Below the pieces are notes generated by a model, which worked only from the letters and a program-made list of their open reading frames with translations, did not search any database and had not been told where the DNA came from. Positions 1 through 64,000 of a DNA stretch of 64,000 nucleotides are shown here, piece after piece. Origin of the DNA: Euzebya pacifica (GTDB lineage Bacteria; Actinomycetota; Nitriliruptoria; Euzebyales; Euzebyaceae); assembly GCF_003344865.1 (NCBI RefSeq), contig NZ_CP031165.1, positions 1,741,910 to 1,805,909 on the forward strand. Direction: 5' to 3'. Within the stretch, counting starts at the first letter, position 1. Each line of letters starts with the position of its first letter. The position numbers and the translations under genes are program-made.

Positions 1-1248
1 TCACGCGGGACCCATCAGGGCCAGGCCGACGGCATCGTCGTCACGCCGTCCCACAACCCGCCCACCGACGGGGGGTTCAAGTACAACCCGCCCCACGGCG
101 GGCCGGCCGACACCGACGCCACGTCGGTGATCGCGGCGCGGGCCAACGAGATCGTCCGCGACGGCCTGGGCGACGTGAAACGGGTCGCCTTCGCCGAGGC
201 CCGGTCCGCAGCGAACGCCTACGACTACATGGGCACCTACGTCGACGACCTGCCTGCCGTGGTGGACATCGACGCGATCCGCGACGCAGGGGTGCGCATC
301 GGTGCCGACCCGCTGGGTGGCGCGGCGGTGGACTACTGGGGGGCGATCGCCGAGCGGCACGGCCTGGACCTGACGGTCGTCAACCCGCTGGTGGACCCGA
401 CGTGGCGGTTCATGACCCTCGACTGGGACGGGAAGATCCGGATGGACTGCTCCTCGCCGTCGGCGATGGCCAGCCTGGTCGCGCAGAAGGATGCCTACGA
501 CGTCGCCACCGGCAACGACGCCGACGCCGATCGCCACGGCATCGTCACGCCCGACGCCGGTCTGATGAACCCCAACCACTTCCTCGCCGTGGCCATCCAG
601 CACCTCTTCGGTGGCGCCCGACCGGGGTGGCCGGAGACGGCGCGGATCGGCAAGACGCTGGTGTCCTCCTCGATGATCGACCGGGTCGCGGCGGGACTCG
701 GGCGGCCGATGGTCGAGGTGCCCGTCGGCTTCAAGTGGTTCGTGCCCGGATTGATCGACTCCTCCTTCGGCTTCGGGGGAGAGGAGTCGGCCGGCGCGTC
801 GTTCCTGCGGATGGACGGCACGACGTGGACGACGGACAAGGACGGGATCATCCTCTGCCTGCTGGCCGCGGAGATCATCGCGCGGACCGGCCGCAGCCCC
901 AGCGAGCACTACGCCGACCTCGTCGAGCAGCACGGCGCCCCGGCGTACGCCCGCATCGACGCCCCGGCGACCCGTGAGCAGAAGGCCGCGCTCAAGCAGC
1001 TGTCCGCGGATGCGGTGACGGCCACCACACTGGCGGGGGAGGAGATCACCGCCAAGCTGACCGAGGCGCCGGGCAACGGCGAGGCCATCGGCGGCCTCAA
1101 GGTCACGACGGCGTCGGCGTGGTTCGCCGCGCGGCCATCGGGGACCGAGGACGTCTACAAGATCTACGCCGAGTCCTTCCGCGGCGCCGACCACCTGGCG
1201 GAGGTGCAGGCCGCCGCGAAGGACGTGGTGTCCGCGGCCATCGGCTGA
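1..1248 (+). CDS. pgm: Phosphoglucomutase (alpha-D-glucose type), 5'-truncated by window edge
   Basis: Interconverts glucose 1-phosphate and glucose 6-phosphate in the cytoplasm, linking glycogen, trehalose and cell-wall sugar metabolism to glycolysis. The reading frame is open from base 1, so the N-terminus lies outside the window; 415 codons remain of a family usually near 545 residues. Visible family motifs in order: the phosphoserine loop TPSHNPP (Ser codon at 49-51), the metal-binding loop DADADRH near 520-540, the sugar-binding loop GEESAGASF near 780, and the C-terminal phosphate-binding loop RPSGTED near 1130-1150. All catalytic loops seen are intact. The motif set fits PGM rather than phosphomannomutase or phosphoglucosamine mutase, which carry different serine loops. 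A tRNA-Gly gene on the other strand follows. Confidence 0.93.
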
Positions 1249-1261
1249 CCTGCGGTTCTGC

Positions 1262-1335
1262 TGGAGCGGGTGAGGGGAATCGAACCCCTGTAGCTAGCTT
1301 GGAAGGCTAGGGTTCTACCATTGAACTACACCCGC
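1262..1335 (-). tRNA. tRNA-Gly (UCC anticodon), CCA encoded
   Basis: Read on the minus strand, the 74 bases start with acceptor GCGGGTG, which pairs with CACCCGC at the 3' end, followed by an encoded CCA. The D-arm GTTC/GAAC, the anticodon stem CTAGC/GCTAG around loop CTTCCAA, and the T-arm with TTCGATT are all well formed. The anticodon is TCC, reading GGA/GGG glycine codons. It lies between convergent pgm and the divergently oriented Crp/Fnr gene. Confidence 0.97.
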
Positions 1336-1499
1336 GGGGGAGGGGAGTGTAGCGCGTCGCCCGGGCCAGTCCGAACCGGTTGCGGCCGCCGTGTTCCTGA
1401 TCGGTCCCGACACCTTCTGGACAGGTCGGGTTTGGCAATGTCGGTTTCCAGCCATCCTTCGCCCAACTGGGTACGAACCTGAAAGGGCGGGACGCCTCC

Positions 1500-2246
1500 A
1501 TGGCAAAGGGAAAGACGAGACCGATGGAAGAACTGACGCGCCGACACGCGATGTGGATCGCCCGAGCGATGGCTCGCACCGACGGCAGCCCCCTCACCGC
1601 GAACGACATCGTGGCCCTCGAAGAGGCCTGCGTACCCCGCCGGGTCGAGGCAGGCGAAGTGCTGATCGCCAGCGGCGACGTGGTCGACGAGGTCCACATC
1701 GTCCGTGACGGCGCGGTCCACCTGACCGTCCGCAACCCCACGCTCGGCCGCCAGACCATCGGCCTGGTCGAACCCGGCGGCGTCATCGGTGACGTGGCGG
1801 TGTTCCTCGGCCACACGATGCCGTTCGACGCGATCGCCGACAGCGACTCCACCGTCCTGACAATCACCCGCGAACGCCTCCTGTCTCTCCTCGCAGGGTC
1901 GCCGTCGCTGTCGCTGCGCTGGATCACCTCGGTGTCCAAGCGACACGACGAGATCCAGCGTCGGCTGGTCACGCTGCTGACCAAGGACCTGTCCGCCCAG
2001 ATCGCCACGCTCCTCATGGACCACCGCGTCGAGGAAGACGGCGCCTGGATGGTCAAGATGCCGCACCAGACCATCGCCCACCTGCTGGGTGCCCGTCGCC
2101 AGTCCGTCAGCCGTGTGCTCGGGCAGATGCGTCGTGCCGGCCTGGTCCGCTCCCGGTACGGCGCCGTGGAAATCCTCGACCTGAGCGGCGTCGCCGACGC
2201 CGCCGGCATGGACGACCTCGACATCGAGATCGGCCTTCCCGACTAG
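1500..2246 (+). CDS. Crp/Fnr-family transcriptional regulator
   Basis: Predicted cytoplasmic DNA-binding regulator of 248 residues. The N-terminal two thirds is a cyclic-nucleotide-binding-like beta barrel (about residues 40-150, with the GDVAVF stretch where the phosphate-binding cassette usually lies). The C-terminus is a Crp-type helix-turn-helix (about residues 180-215, around IAHLLGARRQSVSRVLGQM). The cassette does not show the full RxS pattern that contacts cAMP in E. coli CRP, so the ligand is unknown. There is no N-terminal or internal cysteine cluster, arguing against an FNR-type iron-sulfur sensor. The ATG is preceded by GGGCGGGA. The gene is monocistronic, with a strong hairpin 18 bases after its stop. 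Confidence 0.88.
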   Translation: MAKGKTRPMEELTRRHAMWIARAMARTDGSPLTANDIVALEEACVPRRVEAGEVLIASGDVVDEVHIVRDGAVHLTVRNPTLGRQTIGLVEPGGVIGDVAVFLGHTMPFDAIADSDSTVLTITRERLLSLLAGSPSLSLRWITSVSKRHDEIQRRLVTLLTKDLSAQIATLLMDHRVEEDGAWMVKMPHQTIAHLLGARRQSVSRVLGQMRRAGLVRSRYGAVEILDLSGVADAAGMDDLDIEIGLPD

Positions 2247-2263
2247 CTTCCGCCACCCCCCGT

Positions 2264-2296
2264 GCGACGTCCCGGTCCCCTCGGCCGGGACGTCGC
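2264..2296. terminator. Hairpin terminator between convergent genes
   Basis: A perfect 12-bp inverted repeat, GCGACGTCCCGG with its complement, is separated by 9 bases and sits between the convergent Crp/Fnr and TetR genes. A T-run is lacking, as is common for GC-rich actinobacterial hairpins. It could serve both directions. Confidence 0.6.
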
Positions 2297-2338
2297 CAAT
2301 TCTCTGGCGCTCCGACGACCATGGTGATCCCCGGACGA

Positions 2339-2974
2339 TCACCGGGGTGCCGGCAGCCCCAGGAGCGGACCCACCACCCGGTCCAGCACGTCGGCGATGA
2401 CGGCGTCGCCCTCGACGTCCGGCAGCTGGATGGCCAGCCGGACAGCGGCGCCGGCGAGGTGTGAGGCCAGGAACGCACGACGTTCCAGGTCGGCCGGAGC
2501 CACCTGCGGCACCACGGACGCGAGCGCCTGCGCCAGCAGATGACCGTTGGTGCGGCTGTCGTCGATGTCGAGCTGGGCGAGGGCCGGGTCGGCCACAGCT
2601 GCGCCCCACACGGCCGCGAACGCGTCGTCCTGGCGATAGAGCGCCCAGTACGCGTCAAGCGCGCGAGCGACCGCCGCGCGGGCGTCATCGGGCCCCTCGA
2701 TCCCGTCCCCCAGGGCGTCGGTCAACCGCTGGCGGACGACCTCGGCGTAGTGCTCGGCAAGCACGCGGACGATGGCCTGCTTGGACGGGAAGTAGCGATA
2801 GATGGAGGGGAGGGAGACCTCGGCCGCCGTCGCCAGCCCGCTCATGGTCATCGCATCGATGCCCTCGGCGGCGATACAGGTGATGGCCGCATCGAGGATC
2901 TGCTCGACCCGCTGCCGGCTGCGGTCCTGCTCGGGCACACGCCGGGCTCCAGCGGCGTCGGGGTCGACTGACAT
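2339..2974 (-). CDS. TetR-family repressor
   Basis: Predicted repressor of 211 residues. The N-terminal TetR helix-turn-helix (about residues 15-60) shows the usual signature: RVEQILDAAI, a glycine-rich turn, then SLPSIYRYFPSKQAI. The C-terminal two thirds is the variable helical ligand and dimerisation domain. I chose the ATG at 2974 because GAGGA lies 8 bases upstream; a longer frame reaching 3016 would put the start inside the operator-like dyad. It is divergent from the flavin monooxygenase gene at 3064, and the dyad at 3006-3026 lies between them. The simplest reading is that it represses itself and the monooxygenase until a small hydrophobic substrate binds; that role is inferred from layout alone. 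Confidence 0.88.
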   Translation of the reverse strand: MSVDPDAAGARRVPEQDRSRQRVEQILDAAITCIAAEGIDAMTMSGLATAAEVSLPSIYRYFPSKQAIVRVLAEHYAEVVRQRLTDALGDGIEGPDDARAAVARALDAYWALYRQDDAFAAVWGAAVADPALAQLDIDDSRTNGHLLAQALASVVPQVAPADLERRAFLASHLAGAAVRLAIQLPDVEGDAVIADVLDRVVGPLLGLPAPR

Positions 2975-3005
2975 CGCGGCAATCCTCGCACAGCCCTTGA
3001 CGTGA

Positions 3006-3026
3006 CACTCAATCATGTATTGAGTG
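3006..3026. promoter_or_regulatory. Probable TetR operator in divergent promoter region
   Basis: CACTCAAT and its exact complement ATTGAGTG are separated by 5 bases, a 21-bp dyad of the size TetR dimers bind. A second 6-bp dyad, ACGTGA/TCACGT, follows at 3028-3046. Both lie between the divergent tetR-like gene and the monooxygenase gene, where binding would block both promoters. Assignment to the neighbouring TetR is inference. Confidence 0.65.
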
Positions 3027-3063
3027 AACGTGACATAGTTTCACGTCTGATGGAGGTTCGTCC

Positions 3064-4416
3064 ATGATCCGCACTGCAGCCGTTGTCGGTGCCGGCCCGA
3101 GCGGCCTGCTCGCGGCACGAGCGCTCCGGGCAGAGGGCATCGAGCCGACGATCTTCGAGCGTGGCCCCGATGTGGGGGGAATCTGGAACATCGATGCGCC
3201 CGGGTCGCCGATGTACGAGTCGGCGCACTTCATCTCCTCGCGCACGCAGTCGGGGTTTCCCGGATTCCCCATGCCCGAGGACTACCCCGACTACCCCGAC
3301 CACCGACGAATCCTGGCGTACATCCGAGACTTCGCCGAGGTGTGGGGCCTTCGTCGCCACCTGCGAACCAACACCGTCGTGGAGCACGCGGCACCGACGC
3401 CCGAGGGGGCCTGGACGGTGACCACGGCCGGGGCGGCCCCAGAGGTGTTCGACGCCCTCGTCTGCGCCAACGGCGTCACGTGGGAGCCGAACGTTCCGGA
3501 CCTGCCGGGTGCCGACACCTTCAGCGGTGAGCTCAGACACTCCCGGACCTACCGCGACCCCTCGGAGTTCGACGGAAGGCGCGTGGTGATCGTGGGGGCG
3601 GGCAACAGCGGAGTGGACATCGCCTGCGACGCGGCCCGTTCCGCTGCTCGTGCCGTCCTGTCGATGCGGCGGGGCTACTGGTTCGTGTCCAAGCACCTGT
3701 TCGGCATTCCCACCGACGTGATCGTCGCTGATCCACCGCCGATCCCGATCCCTCATCGGGTGGAGACCTGGGCGCTGGAGGCCTTGCTGAAGGTCGTCGT
3801 CGGCAAGCCACAACGCTTCGGCTTGCCCGCCCCGGACCACCATGTCCTGGAGACCCATCCGATCGTCAACACCGCGGTGCTGCACCACATCTCCCACGGG
3901 GATCTCGAGCCCAAGCCCGACGTGGCACGGCTGGACGGCGAGCATGTCGTGTTCACGGACGGGTCGAGGGTGCAGGCCGACCTGGTGCTCCTCGCGACCG
4001 GCTACCAGCACGCCATTCCCTACCTCGACGAACACTTGCTGCCCTGGGACGGTGGCCGACCACAGCTGTACCTCAACCTGTTCCCGCGTGACCTGCCCAC
4101 CCTTGCGGTCGTCGGGATGATCGAGTTCGCATCGGCTGCGTACGGCCACTTCGACCACATGGCGCAGCTGGTCGCGGGCGTCCTGGCCCTCAGCGACGAC
4201 GATCCTCGGCGGAAGGTGGCGGCCGAGCTGCGTCGGACCCATCAGCCCGACCTGCGGGGCGGGCACCACTACGTCGACTCGCCCCGCCATGCCAACTACG
4301 TGGAGGCCGAGACCTACGAGAAGGTGCTCGACGACGTTCGGACCCGCATCGGGCTGAACCCGTGGCGGGACTGGGTCGACGCCCCTGTCCCATCACGCCC
4401 CTCGACCGTGGGCTGA
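3064..4416 (+). CDS. Flavin-containing monooxygenase (class B)
   Basis: Predicted FAD/NADPH-dependent monooxygenase of 450 residues that would insert one oxygen atom into a soft nucleophile (N or S) or a ketone; the substrate cannot be read from sequence. The FAD-binding Rossmann motif GAGPSG is at residues 9-14. The FMO fingerprint FxGxxxHxxxY starts at residue 153. The NADPH-binding motif GAGNSG is at 178-183, and a late ATGY-type stretch (LLATGYQHAIPY) marks the C-terminal part. Length and motif order match bacterial FMOs. The ATG follows GATGGAGG. Divergence from a TetR gene across a tight dyad suggests substrate-induced expression, typical of detoxification or catabolic monooxygenases. 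Confidence 0.9.
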   Translation: MIRTAAVVGAGPSGLLAARALRAEGIEPTIFERGPDVGGIWNIDAPGSPMYESAHFISSRTQSGFPGFPMPEDYPDYPDHRRILAYIRDFAEVWGLRRHLRTNTVVEHAAPTPEGAWTVTTAGAAPEVFDALVCANGVTWEPNVPDLPGADTFSGELRHSRTYRDPSEFDGRRVVIVGAGNSGVDIACDAARSAARAVLSMRRGYWFVSKHLFGIPTDVIVADPPPIPIPHRVETWALEALLKVVVGKPQRFGLPAPDHHVLETHPIVNTAVLHHISHGDLEPKPDVARLDGEHVVFTDGSRVQADLVLLATGYQHAIPYLDEHLLPWDGGRPQLYLNLFPRDLPTLAVVGMIEFASAAYGHFDHMAQLVAGVLALSDDDPRRKVAAELRRTHQPDLRGGHHYVDSPRHANYVEAETYEKVLDDVRTRIGLNPWRDWVDAPVPSRPSTVG

Positions 4417-4517
4417 CGGTCACGGTGGCCCAAGGACCACCAAGCGACTTGTTCGGAGGCGAGTAGTCGGGACGGCCGGACGTCCCTCGGTGACGGGTGT
4501 GGCACGTCGACCGGGTG

Positions 4518-4545
4518 TGCACCCGACGTGCACCCGGCATGCACC
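4518..4545. repeat. Three TGCACC repeats phased at 11 bp
   Basis: TGCACC occurs at 4518-4523, 4529-4534 and 4540-4545, exactly 11 bases apart, so all three copies face the same side of the helix. They lie 60-90 bases upstream of the oxidoreductase start at 4605, in the 188-base gap after the monooxygenase gene. This is a candidate regulator-binding array or upstream promoter element; no cognate regulator is evident nearby. Confidence 0.5.
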
Positions 4546-4604
4546 GCCCGGGCGCACGGTGTCCGCACCACGCAACACACCCGACGAGCAGAGGGAACAC
4601 GGCC

Positions 4605-5681
4605 ATGCACACCAAGAAGACGAGTACGGGAACCAGCGGAACGGGTGGCCCCCGACTGGCGGCGGCCACCCTGCCAGACAGCTCGCTTGCCGCGGTGCGC
4701 TACGAGTACGGCCCGCCCGCGGGTATCGAGGTCGCGCCACGACCCGTGCCGACGCCCGGACCCGGCCAGGTGCTGCTGCAGGTGCACGCGGGCGGTCTCG
4801 ACCGCGGCGCATGGCACCTGATGGCGGGCGAGCCGTACGCCGTGCGACTGGCCGGGTACGGGGTGCGACGACCGAAGCAGCCGCGCCTCGGGTTGGACGT
4901 CGCCGGCACGGTGGTCGCGCTCGGCGAAGGAGTCGAGGAGTTCGCCGTCGGCGACGAGGTGTTCGGGATCGCGGATGGCTCGTGGGCCGAGCACGCGGTG
5001 GCAGACGTGACGCGGCTCGCCCTGCGTCCGGCGAACGTCTCGCCGGTCCAGGCGGCCGTCTCCGCGGTGTCGGGCATCACCGCGCTCCAGGCGCTGGTGG
5101 ACGTCGCGGGTGTCGAGCCGGGCCAGCGGGTGCTGGTGGTGGGGGCCTCGGGCGGCGTCGGCAGCTTCGCCGTCCAGCTCGCGGTGGCGCTGGGGGCGCA
5201 GGTCGACGGCGTCGCCAGCGCAGCGAAGGCCCCGCTCGTCCGGGACCTCGGTGCCAGCCGGGTGTACGACTACGCGACCGAGGACCCCTACGACGGGTCG
5301 CAGCGCTACGACGTCATCATCGACACGGGCGGTCTCAACCCGGTCCGGGTCCTGCGGCAGGCGTTGACGACGCGCGGGACGCTGGTGATCGTCGGTGGCG
5401 AGGGCGGGGGACGGATCACCGGCGGTGTCGGTCGTCAGATGCGCGCGGCGATGCGCTCTCCGTTCGTCCGGCACCGCCTCGCGATGTTCATCAGCGCAGA
5501 GGCGAAGGGTCACGTCGCGAAGCTCGCGGCGTTCCTGGAGGACGGCTCCGTGGTCCCGGCTGTGGGCGCGACCTACCCGCTCGGCCGCGTGCGGGAGGCG
5601 ATCGAGGACCTGCTGGCCGGCCGCGCACGTGGCAAGTCCGCGATACTCGTCGCCACCGGCGAGGACGGGGGATCGTCGTGA
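4605..5681 (+). CDS. Medium-chain zinc-free oxidoreductase (quinone reductase-like)
   Basis: A 358-residue member of the MDR superfamily, likely an NADPH-dependent reductase of quinones or alpha,beta-unsaturated carbonyls. The N-terminal GroES-like domain has GxDVAGTVVALGEGV around residue 105, and the Rossmann domain carries GASGGVGSFAVQLA around 185. The structural and catalytic zinc-ligand cysteines of alcohol dehydrogenases are absent, as in the quinone oxidoreductase branch. I chose ATG 4605 because AGAGGGA lies 8 bases upstream; a frame extending to 4497 has no such signal. A serine-, threonine- and glycine-rich N-terminal extension of about 20 residues precedes the domain. It overlaps the next small gene by 4 bases. 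Confidence 0.87.
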   Translation: MHTKKTSTGTSGTGGPRLAAATLPDSSLAAVRYEYGPPAGIEVAPRPVPTPGPGQVLLQVHAGGLDRGAWHLMAGEPYAVRLAGYGVRRPKQPRLGLDVAGTVVALGEGVEEFAVGDEVFGIADGSWAEHAVADVTRLALRPANVSPVQAAVSAVSGITALQALVDVAGVEPGQRVLVVGASGGVGSFAVQLAVALGAQVDGVASAAKAPLVRDLGASRVYDYATEDPYDGSQRYDVIIDTGGLNPVRVLRQALTTRGTLVIVGGEGGGRITGGVGRQMRAAMRSPFVRHRLAMFISAEAKGHVAKLAAFLEDGSVVPAVGATYPLGRVREAIEDLLAGRARGKSAILVATGEDGGSS

Positions 5682-5851
5682 AGCTGTCGCGACGTGATCA
5701 GACCGTGCTCGGCATCGGCATCTCGGTGTGCGGCGCGCTGTTCCTGCTGTCGAGCACGATCCCCGACGGTCTCGGCCTCGCCCTGGGCGTGGTCGGCATC
5801 GGCGTGCTCGGCACCCGCCCGCCGGCTGGGCCCCGCGACGAGGACAGATGA
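5678..5851 (+). CDS. Small membrane protein, 57 aa
   Basis: Starts with GTG overlapping the TGA of the oxidoreductase gene, with a purine-rich AGGACGGGGGA just upstream, so the two are probably translationally coupled. Its product has a short basic N-terminus (KLSRRDQ), two hydrophobic stretches broken by STIPDG (about residues 10-26 and 31-46), and a charged C-terminus. That is a hairpin-like membrane protein. I do not recognise a family. The stop codon is 19 bases from the left attachment repeat of the mobile element, so it is the last chromosomal gene before the insertion. Confidence 0.6.
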   Translation: MKLSRRDQTVLGIGISVCGALFLLSSTIPDGLGLALGVVGIGVLGTRPPAGPRDEDR

Positions 5852-5870
5852 TCCGTCTGCCGAAGGGTCG

Positions 5871-5921
5871 AACACGGGGTTTTCGCGTCGGGACGGCCGG
5901 ATTCGAACCGGCGACCCCCGC
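5871..5921. repeat. Left attachment site (51-bp direct repeat)
   Basis: Identical over 51 bases to 13283-13333. With one mismatch the match extends to 5865-5921 versus 13277-13333. It contains the T-arm and 3' acceptor strand of tRNA-Pro read on the minus strand, but the tRNA 5' half is missing here. It is therefore the duplicated half left by site-specific integration. Confidence 0.93.
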
Positions 5922-6493
5922 GGGAAAACCGCAGGTCAGAGGTACTTCGAGGTCACCACTTTGACCTTTGGATGCCTGGTTTCTAGCGGAGAACAGATCG
6001 TCTTCCGAGGTCCCAATCTAGTCCCGGATCCGGTCGTCTGCGAGTGATTGTGGTGGCTATCTGGTGGGCTCTGGCGGACTCAGTCAATCGCACACGGTGG
6101 GGGCTGGGAGTGGTTCGGCTCCTTTGCGGCGGCCGCAAGGGACATGGCCCCCCACGTTCACGTCCAGGGACATGAACGGGGTGAGGAAGGGCACCACGAA
6201 ACCGGTCGTCGCAGCGTCCGGGGTGAAGCTGAGGGCCGCCTGATCCTTGGATCGCCGGGAAGGGTGGAAGCAGCCCTGACAAACGACGGGAACGGCCAGC
6301 ACCGTCCGATGGTCGTGGCCCGGCTAGCGAGACGGAAAGGTGTACGTGAGGAACCAGCGGCTGAACGACTCTCAAGATCAGACCACCAGCTCGAACCTGA
6401 CGGATCAGAGGCTCTTCGTTCCTTTGCTACGCCGCCCCCCGGGTTCGTGAGGGTAGAATGGATGGCCTATGGTGTGAGTCGCTAGGTGCCGGG
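5922..6493. other. Element interior without a recognisable gene
   Basis: About 570 bases with only short frames lacking recognisable domains or good start signals. Near the left end, GGTCA-type words recur (5933-5972), including GGTCA and TGACC in opposite orientation. These could be arm-type binding sites for the integrase, but that is speculative. Otherwise I see nothing definite here. Confidence 0.4.
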
Positions 6494-7055
6494 TGATCTT
6501 CCATGGCGGACCGCATGATGGGCAGGTCTTGGAGGGAGTACCGCAACAAGATGGGCATCGTCTCCGGTTCGTGTCACGGTATCGGGACTTCGTTTACGTA
6601 AGGGATCATGGCCGGTTGTTGGAGCCGCATCTGGTCGGTTCGCGGTCCGCACCGAGCTGCCGATGAAGGCGCTGGAGATGGCGCTGAAGACCCGTGACGT
6701 GCGGCCCGGCACGACGCTGGTGCACCACACCGACTCCGGGTCGCAGTACCTGTCCGACACCTACGGCAGCCGGCTGGAGGCCGCGCAGTTGCGGCAGTCC
6801 GCGGCCCGGTCGGCCTACGACAACGCGATGGCCGAGTCGTGGTTTCAGACCCTGAAGAACGAGCTGATCCACCGCCACCGGTGGGCCACCCGCGAGGCCG
6901 CCGACCTGGCCGTGTTCAGCTACATCGGCTGGTACAACCAGCGACGACGGCGCTCCTCCCTAGACATGCGAAGCCCCGTCCGCTACGAACAAGAGGAGGC
7001 CATCCCCACCCTGTTCATGCACGCCTGAACCTGTCCGTGGGACTGGGGAAGATCA
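6494..7055 (+). mobile_element. Decayed IS3-family insertion sequence
   Basis: The outer ends are TGATCTTCC (6494-6502) and its exact complement GGAAGATCA (7047-7055), ending in TG...CA as IS3-family ends do. The right end continues inward with CTGTCCGTGGGACTGGGG, resembling an IS3-family terminal repeat. Only the last third of the transposase frame remains, and the left part is deleted or replaced. No target duplication is evident. Confidence 0.6.
6642..7028 (+). pseudogene. IS3-family transposase OrfB, C-terminal fragment
   Basis: Encodes roughly the last 125 residues of an rve-type DDE integrase domain. It keeps the second catalytic Asp (HTDSGSQY) and the catalytic Glu (NAMAESWFQTLKNEL), plus the usual closing WYNxxRRxSSL segment. 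Similarity can be followed upstream of the first ATG (6663) through VRTELPMKALEMAL to about 6642, after which the frame reads unrelated sequence. The first catalytic Asp, the helix-turn-helix and OrfA are missing, so it cannot transpose by itself. Confidence 0.85.
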
Positions 7056-7085
7056 ACCTTCACCAGCCAAACCACGCTTCATGAC

Positions 7086-7122
7086 GAAGAGCCAGTTTCC
7101 TCCCAAGAGTGAAGAGCCAGTT
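7086..7122. repeat. 12-bp direct repeat GAAGAGCCAGTT
   Basis: Two exact copies at 7086-7097 and 7111-7122, 25 bases apart start to start. They lie just after the IS3 remnant and overlap the stop of the lipoprotein gene. This may be a rearrangement scar or binding site; function is unknown. Confidence 0.4.
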
Positions 7123-7696
7123 AACCCGCCTGACCATCACAGGCGGCGCCAACACCGACTTGTACTGTTTGGCTCTGGCCGGCCTTCTCTACAGTCACAT
7201 CGATGCATTGCAATTCGTCAACGTAGAATCCGCCGGGGTACGCGGCCCACTGTTCGCCTCCACAGCCGGAACCTGAAACCGCCTTGTCCGGGTTGGACGG
7301 ACTACCCCAACCCAATTCCGAGTGACCCACGGCATCTACTATCTCAAGATGGACCACGGCGTCCGCTCGCAATAGAAGACCTGCCTTTGCAAAGTACCTC
7401 GGCCCCTCGGATTCAGGCTGCCGGACAGCCTGTAGGGGTGTAGCTGAACTAACCGCTGTGGGCAGGGCTACATCATCGAGAATGATCTCGTATTGCTCTG
7501 GGACCACCGCGTCGATCTCGACCGATCCCTCACAAGTGAGCATTGCCTCCTCATCGAGCCCCACTTGCTCGGTTGCCTGGGTATCGTCTGACGACACCGA
7601 TGCGGCGTCACTACGGTCAGTAGAGGAGGTGCATCCAGCTGAAGCTACAAGCAGAATTCCTACCAGGAATCTCGACAGTGCTGTAGTTGCTCTCAT
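7121..7696 (-). CDS. Predicted lipoprotein, cargo of the mobile element
   Basis: A 191-residue exported protein of unknown function. A lipoprotein signal peptide is clear: basic start, hydrophobic core LVGILLVAS, lipobox SAGC with Cys at about residue 22, then a Ser/Thr/Asp-rich linker. The mature part contains three further cysteines and no recognisable domain. The ATG has GAGGAG 7 bases upstream, so expression looks intact. Base composition is clearly less GC-rich than neighbouring chromosomal genes, and codon use includes many A/T-ending codons, suggesting recent acquisition. It is flanked by the IS3 remnant and a probable IS256 remnant, and may confer an envelope trait on the host; that is inference. 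Confidence 0.7.
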   Translation of the reverse strand: MRATTALSRFLVGILLVASAGCTSSTDRSDAASVSSDDTQATEQVGLDEEAMLTCEGSVEIDAVVPEQYEIILDDVALPTAVSSATPLQAVRQPESEGPRYFAKAGLLLRADAVVHLEIVDAVGHSELGWGSPSNPDKAVSGSGCGGEQWAAYPGGFYVDELQCIDVTVEKAGQSQTVQVGVGAACDGQAG

Positions 7697-7847
7697 GAGC
7701 TACTCCTCACGTCTGAATTGGCCAACCTTACCAAACCACCGACTCACGGCGCAACACGCTCAAGTGCGGTGACCCCGATCAATCCGATCTGTACAAACCC
7801 CTACTACTTGCAATGATGCAAGGCTTGACTCGGAACCGGCGAAGCAA

Positions 7848-8108
7848 TCACATGGGACCGGCGTGCTTCGTTGTATTCCAACTAGTCCGACAGCGATGAA
7901 GATCAAACCCCATGAGCCTGCCACAATCGCGGAATACGAGGTCGGCCAGAACCCCGTTGGGGCCGTTGGGGTCCAGACCCTTCTGCTGAGCCTTGCCGAC
8001 CAACTGCTCAGCCACCTCCCGCTCGGCGTCTGCCCAGCCCGCTGCCGCGGGCCCCTTCGTGCCGGTCGTGTCCTCCACCACCTCAGTGATCGTGTCGGTG
8101 TCTTCCAT
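7848..8108 (-). pseudogene. Probable N-terminal remnant of an IS256/mutator transposase
   Basis: An 86-codon frame with a good ribosome site (AAGGGA upstream of ATG 8108). Residues about 24-57 (WADAEREVAEQLVGKAQQKG, then LDPNGPNGVLADL) resemble the N-terminal helix and GPxGLL stretch of actinobacterial IS256-family transposases. The resemblance stops near residue 58, and the DDE domain that should follow is absent. A small acidic stand-alone protein is the alternative. The identification is from memory of the family pattern and is tentative. Confidence 0.4.
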
Positions 8109-8208
8109 TGCTGTCCCTTCCAGCCGAGCCCAAGCTCAGCGTGTCAGGCCAGCTCACTTCCTCGTTGAACTGACACTCTCCAGTCTTGGGCAAGGCTGTC
8201 CCCGGGGG

Positions 8209-11200
8209 TCACATGGTTGGGCCTGATGGAGTGCGTGCGATCTGTGTGGGGGTTGGCCGACGTCGCCGTCCCGCGTCCCGCCGTTGGAGGACACGAAGGG
8301 CTCGAACTGCCTCTCGGCGGTCAGGGTGGGACTTGTTGCCCGGGTCCTGACCCAGTGGCGTGTGGTCGGTGATGCGGTGGCGGTCACGGTAGGTCGCGAT
8401 GGCTCGTGCGTGGGCCCACCAGGTGCGCCGCCGCTCGGGGTCTGTCGGCGGTGGGTTGAGGTGGCGGATCCAGGGTTGTTGTTCGATGGCAGACCGGAGC
8501 GCCTTGTCGCCATGCTGTTCGAGGAGGCGGGAACGCTGTCGCAGCGCACGGGTGGTCGCGTCGGATGCCTGGGATTGGGTGGCGCCGATGGCCTCGTGTT
8601 CGGCAGCGAGTTGGGCCGCGGTGTTCCAGCGGGCCTGTTCGTCGGCGATGACCTCGTGAGCGGAGCGGGCCGCGCCGTGGCGGCTGAGTATCCGGGCGAG
8701 GACGGCGTCGCCAGGGGTGGCGGCGGGGCCCAGATGGGGTTCAGCCGTTGGCTGGTCGGTCGCGGTGTAGACGTGGTTGGCGGAGCGCCCGCGGGTGAGG
8801 GCGACGTAGAGCTGCTCGCGGGTCATCGCGGGCGTGGCGATGGTGTGGGCGGTGTCGACCGTTGAGCCTTGGGCTCGGTGGACGGTGATGGCGTAGCCGA
8901 GGTCGACATGCCGCGCGGCGTAGTCCGCGGGAATCCGGACGGTGGCGGCAGGCTGGTCGGGGCGGTGGGCGGTGAGGCTGCCGTCGGTGTGGGTGGCGGT
9001 GACGGTCCAGCGGTCGCCGTTGCGTACCCATCTGCCGTCGCTGGCTTGAAGGGTGCGGCGGTTGCGGCGGGTGAGGATCCAGTCGCCAGCGCTGGCAGCG
9101 GTGCCGTCCCGCAGCGGGACCCCGAGCTGAGCCGATACGTCGCCGTTGGCCTGGCGGTCCAGGCGGGCGCGCCGGTTGAGCGTGGTGACCTGGTCGTTGT
9201 CGGCCGCGATGAGCACTGAGGTGTGGCCGTCAACCAGGTCGTTGCGCCAGGCCAGGTATGCCTGTTCGAGCATGTGATCCGTGGCACCGTCATGGATGCG
9301 GCCATGCTCGCGATAGGTGTCGATGACCGCGGGGTCGCCGTCGCGGAGGCGTTGGGTGGCGTGGCGTTCCCAGTGGTGATGAAACCGGTGGATCTGGGTG
9401 AGGCGGGGATGGTCTGGTCGGTCCCGGGCGAGCAGGCCGAGGGCGCCGCCGGCACCAACCGCGCCGAGCTGGTGGGGGTCGCCCACCAGCAGCACCTTCG
9501 CTCGCCGCTGTTCGGCGTGGCCGGTGATGAGGTCCAGGGTGCGGGTGGAGGCCAGCGACGCCTCGTCGACGATGACGAGCTGGCCGGGCCGGAACCGCCG
9601 GCGGCCGTGGAGGTGCTCGTGGGTCCACTTGGCCGTGTTCTCCGTGGCGATGCCAAGATCATCGGCCAGGACCTGCGCGGCAGCCGCGCTCGGGGCAAGG
9701 CCGATGACCGACCCGGCCCCGTGGGTGTGTTCCCAGGTCTGGCGGAGGGCAGCGAGGGTGGTGGTCTTGCCGGCGCCGGCGGGGCCGATGAGCAGATCGA
9801 GCTGACGGCCCGACGTGGCGATGCCCGCAACAGCGGCGAGCTGGTCCTGGGACAGCCCCGACCCGGATGCGACGACCGGCTGGTTGGCGAGTCGCGGTGA
9901 CGCGGTGCGGCCGCGGTCGAGCAGCCGATCTTCGGCCGCCAGCAGGGCGTGGGAGGTGTAGCGGGTGGCGTGCTTCGGGCGGAGGCGGCCGGTGCCATCC
10001 GGGCGTTGCAGCTCGGCTGGCACCGCGGTTTCGGGTGGGGTGACCCGCAGCGACGCCCGCTCTGCGGCCTCGACAAGTTGCTCGATCGCGTGGTTGCGTG
10101 CGTGGGGGGTTGCGAAGCGCAGGTGCATGGTCTGGCGGGTGGCTTCGGCGTGCAGGTTCCACCGGGTCCAGGTCGACCGCTTCTCCGACACGTGATCGAG
10201 CACGACCAGGGCGTAGCCCTCGACTGCCTCGGCTGGCAGCTCCTCGATGACTTCCGGGGACCCGGTGGGCGGGCGGAGCCATGCTGGGTCGAACCCGAGC
10301 AGCGACCGAGCCCGGTCGGCCCACCGGCTGGTCAGCTCGGCCAGGGGGTGCTGGGTCTTGCCGGGCCGAGTTGCCAGGGTGGCCTGCTGCCGAAGCTTGA
10401 TGACGATCGCTGGCGTTGGGCCAACGCCGTGCGTCGCGCGGTAGTCCGCGACAAGCCGGTCGGTCTCGGTGTCGATGGAGCGGCTGCGGGAGGAGAAGGC
10501 CTTGACCAGCTCGTCGGGGACACCGGCGATCTCCCACGCGGGGTTGCGGTCGGCGCCGCGGGTGCGCTGTTCCCATTGCACGCCGAGGTCGGCGCTGAGC
10601 CGGTCGGCAAGCGCGGCGTTGTAGCGCTCGGACAGCGCGACCAGGGCGTGGTGCACGGGGCGGCTGTCGAGGCTTCGCCACTTGCCGTCGGAGGTCGTGC
10701 AGACCTTGTTGGCGATGACGACATGGGTGTGGAGCTGCGGGTCGCCGGTGCGGGAGTCGTAGTGGTCGAAGGCGGTCGCGATCAGGCCGTCGACGTCGAG
10801 CTGGACCACGCCGGCCCTGCCGGCGCGGGTCGCGGCGACCTCGCGCTCCATCAACTCCACGACGTCGCCGATGGCGGCGTGATGGGCGGCCACGATCCGC
10901 TCCCGGACCTCGGGAGGTGCGAGGGCCCACCACACCGACACCGACTTGGGGGCGGAGAAGGTCAGGTCGAACCCGGCCACCGCCCGCCTGGTCGGCCGGG
11001 ACGCCTCCTCTTGCTCGATGCGCTGCACGGCCGAGGCCCGCTGCTCCGTGCCGAGCCCACCGTCCAGCGAGGCGACCCTGGCGCCGACCCGCTCCTCGCG
11101 GCGCTTGTACTGGGGGAACGCCTGGCCGAGGGCGTCGCCGGTGACCGGGTCACGGCCGGCGCCGAGCAGCCGGGCCATCTGGTCCTCGGTGACCACGTCG

Positions 11201-11382
11201 CCCGGCTCCAGGCCGAGGGCGGCCAGCCCGCCGCCGAGCCACCGGCCTGGTGGGGTGCCGGTCTTGGCGTAGTACTCCGCCAGCGGCAGCGACCGGTCGC
11301 GCGGCCCGTCGGCGACGGCGACGGAGGCGGTCAGATAGCGGTAGCCGTCCCCGGCTGACATCGCGCGCAGGGATACCGTCAC
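8209..11382 (-). CDS. MobF-family conjugative relaxase with RecD-like helicase
   Basis: A TrwC/TraI-type protein of 1057 residues that would nick the element's transfer origin, stay covalently attached to the 5' end and unwind the strand. The N-terminal relaxase domain opens with an MSAGDGYRYL segment holding the candidate catalytic tyrosines. Its metal-binding histidine cluster HTHVVI begins at residue 218, with an upstream HYDSRTGDPQ segment. The helicase part has Walker A GPAGAGKTT at about 533, Walker B VDEASL, and late motifs HRAQGSTVD and YVALTRGR. I chose GTG 11382, just before the conserved start; a frame running to 11670 adds only low-complexity residues, and GTG 11400 is also possible. 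No nearby coupling protein was seen. Confidence 0.9.
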   Translation of the reverse strand: MTVSLRAMSAGDGYRYLTASVAVADGPRDRSLPLAEYYAKTGTPPGRWLGGGLAALGLEPGDVVTEDQMARLLGAGRDPVTGDALGQAFPQYKRREERVGARVASLDGGLGTEQRASAVQRIEQEEASRPTRRAVAGFDLTFSAPKSVSVWWALAPPEVRERIVAAHHAAIGDVVELMEREVAATRAGRAGVVQLDVDGLIATAFDHYDSRTGDPQLHTHVVIANKVCTTSDGKWRSLDSRPVHHALVALSERYNAALADRLSADLGVQWEQRTRGADRNPAWEIAGVPDELVKAFSSRSRSIDTETDRLVADYRATHGVGPTPAIVIKLRQQATLATRPGKTQHPLAELTSRWADRARSLLGFDPAWLRPPTGSPEVIEELPAEAVEGYALVVLDHVSEKRSTWTRWNLHAEATRQTMHLRFATPHARNHAIEQLVEAAERASLRVTPPETAVPAELQRPDGTGRLRPKHATRYTSHALLAAEDRLLDRGRTASPRLANQPVVASGSGLSQDQLAAVAGIATSGRQLDLLIGPAGAGKTTTLAALRQTWEHTHGAGSVIGLAPSAAAAQVLADDLGIATENTAKWTHEHLHGRRRFRPGQLVIVDEASLASTRTLDLITGHAEQRRAKVLLVGDPHQLGAVGAGGALGLLARDRPDHPRLTQIHRFHHHWERHATQRLRDGDPAVIDTYREHGRIHDGATDHMLEQAYLAWRNDLVDGHTSVLIAADNDQVTTLNRRARLDRQANGDVSAQLGVPLRDGTAASAGDWILTRRNRRTLQASDGRWVRNGDRWTVTATHTDGSLTAHRPDQPAATVRIPADYAARHVDLGYAITVHRAQGSTVDTAHTIATPAMTREQLYVALTRGRSANHVYTATDQPTAEPHLGPAATPGDAVLARILSRHGAARSAHEVIADEQARWNTAAQLAAEHEAIGATQSQASDATTRALRQRSRLLEQHGDKALRSAIEQQPWIRHLNPPPTDPERRRTWWAHARAIATYRDRHRITDHTPLGQDPGNKSHPDRREAVRALRVLQRRDAGRRRRPTPTQIARTPSGPTM

Positions 11383-11525
11383 CGCTCGACCACCCGACAC
11401 GTCTGTCCCATGCCAGGTAGGTGCGCCGACCGGCCCTCCGCACCGGAGGTGCCAGAGGTGTGTCAGTCGTCTCGGGGGCGGGTGGATGTGCGCACCTGTT
11501 GGGTGGTGAGGTGGCGACGTAGCTG
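11383..11525. other. Gap upstream of relaxase; candidate oriT hairpin
   Basis: This 143-base gap precedes the relaxase start and contains a short dyad, CCTCCG-CAC-CGGAGG, at 11435-11449. Relaxase genes often lie beside their nick region, so this is the best candidate for an oriT in the element. No nic consensus could be recognised by eye. Low confidence. Confidence 0.25.
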
Positions 11526-11597
11526 GTGGCCGTGTCGACGATCGACGTGCCGGACGAGGTCGCGGCACGGTTGAGGACCGAGGCCGAACCTCGTGGT
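11526..11597 (+). pseudogene. Fragment of a type II antitoxin-like gene
   Basis: A GTG-started frame encodes STIDVPDEVAARLRTEAEPRG. This closely resembles the N-terminus of small actinobacterial antitoxins with an STIDVPDEVAxRLRxEA opening. After about 24 codons the resemblance stops and the frame becomes unrelated. No toxin gene follows. It looks like the stub of a lost toxin-antitoxin pair, which mobile elements often carry for stability. Confidence 0.45.
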
Positions 11598-11682
11598 GGG
11601 CCGTCCGCCACCACGAGCCCGTGCGGTGCCGCCGATTCGGCGCCACCGGCACGAGTAGTCCAGCGATCACGGAGCGCGACGG

Positions 11683-12873
11683 TCAGTCGTCGGAGTCGCG
11701 CGGGCCGAAGACGTTGTCGAGCAGGTCCGCGGTGGCGGGGTTCACCATCTCGTTGCGCTTGATGTAATGGCGGATGGTGATCCTGGGGTCGGTGTGGCCC
11801 AGCAGCTCGGCGGCCAGGTCGACAGTGGCCTGCTCGTTGACCGCGGTGGCCACGGTGCGGCGGATCATGTGCGGGGTCACGCCCTCGATGCCGGCCAAGT
11901 CCATCGCCGAGCGGAGCTGCCGTCGGACGTTGTGGGGTGACAAGGGGCCGCCGTCGCGGTTGCAGAACAGCAGCGAGTCAAGCGACCGGTCCTCCAGCGC
12001 CACCAGCCGCCGGCGAACCGCCGCCGCACAGAACGACGGCAGCGCCACCGTCCGCACCGACCGGTTCGTCTTGGGGTGGTCCTGCCGCACGAACGGGCTG
12101 TTGCGCCCACCCACCACCGTCCCCGCCAGCCGGATCGTCGGCGGCGACGACGTCACGTCGACGTCCCGACGCCGAATCGCCAACGTCTCGCCGATCCGCG
12201 CGGAGGTGCCCAGCATGACCTCCACCAGCAGGCCGAGCTGCCCGTCGGGCTTGGGTCCCGACGCGGACTGGCCGCGCTCCCAGTAGCGGATCGCCGCCCG
12301 CACGGCGTTGACCTCGACCGACGTCAGTGCGGTCGGCGTGGACGGCGGCCGGCGCAGCCGGGACACATGATCCATGGGGTTGCGCGGGAGGATCTCGTGG
12401 CGCACGGCCAAGGAGAACGCCAACCGCAGCACCACGCGAGCCTGCCTCGCGCGGTTGTAGCTCTGCTTGGCCAAGTGCTTGATGAAGGAGTCGCAGCGGG
12501 CCACGCCGATCTCCCGCAGCGTCAGCTCCTCGAACGCCGGGAGCACCAGCGTGCGCATGTTGCGCTCGTAGGTGTTGCGGGTGCTTGAGGCCAGGTGCCC
12601 CTCCAGGTCCAGGTCGTGCAACCAGTACTCGACCAGGTCAACGAACCGGCTGTCGGGGGTCAGCTCGGTGAACGTGGGCTGGACCAGCGACCGCTCGGCC
12701 AGCTTGGCCTTCAGCGCAAACTCCGCCGACCGCTGGGTCCTTGCGGTGGCCTGGACCCGGCGGAGCTTGCCGTCCCAGTCGCGGTAGCGAGTCCTCGCCT
12801 GGACCTTGCCGTTCTCGAGCGTGGTGAACTCCAGCTCGCCGAACGTCCCGATCGGGGTCCGGGGCCTACCCAC
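11683..12873 (-). CDS. int: Tyrosine recombinase, integrase of the tRNA-Pro element
   Basis: A 396-residue site-specific integrase. The N-terminal arm-binding region (about 1-75) is followed by a SAM-like core-binding domain (about 80-170) and the catalytic domain. Catalytic residues are all in place: Arg226 (ARIGET), His335 and Arg338 (HMIRRT), His360 (LGHTD) and nucleophile Tyr370 (IRHYIKR). The gene lies 410 bases from the intact tRNA-Pro end, reads away from it, and is preceded by an Xis-like gene whose stop is 6 bases upstream. Its substrate is almost certainly the 51-bp repeat at the element ends. The protein appears complete, so the element may still excise. Confidence 0.95.
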   Translation of the reverse strand: MGRPRTPIGTFGELEFTTLENGKVQARTRYRDWDGKLRRVQATARTQRSAEFALKAKLAERSLVQPTFTELTPDSRFVDLVEYWLHDLDLEGHLASSTRNTYERNMRTLVLPAFEELTLREIGVARCDSFIKHLAKQSYNRARQARVVLRLAFSLAVRHEILPRNPMDHVSRLRRPPSTPTALTSVEVNAVRAAIRYWERGQSASGPKPDGQLGLLVEVMLGTSARIGETLAIRRRDVDVTSSPPTIRLAGTVVGGRNSPFVRQDHPKTNRSVRTVALPSFCAAAVRRRLVALEDRSLDSLLFCNRDGGPLSPHNVRRQLRSAMDLAGIEGVTPHMIRRTVATAVNEQATVDLAAELLGHTDPRITIRHYIKRNEMVNPATADLLDNVFGPRDSDD

Positions 12874-12879
12874 GGCCTG

Positions 12880-13131
12880 TCACCGCCCCGAGCCCGGCGG
12901 GCCGGCTGTACCGGGCGGCTCCGCCTGCGCGTCCACCCACTCCTTCACGTCGACGGCGGTGAACCGCAGGCGCTTGCCGATGCGACGCGCCCTCGGCCCC
13001 CGGCCGTGCACCCGCCAGTCGTAGATGGTCTGCCTGGGGACGTCGAGGTAGGCGGCCAGGTCCTCGACAGTCAGCAGCTGTTCCAGCCCGAGCTGGGCGA
13101 TCTGATCGGTGTCCATACCGAACAGGTGCAC
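12880..13131 (-). CDS. Excisionase-like helix-turn-helix protein
   Basis: An 83-residue MerR/HTH_17-type DNA-binding protein with the pattern LLTVEDLAAYLDVPRQTIY followed by WRVHGRGPRARRIGKRLRF and a VDVKEWV helix. This pattern is typical of small proteins encoded directly upstream of actinobacterial integrases, where they act as directionality factors (Xis). It probably bends DNA near the attachment site and favours excision. An internal ATG at 13116 is an alternative start. Position between the integrase and the attachment repeat supports the role; DNA-binding alone would not prove it. Confidence 0.8.
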   Translation of the reverse strand: MHLFGMDTDQIAQLGLEQLLTVEDLAAYLDVPRQTIYDWRVHGRGPRARRIGKRLRFTAVDVKEWVDAQAEPPGTAGPPGSGR

Positions 13132-13282
13132 AGCCCGCCCCAGACGACTTCGGCCCCCTCGGAACCAAGACCGAACAGGCCGAGACCAGCCGATGTGGAC
13201 CCCGAGAACGCCCGAGTAAATGGAGGGTTCTTGACGACTTGCGCATGTCCACCTGCCTGGTGGTCACGGCATCCGCGGGTCA

Positions 13283-13333
13283 AACACGGGGTTTTCGCGT
13301 CGGGACGGCCGGATTCGAACCGGCGACCCCCGC
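13283..13333. repeat. Right attachment site (51-bp direct repeat, within tRNA-Pro)
   Basis: Exact 51-base match to 5871-5921. It covers the 3' end of the tRNA-Pro gene from the anticodon-stem 3' strand through the acceptor and about 17 bases beyond. Because the repeat includes the tRNA 3' half, integration leaves a functional gene. The crossover must lie within this block. Confidence 0.93.
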
Positions 13334-13373
13334 CACCCAAAGGCGGTGCGCTACCAGGCTGCGCCACGTCCCG
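13300..13373 (-). tRNA. tRNA-Pro (UGG anticodon), host of the insertion
   Basis: The 74-base minus-strand cloverleaf is complete: acceptor CGGGACG/CGTCCCG, D-arm GCGC/GCGC, anticodon stem CCGCC/GGCGG around loop TTTGGGT, T-arm GCCGG/CCGGC with TTCGAAT. The anticodon is TGG (proline). CCA is not encoded. The 5' half is chromosomal, and the 3' half is part of the attachment repeat, so the current 3' end was supplied by the element. Confidence 0.96.
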
Positions 13374-13431
13374 ATGGGACCGTCACCGGTCCCTGAGCGG
13401 CCAACAGTACCCGAGGACGCGCCTCAGCGGG

Positions 13432-16305
13432 TCACCCGTGGCGCAGTGCGCCGGCCAGGGCCACGACCAGCTCGCCGAGGCGATCGCCCCAGATCGCCCG
13501 GTGTGCGGTGCGGATCGGCCAGCCGCCGGCGGTCAGCTCGAGCTGGCGACGCACGTGGGCATGCGGTCCGCCGGGGTGCAGGCGGGTGACCACCCCGAGG
13601 TAGCGCTGTTCGTCGTGCAGGACCAGGTCCACGGCGTGTCGCCCAACGGGGTACGGGGCGGCCACCCGGACCCCGGCGTCCTGCAGGCCCTCGGCCACCG
13701 ACGCGGTCCAGGGGTCCACACGTCCCACGCCATCCGGTGGGGGCGGTGGGTGGTCGACCTGGTCGAGGTAGTCCGCCACGAGCGACCCCGCCGGGGGTGG
13801 CGCGGACAGCACGACCTCCATGCGTTCCCTCGCCCTCGTGGCGAAGACGGCGAACAGGTTGGGGTCGTCGACGAACCGCCACGTCCGCGGTCCGTCGTCG
13901 GCCCCCACGCCCAGCGACGCCAGCACGACGTCGCGCTCCATCCCCTGGAAGGCGTGCACCGTGCCGATGCGCAGGCCCAGGTCGTCGATGCCCCGTCGCT
14001 GCAGGTGATCCAGGGCGGCGTTCTCCAGCGCGTCGGCCTGCGCCCGGAACGGCGAGACCACACCGACGCTGCGCAGCCCGTCCGACCGCAGCTGCTGCAG
14101 CCGGTCGATCACCCAGGTCACCTCCGCCTCGACGACCTTGCGGTCGTTGCGCGCCCCGTCGACCCGGACCACTTCGATCCGGTCCTGCCGGTCGGTCAAC
14201 GGCGTCCGCGTCGCCACGGTCACCTCGCCTCGGTACAGCTCCCGCCCAACCCACGCGAACAGGTGGGGTGCGGAGCGGAAGTGCTCGTCCAGCGTCCGCA
14301 CCGGCGCCGACGCCGCGGCCACGTCGAAGATCGAGCTGTCCCGCACGTCCAGCTTCGCCTGCAACGCAGCCGACGCCCCCGGCGCATGCACCCGGATGGC
14401 CTCCTTGACCGCGTCTCCGGCCACGAAGGACACGTGGCGCAGCTGCTGGGGGTCACCGACGACCACGGCCCGGGCCCCCCGCAACAACGCCGCCGCTGCC
14501 CTCGGCTGGTCGATCGACGACGCCTCGTCCAGGACGACCAGGTCGAACATGGCCGGCTCCAGCGGCAGCAGGTCGTCGATGTCGGCCAGCGTCCCCAACC
14601 ACACCGGCAGCGGCACGGTCACCTGCTGGCCCACGAGGGTCGCCAGCTGGGCCCGCCGCTTGGCCCGTCCGGCCCGCAGCGCCAGCGCCAGCACCCCGAG
14701 CGTCCCGCGGGCCCGTCGGTCCAGCCGCTGTTCGCTGCGGGCCATCGCATCCATCCACTCGCCGGTGCGTTCCTCGACGTCGTGCTGTGCGGCGGCCAGC
14801 CCCGGCCAGTCGATCCCGTCCAGCAGCGGGTCCGGGCTGGCGTGCAGCCGCCGCACCGCCGCGGCCAGCCGCGCGACCGCACCCAGCTCCTCCGCGGTGG
14901 GGGCCGGCACCCCCAGCGCCGCCACGAGCGACGACCATGCCCGCCGGGCCCCGGGTCGCCACCACGGCGGCTGCGACCTCCCCGTGCGCTCCAGCAGCGC
15001 CTCGACGGCGAACAGGTCGGCGGTGGCCACACCCGGCAGGCGCTGCCGCAGCTGACGTGCCTCCGGTCCGTCGCCCAGCAGCGTCGTGCCGGCCAGGGCT
15101 TCCGCCACATCCAGCCACGCGGCGTCGCGGTGCCGACGGGCCTGCTGCATCGCCGTGTGCCGCTGCTGCACCTCCGCGGCCGGCACGGCCTGCGGCTCCC
15201 CGGCCGACAGTCGCCGGGCCAGCGCCCAGCGCCGATCGCTGGACCCGAACACCACGGGGTCGGGGCCCGGCCGCCGGTCCAGCAGCTCCGAGATCGCTTC
15301 GACCGTCGCGTCGGCCTTGGCGGCCACCAGCACCGAGCGTCCGTGGGCGACGGCGTCACCGACGATGGCCGCGATGGTGTGGGTCTTGCCGGTGCCCGGC
15401 GCTCCGGCGATGACCGTCACCGGCTCGGTGCGGCTGGCGACGACGGCGGCGTGCTGCGCCTCGCTGAGCCGGTAGGCGCTGGACAGGTCGGGCCCCGGCG
15501 ACGGACCCGCCGGGGGCGGGTGGTCCAGATACAACGAGTGCAGGGCCGTCCACGTCGTGCCGACCGTGGTGTGCCATTCCGCCAGCGCCGCCGCCGGGCT
15601 GAACTCGGGTCGCGAGCCGAGCGCGAACAGGCCGGCACCCATGACGAGCCGCAGGCCCTCGGCGTCCCGCAGGGTCGAGGGCCGACCGACCGGACCGATC
15701 ACCGCCGGGGCGTCGTAGCCGATCGCGTCGACGACCCGCAGCAGCTGGGCAACGACGTGCTCGGCTGCTGGCATCCGGTCCCCGGGCACGTCCTGGCCAA
15801 GGCCCTCCAGGACGCCGACGCCCCAGTCGACCTCTTCCTCCAGTCTGGCTCGGAGGTGTCGGTCCTCCACCAGCGGGGTCAGCTCGACGTCGCCGATCCG
15901 GCGCAGCGCGTTGCGGTCCACGACCACGGGAATGGTGACGAGCGGCTCGAACCACTTGTTCAACGGTCCCTCGGCGTCGGTCTCCCCGGTCAGGAACCCG
16001 AAGCCCACGCGCAGCGACCGGGTCTGCGGGCGGATGGCGTCGACCGCGCCGAAGCGTGCCGCCAGCTCGCCGTCGATGGGCACCGCACCGGGTCGGTCGG
16101 GGGTGGCAGTCCCCAGCGACGGGACCACCCCGAGGGGCAGCCACGAGAAGTGGTCGGGAACCTGGCTCGAGGAGGAACCGCCCTGCCCCGCAGCGGCCGC
16201 CATCTCCTCCAGCACCGACAGGACCCCGTGCACACCGACCGGTGGACGGCCGGGGGGCGGGACGGGTGGCGGCTGGTGGAGGGAACCCATGGGGAGGCGC
16301 ACCAT
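13432..16305 (-). CDS. Superfamily 1 helicase with degenerate C-terminal nuclease-like domain
   Basis: A 957-residue AAA_11/AAA_12-type helicase likely acting on DNA or RNA. The first 300 residues have no recognised motif. Walker A is GAPGTGKTHTI, Walker B LVVLDEASS is followed by VVVGDPQQLRH (motif III), and late motifs VGTVHAFQGMERDVV and FATRARERM complete a UPF1/Dna2-like core. An insert of about 250 residues lies between motifs Ia and II. The last 100 residues resemble Vsr/DUF559-like nucleases (VGRHAVDLVL, then GGWPIRT and IW), but the second acidic residue is replaced in LGVVTR, suggesting loss of cleavage. ATG 16305 is preceded by AGG at good distance; a frame extending to 16635 overlaps other genes. 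Confidence 0.82.
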   Translation of the reverse strand: MVRLPMGSLHQPPPVPPPGRPPVGVHGVLSVLEEMAAAAGQGGSSSSQVPDHFSWLPLGVVPSLGTATPDRPGAVPIDGELAARFGAVDAIRPQTRSLRVGFGFLTGETDAEGPLNKWFEPLVTIPVVVDRNALRRIGDVELTPLVEDRHLRARLEEEVDWGVGVLEGLGQDVPGDRMPAAEHVVAQLLRVVDAIGYDAPAVIGPVGRPSTLRDAEGLRLVMGAGLFALGSRPEFSPAAALAEWHTTVGTTWTALHSLYLDHPPPAGPSPGPDLSSAYRLSEAQHAAVVASRTEPVTVIAGAPGTGKTHTIAAIVGDAVAHGRSVLVAAKADATVEAISELLDRRPGPDPVVFGSSDRRWALARRLSAGEPQAVPAAEVQQRHTAMQQARRHRDAAWLDVAEALAGTTLLGDGPEARQLRQRLPGVATADLFAVEALLERTGRSQPPWWRPGARRAWSSLVAALGVPAPTAEELGAVARLAAAVRRLHASPDPLLDGIDWPGLAAAQHDVEERTGEWMDAMARSEQRLDRRARGTLGVLALALRAGRAKRRAQLATLVGQQVTVPLPVWLGTLADIDDLLPLEPAMFDLVVLDEASSIDQPRAAAALLRGARAVVVGDPQQLRHVSFVAGDAVKEAIRVHAPGASAALQAKLDVRDSSIFDVAAASAPVRTLDEHFRSAPHLFAWVGRELYRGEVTVATRTPLTDRQDRIEVVRVDGARNDRKVVEAEVTWVIDRLQQLRSDGLRSVGVVSPFRAQADALENAALDHLQRRGIDDLGLRIGTVHAFQGMERDVVLASLGVGADDGPRTWRFVDDPNLFAVFATRARERMEVVLSAPPPAGSLVADYLDQVDHPPPPPDGVGRVDPWTASVAEGLQDAGVRVAAPYPVGRHAVDLVLHDEQRYLGVVTRLHPGGPHAHVRRQLELTAGGWPIRTAHRAIWGDRLGELVVALAGALRHG

Positions 16306-16346
16306 AGAACCTGCGGGCCGACGGTCGGGCACGCACACTGCGAGCC

Positions 16347-16550
16347 ATGAACGTGCCGGACCAGATCGTGTGTGTGGAGTGTCGCGGAACCTGTTACCGG
16401 CTGGGTCACGTCCCACCGGAGGGGTGGGAGCCCGGCGACTGGGTTGCCTACCGCTGCGGCGACTGCATGGACCGCTTCGACCTGCAGCTGGTCGACGAGA
16501 CCGACGACGACACCGACGGACACGACGCCACCGACCCGTACGGTCACTGA
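16347..16550 (+). CDS. Small zinc-ribbon protein, 67 aa
   Basis: Contains CxxC at residues 9-12 (CVEC), a further Cys at 16 and a second CxxC at 37-40 (CGDC), a spacing that would bind one zinc ion. The C-terminal third is strongly acidic and histidine-containing. It may be a nucleic-acid or protein adaptor; no function is established. It is divergent from the helicase gene and lies 87 bases upstream of tig in the same orientation. The gene is short, but composition and cysteine spacing argue that it is real. Confidence 0.65.
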   Translation: MNVPDQIVCVECRGTCYRLGHVPPEGWEPGDWVAYRCGDCMDRFDLQLVDETDDDTDGHDATDPYGH

Positions 16551-16637
16551 CCGATGGGCGTGTGCCGGCCCGCCTGACGGCGCGTACGATCCGGCCTTCA
16601 GTCCCCACATTGCCAACCCCCAGTTCGAGGCACAACA

Positions 16638-18062
16638 GTGGTCACCAGCGCGGTCGAGAAGATCGACGACACCAAGGTCAAGCTCTCCATCACCATCGAC
16701 CCCGACGAGGTGTCGTCGGCGCTGGACCAGGCGGTCACGCGCCTGTCCCAGTCGGTCAAGGTGCCCGGGTTCCGGCCCGGCAAGAAGGTCCCCCTGAAGG
16801 TCCTGGAAGGACGCCTCGGCAAGGGTGCCGTCCGCGAGGAGGCCATCCGCGAGGCGTTCCCGGGCTTCTACTCCCAGGCCCTCTCGGAGCACGAGATCTC
16901 CCCGGTCGGCCCGCCGGAGTTCGACGTCGACGCCTTCGAGCCCGGCGCCGAGGGTGCCTTCACGGCCACCGTCGACGTGCGTCCCGAGTTCGAGGTCCCC
17001 GAGTTCGAGGGCATGACGATCACGCACCCCGAGTGGGAGCTGACCGACGAGGAGCTGCACGCCAACCTCGACCAGGTCCGCGAGCGCTTCGCCGAGGTCG
17101 AGACCGTCGAGCGCCCGGCCCAGAAGGGCGACTTCGTCACCGTCACCATCAGCGGCAAGAAGGCCGATGGGACCGAGGTCGAGGAAGCCTCTGCCGAGGA
17201 CATGCTCTACCAGGTCCCCGAGGAGGACACCGACAGCGAGCTGGACACCCAGCTGGTCGGCGCCTCCGCCGGTGACGTGCTGGAGTTCACCGACGTCCTG
17301 GGGCCCGACTACCCCGACGGGCTGGCCGGCCAGGAGATCAGCTTCACCGCCATCGTCAAGGAGGTGAAGGTCAAGACGCTGCCCGAGCTCGACGACGAGT
17401 TCGCCCTGACCGCCAGCGAGTTCGACACCATCGACGAGCTGATGGACGACCTTCGCACCCAGGCCGGCGCCGAGAAGCGCCAGATGGCCGTCGCCAACCT
17501 GCGTGGCGCCGTCATCGAGGCGATCGCCGAGCTGGTGGAGATCCCGCTGCCCGAGAGCCTCGTCGAGGAGGAGCAGCGCTTCCGCCTGAACCGCCTCGCC
17601 CACCAGGCCCAGCACGCCGGCCTGTCGATGGACCAGTTCCTCTCCATCGCCGGCGGCGACGACCCGCAGGCCCTGATGGACCAGATCCGCGAGGAGTCGG
17701 AGAACACCGTCAAGGCCCAGCTCGTCGTCGACGAGATCGGCCAGAAGGTCGGCATCACCGTCGAGCGCGAGGACCTCGGCCAGGAAGTCGCTCGCCAGGC
17801 GATGCGCATGGGCCGCGACCCGAACGAGATCGCGGAGATGATGCTGCACCCCGACCGCATCGGGGCGCTGTACGCCGACGCCTACCGTCGCAAGACCATC
17901 GACCACGTGCTCGAGCACGTCGAGATCACCGACGCCCCACCGCCCGAGCCCGAGCCCGAAGAGTCCGAGCTCGAGGACACCGACGTCGAGGACACCGAGC
18001 CGACCGAGCTCGAGGACACCGAGGCTGAGGTCGAGGAGACCGAGGCCGACGAGGAGGAGTGA
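16638..18062 (+). CDS. tig: Trigger factor, ribosome-associated chaperone and prolyl isomerase
   Basis: Binds near the ribosomal exit tunnel and shields nascent chains. The 474-residue protein shows the N-terminal ribosome-binding domain with the conserved loop GFRPGKKVP (about residues 45-53, matching the GFRxGKxP signature). A central FKBP-type domain (about 150-240, KGDFVTVTISGKKADG) and a helical C-terminal chaperone domain follow. The last 45 residues are an acidic Glu/Asp/Thr repeat tail, as in other actinobacterial trigger factors. Start is GTG at 16638. It heads a tig-clpP-clpX cluster, with an antisense gene inserted after a strong terminator. Confidence 0.95.
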   Translation: MVTSAVEKIDDTKVKLSITIDPDEVSSALDQAVTRLSQSVKVPGFRPGKKVPLKVLEGRLGKGAVREEAIREAFPGFYSQALSEHEISPVGPPEFDVDAFEPGAEGAFTATVDVRPEFEVPEFEGMTITHPEWELTDEELHANLDQVRERFAEVETVERPAQKGDFVTVTISGKKADGTEVEEASAEDMLYQVPEEDTDSELDTQLVGASAGDVLEFTDVLGPDYPDGLAGQEISFTAIVKEVKVKTLPELDDEFALTASEFDTIDELMDDLRTQAGAEKRQMAVANLRGAVIEAIAELVEIPLPESLVEEEQRFRLNRLAHQAQHAGLSMDQFLSIAGGDDPQALMDQIREESENTVKAQLVVDEIGQKVGITVEREDLGQEVARQAMRMGRDPNEIAEMMLHPDRIGALYADAYRRKTIDHVLEHVEITDAPPPEPEPEESELEDTDVEDTEPTELEDTEAEVEETEADEEE

Positions 18063-18090
18063 CCTCCCCTCTTCGATCGACGAGACACCA

Positions 18091-18123
18091 ACGACGGCGG
18101 CACCCATCGGGTGCCGCCGTCGT
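18091..18123. terminator. Strong hairpin between tig and the convergent gene
   Basis: A perfect 15-bp stem, ACGACGGCGGCACCC with its complement, closes on a 3-base loop (ATC). It lies 28 bases after the tig stop and 39 bases from the stop of the convergent gene, so it can end both transcripts. No T-run is present. Confidence 0.8.
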
Positions 18124-18162
18124 CGTGTGCAAGGACCTCTGCGGCCCGGGCCCCCGGGTCCC

Positions 18163-19434
18163 TCAGTCCACGGACCTGACGAGCAGGGCCCGGCAGGTCA
18201 CGTCGTCGACCAGGACCTCCACCGGGACCTCCATGGGGTCGTCGGCGGGCGAGGTGGCCAGCGTCAGCGGGTCGGTCTCGCCGTCGACCTCGAACTGCGT
18301 GTCGGCGGCGATCTCGACGCGCGCCACGAGCGGGCTGCGGGACGCACTGTCGCCGTCCATGCACGACGGCACCTCCTGCACGTCAGCCGGCAGCTCCAGC
18401 TCGACCTCGCCACGACGGTCCCACACGTGCCGCAGGACGGCCTCGTGGCGGGTTGCACCTCGTAACGACGATCCGCGCCAGGTCGTGCGGGGCAGGACCG
18501 CAAGCTCGACCACCCGGCGCTCGCTGACGCGGGCGGCCAGCGGCCCGCCGATGACTGCCCAGCCACCACCGGTGTCGGCCGGCGAGATCATCACGTCGAT
18601 CGGCACGGGCGCCTCGTCGGGACACGTCGGCGGGATCGTGGCCGGGTCCTGACGACACCAGGTCGTCCCCCCGTCGCGACCCACCACCAACCAGCCGTCG
18701 GTGATGTGCCAGCCGTCGCGCGGCAGCCGCAGCAGGGTCGCCTGGAAGCTGTGGTCCAGCATCCGGTTGACCGCCGGAGGCGCCGCGTCCAGGGGCGGGA
18801 CGAGGGGCTCGGGCTCGACCCTGCACGACGTCGGCGTCCCGAGCGGGCGGCCGCCGGCCAGCGGCGAGGACGCCGCTCCCCGCGTGTCGGTGGGCTCCAC
18901 CTGCTCACCGATGCGAAGGGGGTCCTCGGCGTCTCCCCGCCCCTCGATCCGCTCGAACTCCCTGCTGGTCAGGTCGTCATCGGGGGTGGGGGCGTCCAGG
19001 GCGACCAGGTCGGCGGGCGCACGGCCGCTGATCGCGGCGCTGTAGCGCAGCCCCGCCGGGTCGTACAGGGCGCCGAGGTGCGGGTCGACGAACTGCCGGG
19101 CCGCGGGACACCACCCGACCAGGCTGCCGATCGGCCCGTCGACGGTGCCGAACGCCTCGACGACGTGCACGGTGTCGTCGGCGAGGTGGCTGGCGAACAC
19201 CGGCGTGCCGTCGTCCAGCTGGGCAGCGCGGACGGTGCCGGCCTCGGGCAGCAGCAGGACGTTGGCGGGGGCATCGACGGCGAACAGCAGCCGGCCGAGC
19301 AGGCCGACGCCGATGACGACGGCCACCAGGACGGGCCACCGGCGGGTGGTGGGTTCGGCCGGTCCGTCGGGGCTGCCGAAGCCCGCGACGGGAGGGTCAC
19401 CGGGAATGCTGTTGGTGGGCGTCGTGTCGGTCAC
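18163..19434 (-). CDS. Membrane-anchored protein with a Rieske-like but ligand-free region
   Basis: A 423-residue protein with one transmembrane segment near residues 32-50 ([18 protein letters not shown]) after a short Pro/Thr-rich cytoplasmic part; the rest is extracytoplasmic. Residues about 60-120 follow a Rieske-like order ([17 protein letters not shown], then [20 protein letters not shown]), yet the Cys-His pairs that hold the 2Fe-2S cluster are not there. The remaining 280 residues are unrecognised. The start GTG 19434 was chosen because upstream sequence belongs to the clpP promoter; no strong ribosome site is visible. It is antisense between tig and clpP. Function unknown. Confidence 0.6.
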
Positions 19435-19536
19435 GAGCGAGGACGGTATCGTGGCGAACCCAGCGCGCCGGTGTCGGCGTCCCGGTCCGTCCGGCGCAGC
19501 CGCACTCGCCCCACATGCCCGACGCAGGAGCAACAC

Positions 19537-20205
19537 TTGGACATCTCCACCACCCCCGTCGCCAGCACCGGCGAGGTCTCGCGGTACGAGGTCTTCAACT
19601 ACCTCGTCCCAACCGTGATCGAGACGACCAACCGCGGCGAGCGTGCGTTCGACATCTACTCGCGGCTGCTCAAGGACCGGATCATCTTCCTCGGGACGCC
19701 GATCAACGACGAGATCGCGAACCTGATCATGGCCCAGCTCCTCCACCTGGAGGGCGAGGACCCCGAGAAGGACATCAACCTCTACATCAACTCCCCGGGT
19801 GGCTCGGTCACCAGCGCCCTGGGCATCTACGACACGATGACCTTCATCAAGCCGAAGGTCTCCACGATCTGCATGGGACAGGCCGCCTCGGCCGCCGCGA
19901 TCCTGCTGGCTGCGGGGGAGAAGGGCAAGCGCTTCATCCTCCCGCACGCCCGCGTCCTGATCCACCAGCCGCACGGTGGGGCAGAGGGCCAGTCCACCGA
20001 CATCGAGATCGCCGCCAAGGAGGTCCAGCGCATCCGGGACCAGCTGGACGCGATCCTCGCCGAGAAGACCGGCCAGCCGGTGGAGAAGATCACCGCCGAC
20101 ACCGACCGCGACTTCATCATGAACGCGACCGAGGCCGTCGAGTACGGCATCGTCGACCAGGTGATCCAGGCCCGCGCGGCGCAGGGCGAGTCACCGATGG
20201 CATAG
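19537..20205 (+). CDS. clpP: ATP-dependent Clp protease proteolytic subunit
   Basis: Serine peptidase forming the double-heptamer chamber that works with ClpX encoded next. The 222-residue product has catalytic Ser118 (GQAASAAA), His143 (LIHQPHGG) and Asp192 (TDRDF) with the canonical 25- and 49-residue spacing. I chose TTG 19537 because GCAGGAG lies 6 bases upstream and the frame beyond it reads through the convergent gene's promoter. The N-terminus of about 25 residues before the mature fold suggests a self-cleaved propeptide, as known for ClpP. clpX follows after 158 bases that contain a weak hairpin at 20217-20240. Confidence 0.96.
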
Positions 20206-20363
20206 GCCGTCTGGACCCCGCCGGCTAAGACCTCGGCGGGACAGGTCGATGATGGGAATGGATCGACTGCTCCCGCCGATGTCACCCCCCGGGGTTACGA
20301 TGGCGATCGGCCTGCACGGGCGGGCCGAGGGCGACAACCGCAAGGCGACTGGGAAGGGCGACG

Positions 20364-21626
<1,263 letters not shown>

Positions 21627-21682
21627 CCCAGTGCTCGGCGTGACCCAGACTGGACGTGATCCAGGGTCGCACCGCAGACGTG

Positions 21683-21716
21683 ACGAGAGGCGCCGGCAGC
21701 TGCCGGCGCCTCTCGT
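21683..21716. terminator. 34-bp perfect palindrome after clpX
   Basis: ACGAGAGGCGCCGGC and its exact complement flank a self-complementary AGCT centre, giving an uninterrupted 34-bp palindrome that would fold as a 15-bp stem. It lies 57 bases after the clpX stop and 48 from the convergent gene's stop. A bidirectional terminator is the simplest role; the absence of any asymmetric loop also permits a protein-binding or cruciform site. Confidence 0.7.
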
Positions 21717-21763
21717 GTTGTCCAGTGCCTGGTCCTGGGGGCCCGTCCGGGCCCGGTGACCGA

Positions 21764-22207
21764 CTAGGCCTCGCGGACCGCGTGGTGGTCGACCGCGCCG
21801 GGGACGTCGTCGTCGGCGTCGTCGACGCGGACGGCCTGCTCCTCGGCGGGGACACCGGCGTCGGGCTGGCCGCTGTCGTCGACGTGCGGTTCGGTGAGCG
21901 GCCGCTCGGCGACGAGGTCCTTCTCGTTGTCGATGCCGGTCGGGGTGTCGGCGTCATCGGCCAACGACGTCGACGTGGTGCCCTCCACCGGGCCGCGCTC
22001 CACCGGCTGGTCGGGGCGTTCGCGTGCCAGCTTGCCGTCCAACGACTCACCCTCGCGCTGCTCGGCCTCGGTCGTGCCGTGGGCGAAGGACGCAACGGGC
22101 TTCTGGGGCATCTCCGCCGGCAGCTTGTCGGCGTCGAGGCGCTCGCCGGACTGGTCGTCATGGTTCCGGGCGGTCTGGTCGATGGCGGGGGAGTCGTGGT
22201 CGGTCAT
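21764..22207 (-). CDS. Acidic DUF5709-like protein
   Basis: A 147-residue, highly charged and probably mostly disordered cytoplasmic protein. Residues about 22-66 carry the DUF5709-like pattern: ERLDADKLPAEMP, then HGTTEAEQREGESLDGKL and a following arginine/glutamate stretch. The C-terminal part is rich in Asp, Glu and Pro. I chose ATG 22207 because the domain begins soon after; the frame extending to 22408 runs antisense through the hydrolase. The same pattern occurs fused to an acetyltransferase in the gene at 24525-25424. The function of this family is not known. Confidence 0.7.
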   Translation of the reverse strand: MTDHDSPAIDQTARNHDDQSGERLDADKLPAEMPQKPVASFAHGTTEAEQREGESLDGKLARERPDQPVERGPVEGTTSTSLADDADTPTGIDNEKDLVAERPLTEPHVDDSGQPDAGVPAEEQAVRVDDADDDVPGAVDHHAVREA

Positions 22208-22238
22208 GGCAGTGTCTCTACCCACGACCCGGGCCGAT

Positions 22239-23065
22239 TCACACCCGTTCGAGCTGTCCCAGGAACCCGACCACTGCGTCGTCCAGGGCGTCCGGCGCAT
22301 CCAGCTGGGGGCAGTGGGCCGCCCCCGGGACGATCTGCAGGCGTGCGTCCGGCATGGCCTCGACGACCAACGGGGCGATGGCGGCCATGCCCACCTCGTC
22401 GTGTTCACCGAGCAGCAGGAGGGTGGGCACGTCGACCTCTCCCAGGTGTGGCCAGGCCGGGGGTCGTTCGGCGGCCTCGCCCACCGGCGCTGCGGCCAAC
22501 GCGCGACCGTTCATGTCGAGGAACAGTTCGCGTGCCTCGCCGGTGACCCGCCCCTCCGGCTGTCGTGCACCGTCCAGCCAGTACCGCGCCTCGATCCGGT
22601 TCAGCTCGGTGGTGTCGCCGGACGCGTCGGCCGCCCGGTAGTCCTCCTCCACGGCAGCCTCCGCCGGATCGGTCACCCAGCGGTCCTCGGGCGCCCCGGA
22701 GGGCAGGGCCCCGATGAGCACCAACCCGTCGACCCGGTTGGGGTTGGCGATCGTGCAGTCCAGCGCCAGCCCACCACCCATGCTGTTGCCGACCAGCACA
22801 GCCGTTGCCAGCCCTGCGTCGTCCATGACCGCCAGCAGGTCGTCGAGGTCGTCATGGGCCTCCGCGCGGTACGTGGTGTCGCCGAAGCCGCGTCGGTCGT
22901 AGGTGATGACCTGGACCCCGGCACGTTCCGCCCAGACCGGTGCGCAGCGCTCCCAGATCCGCCGGTCGCCCACGCCCGGGTGCAGCGCCAGGACTCCGGG
23001 TGCACCAACGTCCCCCCACCGGTCACCGCCAGCATCGCCGACCCGCTCTCGACCATCCAGCTCAT
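22239..23065 (-). pseudogene. Alpha/beta hydrolase with apparent frameshift near its N-terminus
   Basis: The body (22239 to about 23010) encodes a typical alpha/beta hydrolase: oxyanion segment LALHPGVGDRRIW, nucleophile elbow VGNSMGGGLAL with catalytic Ser, a late Asp (LGEHDEV) and a catalytic His (GAAHCPQLD). This frame has no credible start: it runs without ATG or GTG to implausible sequence upstream. The best start signal, GGGGAGG six bases before ATG 23065, is in another frame, which reads MSWMVESGSAMLAVTGG. Adding one base to the run of six C (minus strand G) at 23012-23017 joins the two into one natural protein of about 275 residues. It may be a sequencing error, a recent mutation or slippage. 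Confidence 0.75.
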
Positions 23066-23116
23066 CGTGTTCCTCCCCTGCCCACTCACCGGCTCGTGGC
23101 GGCATCCTACGCAGAA

Positions 23117-23145
23117 CGGCCCGGACGCGGTGGGCGTCCGGGCCG
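23117..23145 (-). terminator. Hairpin terminator of the subtilase gene
   Basis: A perfect 12-bp stem, CGGCCCGGACGC with its complement, encloses the 5-base loop GGTGG. It lies 31 bases beyond the subtilase stop on the minus strand and before the hydrolase ribosome site, separating the two transcripts. Confidence 0.7.
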
Positions 23146-23175
23146 GTCACTGCGGGAACGACCCGCGACGTTCGA

Positions 23176-24405
23176 TCAGCAGCGGATGTAGCCCGCCCCG
23201 TCGCTGTCCCCGAAGCTGTCGCTCGCCGGGTTGAGGTTCCAGCTGTACAGCCGGGCGTCGAAATGGGCGTTCATGAACGCGCAGGTGTCGCCGCCCTTGG
23301 CGTCGGGGGCGTCCTCGTCGCCCATCAGCCAGGCGACCGACCGGCCGATGACGTCCAGCTCCGGGTCCGGTGTGATCGCGCCCCATCCGACGACGGCGTA
23401 GGGGGCGACGGGCAGGGTCGGGAGGGTTCCGAAGCCCACGCCGGAGGACGCGGGCAGCACCGCGCCTTCCTGCAGCGAGCGGCGCAGGTCCCACGTGTCG
23501 AGCTGGATCCCGTCGGCGTCGACCATCAGGCCCTCGGCGGTGATGCCACCGACGTGGCCGGTCCGCTGACGCGCCTCCAGCAGCACCGCGGAGGCGACAC
23601 CGGCGGCCAACGGCGTGGCGAAGGAGGTCCCGGACGGGCTGGACAGCTCGGTGGTGCAAGTCGCGCAGTAGGGCAGGTCCTGGGTGAAGTCGGCGACGAA
23701 CTCCGGCGACGTGCCCGACAGCAGCTCCTTGCCCTCGTCGTCACCCTCGGCGTAGCCCGCCATGGAGACGACCCACCACGGACCGGACGTGCCGTCGACC
23801 GACGCAAGCGACGGGTCGTTGGGCGACGCGCCGAAGTGCGCCTTGCCGCCCTCGACGACACCGGTGTAGCTGGAGGAGACGGCCGGCAGCGGCACGGCGG
23901 TGGCGAACCCGTAGGAGGTCGTGACGATGTCGATCCCGGGCTGGTCGAACGCCCAGTCCTCGGCGTCGGCACCGGAACCGGCGACGAACAGCACGATCGC
24001 CTCCGGGTTGCCGCGGACGACCGAACCGGCGACGCCGACGCCGTGGTTCGAGCCGTCGGGCAGGATCTTGCGGTCACGCCCGTCGAGGTTGACGGCGATG
24101 ATGTTGGTGCCGGTGAAGTGGTACAGCTCGCCCTCCTTCAACGACGTCCAGAACGCTTCCCCGTCCTCCTCGTAGGTGCCGGACAGCGTCAGGACATGGC
24201 TGCTGTCGATCCCGAACTCGTCGAGGACGTCCTGGGTGACCGACGACTCCGCCACCTGGAAGAACTCGTGGTACGGGTTGATGCCCGAGTCGATCGGGGC
24301 CACCACGACCCGTGGGGCGGGCGGCGCGTGGACGGGGTCGGCCCCGGCAGGCAGCACGCTGCTCATCAGGGCGAGCAGAAGGACGGTCAGGGCAGCAAGG
24401 CGCAC
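23176..24405 (-). CDS. Secreted subtilisin-family serine protease (S8)
   Basis: A 409-residue exported peptidase. The N-terminus is a signal peptide (RLAALTVLLLALMSSVLPAGA). Catalytic residues follow the S8 order: Asp39 (APIDSGINPY), His121 (SNHGVGVAGSV) and Ser261 (SSPSGTSFATPLAAG). No obvious I9 propeptide separates the signal peptide from the Asp motif, which starts within 15 residues of the predicted cleavage site; that is unusual. The C-terminal 120 residues after the Ser motif include two cysteines and are unrecognised. I chose GTG 24405, with GGAG 8 bases upstream; GTG 24453 is the alternative and would add 16 residues. Extracellular protein degradation is likely, substrate unknown. 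Confidence 0.85.
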   Translation of the reverse strand: MRLAALTVLLLALMSSVLPAGADPVHAPPAPRVVVAPIDSGINPYHEFFQVAESSVTQDVLDEFGIDSSHVLTLSGTYEEDGEAFWTSLKEGELYHFTGTNIIAVNLDGRDRKILPDGSNHGVGVAGSVVRGNPEAIVLFVAGSGADAEDWAFDQPGIDIVTTSYGFATAVPLPAVSSSYTGVVEGGKAHFGASPNDPSLASVDGTSGPWWVVSMAGYAEGDDEGKELLSGTSPEFVADFTQDLPYCATCTTELSSPSGTSFATPLAAGVASAVLLEARQRTGHVGGITAEGLMVDADGIQLDTWDLRRSLQEGAVLPASSGVGFGTLPTLPVAPYAVVGWGAITPDPELDVIGRSVAWLMGDEDAPDAKGGDTCAFMNAHFDARLYSWNLNPASDSFGDSDGAGYIRC

Positions 24406-24524
24406 AGCAGGATCTCCGGTCGGAACGGCGGGTTCACCGTTCCTGTTCGCCACGAGGCCCTGCCGTTCCTCCTGTCGAATCGTTCAAATCCTGACGAGAC
24501 AGTCGTCCACGAGGCGATCCAGCC

Positions 24525-25424
24525 CTACCGGGGGTCGCTGGACAGCAGGGCCCAGCGTTCGTGGTCGCGCCAGGCCCCGTCCAGGTACAGGTAGTCCCGC
24601 GAGTAGCCCTCGCGGCGAAAACCCAGCCGTTCGGCCAGGCGGATCGAGCGGGTGTTCTCCGGCCGGATGTTGGCCTCGGCCCGGTGCAGCCCCATGGTGT
24701 CGAACAGCTCGCCGAGCACCAGGCGCATACCGGCCTGCATCAGCCCACGGCCGGCGCAGGCCTCGAAGGCGTAGTAACCGAGGTAGGTGCTGCGGAAGAC
24801 GCCCATGACGATCTCGTTGGCGTTGACGACACCGACCATGCCCTCGTCGCAGCGGATGACGAAGGACACGAACCGGTCCTCGGGTCGGTCGACCAGCGCC
24901 TTGAACCCGTCGAGGTCGTCGGGCGGCGACACCCACGGGGTGTGCAGCTTCGTGCTCGCCGCCACCGCGTCCAGGAACTCCTCTGCGTCGCCGTGGGTCA
25001 GCCGGCTGACGGTCACGACGTCGAGGTCCCGGTCCCGGTCGACGAGGTGGATGGCGTCCTCCTCGGCGCTGCGGAACCCGCGCGGTTGGCCGGAGTCGTC
25101 GTCGTGGCGGTCCGACCGGCCCCGGATCGACGTCATGGAGTTGGTCGGGTCGGCGTCCTCGTCGTCGCCGGCGAGGATGTCCGGCGAGTCGTCGCTGTCG
25201 TTGTCGTCCTTGTCGCTGGCCCGTCCGTCGTCGGAGACCTCGGGTTCCTCGCGCCGCAACTTGTGGCTGAGCGACTCGCCCCGGGCCTGCTCGGCCTCGG
25301 TGGTGCCGAAGGCCCGCGAGGCGAGCGGCCGATCATCGGGGAACTCCTCTGGCAGGAGGTCGGCGTCGAGCGCCTCCCCGTCCTGGTCGGGGTCGTTGAC
25401 GATGGTCGGCCTGTGTTCGCTCAT
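24525..25424 (-). CDS. Fusion of a DUF5709-like region to a GNAT acetyltransferase
   Basis: A 299-residue protein of two parts. Residues about 15-55 repeat the DUF5709-like pattern of the gene at 21764-22207 (EALDADLLPEEFP, then GTTEAEQARGESLSHKL). An acidic, serine- and aspartate-rich linker follows to about residue 120. Residues about 125-299 are a RimJ/RimL-type GNAT domain: VTVSRLTHGDAEEFL, GLMQAGMRLVLGELFDTMGLHR, and the closing ANIRPENTRSIRLAERLGF. The GNAT part would transfer an acetyl group from acetyl-CoA to an N-terminus or amine. The frame is continuous and ATG 25424 opens the N-terminal part, so the fusion looks real. The role of the added domain is unknown. Confidence 0.78.
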   Translation of the reverse strand: MSEHRPTIVNDPDQDGEALDADLLPEEFPDDRPLASRAFGTTEAEQARGESLSHKLRREEPEVSDDGRASDKDDNDSDDSPDILAGDDEDADPTNSMTSIRGRSDRHDDDSGQPRGFRSAEEDAIHLVDRDRDLDVVTVSRLTHGDAEEFLDAVAASTKLHTPWVSPPDDLDGFKALVDRPEDRFVSFVIRCDEGMVGVVNANEIVMGVFRSTYLGYYAFEACAGRGLMQAGMRLVLGELFDTMGLHRAEANIRPENTRSIRLAERLGFRREGYSRDYLYLDGAWRDHERWALLSSDPR

Positions 25425-25451
25425 CACGTCATCCTGTCGGCATCCGTCACG

Positions 25452-26720
25452 TCATTGAACACCCATACGGGCGATGATGTCGCCGAGACGGGGATCGGAG
25501 CGGACCTCGGCGAACACCGGGTCGGCCTCCAGCCGCCGCTGGTCGGTCCATCCGCGGTCGGTCGCCATGTACAGCCAGCGAACGGCCCCGTCGATGTCGC
25601 GCAGGCCGGCCCGGGCCGCCGCGGCCGTCACCGCGTGCTGCCAGTGCCCGTCGGGGTCGGTGTTCCAGCCGCCCTCGGCCGCCTGGAGCGCACGTTCGTA
25701 GCGGCCGCCGGCCACCAGGGCCGCGGCGATCGTCGACAGCGCCGCCGGACCGAGCCGTTCGTGGTCCTGCTCGGCGAGGCGCTCGAGGTCGTCGAACCGT
25801 CGGGTTCGTGCGAGGACCGCGGCCAGCGCCTGGGCAGCCGGTCGGCCGGGGCGCAGCTGGTACTCCTGGGCCACCATCTCCACGGCCTCGTCGTTGCGCC
25901 CCTGTCCCAGCGCCTGCTCGGCCATCGCGAGGGTCCGCTGCAGCTGCGGGCTGACCGCGTGGCCGGCGGGGCCCGCTGACGGGGCGTTGTGGTCGACCGG
26001 TGCCGGGTCACGAAGTGCGCCGAGCCGGCGCACGTTCTGCAGGCCCAGGAAGAAGGCGATCAGCAGCAGGAAGAACTGGCCGTTGGTCGCCGCCCAGTAG
26101 CCGCCGAACGCCGCGATCAGGATCGAGACGATCGACGTGATCCTGGCGGCGGCCTTCACCTTCACGAGGTCCAGCAGCGCCTCGAGGGACTGGCCGCCGT
26201 CCAGCGGGTACAGCGGCACGAGGTTGAGGATGCCCCAGCCGATGTTGATGAACAGCAGGTCGAGGAACAGCAGCTCGGGCAGCTGGTCGGTCGCCAGGGA
26301 CGCACCGAACGACAGCCGCATGATCTGGCCGAAGGAGCGTCCCTCGAGGCGGTCGAGCCCGAGGAGGCCGGCCTGCATGCCCACGTAGGCGATGGCGCCC
26401 AGGGCGAGCCCCACGCCGGGACCGGCGAGGGTCGAGACGAGCCGCCGGCCGGGTGTCAGCCGCCCCTCCGCCGAGGTCAGGCCGCCCATGGCGTACAGGG
26501 TGACCTGCGGTTCGCGGCCGAAGGACCGGAACGCCACGGCATGGCCCAGCTCGTGCCAGAGGATCCCGGCGAACACCATCGCGACCCACTCGAGGGCGAG
26601 CACGATGTCGAGGCCGCCGCTGTAGGCCGCCCGTTGCAGGCCGAAGAGTCCCATGATGATCCAGAAGGACGCGTCGACCCTGACGGGGATGGATCCGATC
26701 CGGAAGGTGAGTCCGCGCAT
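25452..26720 (-). CDS. Site-2-type membrane metalloprotease (M50) with TPR-like tail
   Basis: A 422-residue integral membrane protein. HELGH at residues 56-60 lies in the first helix core and supplies two zinc ligands; the third comes from the LDGG motif (LYPLDGGQSLE) near residue 175. Several hydrophobic segments lie between about 20 and 245. The C-terminal 150 residues are soluble helical repeats with A-rich pairs, like TPR units. Family members cleave membrane-bound anti-sigma factors or signal-peptide remnants; the target here cannot be told. I chose ATG 26720, with AGGA at about 8 bases; 26729 and 26747 are upstream options. It is divergent from valS. Confidence 0.85.
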   Translation of the reverse strand: MRGLTFRIGSIPVRVDASFWIIMGLFGLQRAAYSGGLDIVLALEWVAMVFAGILWHELGHAVAFRSFGREPQVTLYAMGGLTSAEGRLTPGRRLVSTLAGPGVGLALGAIAYVGMQAGLLGLDRLEGRSFGQIMRLSFGASLATDQLPELLFLDLLFINIGWGILNLVPLYPLDGGQSLEALLDLVKVKAAARITSIVSILIAAFGGYWAATNGQFFLLLIAFFLGLQNVRRLGALRDPAPVDHNAPSAGPAGHAVSPQLQRTLAMAEQALGQGRNDEAVEMVAQEYQLRPGRPAAQALAAVLARTRRFDDLERLAEQDHERLGPAALSTIAAALVAGGRYERALQAAEGGWNTDPDGHWQHAVTAAAARAGLRDIDGAVRWLYMATDRGWTDQRRLEADPVFAEVRSDPRLGDIIARMGVQ

Positions 26721-26815
26721 GGGGGCCATCCTGCCCGTGGATGCCACCGGCCGCGGGAAGCCGGTCGATCGGGCGGGCCGGCGAGGTGGTGGCTCGGCCC
26801 TACACTGCTGCTCCC

Positions 26816-29440
26816 ATGAACCTTCCGAAGAGCTATGACCCGACGACGCTGGAGGCCGACCTCTATCAGTGGTGGGAGCGTTCCGGCTTCTTCCACGCCG
26901 AGGCCGACGACGACGGGGAGCCGTTCTCCATCGTCATCCCGCCGCCGAACGTGACCGGGTCGCTGCACATCGGGCACGCCCTGGACAACACCCTCCAGGA
27001 CGTCCTGGTCCGGCGTGCCCGCATGCAGGGCAAGAACGCGGTGTGGCTCCCCGGCACCGACCACGCCGGTATCGCCACACAGACCGTCGTCGAGCGCCAG
27101 CTCGCCGAGCAGGGAAAGACCCGCCACGACCTGGGTCGCGAGGCGTTCCTCGAGCGGGTGTGGGAATGGAAGGAGGAGTCGGGCGGCACGATCCTGCAGC
27201 AGCTGCGCCGCCTGGGCTGCTCGTGTGACTGGGAGCGCGAGGCGTTCACCTTCGACGAACCCCGCTCCACCGCGGTCCGCAAGGTCTTCTGCGACCTGTT
27301 CGACCAGGGGCTGATCTACCGGGGCAACCGGCTGATCAACTGGGACCCCAAGGCCAACACGGCGCTGTCGGACATCGAGGTCGACCACGTCGAGATCCAG
27401 GGCTCGATGACCCACTTCCGCTATCCCGCTGCCGATGGCGGCGAGGGTGTGGTCGTGGCCACCACCCGGCCCGAGACGATGCTGGGTGACACCGCGGTCG
27501 CCGTCCACCCCGACGACGAGCGCTACACCGACCTGATCGGCCGGACGGTCGTCGTGCCGTTCGTCGACCGCGAGATCCCCGTCATCGCCGACGACCACGT
27601 CGACCCCGAGTTCGGCACCGGTGCGGTCAAGGTGACGCCGGCCCACGACCCCAACGACTACGAGATCGGCCTGCGGCACGGCCTCGAGATGATCGACGTC
27701 ATGACCGACGACGCCGTCATCAACGCCAACGGCGGCCCCTACGAGGGGCTCGACCGGTTCGAGGCGCGGAAGAGGATCCAGACCGACCTCGACGGCCTGG
27801 GGCTGCTGGTCAAGGTCGAGCCGCACACCCACTCCGTCGGCCACTCCTCCCGCACCAAGGTGCCGATCGAGCCGCGGCTGTCCGACCAGTGGTTCGTCGA
27901 CGTCGGCCCGCTCGCGGAGAAGGCCATCGCCGCCGTCAACGACGGCCGGACCCGCTTCGTGCCCGAGCGGATGTCCAAGCAGTTCATCTCCTGGCTGGAG
28001 AACCTGCACGACTGGTGCATCTCCCGGCAGCTGTGGTGGGGTCACCGGATCCCGGCCTGGTACGACGAGGACGGTGGCATCCACGTCCTCCGGGAGGACC
28101 CGACGGAGGAGCAGATCGCCGAGCTGCGCCTGACCCATCAGGACGAGGACGTCCTCGACACGTGGTTCTCCTCCCAGCTGTGGCCCTTCACCACGCTCGG
28201 CTGGCCCGAGGAGAGCCGCGAGTACGACACCTGGTTCCCGACCTCGGTCCTCGTCACCGGCTACGACATCAACACCTTCTGGGTCAGCCGGATGCTGATG
28301 ATCTCCATGCACCTGCTGGACGAGGCGCCCTTCCACACCGTCCTCAACCACGGCCTCGTCCGCGACGAGCACGGCAAGAAGATGTCGAAGTCCTTCGGCA
28401 ACGTCATCGACCCGCTCGACCTCATCGAGAGCTACGGTGCCGACGCGCTGCGCTTCGCCCTGCTGCGCCAGGCGCCGCCGGGGCAGGACGTCCCGCTGGC
28501 CGAGGACTGGGTCGAGGGCGGCAAGCGCTTCGCCAACAAGCTGTGGAACGTCGCCCGCCTGGTCATGGACCGCGCCGGAGACACCACGGTCGACGCGCCC
28601 CTGCCGCCGATGGCCGAGCTTCCGCTGGAGGACCAGTGGATCCTCTCGCGGCTGGAGGCCACCCGCCTGGAGGTCGACGCGGCCTACGACGCCTACGACG
28701 TCTCGCCGGCGGCCCGTGGGCTGTACCACTTCATCTGGGACGAGTTCGCCGACTGGTATCTCGAGCTCGCCAAGCTGCGTGACGACGACGCCAGCAGGAC
28801 GGTCCTGGTCACCGTGCTCGACCGGGTGCTGCGGATGCTCCACCCCGTCATGCCGTTCGTCACCGAGGCGATCTGGCGTGCGCTGACCGACGCCGACGAG
28901 CAGACCTCGCTGATGCGGTCGACGTGGCCCGAACGGATCGCGCCCCGCGACGAGGCCGCAGAGGCCAGCTTCGGCGCCGTCCAGGAGGTCGTGACCGCCT
29001 TGCGACAGGTGCGTGCGGAGTACGGCCTGGCCCCGAAGACCCACATCACCGTGGCGGCGGTCTGCACCGGCGACGTCCAGCAGGTCCTCGCCGCAGGACA
29101 GGACGGCATCTGCCGCCTGGCCGGCGTGGAGGACTGGACCTTCGTCGACGCCGCCCCCAGCGGGCTGATCGGCAAGGTGCTGGCCGCAGGCGCCGAGCTG
29201 TACGTGCCCCTGGAGGGCATCGTCGACGCGGGCGAGGAGCTCGACCGGCTGAAGCGCGAGCTGGCCGACGCCGAGAACGAGAAGCGTCGTGCCGAGGGCA
29301 AGCTGGGCAACGAGTCGTTCGTCTCCAAGGCGCCCGACCACGTGGTGGACACGGAACGCGAGAAGGTGGCCCACTGGGCCGACGCGATCGAGAAGCTGCG
29401 CGCGCAGATCGCCGAGCTGGACCAGCACGCCGGTGACTGA
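26816..29440 (+). CDS. valS: Valyl-tRNA synthetase
   Basis: Charges tRNA-Val with valine. The 874-residue class I enzyme has HIGH at 51-54 and KMSKS at 522-526. Between them is the CP1 editing domain, with the conserved TTRPETMLGDTAVAVHP stretch. The C-terminal anticodon-binding domain and a final Glu/Arg-rich coiled coil (about 815-874) are present, as expected for ValRS. Start ATG 26816 begins the typical N-terminus LPKSYDPTTLEADLY. It overlaps the following gene by 8 bases, so the downstream gene and folC probably share its transcript, the common valS-folC arrangement. Confidence 0.97.
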   Translation: MNLPKSYDPTTLEADLYQWWERSGFFHAEADDDGEPFSIVIPPPNVTGSLHIGHALDNTLQDVLVRRARMQGKNAVWLPGTDHAGIATQTVVERQLAEQGKTRHDLGREAFLERVWEWKEESGGTILQQLRRLGCSCDWEREAFTFDEPRSTAVRKVFCDLFDQGLIYRGNRLINWDPKANTALSDIEVDHVEIQGSMTHFRYPAADGGEGVVVATTRPETMLGDTAVAVHPDDERYTDLIGRTVVVPFVDREIPVIADDHVDPEFGTGAVKVTPAHDPNDYEIGLRHGLEMIDVMTDDAVINANGGPYEGLDRFEARKRIQTDLDGLGLLVKVEPHTHSVGHSSRTKVPIEPRLSDQWFVDVGPLAEKAIAAVNDGRTRFVPERMSKQFISWLENLHDWCISRQLWWGHRIPAWYDEDGGIHVLREDPTEEQIAELRLTHQDEDVLDTWFSSQLWPFTTLGWPEESREYDTWFPTSVLVTGYDINTFWVSRMLMISMHLLDEAPFHTVLNHGLVRDEHGKKMSKSFGNVIDPLDLIESYGADALRFALLRQAPPGQDVPLAEDWVEGGKRFANKLWNVARLVMDRAGDTTVDAPLPPMAELPLEDQWILSRLEATRLEVDAAYDAYDVSPAARGLYHFIWDEFADWYLELAKLRDDDASRTVLVTVLDRVLRMLHPVMPFVTEAIWRALTDADEQTSLMRSTWPERIAPRDEAAEASFGAVQEVVTALRQVRAEYGLAPKTHITVAAVCTGDVQQVLAAGQDGICRLAGVEDWTFVDAAPSGLIGKVLAAGAELYVPLEGIVDAGEELDRLKRELADAENEKRRAEGKLGNESFVSKAPDHVVDTEREKVAHWADAIEKLRAQIAELDQHAGD

Positions 29441-30440
29441 CGGCCCGGTCCGCGAGACCGACCGGGGGACCGTGCCCCAGCCCCGGGCGGTCGCTGCCCA
29501 TGTCGAGGCGCTCGACATGGCCGGCCTGGCGTTCGCGGCGAAGCGGCTGCTGGGCAAGGACCCGGCGCCCGTGTCTGGCCAGTTCACCATGTGGGCCCGC
29601 AGCGGCAAGCCGAGCCTGCCGCGCCTGACCGATCCCCTGTGGGAGGCGCTCGCGCCGCTGCACATCGGCCGACCCTCGAGCCCAGCGGCGGCGCTGTGCG
29701 ATCAGGTGCTGACCGGCATGGAGCGCGACGGCACCGTCGGCCTGCGTGCCGCCGGCGACCTCGCCACGTCCGGCAAGAACGCCTTCCGCGCCGCCCCCCT
29801 GGAGCATGCCGACGGCGACCGGCGGGACGCCATCCGGCGCCAGCAGGCCCTCGTCGACGGCGTGAAGGCCTACTGGCGTGCCATCGCCGGCATCTACACG
29901 CAGGCACGCACGAGCATCGTGGCCGGCGACCACGACGGGGCCGTGGAGGTCCTGCGGGCCGGCCAGCAGCAGCTCGGCCCGACCGTGGACCGCATCGCCG
30001 GGCTTGCGCGCGAGGTCGTCGCCGCAGGCGAGAAGGCCGACGCCCCCGTCCGGACCGCTGACCGGGTCGAGGAGCCCTCGCCCACCGCGGAGGAGCAGGT
30101 CGCCCTCCAGGCGGCTGCGCAGGCTGCCGCCCAGGCGGCGCTGGCCGATCAGGCGACGCAGCAACAGCCCGTCGCCGACCCCGTCCGGACCCGACCGGGC
30201 ATGTCGCCGGCGGGACCGCTGGCGTTGAGCGACGAGCAGGCCGAGGCGTTCGCCCGCAAGGAACCCATCGCCATCGAGGAGGAGCTGGAGGCCGAACGCG
30301 CACCGGTCGAGGTCCTGTCGACCAAGCCGGTCCGCAACCACCCGTTCCTGCCGATCGTGTTCCTGCTGATCGTCAGCGGCGTCGCGCTGTTCGTCCTCTA
30401 CTCCATCATCAACGACCCCACCAACCCGCTGGGCGGCTGA
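29433..30440 (+). CDS. Tail-anchored membrane protein between valS and folC
   Basis: A 335-residue protein starting at GTG 29433, 8 bases inside valS, and ending 2 bases before folC. It has no signal peptide. Residues about 15-200 are a soluble region with no family I recognise, followed by an Ala/Gln-rich stretch likely to be helical. A single hydrophobic segment at about 308-330 (FLPIVFLLIVSGVALFVLYS) precedes only nine residues. The topology is therefore cytoplasmic with a C-terminal anchor. Tight coupling to valS and folC suggests constitutive expression during growth; no biochemical role can be inferred. Confidence 0.75.
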   Translation: MTDGPVRETDRGTVPQPRAVAAHVEALDMAGLAFAAKRLLGKDPAPVSGQFTMWARSGKPSLPRLTDPLWEALAPLHIGRPSSPAAALCDQVLTGMERDGTVGLRAAGDLATSGKNAFRAAPLEHADGDRRDAIRRQQALVDGVKAYWRAIAGIYTQARTSIVAGDHDGAVEVLRAGQQQLGPTVDRIAGLAREVVAAGEKADAPVRTADRVEEPSPTAEEQVALQAAAQAAAQAALADQATQQQPVADPVRTRPGMSPAGPLALSDEQAEAFARKEPIAIEEELEAERAPVEVLSTKPVRNHPFLPIVFLLIVSGVALFVLYSIINDPTNPLGG

Positions 30441-30442
30441 CC

Positions 30443-31765
30443 ATGACCTTCGACGACGGGCTCCTCGATCACGACGAGGCCCTCCGAGTCCTGCAGGCGC
30501 GCGGCCCCGGCCGGATGGTGCCCGACCTCGACCGGATCACCGACCTGATGGCGCTGCTCGGCGACCCGCAGGACACCTTCGACACCGTGCACGTGACCGG
30601 CACCAACGGCAAGACGTCGACGACGGCGATCATCACGTCGCTGCTGACCACGGCAGGGCTGATCACCGGGTCCTACTCCAGCCCCCACCTGCAGGACCTG
30701 CGCGAGCGGATCCGCATCGCCGGGGTGCCGATCGGGCAGGACGACCTCGCCCGCCACGTCAGCTACCTCCAGCCGTTCCTCGCCGCCGTCGACGAGCGAC
30801 ACCCCGACGCCGTCACCTTCTTCGAGGCGTTGACGGCGTTGGCGTTGCTGCACTTCGCCGACGTGCCGGCCAACGTCGGCGTGCTCGAGGTCGGCATGGG
30901 CGGCACCTGGGACGCCACCAACGTCGTCAACGCCGCCGTGGCGGTCCTCACCCGGGTGTCGGTGGACCATCGCGAGCTCGGTGACACGCCGGCGGCGATC
31001 GCGGTGGAGAAGGCGGGGATCATCAAGCCCGGCGCCTTCGTCGTCGTGGCCGAGCAGGACACCGACGTGCTTGACGTGATCACGCGTCGGGCCGAGGAGG
31101 TCGAAGCCACGCTGAAGGTGGCCGGGAAGGACTTCGAGCTGCTCGGGCGGACCCCCGCGGTCGGCGGACAGCAGGTCGACATCCAGGGTGTCAACGGGAC
31201 CTACAACGAGGTGCTGCTGCCCTTGTTCGGCCGTCACCAGGGCCGCAACGCCGCCCTTGCGCTGGCGGCCTTCGAGGCGTTCCACCGCTTCGAGGTCGAG
31301 GTCGAGGAGGAGCTGGTCCGGGAGGCGTTCGCCGCCGTTCGGTCGCCCGGCCGGCTGGAGCCGGTCCCGAGGTCCGAGCAGGCGCTGATCGTCCTCGACG
31401 GGGCGCACAACCCGGCGGGGATCGCCAGCCTCGCGGACGCGTTGACCACCGAGTTCGCGTTCGAGCGTCGGGTGGTGGTCCTCGGCGTGCTCGACGACAA
31501 GGACGTCGAGGCGATGGTCGCCGCGCTCGTCGGGGTGGCCGACCACGTCGTCGCGGTGCCGCCGGACAACGCCCGCGCCGCGGACCCCGAGCGGATCGCC
31601 CGTGCCTGCGCCACCCACGCGCTGTCGGTGGAGGTCGCCGCGGACGTGGAGGAAGCCATCGACCTGGCGTCGGGCGTCACCCGTCCGGCCGACGGCATCG
31701 TCGTGACCGGTTCGCTGTACCTGGTCGGCGAGGCCCGCGAGGCCCTCGGCCTGGACCCCGCCTGA
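30443..31765 (+). CDS. folC: Folylpolyglutamate synthase / dihydrofolate synthase
   Basis: Adds glutamate to dihydropteroate and to folates using ATP, fixing folates inside the cell. The 440-residue Mur-ligase-type enzyme has the P-loop GTNGKT at 53-58, followed by the folate-binding SSPHLQDLRERIRI segment. The central GMGGTWDATNVV stretch and the C-terminal LDGAHNPAGI motif complete the FolC signature. ATG 30443 lies 2 bases after the previous stop. The stop codon sits in the loop of a terminator hairpin. Whether the enzyme is bifunctional cannot be settled by eye. Confidence 0.95.
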   Translation: MTFDDGLLDHDEALRVLQARGPGRMVPDLDRITDLMALLGDPQDTFDTVHVTGTNGKTSTTAIITSLLTTAGLITGSYSSPHLQDLRERIRIAGVPIGQDDLARHVSYLQPFLAAVDERHPDAVTFFEALTALALLHFADVPANVGVLEVGMGGTWDATNVVNAAVAVLTRVSVDHRELGDTPAAIAVEKAGIIKPGAFVVVAEQDTDVLDVITRRAEEVEATLKVAGKDFELLGRTPAVGGQQVDIQGVNGTYNEVLLPLFGRHQGRNAALALAAFEAFHRFEVEVEEELVREAFAAVRSPGRLEPVPRSEQALIVLDGAHNPAGIASLADALTTEFAFERRVVVLGVLDDKDVEAMVAALVGVADHVVAVPPDNARAADPERIARACATHALSVEVAADVEEAIDLASGVTRPADGIVVTGSLYLVGEAREALGLDPA

Positions 31766-31778
31766 GCAAGGCGGGGTC
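31754..31778. terminator. Hairpin overlapping the folC stop codon
   Basis: A perfect 9-bp stem, GACCCCGCC with its complement, encloses a 7-base loop that contains the folC TGA. It lies 16 bases from the stop of the convergent thioredoxin-like gene and can serve both. Confidence 0.7.
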
Positions 31779-31793
31779 GACGGCGCTGCCGAC

Positions 31794-32489
31794 CTACGCG
31801 GCTGGCCCGGCAGCCAGGGCGGTTGCCTCGGCGAAGCGTTCCGCGTCGATCTGGCCGCTGTAGCGGGCCACGACCGTGCCGTCGGCGTCGGTGAAGACCC
31901 ACATCGGCGTGCCGCTGAGGCCCCAGGCCTCGGCCGCGGCGCCGTCGCTGTCGACCAGCACCTCACCGGGGAAGTCCTCGGACGCCAACCACTCGTCCGG
32001 TGGCCAGTTCGGACGGGCCGGGTCGTGCAGGGTCGACACGGCAACCAGCTGCACGCCGTCGGCCAGCTGCCCGTCAGCCACCCAGTCGCCGATCAGGGGC
32101 AGCTCCTCCTGGCAGTGGGGGCACCAGTGGGCCATGAAGACGACGGCCTGCGGGGCGCCCTCCCCGCCGATCGCCAGGGCCGTCCCGTCCGGCTCGTACC
32201 CGACGACCACGGGGGCCTCGGTACCGATCGCCGGGTCGGCGCCGGCCTGGGGGATGTCGGGCAGGACGGAACCGTCGTCGGCGGTCGCGGCCGGCACCCC
32301 GAGGGACGCATCCGACCCCTGGACGAGCAGGATGCCGACGCCGACGACGACCGCCAGCGCCACGACGGCGCCGATGACGGTCACGAGTCGGTTGCGCATG
32401 CCGGCACGACGTTCCTCGGCCTGTTCCTCGGCCAGCCGTTCGGCCCGGCGGGCCTTCTGGCGTTCGCGCTTGCTGGAGGTGGTGCTCAC
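31794..32489 (-). CDS. Membrane-anchored thioredoxin-like protein with CPHC active site
   Basis: A 231-residue protein with a highly charged cytoplasmic start (SKRERQKARRAERLAEEQ), one transmembrane helix at about 35-57, and an extracytoplasmic thioredoxin fold. The active site is CPHC at 123-126 (AHWCPHCQEELP), the dipeptide of oxidases such as DsbA rather than the CPPC or CxPC of reducing TlpA/ResA proteins. A cis-Pro candidate lies in LSGTPMWVF. GTG 32489 overlaps the stop of the upstream dsbB-like gene by 4 bases, and GGAG precedes it. The pair probably introduces disulfides into exported proteins, the partner reoxidising this one. Confidence 0.88.
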   Translation of the reverse strand: MSTTSSKRERQKARRAERLAEEQAEERRAGMRNRLVTVIGAVVALAVVVGVGILLVQGSDASLGVPAATADDGSVLPDIPQAGADPAIGTEAPVVVGYEPDGTALAIGGEGAPQAVVFMAHWCPHCQEELPLIGDWVADGQLADGVQLVAVSTLHDPARPNWPPDEWLASEDFPGEVLVDSDGAAAEAWGLSGTPMWVFTDADGTVVARYSGQIDAERFAEATALAAGPAA

Positions 32490-33043
32490 AGGATCTGCTC
32501 CTCGCGTGGGTGGGTCGTGGTGGACACCTCGCCCAGGGCGTTGCGGCGTTGGCCCCAGAGGGCAACGCCGAGCACCAGCACCACCAGGAAGGCGGTGCCG
32601 GCCATGATCGGGATGGTGATGAACCCGAGCCGTTCGACCCAGATCGCCGAGCACGGGTTGTTCGGGTCGCAGGTCACGCCGGCTGCCGGGCTGCGCTGCA
32701 CGATCACGTGCCAGGTGCTCGTCAGCAGCCCCAGGCCCGCCAGGGGGACGGCGTAGGTGAAGACGTCGTCACGTCGCCGGAGCACGGCGGTCGTGGTGAT
32801 CACGGCCAGGGAGTACATGAAGATGCGCTGGACCCAGCACAGCTCGCAGGGGACGTAGCCGGCGACCTCGGAGAGGTACAGGCTGCCGAGCGTGGCGGTG
32901 CCGGTGACGGACGCCGCGATCCCGACGGCGACGCCGGGCCGCGTGATGACGGCCTTGCCCCGGTCGGTCAGGGCAACGACGAGCACACCCACCCAGCAGA
33001 GCAGGGTGAGCAGCGTGAACAACCAGGTAACGGCGACGGTCAT
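32486..33043 (-). CDS. DsbB/BdbC-type quinone-linked disulfide oxidoreductase
   Basis: A 185-residue membrane protein with four or five hydrophobic helices. The first cysteine pair is CELC at 66-69 (YVPCELCWVQR, matching the PCxLCxxQR signature). The second pair is in the following loop (VTCDPNNPC). Family members pass electrons from a thioredoxin-fold oxidase to quinone. Its stop overlaps the start of the CPHC thioredoxin-like gene, so the two are co-translated and almost certainly partners. The start ATG 33043 has only a weak ribosome site. Confidence 0.9.
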   Translation of the reverse strand: MTVAVTWLFTLLTLLCWVGVLVVALTDRGKAVITRPGVAVGIAASVTGTATLGSLYLSEVAGYVPCELCWVQRIFMYSLAVITTTAVLRRRDDVFTYAVPLAGLGLLTSTWHVIVQRSPAAGVTCDPNNPCSAIWVERLGFITIPIMAGTAFLVVLVLGVALWGQRRNALGEVSTTTHPREEQIL

Positions 33044-33236
33044 GGGGCGGGTCTCAGGGGAGAGGTCGGTCGAACGGGCGCATCGGTTCCACCATGGCCC
33101 CTGCTACCCGGCCTCGCCGGGTCCTTGGTCCCGTCATCGCCGGACGCTGGTCCCCCCGTGACCCGCGCGCCCCAAGCGGAGGGGGTGGCCGGTCGGCCGC
33201 GCCGGACACCCTGCGCAGCCGATACCCTGCGCGGCA

Positions 33237-33641
33237 ATGGCTACCGAATCCACTCTGATCCTGATCAAGCCCGACGGTGTCCGTCGGGGCCTCATCGGCG
33301 AGGTCGTTCGCCGCATCGAGCGCAAGGGGCTGACCATCGACAAGATGGAGCTGCGCACCCTCGAGCGCGAGACCGCCGAGGAGCACTACGGCGAGCACCG
33401 TGAGCGCCCGTTCTTCGGCGAGCTCGTCGACTTCATCACCGGCGGTCCGCTGGTCGCCCTCGTCGTCACCGGCGAGTCCGCCATCGCTGCCATGCGCCAG
33501 CTGGCCGGCGCCACCAACCCGCTGGAGTCCGCTCCGGGCTCGATCCGTGGCGAGTTCGCCACCGAGATCGGCGAGAACATCATCCACGGCTCGGACTCCC
33601 CCGAGTCCGCCGAGCGCGAGATCAAGATCTTCTTCCCGTAG
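33237..33641 (+). CDS. ndk: Nucleoside diphosphate kinase
   Basis: Transfers the gamma phosphate of ATP to nucleoside diphosphates, balancing NTP and dNTP pools. The 134-residue protein is full length for the bacterial family. It opens with [20 protein letters not shown] and has the phosphohistidine motif NIIHGSDS near residue 115, with the preceding GSIRGEF segment. It is monocistronic, with the convergent-side dsbB promoter upstream and a hairpin downstream. Confidence 0.97.
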
Positions 33642-33659
33642 GGCACACGCGATCTCGAC

Positions 33660-33684
33660 ACGGGGCGTCCTCTGGGCGCCCCGT
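33660..33684 (+). terminator. Hairpin terminator of ndk
   Basis: ACGGGGCG pairs with CGCCCCGT, with three further pairs possible inside the 9-base loop. The hairpin is followed by TCGTCGTGTTT, a modest T-enriched tail. It lies 19 bases after the ndk stop. Confidence 0.65.
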
Positions 33685-33712
33685 TCGTCGTGTTTCGATA
33701 GGCTGCCGGGCG

Positions 33713-34897
33713 ATGACCGATCTTCCCGCCCCCGGCCGTTCCACCCGCTCGGTGCACCTGACCGAGCACGTCGACCCCGCCACCGGCAGCATCATCGCGC
33801 CGGTGCACACCAACTCGGCGTTCGCCTACGCCGACGTGCCGTCGTGGCGCGCGGCGGCACTCGGGGAGACGCCGGGACACATCTATGCCCGCAACTCCAA
33901 CCCGACGACCGACCGGTTCGAGGCCAAGATGGCGGCGCTGGAGGGCACCGCGGCCGCCACCAGCTTCGGGACGGGCATGGCGGCCATCTCCACCACGCTG
34001 ATGGCGTTGCTCGGACCCGGCCGTCGGGCCGTGACGGTCACCGACACCTACGGCGGCACCCACTTGATGTTCAGCCAGATCCTCCCGCGGTGGGGGGTTG
34101 ACTGCGTCGTGGTCGACACCGACGACCACGAGGCGCTGGAGGCCGCGATCGCCGAGGGCTGCGACCTGCTGTACCTGGAGACGCCGACCAACCCGACGCT
34201 GAAGGTGCTCGACATCGCCCGCCTGTCGGCGGCCGCCCGTGCGGTCGGCGCCGTCACCGTGGTCGACAACACCTTCGCCACCCCGATCAACACACGGCCG
34301 GTGGAGTACGGGGCCGACATCGTGCTGCACTCGGCCTCGAAGTTCCTCGGCGGTCACGGCGACGTGCTCGGCGGCGTGGTGTGCGGCAGCGAGGAGCTGG
34401 TCCACCGCGTCTACGCCCTGCGCGAGATCATCGGCACCGGCATGGACCCGCACGTCGCCGCCATGTTCCTGCGGTCGCTGAAGACCCTCGGCCTGCGGGT
34501 CGAACGGCACAACGCCACCGCCCAGGCCGTCGCCGAGCACCTGGCCGCCCACCCGGCCGTCGAGCGGGTCGCCTACCCGGGCCTGCCCGACCACCCCGGC
34601 CACGACATCGCGGCCAGCCAGATGGAGGGCTTCGGCGGCGTCCTGAGCTTCTCCCTCGTCGGTGGCATGCCGGCCGTGGAGAAGGTCTGCGCGGAGCTGG
34701 AGTACGCCTACCTCGCCGCCAACCTCGGCCAGGTCGAGACCATCGCCGGACCGCCAGCGACGACCAGCCACGTGGAGCTCACCGACGCCGAACGGGCGGA
34801 GGCCGGCATCCCCGAGGGGCTGATCCGCTACTCCGTCGGCATCGAGGACACGGCTGACCTGATCGCCGACCTCGACCGCGCCCTGTCGGCCCTCTGA
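33713..34897 (+). CDS. PLP-dependent trans-sulfuration enzyme (Cys/Met metabolism family)
   Basis: A 394-residue aminotransferase-fold enzyme of sulfur amino acid metabolism: cystathionine gamma-synthase, gamma- or beta-lyase, methionine gamma-lyase or sulfhydrylase. PLP is held by Lys in [16 protein letters not shown] (about residue 208), and other family signatures are [21 protein letters not shown] and [10 protein letters not shown]. The C-terminal substrate region ([10 protein letters not shown]) is typical. Motifs do not separate the subfamilies reliably by eye. The adjacent M20 peptidase gene, 7 bases downstream, is probably in the same operon, so an amino-acid catabolic role such as gamma-lyase is slightly favoured. 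Confidence 0.9.
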
Positions 34898-34904
34898 CCC
34901 GCGG

Positions 34905-36134
34905 ATGGGCGCGAGCACCGACGCGCTGCTCAGCGGCGAGGCGATCGCACGGACCGCCGCCGAGCTGATCGCGATCCCGTCGCTGGGGGGTGAGGAGGAC
35001 GAGGTCCTCGCCGTCGTCACCCGCTGGTTGACCGACCACGGCGTCGCCGTCGAGCAGCGCGACCTGCCCGGCCGTGCCGTCGCCATCCACCCGTTCCACT
35101 CCGCGGAGGTCGACCGCGAGCGGATCCCCGTCCTGGTCGCCCGTGTGGGGCCCGCCGAACTGACACGCCGGCTGCTGGTCAACGTCCACGTCGACGTGGT
35201 CCCCGGCGCCGAGCAGGACGGCTGGACCACCGGGCCGTTCGACCCGGTGATCCGGGACGGCCTGCTGTACGGCCGCGGATCGGCCGACACCAAGGGTGGG
35301 CTCGCGGCGGCGATGCACGTCCTCGCCGCCCTCGCCCTCGAGCCGTCCAGCCTGACGGGGGAGGTCGTGCTGACCCCGGTGGTGGGGGAGGAGGACGGCG
35401 GGGCGGGCACCCTCGCCAGCCTGATCGCGGGGGTGCGGGCCGACGGCGCCATCGTCGTGGAACCGACCGACCTGGCGATCGCCCCGGCCAGCGCTGGGGC
35501 GCTGTGCTTCGCCGTGACCGTCGAGGGGCGCACCGCCCACGGCAGCGTCCGCCACACCGGGGTCTCGGCGATCGAGAAGGCCTGGTTGGTCCACCGTCGC
35601 ATCCTCGACCTGGAGGCCGAACGGGCCGGCCGGCTGCACCACCCGCTCTACGACACCGACGTCCCGTTCCCGATCTGCATGGGACGCATCGAGGGCGGCG
35701 ACTACCGATGCGACGAGGCGGCCTGGGTGCGGATCGAGGGCCGGTTCGGCACCGCACCGGACGAGCCGGTCGCCCGTGCACGCGCCGAGCTCGAACAGGC
35801 CGTGGCCGAGATCGCGGCGACCGACCCGTGGTTGACCGATCACGTGCCGGAGGTCGAGTGGATCGGGGCCCAGTGGGTCGGCGGGGACACGCCGACCGAT
35901 GACGACATCGTGCGTGCGGTGCGATCGGCAGCCCCGGCCGCACCGGTCGTCGGGATGCCCTACGGCTGCGACCTCGGGCTGCTGCGGCAGGTCGGTGGTA
36001 TCCCCGGCGTGGTCTGGGGGCCCGGCAGCGCCGACGTCGCCCACGCCCCCGACGAGCACGTTGCCGTGGCCGACCTCGAACGCTTCGCGAACATGCTGCT
36101 GGAGGTGGTTCGCACCTTCACGGCGCCGGACTGA
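34905..36134 (+). CDS. M20-family zinc peptidase / deacylase (ArgE/DapE type)
   Basis: A 409-residue di-zinc hydrolase that removes an acyl or aminoacyl group from small amides. The first metal site is HVDVVPG (NVHVDVVPG), the second Asp is in [11 protein letters not shown], and the paired acids appear in VVGEEDGG. A bacterial exopeptidase dimerisation domain lies in the middle. Starts at ATG 34905, 7 bases after the PLP enzyme gene, so the two are probably co-transcribed. Substrate could be an N-acyl amino acid or dipeptide; the sequence does not decide. It converges on the flavoprotein gene with only 22 bases between. Confidence 0.88.
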
Positions 36135-36156
36135 CCTCGCGGCAGGACGCCGTCGT

Positions 36157-36714
36157 TCAGTCCTTGGGCGGGGAGTCCCAGTCGTGCACGTCGTCCCCGG
36201 CCTCGCGGGAGAGGATGTCCAGCGCCGCCGACGCGCCGGCGCCCGCGGAGATGATCGCCTGGCTGCGGTTGGGTTTGGCCAGGCGACCCACGACGTAGAC
36301 CCGGTCCACGCCGGTGCGGCCGTCCCGATCGGTGTCGACCCCGTTGGGCCCGCCCTCGATCCCCAAGGACTCCGCGAGGGACGTTGCGGTCTTGCCACCC
36401 GCGATGATCAGGTAGTCCGCGGAGGCGTCGGCGCCCGTGCCCTCGGTGGACACCGCGAAACGATCGCCGTCGACACGGACGGCCGTCACGGTCTCCTCCA
36501 CCATGTCGGCGCCCATGTCGGTCACCTGCTTGCGGGCCACCGCCTGGAAGGCGCTCCCTCCGGTGTCGGGCACCCCGAGGTAGTTGTGCAGGTGTGCCCA
36601 GTGCATCGCCGTCTCGTCACCGCCGTAGACGGTCACGTGGTGGTCGTTCTTGGCCAGGAACAGGGCGGCGGACAGGCCGGCAGGCCCGTCCCCGATGACG
36701 ATCGTGGAAGACAT
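36157..36714 (-). CDS. Short FAD-dependent oxidoreductase lacking the NADPH domain
   Basis: A 185-residue protein with the thioredoxin-reductase-type FAD motif at its start (STIVIGDGPAGLSAALFLA) and the closing motif VDRVYVVGRLAKPNRSQAII, both contacting FAD. The NADPH-binding domain and the redox CxxC found in normal thioredoxin reductases (about 310 residues) are missing, and the frame passes smoothly from one FAD half to the other. It is therefore a natural one-domain form rather than a frameshift. It probably takes electrons from an unknown partner. ATG 36714 is 38 bases downstream of the PAS-EAL gene's stop in the same orientation. Confidence 0.75.
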   Translation of the reverse strand: MSSTIVIGDGPAGLSAALFLAKNDHHVTVYGGDETAMHWAHLHNYLGVPDTGGSAFQAVARKQVTDMGADMVEETVTAVRVDGDRFAVSTEGTGADASADYLIIAGGKTATSLAESLGIEGGPNGVDTDRDGRTGVDRVYVVGRLAKPNRSQAIISAGAGASAALDILSREAGDDVHDWDSPPKD

Positions 36715-36752
36715 GCCGCCGATCATGCAGGACCTCGTGGCTCGGCGAAAGG

Positions 36753-38909
36753 CTACTGATCCTCGAGTGGCGGTGGTTTCCACACGCTCCAGTCGGCACA
36801 TTCGAGGACGCCGATCTCCGGTGGGCAGGGTCGGCTGAAGCAGTAGCCCTGGGCGATGTCGGCGCCGAGGCGGGCGACGGCGGCGGCGTCGTCGGGGGTC
36901 TCGATGCCCTCCACGACGATGAGCTTGTCCTGTCCGAGGCCGAGGTCGATGGTGGAGGCGAGGAGGCGATGGCGGCGCGGGTCGGTGTGGATGCCCGCGA
37001 CGAGGCCGCGGTCGATCTTGAGGACGTCGAAGGGCAGGTCGACGAGCTTGCGGATGGTGCTGGTCCCGGCGCCGAAGTCGTCGATCATGAGGGTGAACCC
37101 GGCGTCGGCGAGGGCGTGGACGACGCGGCCGGCCCGGTCGAGGTCGTGCATGATCGCGGTCTCGGTGAGCTCGAGGGCGAACTGGGCGGGGGCGCAGCCG
37201 ACGCGTCGGACGATCTTCTCCAGCTTCTCGGGCAGGTCCTCGCTGCGGATCTGGACAGCGGAGAGGTTGATGCTGAGCAGCTCGGGGCCGAGGTCGCCGA
37301 GTCGTTGACGGAGCAGGGCTGCGGCGCGCATGACCTGCAGGCCGAGCTGGTGGATGGCGCCGGTCCGTTCGGCGGTGGCGATGACTTCCTGGACGGGGAT
37401 GTCGGCGAGGTCGGTGTCGCTGAAGCGGACGAGGACCTCGGCCCAGCGGGGGGCGCGGTCGGTGAGGCGTCGGCCGGCCTGGGTGTGGATGACGATGCGA
37501 CGGTCGGCGATGGCCTCCTCCAGGGCCAGCGCCCGTCCCAGCTCCTGCGCGGTGTCCAGGACGAGGGACTCCGACGCCGGCACGGGCGGGTCGTCGGCGC
37601 GAACCGCGGCCACCGCAAGGGCTGCGCGTGCACGGGTGAGGGCCGCAGCCGCGGTCGTGTGCCGGGACGCCTGGCAGACGCCGACCACCGGGTCCGCCAA
37701 CGCCCGCAGGCCGTCGCGCACCGGCAGGGGGCCGGCCAGCGTCGCGTGGACGAGGTCGCCGATGTCGGCCCGGCCGGCCATGTCGACGAAGCCCAGCTCG
37801 CCGGTGCCGACCCGGCAGGTGGTCACCCCGAGCGCGTCGTCCAGCTGCTGGGCACAGACGGTCAGGAACTGGGCGGCCTGGCGTCCGCCGTAGGCGGCGG
37901 CGACGTCGTCGTAGCGGCGCAGGCGGACGATGACCACGGTGCCCCCGGACGGGGAGCGAAGGGCAGATCCGAGGGCGAGGTCAACGACGGCGGCTCCCGG
38001 CAGGCCCGTCTCGATGTCGGTGACCAGCTGCTGGCGCAGGTTCTCGTCGTGTTGCTGTCGCGCCACGGCGCTGCCGATCAGGTCGGCGGCCGTGTCGAGG
38101 AGGTTGACGAGGTGGGCGTCCCAGGAGGCGTTCGTGCTGCCGACGAACAGCAGGCTCCTGATCACGCCGTCGACCACCACGGGGGCGATCACCGCCGACC
38201 GGAGGCCGAGGACCTTCATCTCGCGGCCCGTGTCGAAGCGGCCGTCGGTCAGGCCGTCGACCACATGCACCGTGGTGCGTTCCTCGACCGCCCGGGCACA
38301 CCAGGGGAGTCCGCTCAGGGCCGCCCCGCGGAGCTCGGCCATGTGGTCGCCGAGGACCTCCACGACCGAGGACTCATCGATCCGCAACCACGCGGCGGCG
38401 TCCACTCCCACCATCTGCCGAAGGCGTTCCAGCAGGTCGAGCAGCCCACCAGCCAGGTCCTCCTCCAGCAGGTGCCTGCTGAGGTCGCCGATCAGCTGCT
38501 GGCCGGCCCGCGCTTCCTGGACGCCCTGCTCGCGTTGCGCGTCGGAGGACCGGTCGGTGATCACCAGCGCGGCGCCCCCGATCCCGTCCTCGGCGGCGAA
38601 CGGGCGGACATCGACGGTGACCGGCACCGTGCGACCGTCGATCGACAGGGACCCGTCGACGACGATCGGCTGCCCGGCCGCGATCGTCCGCACGAGCCGC
38701 GCGCGATCCAGGGGTGTCCTGTCCGGTATCGCCCACTGGGCACGGGCGTCGAGGGCGAGGAACGAGGCGGGGGTACGGCCGAGCAGGCGCCCTGCCGCGG
38801 GGTTGAGCCAGCGCACCCGGCCATCGAGGTCGGTGATCGCCGCGGCGCAGTCCATGCCCTCCAGGATCACGGCCCTGCCGTGCTCCGTCAGCCCCTCGCG
38901 CGCCTGCAT
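36753..38909 (-). CDS. PAS-GAF-GGDEF-EAL cyclic-di-GMP signalling protein
   Basis: A 718-residue cytoplasmic protein without membrane segments. PAS is at about 15-120 (AAAITDLDGRVRWLNPAAGRL) and GAF at about 140-290. A GGDEF-like domain (about 300-440) has its signature replaced (GTGELGFVD), so it is unlikely to make c-di-GMP. The EAL domain (about 450-705) keeps most catalytic residues: Glu in AEVLVRF (the EAL itself reads EVL), Asn in SINLSAVQI, Glu in LELTETA, Asp-Asp in IDDFGAG, Lys in LKIDRG and Glu in VVEGIET. Net function is therefore most likely c-di-GMP hydrolysis tuned by PAS and GAF ligands. ATG 38909 has GGTGGG 4 bases upstream. Confidence 0.9.
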   Translation of the reverse strand: MQAREGLTEHGRAVILEGMDCAAAITDLDGRVRWLNPAAGRLLGRTPASFLALDARAQWAIPDRTPLDRARLVRTIAAGQPIVVDGSLSIDGRTVPVTVDVRPFAAEDGIGGAALVITDRSSDAQREQGVQEARAGQQLIGDLSRHLLEEDLAGGLLDLLERLRQMVGVDAAAWLRIDESSVVEVLGDHMAELRGAALSGLPWCARAVEERTTVHVVDGLTDGRFDTGREMKVLGLRSAVIAPVVVDGVIRSLLFVGSTNASWDAHLVNLLDTAADLIGSAVARQQHDENLRQQLVTDIETGLPGAAVVDLALGSALRSPSGGTVVIVRLRRYDDVAAAYGGRQAAQFLTVCAQQLDDALGVTTCRVGTGELGFVDMAGRADIGDLVHATLAGPLPVRDGLRALADPVVGVCQASRHTTAAAALTRARAALAVAAVRADDPPVPASESLVLDTAQELGRALALEEAIADRRIVIHTQAGRRLTDRAPRWAEVLVRFSDTDLADIPVQEVIATAERTGAIHQLGLQVMRAAALLRQRLGDLGPELLSINLSAVQIRSEDLPEKLEKIVRRVGCAPAQFALELTETAIMHDLDRAGRVVHALADAGFTLMIDDFGAGTSTIRKLVDLPFDVLKIDRGLVAGIHTDPRRHRLLASTIDLGLGQDKLIVVEGIETPDDAAAVARLGADIAQGYCFSRPCPPEIGVLECADWSVWKPPPLEDQ

Positions 38910-38925
38910 GTGACCCACCGTCTCT

Positions 38926-38939
38926 TGTGACTACTCACA
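38926..38939. promoter_or_regulatory. TGTGA-N4-TCACA dyad upstream of the c-di-GMP gene
   Basis: TGTGA and TCACA form an exact inverted repeat with a 4-base spacer, 17 bases upstream of the ATG at 38909. It resembles a Crp-type half-site pair, but the canonical spacer is 6. A Crp/Fnr protein is encoded at 1500-2246; a link is speculative. Confidence 0.3.
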
Positions 38940-39106
38940 GTGATGGTACTGCGGTGTGCCATCGGCGTCACTACCCCGTTGGTCCGGTCCTGAGAGGGCG
39001 CTGTGATGTCGGCAAAGAGTTGGCCAAGGGAAGGGGGACGCCGCAACGGGCTGGCTACGGTCGGGACCATCGAAGCCCCGTGCACGCCGAGCAGGAGATC
39101 GTCACA

Positions 39107-39859
39107 GTGAACGCCAAGCCCCTCATCGGCGGCATCGCCGCACTCGCCGTCCTCGGCGCAGGGGTGGGTGTCTGGTACCTCAACCGCCCCGCCGCGGAGG
39201 AGGCCAGCATCGACAACGCCCTGGAGGCTGTCGCTGCCGATACCGACCCCGTCGCCGTGTCCGACGCAGCCGACGACGCCTCCACGGCAGACGAGCTCGA
39301 CGACGTCAGCGGGACCTGGACGGTCAACACCGACGTCGGCACCTTCGACTTCGCGGATGCCACGTCGACCTTCGTGGGCTTCCGGGTGGACGAGGTGCTG
39401 GCCAGCGTCGGCGAGACCGAGGCGGTCGGCCGCACACCCGGGGTGACCGGCGAGCTGGTCATCGACGGCACGACCCTCACCGCAGCCACGATCGAGGCCG
39501 ACTTCACCGTCATCGAGTCCGACGTGCCTCGCCGTGACGACGCGATGCAGCGAGCGATGGGTGTCGCCGAGCACCCCACCGGCACCTTCGTGCTGACCGA
39601 GCCCGTCGACTTCGGCGAGGTCCCCACCGCCGAGGACCGCGTCACGTTCTCCGCCGTGGGTGACCTGACGGTCAACGGCGTCACCAACGCCGTGACCCTC
39701 GACATGGAGGCCCAGGTCGCCGACGGCAACATCCTCGTCGTCGGGACGACCCCGGTGGTCTTCGCCGACTTCGAGATCGAGACACCGTCGAGCCCCGCGG
39801 TCGTGTCGCTGGAGGACAACGGGACCGTCGAGGTCCAGCTGTGGTTCTCCGCCGCCTAG
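39107..39859 (+). CDS. YceI-family protein, membrane-anchored
   Basis: A 250-residue protein: one N-terminal hydrophobic segment (PLIGGIAALAVLGAGVGVWYL), then an acidic Ala/Asp-rich linker, then a YceI lipocalin-like beta barrel from about residue 68 (SGTWTVNTDVGTFDF to the end). YceI proteins bind isoprenoid or other amphiphilic lipids in the periplasm. The conserved DAMQRAMGVAEHPTGTF and GDLTVNGVTNAVTL stretches are clear. GTG 39107 was chosen because AGGAG lies 9 bases upstream. The charged linker would place the barrel away from the membrane. The partner lipid is unknown. Confidence 0.87.
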   Translation: MNAKPLIGGIAALAVLGAGVGVWYLNRPAAEEASIDNALEAVAADTDPVAVSDAADDASTADELDDVSGTWTVNTDVGTFDFADATSTFVGFRVDEVLASVGETEAVGRTPGVTGELVIDGTTLTAATIEADFTVIESDVPRRDDAMQRAMGVAEHPTGTFVLTEPVDFGEVPTAEDRVTFSAVGDLTVNGVTNAVTLDMEAQVADGNILVVGTTPVVFADFEIETPSSPAVVSLEDNGTVEVQLWFSAA

Positions 39860-39890
39860 TTGTAGTACCTGGGCACCGCGGGACCACGGC

Positions 39891-39914
39891 CGGGCCACCC
39901 CCTCAGATGGCCCG
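39891..39914. terminator. Hairpin between YceI gene and the convergent small gene
   Basis: CGGGCCA pairs with TGGCCCG across a 10-base loop, 31 bases after the YceI stop and 19 from the convergent gene's stop. It is a modest stem without a T-run. Confidence 0.5.
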
Positions 39915-39933
39915 ACCGCAGCTCCGGGTCCGG

Positions 39934-40131
39934 TCATCCCTGGTCCCGGTCGCGCATCCGCGCGGACTCGATCAACCCGGTCAGCTCCATCCAGCCCTCG
40001 AAGGGCTCGCCCGGACGGCCGTCCGGGCCGAGGACGAGTCCCCGGATGGGCGCGACATCGCGGTCGACGAGGACGGTCAGGCGCAGCCTGTCGTCGGTGG
40101 TCGGGGCGGTCGTGTCGGGTGGAGGAGCCAC
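39934..40131 (-). CDS. Small conserved-looking protein, 65 aa
   Basis: Begins at GTG 40131, with GGGGGAAGGG 9 bases upstream. The product has a Pro/Thr-rich start, then RLRLTVLVDRDVAPIRGLVL, a GPDGRPGEPFEGWMELTGLIE segment and a charged end. The predicted fold is alternating strand and helix, and composition is protein-like. I do not recognise a named family. It is 61 bases downstream of the LuxR-type regulator in the same orientation and could be its partner. The frame can extend to 40275, but that part overlaps the regulator's end and lacks a ribosome site. Confidence 0.5.
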   Translation of the reverse strand: MAPPPDTTAPTTDDRLRLTVLVDRDVAPIRGLVLGPDGRPGEPFEGWMELTGLIESARMRDRDQG

Positions 40132-40192
40132 GGGACGAACACCCTTCCCCCGTCCCGATGTCGCCGCATCTGGGACCCACCCCGAACCTTCG

Positions 40193-43123
40193 TCAGCGGC
40201 GCTCGGCTGCCGGACCCCTCGTTGCGGGAAGGGCATCGTCGTCGGGGTCGGCGATCGCTGATTGCAGCTGTCCACGACTGGAGATGCCCAGCTTGCGATA
40301 GACGTTGCTCAGGTGGGTCTCGACGGTCTTGCGGGTCACGAAGAGCTGCTCGGCGATGACCCGGTTGCTGTGACCGGCGACGGCCCGCCGCGCCACTCGC
40401 AGCTCGGACGGGGTCAGCGCATCGACCCCCTCCACGGCGAGCTCCGGACGCCGGGCGCCGGCCACCTCGAGCTCCTCGCCGACACGGCGGACCAGCCGGT
40501 GGGCCCCGCACCGCTGGGCCTCGGCCAGACCAGTCCGCAGCATGGCTCGGGCGTCGCGACGGTGGCCCGCACGTCGCAGGGCCGCGCCCAGCTCGACGTG
40601 CACCTGCGCTCGTTCCAGCGCGGCGTCGGCGTCGGTCACCAGCGTCCGCGCACGGCCGAGCAGGTCGACCGCCTCGCCTCGGTCGTCGCTGATGCGGGCC
40701 CGCACACGGAGCGCGGCAGCGAGGGCCGCGGGCGCGCCGAAGGACTCCGCCAGAGCCATGTTGTGCTCGGCGTGCTCCCGTGCGGCGTCGAGGTCGCCCG
40801 TGCCCCGAGCCGCGAGGGCTGCCCCGCCCCGCCAGTCGCAGAAGGCGCCGGGGCCACCGGCGGACATGAAGTGCTCGCCGGCCCGGGTGAAGGCCGCCAA
40901 CGCCTGGTCGTGTCGCCCACGAGCCAGGTCGACCGCCCCGCGCCCCGTCAGGTACCAGCCGTACAGCGGCGAGTCGCCCCAGCGCTGCTCGGCCCTGGGG
41001 TGGCTGACCGCGGCCAGCGCCTCGTCCTGGCGGTCACGTTCCAGGGACGCGACCGCCAGCGCATACCGCGACGCCGCGGACGTTGCGAGGGACGCCGCGG
41101 AGGTGTCCTCGGCCAGGCGGATCCCGTCGGTGCCGTCACCAGCGGCGTCGGCCAGGCGTCCCAGCATCAGGTTGCACAGGGCTCGAAGGGGCAGCAGCGA
41201 GGCGTGGGTCGTCATGTGTCCGCGCCGGCTGGCGACCTCGGTCAGCTCGTCGACGAACACCAGCGCGCGACGCCATCGTTCGCCGCGGAAGAGCGCCAGG
41301 ATCAGCGGCTCGAGGATCGGCAACCCGGCTTCGCGCAGCAGGTCCGGTTCGGTCATGGCGCGATCGGTGAGGTCCACGAGCAGCGCGTGCGTGACCGGCG
41401 TCCCGTCCGCGGCGTTCTCGAGGCCGAGCGCCATCTGACCGGCGGTGATCGCCCGCAGGAGGGTCTGGAGGTGCTCGTCCGCGGGGTCGGCGGGGCAGAG
41501 GTCCTCCAGCCGGCGGGCGGTCTCACCCGATGGCTGGGAGTGCAGGTTCCTGGACATGTCCAGTCCGCCGAGCAGCCGTGCCTCGACCCGCGGGTCGAGG
41601 CGGACGTCGTCGGATCGCAGCCGGCGGGCGTGGTCGTAGGCACGGGCGGCGTCCTCGTAGCGGCCGGCGGCATAGAGGCTTTCCCCGAGCATGACGGCCA
41701 CGGGCACCGTCGTCTCGGCACGGCTCGTCCGCGTCAGCGCCTCGCCGAGGTGGTCCAGGGCGCTGGCCATCCCAGCGGCGGCCTCCGCAGTGCCCAGTTC
41801 GACCAGCACCTGCACCTCGACGGCCGGATCAACCACCAGGTCGAGCGCGGTGTCGAGCAGCTCGACGGCGCGTGCTGGTGCGGCCCGTCGCATGGCGTCG
41901 GTGGCGGTGCGACGCAGCACGTCCACCGCCCACGGCTCGCGGATGGGTGAGGCGCGCAGCAGCTGCGAGGCCACGTCCTGGTCCCGTCGGGACAGCCCGT
42001 GCAGCACACGTGCAGCCGTGGCGTGCAGGCGCGCGAGACGCGCGGGCCCGAGGTCCTCGAGGACCGCCTCACGCACGATGGGGTGCACGAAGGTCGGGGT
42101 GTCCCCGGGGGAGAGGAGGGTCGAGGCGTACAGCTGGTCGAGAACGCCGGCGAGCTGGTCCTCGGTCAGGTCGGTCACGGCGGTCAGCACCTCGGGTGTC
42201 GCGGCGGACTCCAGTGCCGCCACCCCCGCGGCGACGTCGGCGGCGTCGCTCCCGAGCTGGCCCAGCTGGACGAGCATGGCGTTGCGGATACCGGCAGGCC
42301 GCAGGTCGTGCAGGTGGTCGGCAGCGGCGTCGTCGGGGACGATGGCTTCGTGTCGCACCGTGGCCACCAGCTGGTGGCAGAGGAACGGGTTGCCGGCGAC
42401 CGCGTCGACCACGGACGTGCGGAACGCGTCGGTGGCCTCCGGCAGCAAGCGCGACACCAGGGTGCGCACGGCCGTCGCGGACAACGGTCGCAGCGACACG
42501 GTGGTGGACATCGTGGTCAGGTGGGCCAGCAAGCGGGTGATCTCCGTCGTGGTCGGCTCGCCGGTGCGAGCCGTCACCAGGACCACGACCGGCAGGTCCT
42601 CCACACGGGCGAGGAGGTAGCACAACCACCGAAGCGTCTGGGGGTCGGCCCACTGCGCGTCGTCGACGACGAGCAGCACCGGTCGGGTCTCCGACAGGTT
42701 CGCGACGGTCCAGTGCAGTCCGTGCACCCGCGGGAACGGGTCACCGTCGGCGGTGTCGAGCGCCGTGGCGTCCACCAGGGGTTCGGCAAGCGCGGCAGCC
42801 CCGTGCAGGACCCTGGCCCGTTCGTCGGGGTGGAGCCGTTCGAGCAGCTGCACCGCCACCCCCCACGGGTACCCGCGCTCGAGGTCCAGGCCACGGGCCT
42901 GCCAGACCCGAAACCCCTTTGCCTCGGCAGCGGTCGCGCACGCCTGGACGATGGAGGTCTTGCCGGTCCCTGCCGCCCCCTCGACCAGCACGCCTGCTCC
43001 CGCGCCCCCGCCGGCGCGGTGGAGCGCTGCGGCCACGGTGTCGAGCACCTCGTCGCGTTCGAGCAGGGACGACGTGGTCGGCCCCCCGTGTGCCGACCCA
43101 CCTGCTCGCGCCGGTGACCCCAT
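40193..43123 (-). CDS. Large ATP-binding LuxR-family regulator (LAL type)
   Basis: A 976-residue transcriptional regulator. The N-terminal AAA/STAND ATPase has Walker A GAAGTGKTS (about residue 45) and Walker B LLVVDDAQWADP. A long central region of helical, TPR-like repeats (about 350-880) senses an unknown signal. The C-terminal LuxR helix-turn-helix is intact: LTPSELRVARRAVAG, then SNRVIAEQLFVTRKTVETH and VYRKLGI. Such regulators multimerise on ATP and inducer binding and activate nearby or pathway genes. No biosynthetic cluster surrounds it; the 65-residue gene downstream and the JAB gene upstream are the closest candidates. ATG 43123 lacks a strong ribosome site, so the start is uncertain by some codons. 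Confidence 0.88.
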   Translation of the reverse strand: MGSPARAGGSAHGGPTTSSLLERDEVLDTVAAALHRAGGGAGAGVLVEGAAGTGKTSIVQACATAAEAKGFRVWQARGLDLERGYPWGVAVQLLERLHPDERARVLHGAAALAEPLVDATALDTADGDPFPRVHGLHWTVANLSETRPVLLVVDDAQWADPQTLRWLCYLLARVEDLPVVVLVTARTGEPTTTEITRLLAHLTTMSTTVSLRPLSATAVRTLVSRLLPEATDAFRTSVVDAVAGNPFLCHQLVATVRHEAIVPDDAAADHLHDLRPAGIRNAMLVQLGQLGSDAADVAAGVAALESAATPEVLTAVTDLTEDQLAGVLDQLYASTLLSPGDTPTFVHPIVREAVLEDLGPARLARLHATAARVLHGLSRRDQDVASQLLRASPIREPWAVDVLRRTATDAMRRAAPARAVELLDTALDLVVDPAVEVQVLVELGTAEAAAGMASALDHLGEALTRTSRAETTVPVAVMLGESLYAAGRYEDAARAYDHARRLRSDDVRLDPRVEARLLGGLDMSRNLHSQPSGETARRLEDLCPADPADEHLQTLLRAITAGQMALGLENAADGTPVTHALLVDLTDRAMTEPDLLREAGLPILEPLILALFRGERWRRALVFVDELTEVASRRGHMTTHASLLPLRALCNLMLGRLADAAGDGTDGIRLAEDTSAASLATSAASRYALAVASLERDRQDEALAAVSHPRAEQRWGDSPLYGWYLTGRGAVDLARGRHDQALAAFTRAGEHFMSAGGPGAFCDWRGGAALAARGTGDLDAAREHAEHNMALAESFGAPAALAAALRVRARISDDRGEAVDLLGRARTLVTDADAALERAQVHVELGAALRRAGHRRDARAMLRTGLAEAQRCGAHRLVRRVGEELEVAGARRPELAVEGVDALTPSELRVARRAVAGHSNRVIAEQLFVTRKTVETHLSNVYRKLGISSRGQLQSAIADPDDDALPATRGPAAERR

Positions 43124-43231
43124 GACAGGGGTCAGGCTACACCGCGTGAAGTCGGCGCTGGAGCGCAGGTTCTCCACAGGTCGAGGCGACGTCGACGGAC
43201 CCGCACACCGACGTCGTGGTTCGGTTGGACC

Positions 43232-43681
43232 ATGACTGCCACGACCCTTGCCCCCGACGCGCTGCTCCCGCCCCACCGGCTCGTGCTGCCCGACCATCGT
43301 GGTCGACCCCACGTCGGCTGTCCCGAGGACGCCGACCGCCTGGTCAGGCCCCTGCTGGTCGGGCTGGACCGGGAACGCTGCCTGCTGCTGTCCCTCGACG
43401 CCCGCCACCGGCTGATCGCCACCGACGTGGTGTCGGTCGGCACCGCGACCCACACGTTCATGTCACCGCGCGAGATCTATCGCGACGCGTTGCTGCGCGG
43501 GGCCAGCGCGGTGTTCCTTGCCCACAACCATCCCTCCGGCGATCCCACGCCCTCCGACGCCGACCGCGCCATCACCCGCAGGCTGCATCGGGCAGGGGCC
43601 ACGGTGGGTGTCGAGCTGCTGGACCACCTCGTCGTTGGGGACCACGAGTTCGTGTCGCTGGCACGAGAAGGCGTGTGCTGA
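43232..43681 (+). CDS. RadC-like JAB-domain protein, stand-alone
   Basis: A 149-residue protein consisting only of the JAB/RadC fold. The metal-binding motif is at 98-111 ([14 protein letters not shown]), fitting HxHPSGxxxPSxxD, and a candidate acidic partner is upstream. The N-terminal helix-hairpin-helix of full-length RadC is missing. RadC was once linked to repair, but its true function is unsettled; JAB domains elsewhere are isopeptidases. It lies directly upstream of mreB in the same orientation, echoing the radC-mreB-mreC-mreD order known from Bacillus, so it may be a vestige of that old neighbourhood. Confidence 0.85.
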
Positions 43682-43829
43682 ACCCCGTCCCGGCCGTCCG
43701 TCCGGGCAAGGTCCATACGACAGGGGGCAGCGGGGCAACCGCATGCCTGCGACCGGGGCTACACTCGTGGGACGCACCGGAATGCTCCGGTGCCCGTTTT
43801 CCGCACCTCTGTCCGGACTCACTTCCCCC

Positions 43830-44888
43830 GTGTCGACCACTCCGCAGAACCTCAACCAGCTCCCCCTGTTCGGCCGCGACATCGCCGTCGACCTGGGGAC
43901 CGCGAACACGCTCGTCTACGTGCGTGGGCGCGGCATCGTGCTGAACGAGCCCAGCGTGGTGGCCATCAACACCCGCAACGGCGCGATCCTCGCCGTGGGC
44001 GCAGAGGCCAAGCGGATGATCGGGCGCACGCCGGGACACATCGTGGCCATCCGGCCGCTGAAGGACGGCGTCATCGCCGACTTCGACGTGACCGAGAAGA
44101 TGCTGAACTACTTCATCCGCAAGGTGCACCGTCGCCGCTACATGACCTGGCTGAACAAGCCGCGTGTCGTGGTGTGCGTGCCGTCGGGCATCACGGGTGT
44201 CGAGCAGCGCGCCGTCGAGGAGGCCTCGATCCAGGCCGGCGCCCGCGCCGCCTACATCATCGAGGAGCCCATGGCCGCCGCGATCGGCGCCGGGCTCCCC
44301 GTGCACGAACCGGCCGGCAACATGGTCGTCGACATCGGTGGTGGCACCACCGAAGTCGCGGTGATCTCCCTCGGCGGGATCGTCACGTCCGCCTCGATCC
44401 GCATCGGCGGGGACGAGCTGGACGAGTCGATCATCAACTACGTCAAGAAGGAGTACTCGCTGATGCTCGGCGAGCGCACCTCCGAGGAGATCAAGATGGC
44501 CATCGGGTCGGCGTTCCCGATGCCGGAGGAGTCCCACGCCGAGATCCGCGGTCGTGACCTCGTGTCCGGCCTGCCCAAGACGATCATCATCTCCGCGGAG
44601 GAGATCCGTCGGGCCATCGAGGAGCCCGTCAACTCCATCGTCGACGCGGTCAAGAACACCCTGGACCGCACTCCGCCGGAGCTTGCGGCCGACATCATGG
44701 ACAAGGGCATCGTCCTGACGGGCGGCGGTGCGCACCTCCAGGGGCTCGACGAGCGGCTCAAGCACGAGACCGGCATGCCGATCCACGTCGCCGACCAGCC
44801 GCTGAACTCCGTCGCCATCGGCTCCGGCAAGTGCCTGGAGGAGTTCGAGGCCCTCAAGCGGGTCCTGATCTCCTCCTCGCGTCACTGA
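43830..44888 (+). CDS. mreB: Rod-shape determining protein MreB
   Basis: Bacterial actin that forms membrane-bound filaments guiding the cell-wall elongation machinery. The 352-residue product has the phosphate 1 motif [14 protein letters not shown] (about residues 15-28), phosphate 2 motif [14 protein letters not shown], and the adenosine motif [14 protein letters not shown]. Start GTG 43830 was chosen since the MreB fold begins about 13 residues later; an upstream ATG at 43782 in the same frame is possible. A TACACT hexamer at 43760-43765 could be a -10 element. First gene of a run through rodA. Confidence 0.96.
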
Positions 44889-44909
44889 CGCGAGGCAGCC
44901 AGGCCCACC

Positions 44910-45914
44910 GTGAACCGTCGACGCACCGTCATCGCGGCGTTCCTCCTGATCGCCCTCGCCTTCATCACCCTGGACTTCCGTGAGTCCGGCGGGCCGGTGG
45001 GTGGGCTGCAACGGGGCGCCGACGCGGTGTTCTCGCCGATCCAGGAGGGCTTCGCTGCGGTCGTCCGGCCCATCGGTGGCTTCTTCGGGTCGATCTTCGA
45101 CCTCGGGACCCTCCGCAGCCAGATCGAGCAGCTGCAGGAGGAGAACGCGACCCTGCGCCAGCGGGGCCTGCGGATCGCCGACGTCGAACGCCGCCTGACC
45201 GAGGCCGAGGAGCTGCTCGGCATGGTCGAGCGCGAGAACCTGCGGGTCGTCGGTGCCCGGGTGATCGCCGCACCGCCCGGCACCTTCCAGCGCGAGATCC
45301 TCATCGACGTCGGGGCCGGCCAGGGCGTCGCCCAGGGCATGGCCGTCATCAACGACCGCGGTGTGGTCGGGCAGGTCATCCAGGTCACCAGCACCCGTGC
45401 CCGGGTGGCCCTGCTGACCTCGGTGGAGACCGGCGACTTCTCCGTCAACGCCGTCACCCCCGAGTTCCGGTCACCGGGCCTGCTGTCGGGCCAGGGGTCC
45501 GGGCTGCTGCGCCTGGAGATGCTGGACTCCAACGTCGCCGTGCCGCTGGACGCCGAGGTGGTCACGCTGCGGTTCCAGGGGAGCCTGGTGCCGCCCGGCC
45601 TGCCGATCGGGGTCATCGAGCCGCCGGCGGACGGCGACACCGAGGGCGAACGGTTCCTCAGCGTGCGCCCGTTCGTGGACTTCGGCGAGCTGTCCACCGT
45701 CGCGGTCGTGATCGCCGGGCCGGAGGAGGACGGGGAGTTCACCGAGGAGGAGACGATCGAGGCCGACATCGCGCCGGCCCCGACCGTCACCCTGGCCCCC
45801 GACCCCGACGCGGTCGCCGTGCCGGGTGTGGACTTCCCGGCGCCGGCCACGCCGTCGGAGGACCCCAGCGCATCGCCGTCGCCCTCCGCGTCGCCGACCG
45901 AGACCGAGGGCTGA
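44910..45914 (+). CDS. mreC: Rod-shape determining protein MreC
   Basis: Extracytoplasmic scaffold that activates PBP2 in the elongasome. The 334-residue protein has a short basic start, a transmembrane helix (about residues 8-22), a coiled coil (about 65-105, rich in Glu/Gln/Arg/Leu), and the paired beta-barrel core with the signature IDVGAGQGVAQGMAVIND. The last 60 residues are a Pro/Ser/Glu/Asp-rich disordered tail. GTG 44910 starts 21 bases after mreB, and mreD begins 1 base after the stop. Confidence 0.94.
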   Translation: MNRRRTVIAAFLLIALAFITLDFRESGGPVGGLQRGADAVFSPIQEGFAAVVRPIGGFFGSIFDLGTLRSQIEQLQEENATLRQRGLRIADVERRLTEAEELLGMVERENLRVVGARVIAAPPGTFQREILIDVGAGQGVAQGMAVINDRGVVGQVIQVTSTRARVALLTSVETGDFSVNAVTPEFRSPGLLSGQGSGLLRLEMLDSNVAVPLDAEVVTLRFQGSLVPPGLPIGVIEPPADGDTEGERFLSVRPFVDFGELSTVAVVIAGPEEDGEFTEEETIEADIAPAPTVTLAPDPDAVAVPGVDFPAPATPSEDPSASPSPSASPTETEG

Positions 45915-45915
45915 C

Positions 45916-46422
45916 ATGCCCGCACGGATCGTGGCCATCACCGCGCTGATCGTCGGTGCCCTGCTGGTCAAGACGATCGTGGCGCCCACCTTCGCCGTCG
46001 CCGGTTACCGGCCCGACGTGCTGGTGCTCGTCGTCGTCGGCATCGCGCTGCTCGACGGCCCCGACACGGGACTGCGCCTCGGCTTCGGTGCTGGACTGGC
46101 CCAGGACCTGCTGTCGGGCACCGGTGCGCTGGTCGGCCTGTGGGCGCTGGTCCTCATGGTCGTCGGGTACGCCGCCGGCGCCGCGAAGCCCTACCTGGCG
46201 TCCTCCCAGCAGGCCGGCGCGCTGGCGTTGTCGGGGGTCCTGGCCGCCATCGCCACGCTGGGATACGGCGTCCTCGGGAAGGTCTTCGGGGTGGTCGAGG
46301 CCGGCTGGAACCACGTGCTGGCGGCCACGATCGTCGTCGGCCTCTACACCGCGGTGATCTCGCCGTTGGTCGTGCGGCCGACCCAGGCGGTCATCAAGCA
46401 GTTCCCGACCTCCGCCGGCTAG
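45916..46422 (+). CDS. mreD: Rod-shape determining protein MreD
   Basis: A 168-residue membrane protein with about five hydrophobic helices, spanning most of the chain. The stretch RPDVLVLVVVGIALLDGPDT followed by GLRLGFGAGLAQDLLSG is the most conserved MreD region. It helps hold MreC and PBP2 in the elongation complex. ATG 45916 follows the mreC stop with 1 base between, so translation is coupled. The next gene in the run is an unexpected secreted protease rather than mrdA. Confidence 0.92.
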   Translation: MPARIVAITALIVGALLVKTIVAPTFAVAGYRPDVLVLVVVGIALLDGPDTGLRLGFGAGLAQDLLSGTGALVGLWALVLMVVGYAAGAAKPYLASSQQAGALALSGVLAAIATLGYGVLGKVFGVVEAGWNHVLAATIVVGLYTAVISPLVVRPTQAVIKQFPTSAG

Positions 46423-46457
46423 CAGGAGTTCGGCGTCCGGACGGCGAAGAGGCCGCC

Positions 46458-47372
46458 ATGAACCTGCTCCGCTCGTCCGTCACCCTGCTCGCCGTGCTCG
46501 TGGCCGCGCTGCTTGCGGTCCCCTCCGGTGCCACGACGACGGCGGCCCCGGCCGAGACCGCGATCATCGACCTCGAGGCACAGCAGGTGGACTGCGCCGG
46601 GGCCCAGCTGACCGGTCCCGACTCGACCAGCGTGCAGCACGTCGTCGGCGAGGCCGACACCATCGTCCTGGACGTGCTGCTCGTGCTCGACACCGTGGAC
46701 GTGCCCGGCATCGCTGCGCTCGACGACGGCACCGATGCCGGACGGGCCGACTACCTGGCCGCCGGCGACGCCCTGTTCGCCGATGTCGTGGACCTGCTCG
46801 AGGTCGCCCCGCAGCCCTACGTCGACCTCGGGATCGACCTGGCCTGGGTCGGCTGGGACCTGCTGGACGCCACCGTCGACGACCTGGCGGGACGAACCAC
46901 GGAATCACAGGAGATCATCGACCTGGCCCGTGCGCAGCACGGTGGCGCGCGGCCCGACGACGTCGACATCGTCTACGTGGCGACCGACGCCGACATCCAG
47001 GCCCTGGGCCAGACGGCCGTTGCCGGGCAGGCCGACTGCATCGGCGGCGTCGGCAACCCCGAGAACGCGTTCGCCGTCGGTGAGATCGGCGACGCGCTGG
47101 TTGACCCCAAGGACGGCATCCCGATCGGTCCAGTGACCTTCTACCGGGACTTCGCGGCCAAGGTCGCCGCCCACGAGATCGGTCACCTCATGGGTGGGCA
47201 CCACCACTACCAGGAGTGCGCGACCCCCGGCCCCGTGGTCTCGGCGGTTGCGCGCGCCGAGATCGGCGCCTGCACGCTGATGAGCAACGCCGTGGACTTC
47301 CAGACCCTGCCCTTCAGCACCCTCAACGGCGTGGTGGTGCGGGGCCACGCGGAGGCGTACGCGGACCGATAG
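46458..47372 (+). CDS. Secreted metzincin-type metalloprotease inside the elongasome operon
   Basis: A 304-residue protein with an N-terminal signal peptide (LLRSSVTLLAVLVAALLAVPSGA) and an extended zinc-binding motif HEIGHLMGGHH at 239-249, matching HExxHxxGxxH with His239, His243 and His249 as ligands and Glu240 as catalytic base. A methionine in the following segment (ACTLMSNAVDF) is placed like a Met-turn. The four cysteines could form disulfides. Residues 60-230 (VLDVLLVLDTVDVPGI and onward) resemble the N-terminal part of reprolysin-like catalytic domains. It lies between mreD (35 bases) and mrdA (106 bases) on the same strand, so it is likely co-expressed with cell-wall elongation genes. 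Substrate unknown. Confidence 0.82.
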   Translation: MNLLRSSVTLLAVLVAALLAVPSGATTTAAPAETAIIDLEAQQVDCAGAQLTGPDSTSVQHVVGEADTIVLDVLLVLDTVDVPGIAALDDGTDAGRADYLAAGDALFADVVDLLEVAPQPYVDLGIDLAWVGWDLLDATVDDLAGRTTESQEIIDLARAQHGGARPDDVDIVYVATDADIQALGQTAVAGQADCIGGVGNPENAFAVGEIGDALVDPKDGIPIGPVTFYRDFAAKVAAHEIGHLMGGHHHYQECATPGPVVSAVARAEIGACTLMSNAVDFQTLPFSTLNGVVVRGHAEAYADR

Positions 47373-47397
47373 TCCACCGCCCGCTGGTCTCGGGCCC

Positions 47398-47420
47398 CCG
47401 AGGCGTCGCTCCGGCCTCGG
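47398..47420 (+). terminator. Weak hairpin between metalloprotease gene and mrdA
   Basis: CCGAGGC pairs with GCCTCGG across a 9-base loop, 26 bases after the metalloprotease stop. It may attenuate rather than end transcription into mrdA. Low confidence. Confidence 0.35.
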
Positions 47421-47478
47421 CCGGCCGGTCGGGGGTCGGACCTGCACCGGCAGGGCTCCACAGGGCTACCGTTGGATC

Positions 47479-49590
47479 GTGCAGCCGACGAACGCCAGGC
47501 CGCCGGTCTCCCGGGAGAGCACCGCGCTGCGCCTCACCTTCCTGAGCGCCCTCGTGGTCAGCATGTTCGTGCTGCTCGTGGCCAGGCTCTGGTTCCTCCA
47601 GGTCATGACCGGTGAGCGGTACGTGGCACGGGCCGACAGCCAGAGCTTCAGGACCGTCCAGGTCGACGCGCCCCGGGGGGACATCCTCGACCGCAACGGC
47701 ATCCCGATCGTGGACAACCGCTACGCACAGGTCGTCTCGGTCCGCCCCGACCGGATGGGCGACGACGAGACCAAGGCCCGCACGATCGCTCGCCTGGCCC
47801 AGATCCTGTCGATGACCGAGGAACAGGTCATCGAGCGGATCGAGGACCCGCGCGTCGGCCCGTTCGCCAACCGGCCGATCGCCATCGACGTCCCCACCGA
47901 CGTCATCCTCTACATCCACCAGAACTCCGCATCCAGGTTCCCCGGCGTCATCGCCGAACGCATCCCCCTGCGCGAGTACCCCCGCGGTCCGCTCGCGGCC
48001 CACGTCGTCGGCTACACCGGCCAGATCTCCGCCGAGGAGCTGGAGGAGCCGGAGTACGCCGACTACGACTCCGGCGACATCATCGGTTGGGCCGGGGTGG
48101 AGAAGACCTACGAGTCCTGGCTGCGCGGCACCGACGGCGAACGGCAGGTCCGCGTCAACGCCCGTGGTGAGATCCTCGAGGAGGTCGCCGAGGAAGCCCA
48201 GGCCGTCGCCGGCAACTCGGTGCAGCTGACCATCGACGCCGAGGCGCAGGCCGCCGTGGAGGTGGCGCTGGAGGAGGGCATCGAGCTGGCCCGCCGGACC
48301 CAGGACGCCGAGGGACGTGCCGACGGTACCTTCGAGGCCCCGGCCGGTGCGGCGGTGGTGCTGGAGCCCGAGACGGGCGAGGTCGTCGCCATGGCCAGCT
48401 ATCCCACCTACGACCCCGAGTCGTTCGTCGGGGGCATCTCCAGCACCGAGTGGGACTTCCTGCAGGACGACGAGAACCACTACCCGCTGATCAACCGCGC
48501 CATCTCGGCGTCCTATCCGCCCGGGTCGGTGTACAAGCCGATCTCCGCCGCGGCCGCCCTGACCTATGGGTTCGCGGGCCACGACTCCTACATCGCCTGC
48601 CCCGCCGAGTACGCCTTCGGTGACGCCGGCAACGTGTACCGGAACTGGAATCCCGTCGACGAGGGGTCGCTGAACCTCGCCGAGTCCCTCATGCGGTCCT
48701 GCGACACCGTCTACTACGCGCTGGCCCGCCGCATGTTCACCGAAGAGGTGCAGTCCCCCGAGGGACAGGGCTACAACGAACGGGCCTTCGAGGCCATCGC
48801 CTCGGGAGCCGAACCCGAGATCCCCTTCGAGTACCTCTCGGAGATGTCCCGCGGATGGGGCCTGGACCAGCTGACCGGCATCGACCTGCCCGGTGAGCGG
48901 GACGGTGTCGTCCCCGGCCGCGAGTGGCGGTTCGACTACTGGGTCAACGCCCGTGACAACTACTGCTACCAGGCCGAGACGGCGGCCCCCGGCAGCTACG
49001 CCCGCGAGCTGTACTCCGAGCTGTGCAACGAGGGGTTCCTCTGGCGCGGTGGTGACGCGGTCAACATGTCCATCGGGCAGGGCGACATGCAGACCACCCC
49101 CCTGCAGGTGGCCAACGCCTTCGCCGCCATCGCCAACCGCGGCGTCATCATGACCCCCCACGTCGTCCGCGCGATCATCGGCCAGAACGGGCCCGTCGAG
49201 CAGTTCGAGCCCGAACCGCTGATGACCATCCCCGTCGCTGCCGACGACCTCGACTTCATCGAGCAGGGCCTGGTCATGGTCACCGCTGACGAGGACGGCA
49301 CCGCCTTCAAGGTCTTCAACGACTTCCCGTTCGAGATCGCCGGCAAGACCGGCACGGCGGAGCAGAAGCCCAAGCAGCCCTTCGCGTGGTTCGCCGCCTA
49401 CAACACCGAGGAGGTCGCCGGCGAGCGCTACGTCGTCGTCGTGATGGTCGAGGAGGGCGGCAGCGGCTCGCTGATCGCCGCCCCGATCGCCGAGCGGATC
49501 TTCGGTGACCTGTTCAACATCCTGCTCCGCGAGAGCCCCGAGGAGGACGCCATCACCGTCGAGCTCGAGGCCGGGGAGGTGACCGACTGA
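47479..49590 (+). CDS. mrdA: Penicillin-binding protein 2, elongasome transpeptidase
   Basis: Cross-links peptidoglycan during side-wall growth, partnered with RodA. The 703-residue class B PBP has one transmembrane helix at about 18-40 and a PBP dimer domain (APRGDILDRNGIPI near 60). The transpeptidase motifs are SVYK at 350-353 with active Ser350, SCD at 407-409 as the second motif, and KTGT at 623-626. A 60-residue loop after the SCD motif (about 475-530) contains two or three cysteines (NYCYQAET, ELCNEG), which might form a disulfide. GTG 47479 was taken as start. It overlaps rodA by one base. Confidence 0.95.
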   Translation: MQPTNARPPVSRESTALRLTFLSALVVSMFVLLVARLWFLQVMTGERYVARADSQSFRTVQVDAPRGDILDRNGIPIVDNRYAQVVSVRPDRMGDDETKARTIARLAQILSMTEEQVIERIEDPRVGPFANRPIAIDVPTDVILYIHQNSASRFPGVIAERIPLREYPRGPLAAHVVGYTGQISAEELEEPEYADYDSGDIIGWAGVEKTYESWLRGTDGERQVRVNARGEILEEVAEEAQAVAGNSVQLTIDAEAQAAVEVALEEGIELARRTQDAEGRADGTFEAPAGAAVVLEPETGEVVAMASYPTYDPESFVGGISSTEWDFLQDDENHYPLINRAISASYPPGSVYKPISAAAALTYGFAGHDSYIACPAEYAFGDAGNVYRNWNPVDEGSLNLAESLMRSCDTVYYALARRMFTEEVQSPEGQGYNERAFEAIASGAEPEIPFEYLSEMSRGWGLDQLTGIDLPGERDGVVPGREWRFDYWVNARDNYCYQAETAAPGSYARELYSELCNEGFLWRGGDAVNMSIGQGDMQTTPLQVANAFAAIANRGVIMTPHVVRAIIGQNGPVEQFEPEPLMTIPVAADDLDFIEQGLVMVTADEDGTAFKVFNDFPFEIAGKTGTAEQKPKQPFAWFAAYNTEEVAGERYVVVVMVEEGGSGSLIAAPIAERIFGDLFNILLRESPEEDAITVELEAGEVTD

Positions 49591-50771
49591 TGTCCGGCGT
49601 GTCCATCAACGACGGTTCCGAGCGCCTGATGCGCGAATCGTTGCAGCGCCGCTGGGCCGGGACGTTCTCGCCCGCCGCGCACGTCGACCCGCTGCTGCTG
49701 CTCGCGGCCCTGCTGCTGAGCGGCATCGGCTTCATGATGATCGGCGCGGCCACCGCGTCCACCCGCGAGGCCGTGGGGCTGGACCCCACGTTCTTCGTCG
49801 AGCGGCAGATGATCGCCTTCGCCCTCGGGCTGGTCAGCGCCATCGCCATCACCCTGTTCGACTACCGCACGTACCGGGCGTGGTCGGTCGTCGGCTACGT
49901 CCTCGCGCTGGTCCTCCTGGCCGGTGTGCTGGTCGCCGGCCGCGAGATCAACGGCGCCCAGGCGTGGTTCGTCATCGGGCCGTTCCAGTTCCAGCCGTCG
50001 GAGTTCGCCAAGGTCGCGATGATCCTCGTGCTGGCCGCCCACTTCCACGAGTACCGGGAGGAAGCGCTCGGGCTGCGTGCCCTCGTCGAAGCCCTCGCCT
50101 TCGCCGCCTTCCCGATGCTACTCATCCTGCTGCAGCCCGACTTCGGGACGTTCATCGTCTTCGTCTGCATCGTGTTCGGCATCCTGCTGATGGCCGGCGT
50201 GCACGTGCGCTACCTGTTCGCGCTGGTCGGCATGGGCATCTCCGCAATCGCCGCAGCCCTTCAGCTGGGCATCGTCAAGCAGTACCAGCTGGACCGGTTG
50301 ACGGCGTTCCTGGACCCCGAGAACTCCGACGCGCTGGGGGCCGCCTACAACGTCCTGCAGGCCCAGATCGCCGTCGGGTCGGGCCGCTTCTTCGGGCAGG
50401 GCCTCGGCCAGGGCACCCAGACCAACGCCGGGTTCGTGCCCGAGAACCAGACCGACTTCATCTTCACCGTGGTGGGCGAGCAGACGGGCTTCTTCGGGTC
50501 GTTGCTGATGCTGGCGATCTTCGGCGTGCTGATCTGGCGGGGGCTGCGCATCGCCGCCACCAGCCGGGACACCTTCGGCACGCTCATCGCCGCCGGCGTC
50601 ATCAGCGTGTTCGCCTTCCAGCTGTTCATCAACGTCGGCATGGCCATCGGCATCATGCCGGTGACGGGGCTGCCGCTGCCGTTCATCTCCTACGGCGGTA
50701 CCAGTCTGATCGCGTCCTGGATCATGATCGGGCTGCTGCAGAACGTGCACATGCGCCGGCTGTCGAAGTAG
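49590..50771 (+). CDS. rodA: RodA, SEDS-family peptidoglycan glycosyltransferase
   Basis: Polymerises lipid II into glycan strands together with PBP2. The 393-residue protein has about ten transmembrane helices. Signature segments are the FFxxRQ stretch near the start (TFFVERQMIAFALG), the catalytic-loop region EFAKVAMILVLA, LLLQPDFGT-like ILLQPDFGTFIVF, the QTDFIFTVVGEQTGFFG loop, and the closing GLPLPFISYGGTSLIA. All are intact. Its ATG overlaps the mrdA stop, so translation is coupled. It ends 3 bases from the stop of a convergent gene, leaving no room for a separate terminator. Confidence 0.95.
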   Translation: MSGVSINDGSERLMRESLQRRWAGTFSPAAHVDPLLLLAALLLSGIGFMMIGAATASTREAVGLDPTFFVERQMIAFALGLVSAIAITLFDYRTYRAWSVVGYVLALVLLAGVLVAGREINGAQAWFVIGPFQFQPSEFAKVAMILVLAAHFHEYREEALGLRALVEALAFAAFPMLLILLQPDFGTFIVFVCIVFGILLMAGVHVRYLFALVGMGISAIAAALQLGIVKQYQLDRLTAFLDPENSDALGAAYNVLQAQIAVGSGRFFGQGLGQGTQTNAGFVPENQTDFIFTVVGEQTGFFGSLLMLAIFGVLIWRGLRIAATSRDTFGTLIAAGVISVFAFQLFINVGMAIGIMPVTGLPLPFISYGGTSLIASWIMIGLLQNVHMRRLSK

Positions 50772-50774
50772 CGC

Positions 50775-51896
50775 TCAGATGATGCTGAGCTGCTCCGCGG
50801 GTGGTCCCGCAACGGGTGGCTCGGCGCCGGGTGGTTCGGCGGGGTTGGTCGAGGGCCTGCCGGCGTGCCCGGTGACGTGCTCGCCGGGCCGGGCGCGGTC
50901 CGGCCAGCTGCCCTCGGGCGGGCGGTTGCCCCGTTCGGCCCATGCGGCGTCGCGTGCGTCCCGGACAGTCCGCAGCATCGCCTCGACGATGTCCTCGGGC
51001 AGCGTGGCCCGGCCCTTGCGCCCGGCCGCGGGCGGGCCGTACAGCTCGGTGTAGGTCGCGACCAGCTCGGGATGGGTGGCCTCCAGCCACGGCCAGAAGG
51101 CGGCCTTGACCCCCGGTCGCAGGTGGAGGGGGATCGGCGTGACGTGGGTGGCACCGGCAGCGACGGCCGCCCTGGCGACGGCCGTGAGCTGCTCTGGATC
51201 GTCGTTGATGCCCGGCATGATCGGGGCGAGCATCACCCTGGTGGGGATGCCCGCGTCGTTGAGGGCCCTGACGGCGTCGAGCCTGGCCCTGGGGGAGGGG
51301 GTGCCGGGCTCGGCGGTGCGCCACGTCGGCCGGTCCAGCGTCCCGATCGTCAGCGAGGCCGACACGGGGACCCGCGCGGCGGCCTCGACGAGGACGGGCA
51401 GGTCCCGGGTGATCAGCGTGCCCTTGGTGAGGATCGAGAACGGCGTCCACGACTGCGCCAGCGCCCGGATGATGTCGGGCATCAGCCGGTACCGCCCCTC
51501 CGCCCGCTGGTAGGGGTCGGTGTTGGTCCCCATCGCGACGTGCTCGCCCTTCCACCGCGACCGGGCCAGCTCACCGCGCAGCACCTCCGCGACGTTGGTC
51601 TTGACCACCACGGTCCGGTCGAAGTCGGTGGTGGGCGACAGGTTGAGGTACTCGTGGGTCGGGCGAGCAAGACAGTAGGAGCACGCATGCTGGCAGCCCC
51701 GGTAGGGGTTGATCGACCAGCCGAACGGCATGCCGCTGACCTTGTTCAGGGCGGACCTGGTCTCGACCTCGAGGAAGGTCATGCCGGCGAACTCGGGGGT
51801 GTCGAAGGTCCGAGCGCGCGTCACCGGCAGGGTCGGGGCGATCGTCGGGGGCACCTCGGCGTCGGGCGCCCGCTGGAGGTCGGCGAGGAGTCGCAT
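50775..51896 (-). CDS. Radical SAM protein of the Rv2578c/SplB-like type
   Basis: A 373-residue enzyme with the iron-sulfur motif CxxxCxxC at 68-75 (CQHACSYC), preceded by SINPYRG. A TNTDPYQRAE stretch and SILTKGTLITRDL follow the order known for Rv2578c-family proteins. A radical SAM barrel covers about 60-290. The C-terminal 60 residues are Pro/Gly/Glu-rich and probably disordered. The reaction is unknown; relatives include spore photoproduct lyase, but the DNA-binding hairpin of that enzyme is not evident. ATG 51896 begins just before the family N-terminus. It converges on rodA with a 3-base gap. Confidence 0.85.
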   Translation of the reverse strand: MRLLADLQRAPDAEVPPTIAPTLPVTRARTFDTPEFAGMTFLEVETRSALNKVSGMPFGWSINPYRGCQHACSYCLARPTHEYLNLSPTTDFDRTVVVKTNVAEVLRGELARSRWKGEHVAMGTNTDPYQRAEGRYRLMPDIIRALAQSWTPFSILTKGTLITRDLPVLVEAAARVPVSASLTIGTLDRPTWRTAEPGTPSPRARLDAVRALNDAGIPTRVMLAPIMPGINDDPEQLTAVARAAVAAGATHVTPIPLHLRPGVKAAFWPWLEATHPELVATYTELYGPPAAGRKGRATLPEDIVEAMLRTVRDARDAAWAERGNRPPEGSWPDRARPGEHVTGHAGRPSTNPAEPPGAEPPVAGPPAEQLSII

Positions 51897-51939
51897 GCTC
51901 GGCAGTCTAGTCGAACGTGTGTTCGGTGCCGAGCGACGA

Positions 51940-52932
51940 CTACGCGTACCGGTCGATCGTCGCCCGGGCCCGTCGGCCGTAGCCACCGCCGAACATCGCC
52001 GCGTGGACCAGCAGCGGGTGCAGCTGGTACAGCGCGACCCGGTCGGTGTGACCGTCGGCACGCGGGAACACCTCGTCGTAGGCGTCGAACACCGCCGGGC
52101 CGAACCCGCCGAACAGCTGCATCATCGCCAGGTCGACCTCACGGTGGCCGCCGTAGGAGGCCGGGTCCACGAGCACCGGTCCGCCGTCCGGGCCGACCAT
52201 GGCGTTGCCGCCCCACAGGTCGCCGTGCAGGCGCGACGGCGGCTCCGGCGGGCCGACCAGGTCGGGTAGCCGGTTGATCAACCCCTCCAACGCCTCCAGC
52301 GTCCCCGGCGGCAACGCGCCTCGTTCATCGGCGATCCGGGCGGTCGGCCACAGCCGTCGGCTGCCAAGGAACGCCGCCCACGTCTCGGTCGGGTCGTTGG
52401 GCTGTGGCAGCCTGCCGACGAAGCCCGCCCACGGGGCGCCGAAGCCGTCCGCACCCGCGCGATGCATGGCCGCCAACCCCCGGCCGAGCCGCTCGTCGTG
52501 GTCGGCCGCCGGCCGCCCCTCCTCCACGAACGCCAGCACCAACACGGCCAACCCCCCGTGTGTGTCGTCTCCGTCGACCACGTCTGCGACCCGTCCGACA
52601 CGCCTCCGATGTGTGTCGTCTCCGTCGACCACGTCTGCGACTCCGACGACACGGGGGAGGGGGACGGCCTCGGCCGGCGGGTCGGTCGCGGTGCCGGCGT
52701 CGGCCAGCCAGCGCAGCGAGGATGCCTCGGCGGACAGCAGGCCGGGGACGGGCAGGTCGAGGTGCTTCACGAAGCAGCGCTGGCCGTCCACGACGGCGGT
52801 GAACGCCATGCTGACATCCCCGCCGGACGCCGGACGCAGGTCGCCGACCGCCCCCACCTCGACGCCCGCTGCCCACGCGACCGCCCGGCGCAGGGTGTCG
52901 TCGCCGGACACGGTCACGCCGGTCCTGCTCAC
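51940..52932 (-). CDS. Fructosamine-kinase-like phosphotransferase with internal repeat
   Basis: A 330-residue kinase of the fructosamine kinase / aminoglycoside phosphotransferase fold, expected to phosphorylate glycated amines or a related sugar. The nucleotide-binding Lys is in CFVKHLDLP, the catalytic loop is SRLHGDLWGGNAM, and the metal-binding Asp is in VLVDPASYGGHREVDLAM. Between the N-lobe and the hinge, a 17-codon segment is tandemly duplicated (VADVVDGDDTH occurs twice, near residues 97-125). The unit adds length at a loop where relatives are short. GTG 52932 overlaps the upstream stop as GTGA, so it is coupled to the enolase-superfamily gene. Confidence 0.85.
   Translation of the reverse strand: MSRTGVTVSGDDTLRRAVAWAAGVEVGAVGDLRPASGGDVSMAFTAVVDGQRCFVKHLDLPVPGLLSAEASSLRWLADAGTATDPPAEAVPLPRVVGVADVVDGDDTHRRRVGRVADVVDGDDTHGGLAVLVLAFVEEGRPAADHDERLGRGLAAMHRAGADGFGAPWAGFVGRLPQPNDPTETWAAFLGSRRLWPTARIADERGALPPGTLEALEGLINRLPDLVGPPEPPSRLHGDLWGGNAMVGPDGGPVLVDPASYGGHREVDLAMMQLFGGFGPAVFDAYDEVFPRADGHTDRVALYQLHPLLVHAAMFGGGYGRRARATIDRYA
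52559..52641. repeat. 51-bp-period tandem duplication in the kinase gene
   Basis: A 32-base block at 52559-52590 recurs exactly at 52610-52641, an offset of 51 bases (17 codons), so the reading frame is kept. The sequence after each block is partly similar. This is a recent in-frame duplication, or a polymorphic repeat. Confidence 0.85.
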
Positions 52933-54047
52933 CCCGACGGGGCCTCCAGCAGCACCCGCTCGACGGTGACGGCCTCGATCGCCTCGGGGTCGAGCTCGAA
53001 GCCCATGCCCGGAGCGGTCGGCACCGGCAGATGGCCGTCGACCATGCGCAGGGGGTCGGCGACGATGTCGGTGGCGTAGAAGCGGTCGAACCCCGAGTTG
53101 TCGCCGGGCAACGAGAAGCCGGCCATGCCCGCCAGGACGGCGTTGGCGGCCCGGCCGATCCCCGTCTCGACCATGCCACCGCACCACACCGGCACGCCGT
53201 GGGCCACGCACAGGTCGTGGATGCGTGCGGCCTCCAGGTAGCCGCCGACCCGGCCCGCCTTGATGTTGACGATGTCGACGGCCCCGAGGCGGATGGCGTC
53301 GGCGACCACCTGGGCCGAGACCGCCGACTCGTCCAGGCACACGGGCGTGTCGATCGCCGCCCGCAGGTCGACGTTGGCCAGCAGTCGCTCCTCGTCGAAG
53401 GGCTGCTCGATCAGCAGCAGGCCGAAGGCATCCAGCTGACGCAGCAACGGGATGTCGCCGGGTTCGTAGGCGGCGTTGGCGTCCACCTGCAGCGGCACGT
53501 CCTCACCGAACGCCCGTCGGACCGCCGCCACCGCCTCCACGTCGTTGCCCGGTTCGATCTTGAGCTTGATCCGGACGTACCCCTCGTCGAGGTACCCGCC
53601 GACGGTCTCGACCAGCGCCTCGGTGGAGTCGTGGATGCCGACCGACACCCCGCACGGCACCCGCGTGGCCGTCACCCCGAGGAACGAGGCGAACGACTGG
53701 CCGGCCGCCCGCAGCCAGGCATCGAGCACCGCAGCCTCCAGCCCCGCCTTGGCCATCCGGTGACCGCGGATCGGGGCCAGCAGGCGGGCGACGTCCCGTG
53801 GCCCGATCCCGTCGACCCCCAGCAGCCGCGGAGCCATGTGGGCCGACACGATCGGGATGACCACGTCGCTGGACTCCGCGGAGTACAGCGGCCAGGGCAT
53901 GGTCACGCACTCGCTCCACCCCTCCCCGACGTCGGTGACCACCCTGACCAGGACGCAGTCCCGTGTGTCCTGGGTGCCGAAGGACGTCCGGAACGGGGTG
54001 ACGAGGGGGATGTCGACCCGTCGCAGCTCGATCGCCTCGATCCTCAC
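52929..54047 (-). CDS. Enolase-superfamily enzyme (OSBS / N-acylamino acid racemase type)
   Basis: A 372-residue muconate-lactonizing-subgroup enzyme: either o-succinylbenzoate synthase of menaquinone synthesis or an N-acylamino acid racemase, both activities being known in this family. The catalytic KxK is in RIKLKIEPG, metal ligands are in QVDANAAY, LIEQPFDEE and CLDESAVS, and the second catalytic Lys is in VNIKAGRVGG. All are intact. GTG 54047 overlaps the upstream stop as GTGA. Linkage to a GNAT-like gene and a kinase, with no other men genes nearby, favours racemase or scavenging over menaquinone synthesis, though it does not exclude menC. Confidence 0.87.
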   Translation of the reverse strand: MRIEAIELRRVDIPLVTPFRTSFGTQDTRDCVLVRVVTDVGEGWSECVTMPWPLYSAESSDVVIPIVSAHMAPRLLGVDGIGPRDVARLLAPIRGHRMAKAGLEAAVLDAWLRAAGQSFASFLGVTATRVPCGVSVGIHDSTEALVETVGGYLDEGYVRIKLKIEPGNDVEAVAAVRRAFGEDVPLQVDANAAYEPGDIPLLRQLDAFGLLLIEQPFDEERLLANVDLRAAIDTPVCLDESAVSAQVVADAIRLGAVDIVNIKAGRVGGYLEAARIHDLCVAHGVPVWCGGMVETGIGRAANAVLAGMAGFSLPGDNSGFDRFYATDIVADPLRMVDGHLPVPTAPGMGFELDPEAIEAVTVERVLLEAPSG

Positions 54048-54925
54048 CGTCCCATCCCCTCCACGACCGCCTCGGCCGGGGTCAGCAGGTAGGTCCCGTC
54101 GCGCCGCATGCCCGTGGCCCGGTGCCCGCAGGCCATGGCCTGCCCCATCGTCTCGCGCACCGCGGTCCGCCAGCGCCGCGCCAGGTCGGGGTCGCGTCGT
54201 CGGGTCGCCTCGATGTCGGGCGGCACCCGCACCTCCAGCAGCACCGATGCGGCGTCGACCCGCACCGGCGACAGGACCGGCTCGCCGGCCGTGCCGACGT
54301 CGAGCAGCCGGACGGCCGCCAGGTCGGCGGCAGCCGACCCGTCCGCGCCCAGGGGTCCTGCCTGCCCGGCGCTGTTTCCCGCGCCCGACGGCCACCAGGC
54401 CAGCAGGCGGTCGGACTCGTCACCGGCGTTGATCGCGTCGTCCATCGCGCCGTAGTGGTTGACCAGGTACTGCCGACCCGTCGCGCCGAGCTTGCCGAGG
54501 TTGAACCAGGCGTTGCGGGCGACGAGGGGATCGAAGGTCCACGTCACGGCCACGATCCCGCGGGCGGCACACCACTCGCGCTGGTGCACCTTCAGGGCCA
54601 GCCCCACGCCCTTGGACCGCACGTCGGTGCAGGTGATGTGGCTGTGCAGGGTGGGTTGGCGCTGCCCGTCCACCTCGTGGCTGCCGAGGAACGCCACGGT
54701 GGTGCCGACGAGCTCGCCCGACGCCGGGTCCAGCGCGCCGACCGCGTACCCGCCCGCCTGCTCGACCGCACGGATCAGGTTGGTGCGCATCAGGTCCGTC
54801 GTCGCCCAGACCCGGTCGATCAGGTCGGCTGCCGCACCGACCAGCGCCATGTCGTCGAGCGGCACGATGCGGACACCGGCGGTCTCGGCCGCGTCCGCGG
54901 GGGAGGGAAGGGTTGGCTTGGACAT
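54044..54925 (-). CDS. GNAT-superfamily protein, COG3375-like
   Basis: A 293-residue predicted acetyltransferase. The GNAT core covers about residues 20-180: GELVGTTVAFLG, then HSHITCTDVRSKGVGLALK (acetyl-CoA-binding segment) and VTWTFDPLVARNAWFNLGKL. The C-terminal 100 residues form a second part containing EVRVPPDIEATRR. I recall COG3375 proteins being encoded next to enolase-superfamily racemases, as here, where the genes overlap. An acylated amino acid pathway is a reasonable guess. I chose ATG 54925; ATG 54937 sits too close to its upstream AGG. It is divergent from glnS, with about 75 bases between. Confidence 0.75.
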   Translation of the reverse strand: MSKPTLPSPADAAETAGVRIVPLDDMALVGAAADLIDRVWATTDLMRTNLIRAVEQAGGYAVGALDPASGELVGTTVAFLGSHEVDGQRQPTLHSHITCTDVRSKGVGLALKVHQREWCAARGIVAVTWTFDPLVARNAWFNLGKLGATGRQYLVNHYGAMDDAINAGDESDRLLAWWPSGAGNSAGQAGPLGADGSAAADLAAVRLLDVGTAGEPVLSPVRVDAASVLLEVRVPPDIEATRRRDPDLARRWRTAVRETMGQAMACGHRATGMRRDGTYLLTPAEAVVEGMGR

Positions 54926-55000
54926 CACGGCGAACATCCTCGCCGATCAGGCACCGATCAGCACGTGACCAAGCGGCGTGGACCGCTACCTTCTTGTGCC

Positions 55001-56686
55001 ATGACCGCTGCTCCGGACGACGCCACGACCACCGCTTCCGACTTCATCCGCGAGAGGATCCAGGCCGACCAGCAGGCCGGGCTCCACGACGGTCGCGTCC
55101 AGACGCGGTTCCCCCCGGAGCCCAACGGCTACCTCCACATCGGCCACTCCAAGTCCATCCAGCTCAACTTCGGGCTGGCGGAGGAGTTCGGCGGCGCCTG
55201 CAACCTGCGGTTCGACGACACCAACCCCGAGGCCGAGGATCCCGAGTACGTCGACGCCATCCAGGACGACATCGCGTGGCTCGGGTTCGAGCCGGCCCGC
55301 GTCGTCTACGCCTCGGACTACTTCGAGCAGCTGTACGCCTGGGCGGAGGAGCTGGTCACCAAGGGCCTGGCCTACGTCGACGACCAGGACGCCGAGACGA
55401 TCTCCGAGCAGCGCGGCGGCTTCGGCCAGCCGGGCGTCGAGTCCCCCTACCGCGACCGCAGCCCCGAGGAGAACCTCGACCTGCTGCGTCGCATGCGGGC
55501 CGGCGAGTTCGACGACGGGACGAAGGTGCTGCGCGCCCGCATCGACATGCAGCACAACGTCATGTCGATGCGCGACCCCGTGCTGTACCGCATCCGCCGG
55601 ATCGAGCACCACCGCACCGGCAACGACTGGGTGATCTACCCCACCTACGACTGGGCCCACGGGCAGTCCGACGCCATCGAGGGCGTCACCCACTCGTTGT
55701 GCACCCTGGAGTTCACCGACCACCGTCCGCTGTACGACTGGTGCCTGGAGCACCTCGAGCTGCCCCACGGCAAGCCCGAGCAGACCGAGTTCGCCCGGCT
55801 CGCCCTGACCCACACGGTCATGTCCAAGCGGATCCTCCGTCGGCTGGTCGAGGAGGGCACCGTCGACGGCTGGGACGACGCCCGCATGCCCACCCTTCGG
55901 GGCATGCGCACCCGCGGCTATCCCGCCGAGGCCATCCGCGAGTTCGTCGACCACATCGGCGTCGCCAAGACCAACAGCGTCCACGACATCGAGCTGCTGG
56001 AGTTCTTCGTCCGGCGTCACCACAACACCCACGCGCTGCGTCGCATGGGCGTGCTCGAACCGCTCAAGGTCGTCATCACCAACTGGCCCGAGGGTCACGT
56101 CGAGCACCTCGAGGCGATCAACAACCCCGAGGACGAGGCCGCCGGTACCCGTGCGGTCCCGTTCTCCGGTGAGCTGTGGATCGAGCAGGACGACTTCATG
56201 CTCGACCCGCCGAAGAAGTACTACCGGCTGACCCCGGGACGCGAGGTCCGGCTGCGAGGTGGCTACTTCATCACCGCCACCGAGGCGATCACCGACGACG
56301 ACGGCAAGGTCGTTGAGGTCCGCTGCACCTACGACCCCGAGACCAAGGGCGGCCAGGCCCCCGACGGCCGCAAGGTCAAGTCGACCATCCACTGGGTGTC
56401 CGCCCAGCACGCGGTCGACGCGACGGTCCACCTCTACGAGCGGCTGTTCACCGATCCGCACCCCGGCAAGGGCGACAGCGACCCGATGGAGTCCCTCGAC
56501 CCGGAATCCCGCCGCACCGTCACCGCCAAGGTCGAACCGGCCATCGCCGACACCCCGGCCGGCGAGGTCATCCAGTTCGAGCGGCTCGGCTACTTCGCCG
56601 CCGACCCCAGCCAGCCGACGACGTTCCACCGCACCGTCGGCCTGCGCGACGAGTGGAGCAACATCCAGAAGCGCCGCAACAAGTGA
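55001..56686 (+). CDS. glnS: Glutaminyl-tRNA synthetase
   Basis: Charges tRNA-Gln directly with glutamine. The 561-residue class I enzyme has HIGH at 46-49 (PPEPNGYLHIGHSK) and the KMSKS equivalent VMSKR at 273-277. The GlnRS-type signature FDDTNPEAED is present and two C-terminal beta-barrel anticodon-binding domains follow. The PPEPNG start separates GlnRS from bacterial GluRS. Length matches bacterial GlnRS without an appended domain. Most actinobacteria use the GatCAB amidotransferase route instead, so a GlnRS here is notable and may reflect ancient transfer. ATG 55001 is the clear start. Confidence 0.95.
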   Translation: MTAAPDDATTTASDFIRERIQADQQAGLHDGRVQTRFPPEPNGYLHIGHSKSIQLNFGLAEEFGGACNLRFDDTNPEAEDPEYVDAIQDDIAWLGFEPARVVYASDYFEQLYAWAEELVTKGLAYVDDQDAETISEQRGGFGQPGVESPYRDRSPEENLDLLRRMRAGEFDDGTKVLRARIDMQHNVMSMRDPVLYRIRRIEHHRTGNDWVIYPTYDWAHGQSDAIEGVTHSLCTLEFTDHRPLYDWCLEHLELPHGKPEQTEFARLALTHTVMSKRILRRLVEEGTVDGWDDARMPTLRGMRTRGYPAEAIREFVDHIGVAKTNSVHDIELLEFFVRRHHNTHALRRMGVLEPLKVVITNWPEGHVEHLEAINNPEDEAAGTRAVPFSGELWIEQDDFMLDPPKKYYRLTPGREVRLRGGYFITATEAITDDDGKVVEVRCTYDPETKGGQAPDGRKVKSTIHWVSAQHAVDATVHLYERLFTDPHPGKGDSDPMESLDPESRRTVTAKVEPAIADTPAGEVIQFERLGYFAADPSQPTTFHRTVGLRDEWSNIQKRRNK

Positions 56687-56712
56687 CCTCGTGGGCGGCC
56701 GGCTCACCTCCC

Positions 56713-56731
56713 CGCGGTCACCGTGACCGCG
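56713..56731. repeat. 19-bp palindrome after glnS
   Basis: CGCGGTCAC and its exact complement GTGACCGCG flank a single central base, 27 bases after the glnS stop. The loop is too tight for all pairs to form, so it may be a terminator with an 8-bp stem or a protein-binding site. Confidence 0.45.
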
Positions 56732-56772
56732 TAGGCACCTCGTCGTCACGTTGACGTCGAAGTCGGGGTGAT

Positions 56773-56815
56773 CGGTCAAGTTGACGGCAGCTGAGCACCG
56801 GCGCAAACTTGACCG
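56773..56815. promoter_or_regulatory. Promoter with embedded 10-bp inverted repeat; likely leaderless start
   Basis: CGGTCAAGTT (56773-56782) and its exact complement AACTTGACCG (56806-56815) are 23 bases apart, ending 1 base before the ATG at 56817. Within the span, TTGACG (56781-56786) and CAAACT (56804-56809) have 17-base spacing like -35 and -10 elements, which would put transcription start at or near the ATG. The two repeat arms overlap both elements, a layout suited to repression. Confidence 0.5.
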
Positions 56816-56816
56816 C

Positions 56817-58040
56817 ATGCGGTCCCCGTCCAACAACCCCTTCCTGCCGGGGTCCGACCGCGTGCCCGAGATCTGGGCAGGACGGTCCCCCGAGATCGCG
56901 GACTTCAGGGACGTCCTGCGCCCCCGACGCGTCAATGGCCTCTACGAACGTGGCCGCGCCGTGCTCGGGGAGTTCGGCATCGGCAAGAGCGCGCTGATCA
57001 ACCGCATCGCCGCAGACGCTGCGGACCTCGGGGACTGGGTCCCGTCCAGGGTGCGCGTCGCCGTCGACGCCGACGTGTTCGACCTGGTGGCCCGCTCCCT
57101 GCAAGGCTTCCTGGAGACCCGTCGGACCGATGCCAGGGTGGCCCGGTCCACCGATGGCATGCTCCGCAGGATCGAGGAGATCAGGCTGCCGGTCGGGGGC
57201 GTCCGCATCCGCGCCGATCAGCCCACCCCCAACGCCTACCGGGCCCTGTTCGACGTCATCGTCGAGCTCGCGAGCCTGGCAGGGGAGGAGGGTCGGCTGC
57301 TGCTGATCCGCGTCGACGAGATCCAGAACATCGCCCGACCGGGCCCGTTGTCGCAGCTGCTGACCGTGTTCGGCGATGCGTTGGAGGCGACCCGCCATCG
57401 TCGCGATGTGGCAGGAATCGACCGCGAGGACGCGCTGCCGCTGGCGGTGTACCTGTCCGGCCTTCCCGACTTCCACCGGCACGCGGCAGAGGCCGGCGCC
57501 ACGTTCTCGCGGCGGTTCCGCACCGCGGAGCTGGACCCGCTGAGTCCCATGGACCTTCGCGAGGCGCTGTCGCCCTTCACCGGCGAAGGATGGCGAGTCC
57601 TGACCGACGACGGCACGGCCCGGGTCGTGATGGAGGGGCATGCAGTCGACGACCTCATCGCTCGTTCTCTGGGCGACCCGTTCTTGTTCCAGCTCGCCGG
57701 CGAGGGTGCGTGGAACGCTGGCACGGGCGAGGTGATCACCCGTGAGGAAAGTGATCGAGGATGGCACAGCGTCCGCCGCGAGGTGGAGCGATACGTCCGC
57801 AGCCGCCTCGATGGACTCACCGACCTGCAGATGTCGGTGCTGACTGCGGCTGCTGGTCTGGACGAGAATCACCGGACCGGCGCCGCGGTGGCCGCTGCGG
57901 TGGGGCGCTCCAGCTCTGCCCAGATCGCCTCGACGACGCGCTCCCTGGACGTGGAGCACCACCTGATCCGGCGGCAGGCGGGACGGATCGCGTTCCGTTC
58001 GCCGGCGGTCGAGGCACACCTGGCCGGGGGATGGCCCTGA
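56817..58040 (+). CDS. AAA-type ATPase with C-terminal winged helix
   Basis: A 407-residue P-loop ATPase. Walker A is LGEFGIGKSALIN (about residues 50-60) and Walker B is LLLIRVDEIQNI. A sensor-like region (LPDFHRHAAEAGATFSRRF) follows, and the last 80 residues look like a winged-helix DNA-binding domain (DGLTDLQMSVLTAAAGL to the end). The order resembles ORC1/Cdc6-like and STAND ATPases found as single genes in actinobacteria; function is unknown. ATG 56817 appears leaderless, with -10-like CAAACT 7 bases upstream. The inverted repeat around the promoter may be its own operator. Confidence 0.75.
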   Translation: MRSPSNNPFLPGSDRVPEIWAGRSPEIADFRDVLRPRRVNGLYERGRAVLGEFGIGKSALINRIAADAADLGDWVPSRVRVAVDADVFDLVARSLQGFLETRRTDARVARSTDGMLRRIEEIRLPVGGVRIRADQPTPNAYRALFDVIVELASLAGEEGRLLLIRVDEIQNIARPGPLSQLLTVFGDALEATRHRRDVAGIDREDALPLAVYLSGLPDFHRHAAEAGATFSRRFRTAELDPLSPMDLREALSPFTGEGWRVLTDDGTARVVMEGHAVDDLIARSLGDPFLFQLAGEGAWNAGTGEVITREESDRGWHSVRREVERYVRSRLDGLTDLQMSVLTAAAGLDENHRTGAAVAAAVGRSSSAQIASTTRSLDVEHHLIRRQAGRIAFRSPAVEAHLAGGWP

Positions 58041-58083
58041 TTCACACCGGCGGCCCGTAGTCGCTGTCGGGCAGGATGGCGGC

Positions 58084-58518
58084 ATGACCGACGAGTCCCT
58101 CCGCTCCGTGACCCTCTCCCGCACCGACACCGGCCGCTACGTCGCGACCAACGCCCGTGGCCTGACCATGGAGCTCGGCAGCGGGCACGACGACCTGTGG
58201 AGCCCCGTCGAGCTGCTGCTCGCGGCGATCGCGGGATGTTCGGCCGTCGACGTCGACGTCGTGACCGGCCGCCGCACCCCGCCGGAGACCTTCGAGGTCG
58301 TCGCCGAGGGCCACAAGCACCGTGACGAGGGTGGCAACGTCATGCGCGACCTCTCCCTCGTGTTCAACGTCACCTTCCCCGAGGGGGAGGAGGGGGACGC
58401 CGCCCGGGCGATCCTGCCCCGCGCCGTAGCCACCTCCCACGACCGCACCTGCACCGTCAGCCGCACCGTCGAGGCCGGCGTGCCCGTCGCCGTGTCGATC
58501 GACGAGACCGCCAGCTGA
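58084..58518 (+). CDS. OsmC-family protein
   Basis: A 144-residue protein of the OsmC/Ohr fold. The two conserved cysteines are in AAIAGCSAVDVD (about residue 54) and DRTCTVSRTV (about residue 123), the positions of the redox pair in this family. Family members reduce organic hydroperoxides; this one is closer to the OsmC/YhfA type by its short N-terminus and LWSPVELLLAAIAGC segment, whose peroxidase activity is less certain. It lies 43 bases after the AAA ATPase gene, and converges on the next gene with 9 bases between. Confidence 0.88.
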   Translation: MTDESLRSVTLSRTDTGRYVATNARGLTMELGSGHDDLWSPVELLLAAIAGCSAVDVDVVTGRRTPPETFEVVAEGHKHRDEGGNVMRDLSLVFNVTFPEGEEGDAARAILPRAVATSHDRTCTVSRTVEAGVPVAVSIDETAS

Positions 58519-58527
58519 CCCGGATGC

Positions 58528-59544
58528 CTACTGGCGAAGCAGGACCTCGGCGCGCAGGAAGTCGACGGGGTCCGGGCCGTCCGGGGCACGCAGCCGGGCG
58601 GTGACCGTCGACGTCCCGGCCGGCAGGCGGACCGCGCAGTCGGTCAGCCGGCCGTACCAGGCGATGGTCGAGCTCGATCCCCCGGAGACGGTCTGCTGGT
58701 CGACGAAGAACGCCACGTCGGTGGGATCGCACGACACGGACACGTCGCCCTCCAGCAGCAGCGCGTACTCGCCGGCCAGCTGCTCGAGGAAGAACCGTTC
58801 GGGATTGACGGCCCGGTCCAGGCGGATCGTCCCGCGCAGCCACACCGTCGCCGTGGTCGCCTCCGCCGGGGTGACGGTCGTGGTCGACGGGCCAGCGAGG
58901 ACGTCCAGCTCGGCGAGCAGGCCGGGCAGGGCAGGACCCGCCAGCCGCCAGCCGGCCCAGCCGGCCACGGCCAGCACCAGCACGACCGAGAGCAGCATCC
59001 GGGCCACCGGCCGCGGCGCCACGGGAGGCGCGGGTTCGACCATCCCGATCCCCGTCGACTCCTCGAGGCGTTGTGCCGCGGCCCGTGCCGCCTCCGGGGT
59101 CAGCAGGCGGCCCAGCAGGTGCGCGGTGCCGTCGGCACCGACCGCCAGCAGGTCCGATCGGCTGCGCACGTCGGTGATCCGCCACCCAGCCACGCCGGCC
59201 AACGGCACGTCGGCACCAGCAGGTGCCATCGGCCCGGTGATCGCCCGGAGTCGGGTCTCGTCGACGGTGATGGTCGTGCGGTTGCGCAGGCTGCGCACCA
59301 CATCGACGTGCAGCGCGGCCGCGGGCAGCGCGACGAACATCCCGAGCGGCACGAGCAGCGCCCAGGACTCGGCGACGACCAGGGTATAGCGGACACCCAC
59401 GACGAGGAGCAGGTCCAGCGCGAGGAGGAGCAGGACGCGCGGGTACCAGAACCACTGCGACGGATGGAACCACCGGATCACGATGGCAAGCCGCCCGGCG
59501 TCGTGGCCGAACGAGACCTCCGGCGGTCCGGTCGATGTGGTCAC
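58528..59544 (-). CDS. Membrane protein with bacterial PH-like domain
   Basis: A 338-residue protein. Two close transmembrane helices (about residues 35-80) precede a PH-like region (about 82-165: TTITVDETRLRAITGPM, then PLAGVAGWRITDVRSRSDLL). A third transmembrane helix (about 180-200) is followed by an exported domain of about 130 residues, unrecognised, with two cysteines. The arrangement suggests a membrane-stress or envelope role, but that is a guess. GTG 59544 starts the frame. It is divergent from the kinase gene, which begins 144 bases away. Confidence 0.65.
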   Translation of the reverse strand: MTTSTGPPEVSFGHDAGRLAIVIRWFHPSQWFWYPRVLLLLALDLLLVVGVRYTLVVAESWALLVPLGMFVALPAAALHVDVVRSLRNRTTITVDETRLRAITGPMAPAGADVPLAGVAGWRITDVRSRSDLLAVGADGTAHLLGRLLTPEAARAAAQRLEESTGIGMVEPAPPVAPRPVARMLLSVVLVLAVAGWAGWRLAGPALPGLLAELDVLAGPSTTTVTPAEATTATVWLRGTIRLDRAVNPERFFLEQLAGEYALLLEGDVSVSCDPTDVAFFVDQQTVSGGSSSTIAWYGRLTDCAVRLPAGTSTVTARLRAPDGPDPVDFLRAEVLLRQ

Positions 59545-59688
59545 CGGCCGACCCTACCGGTCACCCTTCGGTGACGCTCGGCGCCCAGCCGCACGAGGAC
59601 CGACCGGTCCGTCCTAGACTCCCGATGAGGGACGAGACGGCGGTACGGAGTCAATCGTGGCATGGGTGGCATGGAGGGAGAACGCGGG

Positions 59689-61860
59689 GTGATCGACCTC
59701 GGAACCGACGAGTTCGCCGACGTGAGGGAGATCGGGCGGGGCGGCTACGGCATCGTCTACACCGCCCGACAGCCCGCGTTCGGACGGACCGTCGCGATCA
59801 AGGTCCTCACCCTGGCCGACGAGGGCACGCTGCGGCGCTTCGACCGCGAGCGCCAGGCGCTCGGCAAGGTCAGCAACCACCCGCACATCACGCCGGTGTT
59901 CGCCTCCGGGTTCACCGCCGACGGCAAGCCGTACCTGGCGATGGAGTTCATGCGCGGGGGTTCGCTGGCCGACCGCCTGACGCGCGAGGGCGCGCTGCCG
60001 TGGGAGGAGGTGCTGGACCTGGGCGTGAAGCTGTCGGGGGCGCTGGAGACCGCGCACCGGGCCGGCATCCTGCACCGCGATCTCAAGCCCGCCAACGTGC
60101 TGCTCTCCGATTTCGGTGAGCCCCGGCTCGCCGACTTCGGCATCGCCAGCATCGACGACGGCGAGCAGACCAAGACCGGCGTCATCACCGCGTCGATCGC
60201 CTACGCCGCCCCCGAGATCCTGGACGGCAAGCGGCCCGAGGTCCCCGCCGACATCTACGGCCTGAGCGCCACCCTGTTCACCCTGGTGGCGGGTACCCCG
60301 CCGTTCTTCGCCGAGGGCGATCAGTCGTTGCTGGCCATGGTGGTGCGGGTGGCGCGGGATCCGGTCCCGGACCTGCGGGCACGCGGTGTGCCCGATGCGA
60401 TGGCGCGGGTGCTGGAGACCGGCATGGCCAAGGATGCCAGGACCCGGTATCCATCCGCCGAGGCGTTCGGTGAGGCCCTCGCCCAGGCCCAGGCCGAGGT
60501 CGGACTGCGGCGCACGGCCCTGGTTCTGCCGCAGGGCGACCAGATGCCCACGTCGGCCGTGCAGGTCGGATCGGCGGCGAACCGCTGGCCCGAACCGACG
60601 CCGGCGGCACCGCCGCCCTCGGCGGCTCCGCCGGTCCCGCCGGCCGTCAGCGGGCCGGGTGCCAACCCGCCACCGTCGCCGTTCCCGGCGCCGGCGGGGC
60701 TCGCCCCCGAGGGCACCAGCGGTGGGTGGACCCCACCCCCCACGTCCCCGTCGTCCGCCCGTCGCGGGGTGCTGGTCGGGCTCGGCGTGCTGCTCCTCGT
60801 CGTGCTCGGTGCCGGCGGGTTCCTGCTGACGCGCGGCGGGGACGACGACGTGGCCGTCGGGACCAACGGCGACGACGCCGTCGTGGCCAGCGAACCGATC
60901 GCACCTGCAGAGGCCCCCGGGACCGACGACGCCGGGCCCACCCCCAAGCCGGGCGAGGAGACTCCCGACGAGGCCTCCGGGATCGTGGCGGGGGAGTGGC
61001 AGGAGGTCCGCCCGATGGCGTTGGCCCGGCAGCAGATCCCCTCGGTGGAGCTGCGCGGCACCACCTGGGTCACCGGCGGCCTGACCGAGGAGGGTGTCAC
61101 CGCCACCGTCGAGGGCTACGAGGCCGCCACCAACAGCTGGCGCAGCGCCCCCGACCTGCCCGTGCCGCTGCACCACCACATGGCTGCCGTGCACGACGGC
61201 GAGATCGTGGTCCTGGGTGGCTGGTCACCCGACGGAGCGCTGCTGTCGGCCATCACCCAGGACCGGGTCTTCGCCCTCCGTGGCGACGAGTGGGTCGAGC
61301 TGCCCCCGTTGCTGCAGCCTCGCGTGGCCGGAACCGCGCAGTCCGTCGGCGGCCTGCTGGTCGTCACCGGCGGCCAGGGCGTGGACGGCAACCTCGTCCT
61401 CACCACCGAGGTGTTCGACGGGACGGCCTGGACCGAGGTCGCACCGCTGCCCGTGCCACGTGAACACCTCGCCAGCGCCACCGACGGCACGTACATGTAC
61501 GTCGTCGGCGGCCGCGTGCTGTCCTCCGACGCCAACCTGCCCGACCTCGAACGCTACGACCCGGCCACCGACACGTGGGAGACCCTCGCACCCATGCCGA
61601 CCGCCCGCGGTGGGCTGGCTGCGGTGTACACCGAGGGCTGGCTGGTCGCCATCGGCGGGGAACGTCCGCTGGGGGTGTTCGACGACGTCGAGGCCTACGA
61701 CATCGCCAGCGGCGAGTGGCGCGAGCTGCCGCCGCTGCTCGTCGGCCGACACGGGCTGGGTGCCAGCGTCGCCAACAACCTGGTCGTGGTCGCCGGCGGG
61801 GCGCTGGAAGCCACCCACTCCGCCCCGACCGCGGTCACTGAGGTCGTCAGCACGGGCTGA
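59689..61860 (+). CDS. Ser/Thr protein kinase with extracellular Kelch propeller
   Basis: A 723-residue receptor kinase. The kinase domain (about 8-270) is complete: glycine loop IGRGGYGIVY, Lys38 in VAIK, catalytic loop HRDLKPAN with Asp131, DFG at Asp149 and an APE-like APEI. A Pro/Ala-rich juxtamembrane linker (about 295-355) leads to one transmembrane helix (about 361-382) and an acidic spacer. The outer part (about 435-723) contains six Kelch-type repeats with GG followed by W at intervals (VTGGLTEEG, VLGGWSPDG, VTGGQGVDG, VVGGRVLSS, IGGERP, VAGGALEA). The propeller probably binds a glycan or protein and regulates the kinase. GTG 59689 has AGGGAG 8 bases upstream; ATG 59662 is in frame without one. 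Confidence 0.9.
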   Translation: MIDLGTDEFADVREIGRGGYGIVYTARQPAFGRTVAIKVLTLADEGTLRRFDRERQALGKVSNHPHITPVFASGFTADGKPYLAMEFMRGGSLADRLTREGALPWEEVLDLGVKLSGALETAHRAGILHRDLKPANVLLSDFGEPRLADFGIASIDDGEQTKTGVITASIAYAAPEILDGKRPEVPADIYGLSATLFTLVAGTPPFFAEGDQSLLAMVVRVARDPVPDLRARGVPDAMARVLETGMAKDARTRYPSAEAFGEALAQAQAEVGLRRTALVLPQGDQMPTSAVQVGSAANRWPEPTPAAPPPSAAPPVPPAVSGPGANPPPSPFPAPAGLAPEGTSGGWTPPPTSPSSARRGVLVGLGVLLLVVLGAGGFLLTRGGDDDVAVGTNGDDAVVASEPIAPAEAPGTDDAGPTPKPGEETPDEASGIVAGEWQEVRPMALARQQIPSVELRGTTWVTGGLTEEGVTATVEGYEAATNSWRSAPDLPVPLHHHMAAVHDGEIVVLGGWSPDGALLSAITQDRVFALRGDEWVELPPLLQPRVAGTAQSVGGLLVVTGGQGVDGNLVLTTEVFDGTAWTEVAPLPVPREHLASATDGTYMYVVGGRVLSSDANLPDLERYDPATDTWETLAPMPTARGGLAAVYTEGWLVAIGGERPLGVFDDVEAYDIASGEWRELPPLLVGRHGLGASVANNLVVVAGGALEATHSAPTAVTEVVSTG

Positions 61861-61878
61861 CGACCGGTCGGGCAGGGC

Positions 61879-63042
61879 TCAGTACGACTTGGGCAGGCCC
61901 AGGGTGTGCTGGGCCACGAAGTTGATGATCATCTCGCGGCTGACCGGGATGACGGTGGCCACGCGGGCGGCCTTCCACATGTCCATCAGCCCGTACTCCT
62001 CGGTGACGCCGTTGCCCCCGTGGGTCTGGATGGCCCGGTCGACCGCCTCGACGGCGACGTCGCAGCACGCGAGCTTGGCCATGTTGCAGGCCTCGCCGGC
62101 CGCGCGGGCCCCTGCGTCGGTCAGCGCGCAGGCCTTCGCCAGCAGCAGGCTGGCCGCCTCGATGCGCACGGCGACCTCGGCCAGGGGGTGGGCAACGGCC
62201 TGGTGGGCTCCGATCGGTTCGCCCCACACCTCCCGCACCCGGGCGTACGCCACGGCCTTGTCCAACGCCAGACGGGCCAGGCCCAGTGATCCGGCGGCCG
62301 CCACGATGCGTTCGGGGTTCAGGCCGTCGAACAACGCGCCCAGCCCACCCTCGGGGCCGCCGACCAAGCGGTCGGCGCCGACGTGCACGTCGTCGAGGTA
62401 CAGCGACCACTGCTTGTCGGGCCAGCCGACGTCGGTGTTGACCTCGGTGCGGGTGAGCCCCTCGGCGTCGGGGTCGATCAGGAACAGCAGCGGCAGGCCG
62501 AGCGTGCCGTCGGGCAGCCGTCCACGGGCCACGAACAGGATGGCGTCGCACTCCTCCACGCCGGAGATGAACGTCTTGGTGCCGTTGACGACCCAGCCGT
62601 CACCGGCGGGGGCGGCATGGGAGGCGATCCGGTGGGTGTTAGACCCGGCGTCGGCCTCGGTCACGGCGAAGGCGAGCACGGTGGACCCGTCGGCCAGCCC
62701 GGGCAACCAGCGGTCCCGCTGCGCGTCGGTGCCGTGCCGGGCGAGGATCGTCCCGCCGATGGCCGGTGAGACCGCCAGCATCGGCAGGTTGCAGCCGGCG
62801 GCCGCCATCTCCTCCACGACCGCAGCCAGGCCGGTCATGCCCATGCCGCCACCACCGTGGGACTCGGGGATGTTGACGCCGAGGAACCCGGGGTCGGCCA
62901 GGGCGGCCCATGCCTCGGTGGCGTTGCGACCTTCGCGGCTGCACGTGCGGATGTAGTCGACGCCGAACGGTTCGGCGATGCGCCGGACCGTCTCGCGGAG
63001 CAGCTGCTCCTCCTCGTCGGGTACGAGCTGGATGGCGGTCAT
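61879..63042 (-). CDS. Acyl-CoA dehydrogenase
   Basis: A 387-residue FAD flavoprotein that oxidises acyl-CoA at the alpha-beta bond. The three-domain order is intact: N-terminal helices, a middle beta domain (AFAVTEADAGSNTHRIAS and GWVVNGTKTFISG signatures), and the C-terminal helices with IQTHGGNGVTEEYGLMDMW. The position of a catalytic Glu in this last segment (GVTEEYG) fits short-chain-like dehydrogenases. It is followed downstream by the kinase in convergent orientation, and lies 36 bases after the P450 gene in the same orientation. Co-transcription with the P450 suggests lipid or sterol-like catabolism, as in mycobacterial clusters; substrate unknown. Confidence 0.93.
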   Translation of the reverse strand: MTAIQLVPDEEEQLLRETVRRIAEPFGVDYIRTCSREGRNATEAWAALADPGFLGVNIPESHGGGGMGMTGLAAVVEEMAAAGCNLPMLAVSPAIGGTILARHGTDAQRDRWLPGLADGSTVLAFAVTEADAGSNTHRIASHAAPAGDGWVVNGTKTFISGVEECDAILFVARGRLPDGTLGLPLLFLIDPDAEGLTRTEVNTDVGWPDKQWSLYLDDVHVGADRLVGGPEGGLGALFDGLNPERIVAAAGSLGLARLALDKAVAYARVREVWGEPIGAHQAVAHPLAEVAVRIEAASLLLAKACALTDAGARAAGEACNMAKLACCDVAVEAVDRAIQTHGGNGVTEEYGLMDMWKAARVATVIPVSREMIINFVAQHTLGLPKSY

Positions 63043-63078
63043 GGGATGTGTCCTCGGGGTGGCCGGATGGGTCGGGGG

Positions 63079-64000
63079 TCAGCTGATGGGTTCGAGCACG
63101 ATGGGCAGGTCGTCCAGCGGCTTGGGCAACGACGTCCAGTCCCACGAGGTGGCGACCGAGGTCAGGTCCGCGGCGGGGGCGGTGATGCGGTGGCGCCGCA
63201 GGAGCTGGTGGACGATCGTCTTGACCTCCATCTGCCCGAAGTGCATGCCGATGCACTTGTGGGCGCCGCCGCCGAACGGGAAGTAGCCGTAGGGGTGGCG
63301 CTTGTCCTCCCGCCGGCCCTCGGCGAACCGCTCGGGGTCGAAGGTGTGGGGGTCGGTCCACAGCTCCGGGTCGTAGTGGACGGGCAGCGACGAGACCGAG
63401 GCCGGCGTTCCCGCGGGCACGAAGTAGCCGTCGAGCTCGGTGTCCTGCACCGCCATCCGTCCCATCGCGAAGACCGGCGGCACCATGCGTAGGGCCTCCT
63501 TCATCACCAGGTCCAGCGAGGTCAGCTGGCCGATGGCTCGCATGTCGAGGACGTCGCCGTCGGGTGCGGCGCCCATGGCGAGGGACTCCTCGCGGACCCG
63601 CTCCTGCCACTCCGGATGCTTGGCGAGGAACCACAGGATCGAGCTGGTGGTGATGGTGGAGGTGTCGTGGGCGGCCATCATCAGGAAGATGATGTGGTTG
63701 ACGACGTCGTCGTCGGAGAACCGCTCGCCGTCCTCGGACTCGGCATGGCAGAGGGCGGTGAGGAGGTCATCCCCGTCGGAGCGCCGGTGGGCCGGCAGCT
63801 TGTCGCGGAAGTAGTCCTCGAGCAGCGCGCGGCCCTGCAGCCCGCGGTGCCAGCGGGTCAGCGGCACGTCGGTGCGGATGACCCCGGTGCCGGCCCGGAC
63901 GCAGTCGATGAAGGCCTGGTTGACCCGGTTGATCGTCGGTCCCGACGGCCGCCCGGAACCGCCGTCGGGGCGTTCGTCGAGGAACACGTCGGTGGCGACG
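63079..64000 (-). CDS. Cytochrome P450, N-terminus beyond window edge
   Basis: A monooxygenase with 307 codons visible; about 100 N-terminal residues lie outside. The oxygen-binding I-helix motif AAHDTST is intact, the K-helix ExxR reads KEALRM, and the heme loop FPFGGGAHKCIGMHF carries the Cys ligand. The frame stays open to base 64000. It probably takes electrons from a ferredoxin not seen here. The adjacent acyl-CoA dehydrogenase, 36 bases downstream on the same strand, suggests a shared catabolic operon for a hydrophobic compound. The P450 subfamily cannot be set by eye. Confidence 0.93.
   Translation of the reverse strand, partial: VATDVFLDERPDGGSGRPSGPTINRVNQAFIDCVRAGTGVIRTDVPLTRWHRGLQGRALLEDYFRDKLPAHRRSDGDDLLTALCHAESEDGERFSDDDVVNHIIFLMMAAHDTSTITTSSILWFLAKHPEWQERVREESLAMGAAPDGDVLDMRAIGQLTSLDLVMKEALRMVPPVFAMGRMAVQDTELDGYFVPAGTPASVSSLPVHYDPELWTDPHTFDPERFAEGRREDKRHPYGYFPFGGGAHKCIGMHFGQMEVKTIVHQLLRRHRITAPAADLTSVATSWDWTSLPKPLDDLPIVLEPIS

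Follow-up and report, generated by a model that had tools for sequence, protein, structure and literature searches.

The window that we analysed is a 64-kb stretch of DNA (C1:1741910-1805909) from a 6.37 Mb genome in two contigs. It contains a 51-bp perfect direct repeat, whose copies at positions 5871-5921 and 13283-13333 are identical throughout; when the comparison is extended to 5865-5921 versus 13277-13333, 56 of 57 positions are alike, with one mismatch. The probability that a 51-bp perfect repeat arose by chance within 64 kb is negligible. The sole intact tRNA-Pro of the window, a tRNA-Pro(TGG) predicted by ARAGORN, overlaps one of the copies, and the repeat is made up of the 3'-terminal 35 nt of this tRNA gene and 16 nt downstream of it. 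Read along the minus strand, the tRNA-Pro gene is followed by xis, int, a gene for a MobF relaxase, a cargo segment and the second repeat. The individual features are, in window positions:

5871-5921, minus strand: attR, the other copy of the 51-bp repeat, with the core at 5887-5921 (repeat comparison and junctions in congener G002)
5922-6157, no strand assigned: arm of the element next to attR, with 85% conservation in the G002 copy, a probable integrase arm-site region
5922-8182, no strand assigned: variable cargo segment of low GC content (57-64%), of which only the terminal ~235 nt are common to the G002 copy (GC profile and G002 comparison)
6663-7028, plus strand: broken IS3-family OrfB transposase, a C-terminal fragment covering profile positions 262-369 of 369 (NF033516, 4.1e-33, below cut-off)
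7121-7696, minus strand: 191-aa ORF with a lipoprotein-like N-terminus and no family match in profile searches, possible cargo
7848-8108, minus strand: 86-aa ORF with no family match in profile searches, possible cargo
8209-11382, minus strand: MobF (TrwC-type) relaxase-helicase of 1057 aa with a GTG start at 11382 (PF08751 TrwC, 9.7e-96; AAA_30, 6.1e-61; NF041492 MobF, above cut-off)
11450-11462, minus strand: candidate oriT/nic motif CACACCTCTGGCA, located 80 nt before the start codon of the relaxase gene (motif association)
11683-12873, minus strand: tyrosine integrase of 396 aa (PF00589 Phage_integrase, 1.2e-19)
12880-13131, minus strand: Xis-like excisionase-type HTH protein of 83 aa, a probable recombination directionality factor (HTH_17, 5.1e-14; TIGR01764 excise, above cut-off)
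13283-13333, minus strand: attL, 51-bp perfect repeat, with an essential core that probably spans only 13299-13333 (35 bp) (repeat comparison, G002 junctions and the 35-nt cores of loci L023, L025 and L066)
13299-13373, minus strand: tRNA-Pro(TGG) integration target on the attL side, intact in the presence of the element (ARAGORN)

The sequence-only reading had described a mobile element with a perfect 51-bp repeat, an intact tRNA at one end, a Xis-integrase order, a MobF relaxase and intact catalytic residues, and all of these observations are borne out. HMM searches recover xis, int and MobF in this order behind the tRNA, all on the minus strand, and the catalytic residues of both enzymes align with those of solved homologues: the integrase R, K, HxxR, H and Y are all present in an alignment to 3nkh, and the H and HTH of the relaxase HUH motif align to TraI/TrwC. 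The relaxase combines the TrwC domain and its HUH motif with a C-terminal SF1 helicase and belongs to the MOBF family. The 83-aa HTH protein, which is 100% identical to its G002 counterpart, is probably Xis, judging from its domain type and its position.

The transposase on the cargo side is broken, and part of the element has therefore decayed. None of the cargo ORFs was matched by Padloc or Pfam. Scans of the larger ORFs between the repeats gave no match to coupling ATPase, type IV secretion system (T4SS) or Rep families, in agreement with the earlier statement that Rep and a coupling ATPase are absent. The term minimal, which had been used for this element, is fair, as the G002 version of the backbone measures ~9.6 kb and the version in congener G001 more than 18 kb.

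Two statements on the ends need to be revised. The size had been given as about 7.5 kb, and the repeat-to-repeat spacing predicts an excised circle of 7412 bp. The claim of ends resolved to the base goes too far. In G002, the intact tRNA-Pro has the native flank CCAACGGGAAAG, and so has the far repeat, whereas the element end, CGGGGTTTTCGCG, is identical to that in the window; the element and its target there consequently share only the 35-nt tRNA part. Cores of 35 nt are also present at the same tRNA-Pro position in three relatives from other genera (L023, L025 and L066), and as the shared core comprises only 35 bp in these relatives, the crossover lies somewhere inside it. The two copies in the window are alike over a further 16-22 nt, which exceeds what the integrase requires; these additional positions may be the preserved flank of an earlier host of the same type. 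Within the 35 nt, the symmetric T-arm CCGGTTCGAATCCGG would be a natural candidate for the crossover site. Arms of the form TCTGACC-GGTTTTCC-GGGGTCG occur in L023 and L025 and resemble the attR-proximal arm.

Related copies and recent movement of the backbone

The same backbone is present at the same tRNA in G002. Positions 8182-13351 are 97.5% identical at the DNA level, in comparison to 85-90% for the chromosome on either side, and dS values (Nei-Gojobori) between the two genomes are 0.054 for the relaxase gene, 0.031 for int and 0.015 for xis, whereas the helicase gene on the adjacent chromosome reaches 0.61. Likewise, third-position identity is 97% for int and 72-75% for two other flanking genes. 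The jump in identity falls within the tRNA, as would be expected of a site-specific insertion and not of an ordinary homologous replacement. To the left of 8182, the cargo is unrelated to that of G002, which consists of an HNH nuclease gene and a gene for a cell-wall-binding-repeat protein, save for the last ~235 nt at the attR end (85%). G001 carries a diverged copy in the same order, tRNA-Pro followed by xis, int and MobF (67%, 78% and 56-60% identity), with its apparent other end on a second contig. The comparison with G002, the best evidence for mobility, shows that the backbone has moved recently between species. The earlier view that the element is still mobile is thereby strengthened, by evidence of a comparative kind.

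An uninterrupted tRNA-Pro locus in related genomes had been named as a check, and G003 provides part of this: the neighbouring Crp-like gene is kept, and there is one tRNA-Pro, with neither a second repeat nor such an integrase. The downstream region is non-syntenic, and G003 therefore does not represent the exact empty-site allele. In both G003 and G004, the tRNA-Pro is bare and has other downstream neighbours, and no syntenic empty site with both window flanks was found among the only three other congeners compared. None of the congeners examined has the two repeats with the segment missing between them, an arrangement that would have refuted the earlier reading.

The host genome encodes this integrase once, and its next matches have 29-39% identity over partial length. 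Three of the four congeners have the integrase, and it was found in none of 57 further relatives within the class, yet relatives with 58-72% identity are common in Micrococcales and neighbouring groups, and this patchy occurrence fits horizontal spread. The tRNA located just upstream of these integrase relatives is a tRNA-Pro in 38 of the 39 loci in which a tRNA was found.

A conserved motif upstream of MobF genes

By comparing the DNA upstream of MobF genes, we derived a 13-nt motif, CACRCVTCTKGCA, with the pattern CAC[AG]C[CGA]TCT[GT]GCA. Its distance to the MobF start codon is 35-80 nt, both in the congeners and at Cryobacterium loci, which share the motif although their relaxases are only ~50% identical. 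Genome-wide searches of four congeners gave 20 matches, 18 of them just upstream of a MobF gene and on the same strand, and all five intact MobF genes of the host genome are preceded by the motif. With the reversed pattern as a control, there were 14 matches in these genomes, and given this number, we took two extra matches in the host genome, one inside an ORF (C1:325095) and one in an intergenic region of the second, 571-kb contig (C2:560728), to be chance occurrences. A MobF gene on an IMG/VR contig, which was fetched after the motif had been fixed, has the motif ~106 nt upstream of the relaxase start. The upstream comparison did not recover it for the Leucobacter and Microbacterium MobF genes or for relaxases with less than 40% identity.

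This distribution shows the association of CACRCVTCTKGCA with MobF genes, and we propose from it that the motif is the oriT/nic region. In its broader form, namely that the motif marks the nic region of a high-GC Gram-positive-type MobF clade and is common to many integrative and mobilizable elements (IMEs) and at least one T4SS element within one genus, we give the proposal even odds. The motif could alternatively be only a promoter or a repressor-binding site of the relaxase gene, as an operator would also sit 35-107 nt upstream of the start codon. We regard this as the less probable explanation, since the motif is common to the MobF genes of elements with different integrases, down to the relaxase identity of the Cryobacterium loci, no common regulator gene is seen beside the motif-bearing MobF genes, and an oriT is usually located near the relaxase gene (PMC4853378). 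Operator and oriT functions of such a motif can coexist.

If the broader proposal holds, mobilizable islands with different integrases would use one type of relaxosome and could be served by a common helper, and islands or replicons with nothing but the motif could hitch too. The motif provides a concrete and testable oriT prediction, which could be used to find mobilizable islands and their helpers, and it may be useful in groups for which our searches point to no mapped oriT; no described MobF nic site in Actinobacteria was found in the titles and abstract openings of the papers retrieved.

A probable mobilizable element and its relation to known systems

Apart from the relaxase gene described here, the host genome contains four further intact MobF genes, in a genus with 2 to 12 MobF matches per genome. 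Two of the four lie in other tRNA-integrated elements, both in tRNA-Arg. The first extends from C1:1304161 to about 1324567 (~20.4 kb) and has a 77-bp repeat, and the second extends from C1:4581697 to about 4600232 (~18.5 kb) and has a 22-bp repeat. At about C1:2.41-2.44 Mb, there is also a T4SS-type element with its own MobF, a VirD4/TraG coupling protein, a TrbL/VirB6-like protein, an integrase and genes for an AAA_10 ATPase (weak match), a Prim-Pol and a ParB-like protein (weak match). It contains the single TraG/VirD4-type coupling gene of the genome above cut-off (TraG-D_C), 0.67 Mb away from the locus studied here, and this separate element is a plausible helper.

We propose that the 7412-bp segment in tRNA-Pro(TGG) is a canonical integrative and mobilizable element, that is, a relaxase-encoding IME (iMOB), and assign this reading a probability of roughly 0.88. 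An integrative, relaxase-encoding and helper-dependent element had also been the earlier interpretation, and it remains the best one, with Int, Xis and MobF present and coupling ATPase and T4SS matches absent from the larger ORFs. To move, Xis and Int would recombine the two 35-bp cores, and the element would leave as a circle with the tRNA staying intact. The MobF relaxase would then nick the circle, the probable site being the conserved motif that lies 80 nt ahead of the relaxase gene, and its helicase domain would unwind the strand. A T4SS element in the same cell would take over the strand with its coupling protein and channel, and after transfer Int would reinsert the circle into tRNA-Pro of the recipient. 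Excision, nicking at the motif and the choice of helper are the steps that we infer in this scheme.

One might also consider the segment to be the decayed, immobile remnant of a larger T4SS-type integrative and conjugative element (ICE) or mobilizable element that has lost its transfer genes. The left side, with its low-GC cargo and a broken IS3 transposase, the size of the related G001 element and the presence of a T4SS element with a related MobF in the same genome are in line with such a history; however, Int, Xis and MobF have their full length and their catalytic residues, and another species has a near-identical backbone, for which dS is very low and the junction differs, from which it follows that the reduced backbone itself moved recently. 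We therefore consider decay to immobility unlikely. Much less probable still is an origin as a prophage or phage-satellite remnant and not as a conjugative element. Phages also use tyrosine integrases at tRNA 3' ends, and the best phage integrases are 38% identical to that of the element, but no phage structural or packaging genes are present among the scanned ORFs, the element has a MobF relaxase, and a scan of viral contigs for the relaxase gave one locus only. An actinomycete ICE of the pSAM2-like type (AICE) was ruled out, as neither Rep nor an FtsK-like TraB was matched in the scanned ORFs.

As an IME, the segment resembles the canonical elements reviewed by Guedon et al. 2017 (PMC5704250), including ATE-1, in that it is integrated with a recombinase and att direct repeats, has its own relaxase and shows no coupling protein or mating channel match among the larger ORFs between the repeats. 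According to that review, the relaxases of known canonical IMEs are of the MobP, Q, V or C families and never MobF or MobH, and the single actinobacterial IME listed, ATE-1, has a MobV, in contrast to the MobF found here; it is this gap that makes the element relevant. In 2021, 24 MOBF IMEs of 5.8 to 272 kb were delineated in Mesorhizobium, the smallest being IMEMsp. M2A.F.05-1 with 5.8 kb, and one of them, IMEMsp. M2A.F.02-2, has a lone MOBF gene (PMC8627217). Like these, the element is chromosomal, integrated in a tRNA gene, as most of them are, equipped with MobF but no T4SS, and presumably helper-dependent. Most of the Mesorhizobium elements have a traACD locus of the Ti-like type, in which traA and traC are divergent (PMC8627217), whereas here MobF lies directly behind xis-int, no traC or traD was found, the host is of high GC content and the Int relatives are in Actinomycetota.

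A 2011 survey covered AICEs integrated in tRNA genes as well as actinobacterial ICEs that have TrwC relaxases (PMC3218068). The element shares a tyrosine integrase and a tRNA 3'-end site with actinomycete AICEs and T4SS ICEs, and TrwC with the T4SS type, but differs from them in that no Rep, FtsK-TraB, VirD4 or VirB4 match was found inside it. In integration, it is similar to the tRNA-Pro xis-int islands of Micrococcales/Actinomycetales (L023 and L025), with a 70% identical Int, the same xis-int layout and the 35-nt core; those islands carry a P-type ATPase and DUF305-like cargo, and no MobF was found in them. As far as gene content goes, the integration module is common to these islands and the element, and the transfer module is not shared. 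Taken together, the kind of element is already known, and the one described here is a compact member in a group of which few have been described. With its neighbours, it shows that compact MobF IMEs occur in this genus. What is new is the 13-nt motif, which we propose as a candidate oriT/nic region.

The tRNA-Pro neighbourhood in Euzebya

When window positions 1260-13373 were compared with loci L130, L131, L132 and L133, a Crp-like gene was found to adjoin the 5' side of tRNA-Pro in the congeners G001 and G003, whereas it lies on the 3' side in the E. pacifica genome and in the congener G002. As the gene occupies opposite sides in the two pairs, the tRNA-Pro segment appears to be inverted between them. 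The monooxygenase-like and alcohol dehydrogenase-like genes of the window (2300-5870) are absent from the corresponding place in G002. This congener also has an additional tRNA-Pro-like sequence (L130:16241-16313, within region L130:16219-16424), sited between the element end and the intact tRNA, in whose 3' part 53 nt are identical to the tRNA; it may be what is left of a previous insertion.

Further MobF loci and a lone oriT-like motif

A second E. pacifica MobF element of about 20.4 kb (C1:1304161-1324566) is located at tRNA-Arg(ccg), with a perfect 77-bp repeat (L016:14161-14237 and L017:14590-14666). Directly beyond its limits are a broken MobF gene and a partial third copy of the repeat (31 bp, L016:6625), which suggests accretion. 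The third element, of about 18.5 kb, is found at tRNA-Arg(cct) (L136:6698 to L015:10262; C1:4581697-4600261) with a 22-nt repeat, and its cargo includes a large AAA/WD40-repeat protein. A further MobF gene (L019, C1:2869000-2888800) is surrounded by probable metal-transport and redox genes, with no tRNA or tyrosine integrase nearby; its G002 counterpart, of similar length, is at C4:402734.

On the 571-kb second contig, a single intergenic copy of the oriT-like motif (L173:7729-7741; C2:560728-560740) occurs without a MobF gene; a ParA-like gene is about 5 kb away. The match is at chance level, and an orphan oriT is possible.

A tRNA-Pro island in other genera

Near-identical tRNA-Pro xis-int elements are present in an Ancrocorticia MAG and a Microbacterium MAG (L023:9480-17345 and L025:9480-19086), both carrying a P-type ATPase along with a DUF305-like protein. 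This is an island common to two genera.

Follow-up and report, generated by a model that had tools for sequence, protein, structure and literature searches.

A RimJ-like acetyltransferase with an N-terminal DUF5709-like segment: a genus-level fusion and a modest clue to the segment's function

What does a DUF5709-like region do at the N-terminus of an acetyltransferase? The question is raised by an ORF in a 64,000-nucleotide stretch of the Euzebya pacifica genome (the window), where a sequence-only reading had placed a DUF5709-like region fused to a GNAT enzyme, with a stand-alone paralog 2.3 kb away, and had proposed that the domain works with acetylation and that the pairing offers a functional handle on the whole family. 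Pfam assigns no function to DUF5709, and in the literature available to us the name appears in one paper, where it denotes no more than an accessory gene in encapsulin operons. The ORF runs on the minus strand from an ATG at 25424 to a stop at 24525 (299 codons), with a GTG one codon upstream of the ATG as an alternative start (300 codons), and comprises the following parts:

24525..25424 (-): coding sequence of the whole fusion protein (DUF5709-GNAT, 299 aa); dN/dS 0.141 for the entire ORF against its G002 ortholog (see below)
25032..25424 (-): DUF-A, the DUF5709-like region at the N-terminus (residues 1-131), with a net charge of -25 and predicted disorder
25242..25370 (-): N motif LDADLLPEEFPDDRPLASRAFGTTEAEQARGESLSHKLRREEP, residues 19-61; holds residues invariant in the genus and a homologous block in alignment A1
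25035..25100 (-): C motif DDDSGQPRGFRSAEEDAIHLVD, residues 109-130; matched below cut-off by the C-terminal part of PF18970 and aligned in profile comparisons
24528..25031 (-): RimJ-like GNAT acetyltransferase domain, residues 132-299, assigned from PF13302, NF008072, fold matches and pLDDT

The window's genome (G000) was compared with three other genomes of the genus (G001, G002 and G003; n = 4 in total), one of which, G002, encodes a fusion 92% identical to that of G000. In the DUF part these two proteins are separated by 19 synonymous and four nonsynonymous differences (dN/dS 0.054), with no nonsynonymous change in residues 1-62 or 107-131, whereas the GNAT part is under weaker purifying selection (dN/dS 0.185). 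An artefact, with the true start of the enzyme near residue 97-137 and no translation of the frame before it, could draw on an in-frame ATG at residue 97 and a GTG at residue 137, and further internal start codons occur at residues 56, 154 and 165. However, no ribosome-binding stretch is evident by eye before the internal in-frame starts, and neither the ATG nor the GTG has a Shine-Dalgarno-like stretch. The stronger purifying selection on the N-terminal part makes a downstream start unlikely, including one near residue 120, which had been named in advance as one of two findings that would undo the observation. In addition, neither G000 nor G002 has a stop between the two parts, which means that any translation begun at the upstream start gives the fusion. 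We consider the artefact extremely improbable; the ORF at 24525-25424 is one coding unit, a DUF5709-like region followed by a RimJ-like GNAT.

The Pfam model for DUF5709, PF18970, has 49 columns and represents the C-terminal half only. It scored 14.4 bits on the fusion and 16 bits on the first 135 aa alone, with the match in the fusion confined to the C-terminal motif, gave no match to the stand-alone protein (DUF-B) and retrieved nothing from the window's genome at E<=0.001; neither the fusion nor DUF-B reaches the 27.5-bit cut-off for curated membership. Read whole, DUF5709 genes from other genera carry an N-terminal block (P.....FGTTAEE...GESLD.RLA.EEPD), an acidic stretch and then a C-terminal AEEAAxH block. 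A profile of 11 DUF5709 proteins from these other genera found all seven genus proteins at 32-49 bits, whereas the highest-scoring of 1,400 shuffled sequences reached 12.5 bits, and profile-profile comparison by hhalign matched the genus proteins to DUF5709 with E=3.1e-15 and a probability of 98.5%, giving a significant result for the HMM search with both N-termini that the sequence-only reading had proposed as its check. The genus proteins resemble the family in an N motif (GTTxxE..GE[ST]L..[RK]L..EEP, in which G40, T42, E45, E50, L52, E59 and P61 are invariant in the genus alignment) and a C motif (SAEEAA[VMI]H), arranged in the same order with an acidic low-complexity stretch between them. 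The fusion differs in carrying an enzyme; of the 125 distinct DUF5709 proteins examined, 123 have none. When 396 genomes of the phylum were searched with a DUF5709 alignment, the fusion and DUF-B were the only two genes matched in the window's genome, the better of them at E 2.3e-11, and the wider alignment placed the family in 44 of the 396 sampled genomes and 22 of 236 genera. Homology over the N and C motifs holds, and the profile evidence identifies the fusion segment and DUF-B as divergent DUF5709 relatives that lie below Pfam's line. Up to residue 130, no ten-residue block of the predicted (AF2) model averages a pLDDT above 51; a weak helix at 43-55 stands out from this otherwise low-confidence stretch, and residues 1-131 are an acidic, probably disordered segment.

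The same model shows a confident GNAT fold from residue 132 (pLDDT mostly 81-97), and residues 139-271 belong to the GNAT family by PF13302 (Acetyltransf_3; 60.8 bits, cut-off 25.4). The nearest curated family is RimJ (ribosomal protein S5-alanine N-acetyltransferase; NF008072), at 81.1 bits. By both sequence and fold, the best solved matches are Mycobacterium smegmatis RimJ (6c30, with a fold-match E of 8.6e-17 for the predicted model, 6c32 and 6c37) and also a Vibrio RimJ (V. fischeri 3igr), while the fold matches also include structures of MccE and SpeG. Shared with RimJ-type enzymes are the GNAT fold itself, an AGRGLM loop that we take to be the acetyl-CoA loop motif, and a C-terminal GAWRDH stretch. 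The fusion differs from RimJ in scoring far under the equivalog cut-off (81 vs 190 bits), in its patchy occurrence in the class, unlike a housekeeping enzyme, and in the added DUF5709 segment; with a score well below the RimJ cut-off, its substrate could be other than that of RimJ. N-termini are given as the targets of RimI, RimJ and RimL in PMC6640162. Close relatives of this GNAT were also seen in a recurring locus of one family (f12; L233, L235, L239, L242, L246, L248 and L249), flanked by an FtsK-like gene and, on the opposite side, by an HTH (RodZ-like) gene that is often joined by a CinA-like gene (names by inspection).

The fusion lies in a row of minus-strand genes that includes, on the downstream side, the stand-alone paralog:

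25452..26747 (-): M50 (site-2-protease-type) membrane peptidase gene, upstream of the fusion and 27 nt from its start; PF02163, 36.7 bits
23176..24453 (-): S8 subtilase gene between the fusion and DUF-B; its last 99 residues alone match in G002
22239..23150 (-): alpha/beta hydrolase gene between the fusion and DUF-B; present in G002
21764..22207 (-): DUF-B, stand-alone DUF5709-like paralog, 147 aa, assigned by BLASTP, profile and tree

DUF-B aligns with the first 131 residues of the fusion over 117 aa at 44% identity (BLASTP, E=1e-16), and its position 2.3 kb away is as first described. In a phylogenetic tree, the A and B proteins form one clade (100/98), in which support is high for B (100/98) and lower for A (94/85); a single clade (100/98) also unites the three GNATs of the genus. 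On alignment and tree, DUF-B is a true within-genus paralog of DUF-A, and the tree together with the gene arrangements in the genus makes the A/B duplication look older than the fusion. All seven DUF proteins of the genus begin with Met1 followed by Ser or Thr at position 2, and P6 is invariant; bacterial proteins commonly have one of these two residues after the initial Met.

The locus takes three forms in the genus: the fusion in two of the four genomes, three packed genes in one and DUF-B alone in one, with the M50 peptidase as a conserved neighbour in G001, G002 and G003. G001 has, in this order, the genes for the M50 peptidase, DUF-A, GNAT, DUF-B and clpX; the DUF-A stop at position 8802 of L034 and the GTG start of the GNAT at 8804 are in different frames with 1 nt between them, and DUF-B starts 37 nt past the GNAT stop, a spacing suggesting that this split state is probably translationally coupled. 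The split and fused forms differ by a linker of about 25 nt that contains the stop codon. A sequencing error behind the G001 split was judged unlikely, as G001 has about 25 nt more linker and, by eye, the single long homopolymer run comes after the stop. In G003 the M50 peptidase is followed by a sulfotransferase-like ORF and DUF-B, and neither DUF-A nor a GNAT of the fusion type was found there; because G003 keeps DUF-B with an unchanged N-terminus, DUF-B does not need such an enzyme. Neither the alpha/beta hydrolase nor the S8 subtilase has a match in the G001 or G003 locus. Between the fusion or GNAT and DUF-B there are no genes in G001, the hydrolase and the last 99 residues of the subtilase in G002, and both complete genes in G000; genes have been gained or lost at this site within the genus. 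The G002 subtilase (compared at L035:10278-10574) has kept its position and is apparently truncated or decaying.

The 125 distinct DUF5709 proteins in the fetched loci yielded no DUF5709-GNAT fusion outside the genus. A tail of more than 40 aa after the domain occurs in two of them, both from the genus and both ending in the enzyme, and a rough codon-composition test found no coding-like N-terminal extension among the 125. We also counted GNAT genes around 100 DUF5709 loci, namely the best 80 of 501 from Streptomycetaceae and 20 regions from 18 genomes of the phylum. A first profile recorded a GNAT at three of the 100 loci and missed a RimI detected by Pfam; its union with a second profile gave a GNAT anywhere in the fetched flanks at 16 of the 100 and within 1 kb at one (L181). 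Six genomes from a single family, 53.7 Mb in total, contain 480 PF00583 matches (0.14 per 16 kb), a density at which about 14 such loci would be expected, so GNATs occur near DUF5709 at about the background rate. Among 48 immediate neighbours from 12 loci, 20 were scanned with Pfam and one of these 20 was a GNAT. Close relatives of the fusion's GNAT (at least 125 bits) are present in 23 of 296 genomes, and 17 of these 23 also hold DUF5709, a count that is dominated by a few families, assumes nested samples and is not taken as evidence. Outside the genus, adjacency of a RimJ-like GNAT and DUF5709 was seen in none of the 14 genomes holding both. Within the genus, by contrast, DUF5709 and a GNAT share a locus in three of four genomes. 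The original observation is confirmed and its interpretation partly supported, while a functional handle on the DUF5709 family as a whole reaches too far. The fusion is a genus-level domain architecture built from two known families.

The only independent sign of a wider tie between DUF5709 and acetylation is a weak one, from another actinobacterial family (f60). There, one genome (G256) encodes in a row tsaB, rimI (TIGR01575, 98.9 bits, cut-off 86.4), a membrane-protein-like ORF, DUF5709, a plsC-like gene and tsaD. This order recurs in six of the 30 best loci, which were drawn from 42 matches in 40 of the 61 genomes of the family, and the remaining 24 lack it; it was found in all five sampled, matching genomes of one genus and in one genome of another. 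Loci with the cluster are L181, L258, L259, L267, L269, L273 and L279. The likeness to our locus is that a DUF5709 gene is clustered with a gene for an N-alpha-acetyltransferase, RimI being the ribosomal protein S18-alanine N-acetyltransferase. The differences are that RimI belongs to another GNAT subfamily and is unfused, that an extra membrane-protein-like ORF lies between the genes, and that five of the six loci come from one genus.

As an explanation of the fusion we tentatively favour, at a little short of an even chance, a RimJ-class GNAT tethered through its N-terminal DUF5709 segment, which is long, acidic and disordered. The GNAT would move acetyl groups from acetyl-CoA to protein N-termini, as its nearest characterised relatives do, and the segment would bring the enzyme to whatever DUF5709 proteins bind, with DUF-B as a client or as a partner at the same site as the fusion. 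As its N-terminus starts Met-Ser or Met-Thr, DUF-B would be a plausible type of substrate once the Met is removed. This account draws on the fusion kept in G000 and G002, the packed genes of G001, the selection on the DUF part, the clades in the tree and RimJ as the best match. Against it stand the presence of DUF-B without the enzyme in G003, the lack of a GNAT link beyond background outside the genus, the GNAT's score far under the RimJ cut-off, and the AF2 model, which leaves the segment unstructured, contact between the two parts not being seen in computation. Neither the genus alignment nor that of the wider family contains an invariant lysine, which disfavours conserved side-chain acetylation of DUF5709. 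The proposal that the domain works with acetylation thus finds backing in one locus of the genus, but not in the form in which a conserved lysine is the substrate.

The main rival to a tether, possible if somewhat doubtful, is a fortuitous operon fusion, in which a stop was lost from the short stretch between the neighbours DUF-A and GNAT and the joined product was tolerated because the DUF segment is disordered, with no functional tie between the parts. The two genes of G001, 1 nt apart in different frames, fit such an origin, as do the hydrolase, subtilase and sulfotransferase-like ORF that came and went in the locus, the absence of any above-background link outside the genus, and G003, which has no such GNAT. 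However, the joint has been kept since G000 and G002 split, its DUF part is under strong purifying selection, and the close spacing in G001 (1 nt) already points to coordinated translation. It is also conceivable, though unlikely on balance, that DUF5709 is itself the substrate, the GNAT acetylating the N-terminal Ser or Thr of DUF-B and likewise that of DUF-A, whether fused to it or encoded separately. The Met-Ser or Met-Thr start and invariant P6 of the seven genus proteins, the adjacency of the genes, the RimJ N-acetyltransferases as nearest solved relatives and the DUF5709 gene within the rimI cluster at six of 30 loci all suit this idea, but G003 keeps the same N-terminus without a GNAT, the second-position residue is a common one, and start sites are uncertain outside the genus. 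A small-molecule role like that of SpeG or MccE, in which the DUF segment would merely stabilise or place the enzyme, is suggested by the presence of both structures among the fold matches, and appears improbable given that RimJ proteins are best by both sequence and fold.

A broader proposal is that DUF5709 proteins in general are disordered clients or adaptors of ribosomal-type N-alpha-acetyltransferases, RimJ-like in this genus and RimI in the unrelated actinobacterial family; we regard this as rather unlikely, more so than acetylation of DUF5709 termini within the genus. If true, such a client or adaptor class would be the first functional assignment for DUF5709, a family present in 44 of the 396 sampled genomes, and a naturally tethered enzyme would open a direct experimental route into it. 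The link belongs to a single genus, with a weak counterpart in one other family, which limits its reach and leaves the fusion as only a modest clue to the function of the segment.

A candidate regulatory element was noted upstream of the stand-alone gene:

22205..22244 (-): promoter-like element GTGT-N17-GGGTA, 11 nt 5' of the DUF-B ATG; equivalents in 4/4 genomes of the genus

This element, which we take to resemble the SigF/SigB type, has counterparts before DUF-B at L034 9348-9386, L035 9293-9332 (-) and L036 10384-10421 (-). In the general form GT[GT][TG]-N16-17-GGGTA it lies 10-11 nt 5' of the DUF-B ATG in all four genomes despite differing upstream genes; this form is present 8-17 times per genome (control 1-8), and the window's genome encodes a SigBFG-type sigma factor (290.7 bits). 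A family-wide SigB/SigF promoter for DUF5709 was rejected, as GTTT-N14-18-GGGTA[TC] occurred in one of 100 upstream regions versus 0.1-0.15 expected; the candidate element is consistent only 5' of DUF-B in the genus. By inspection of the L098-L197 flanks, some Streptomyces DUF5709 genes lie amid genes that look like a stress or sigma regulon (GAF/ANTAR-like, SpoIIE-like phosphatase, sigma factor and STAS), and in a separate group of 15 loci the DUF5709 gene directly precedes an L31-type-B-like gene.
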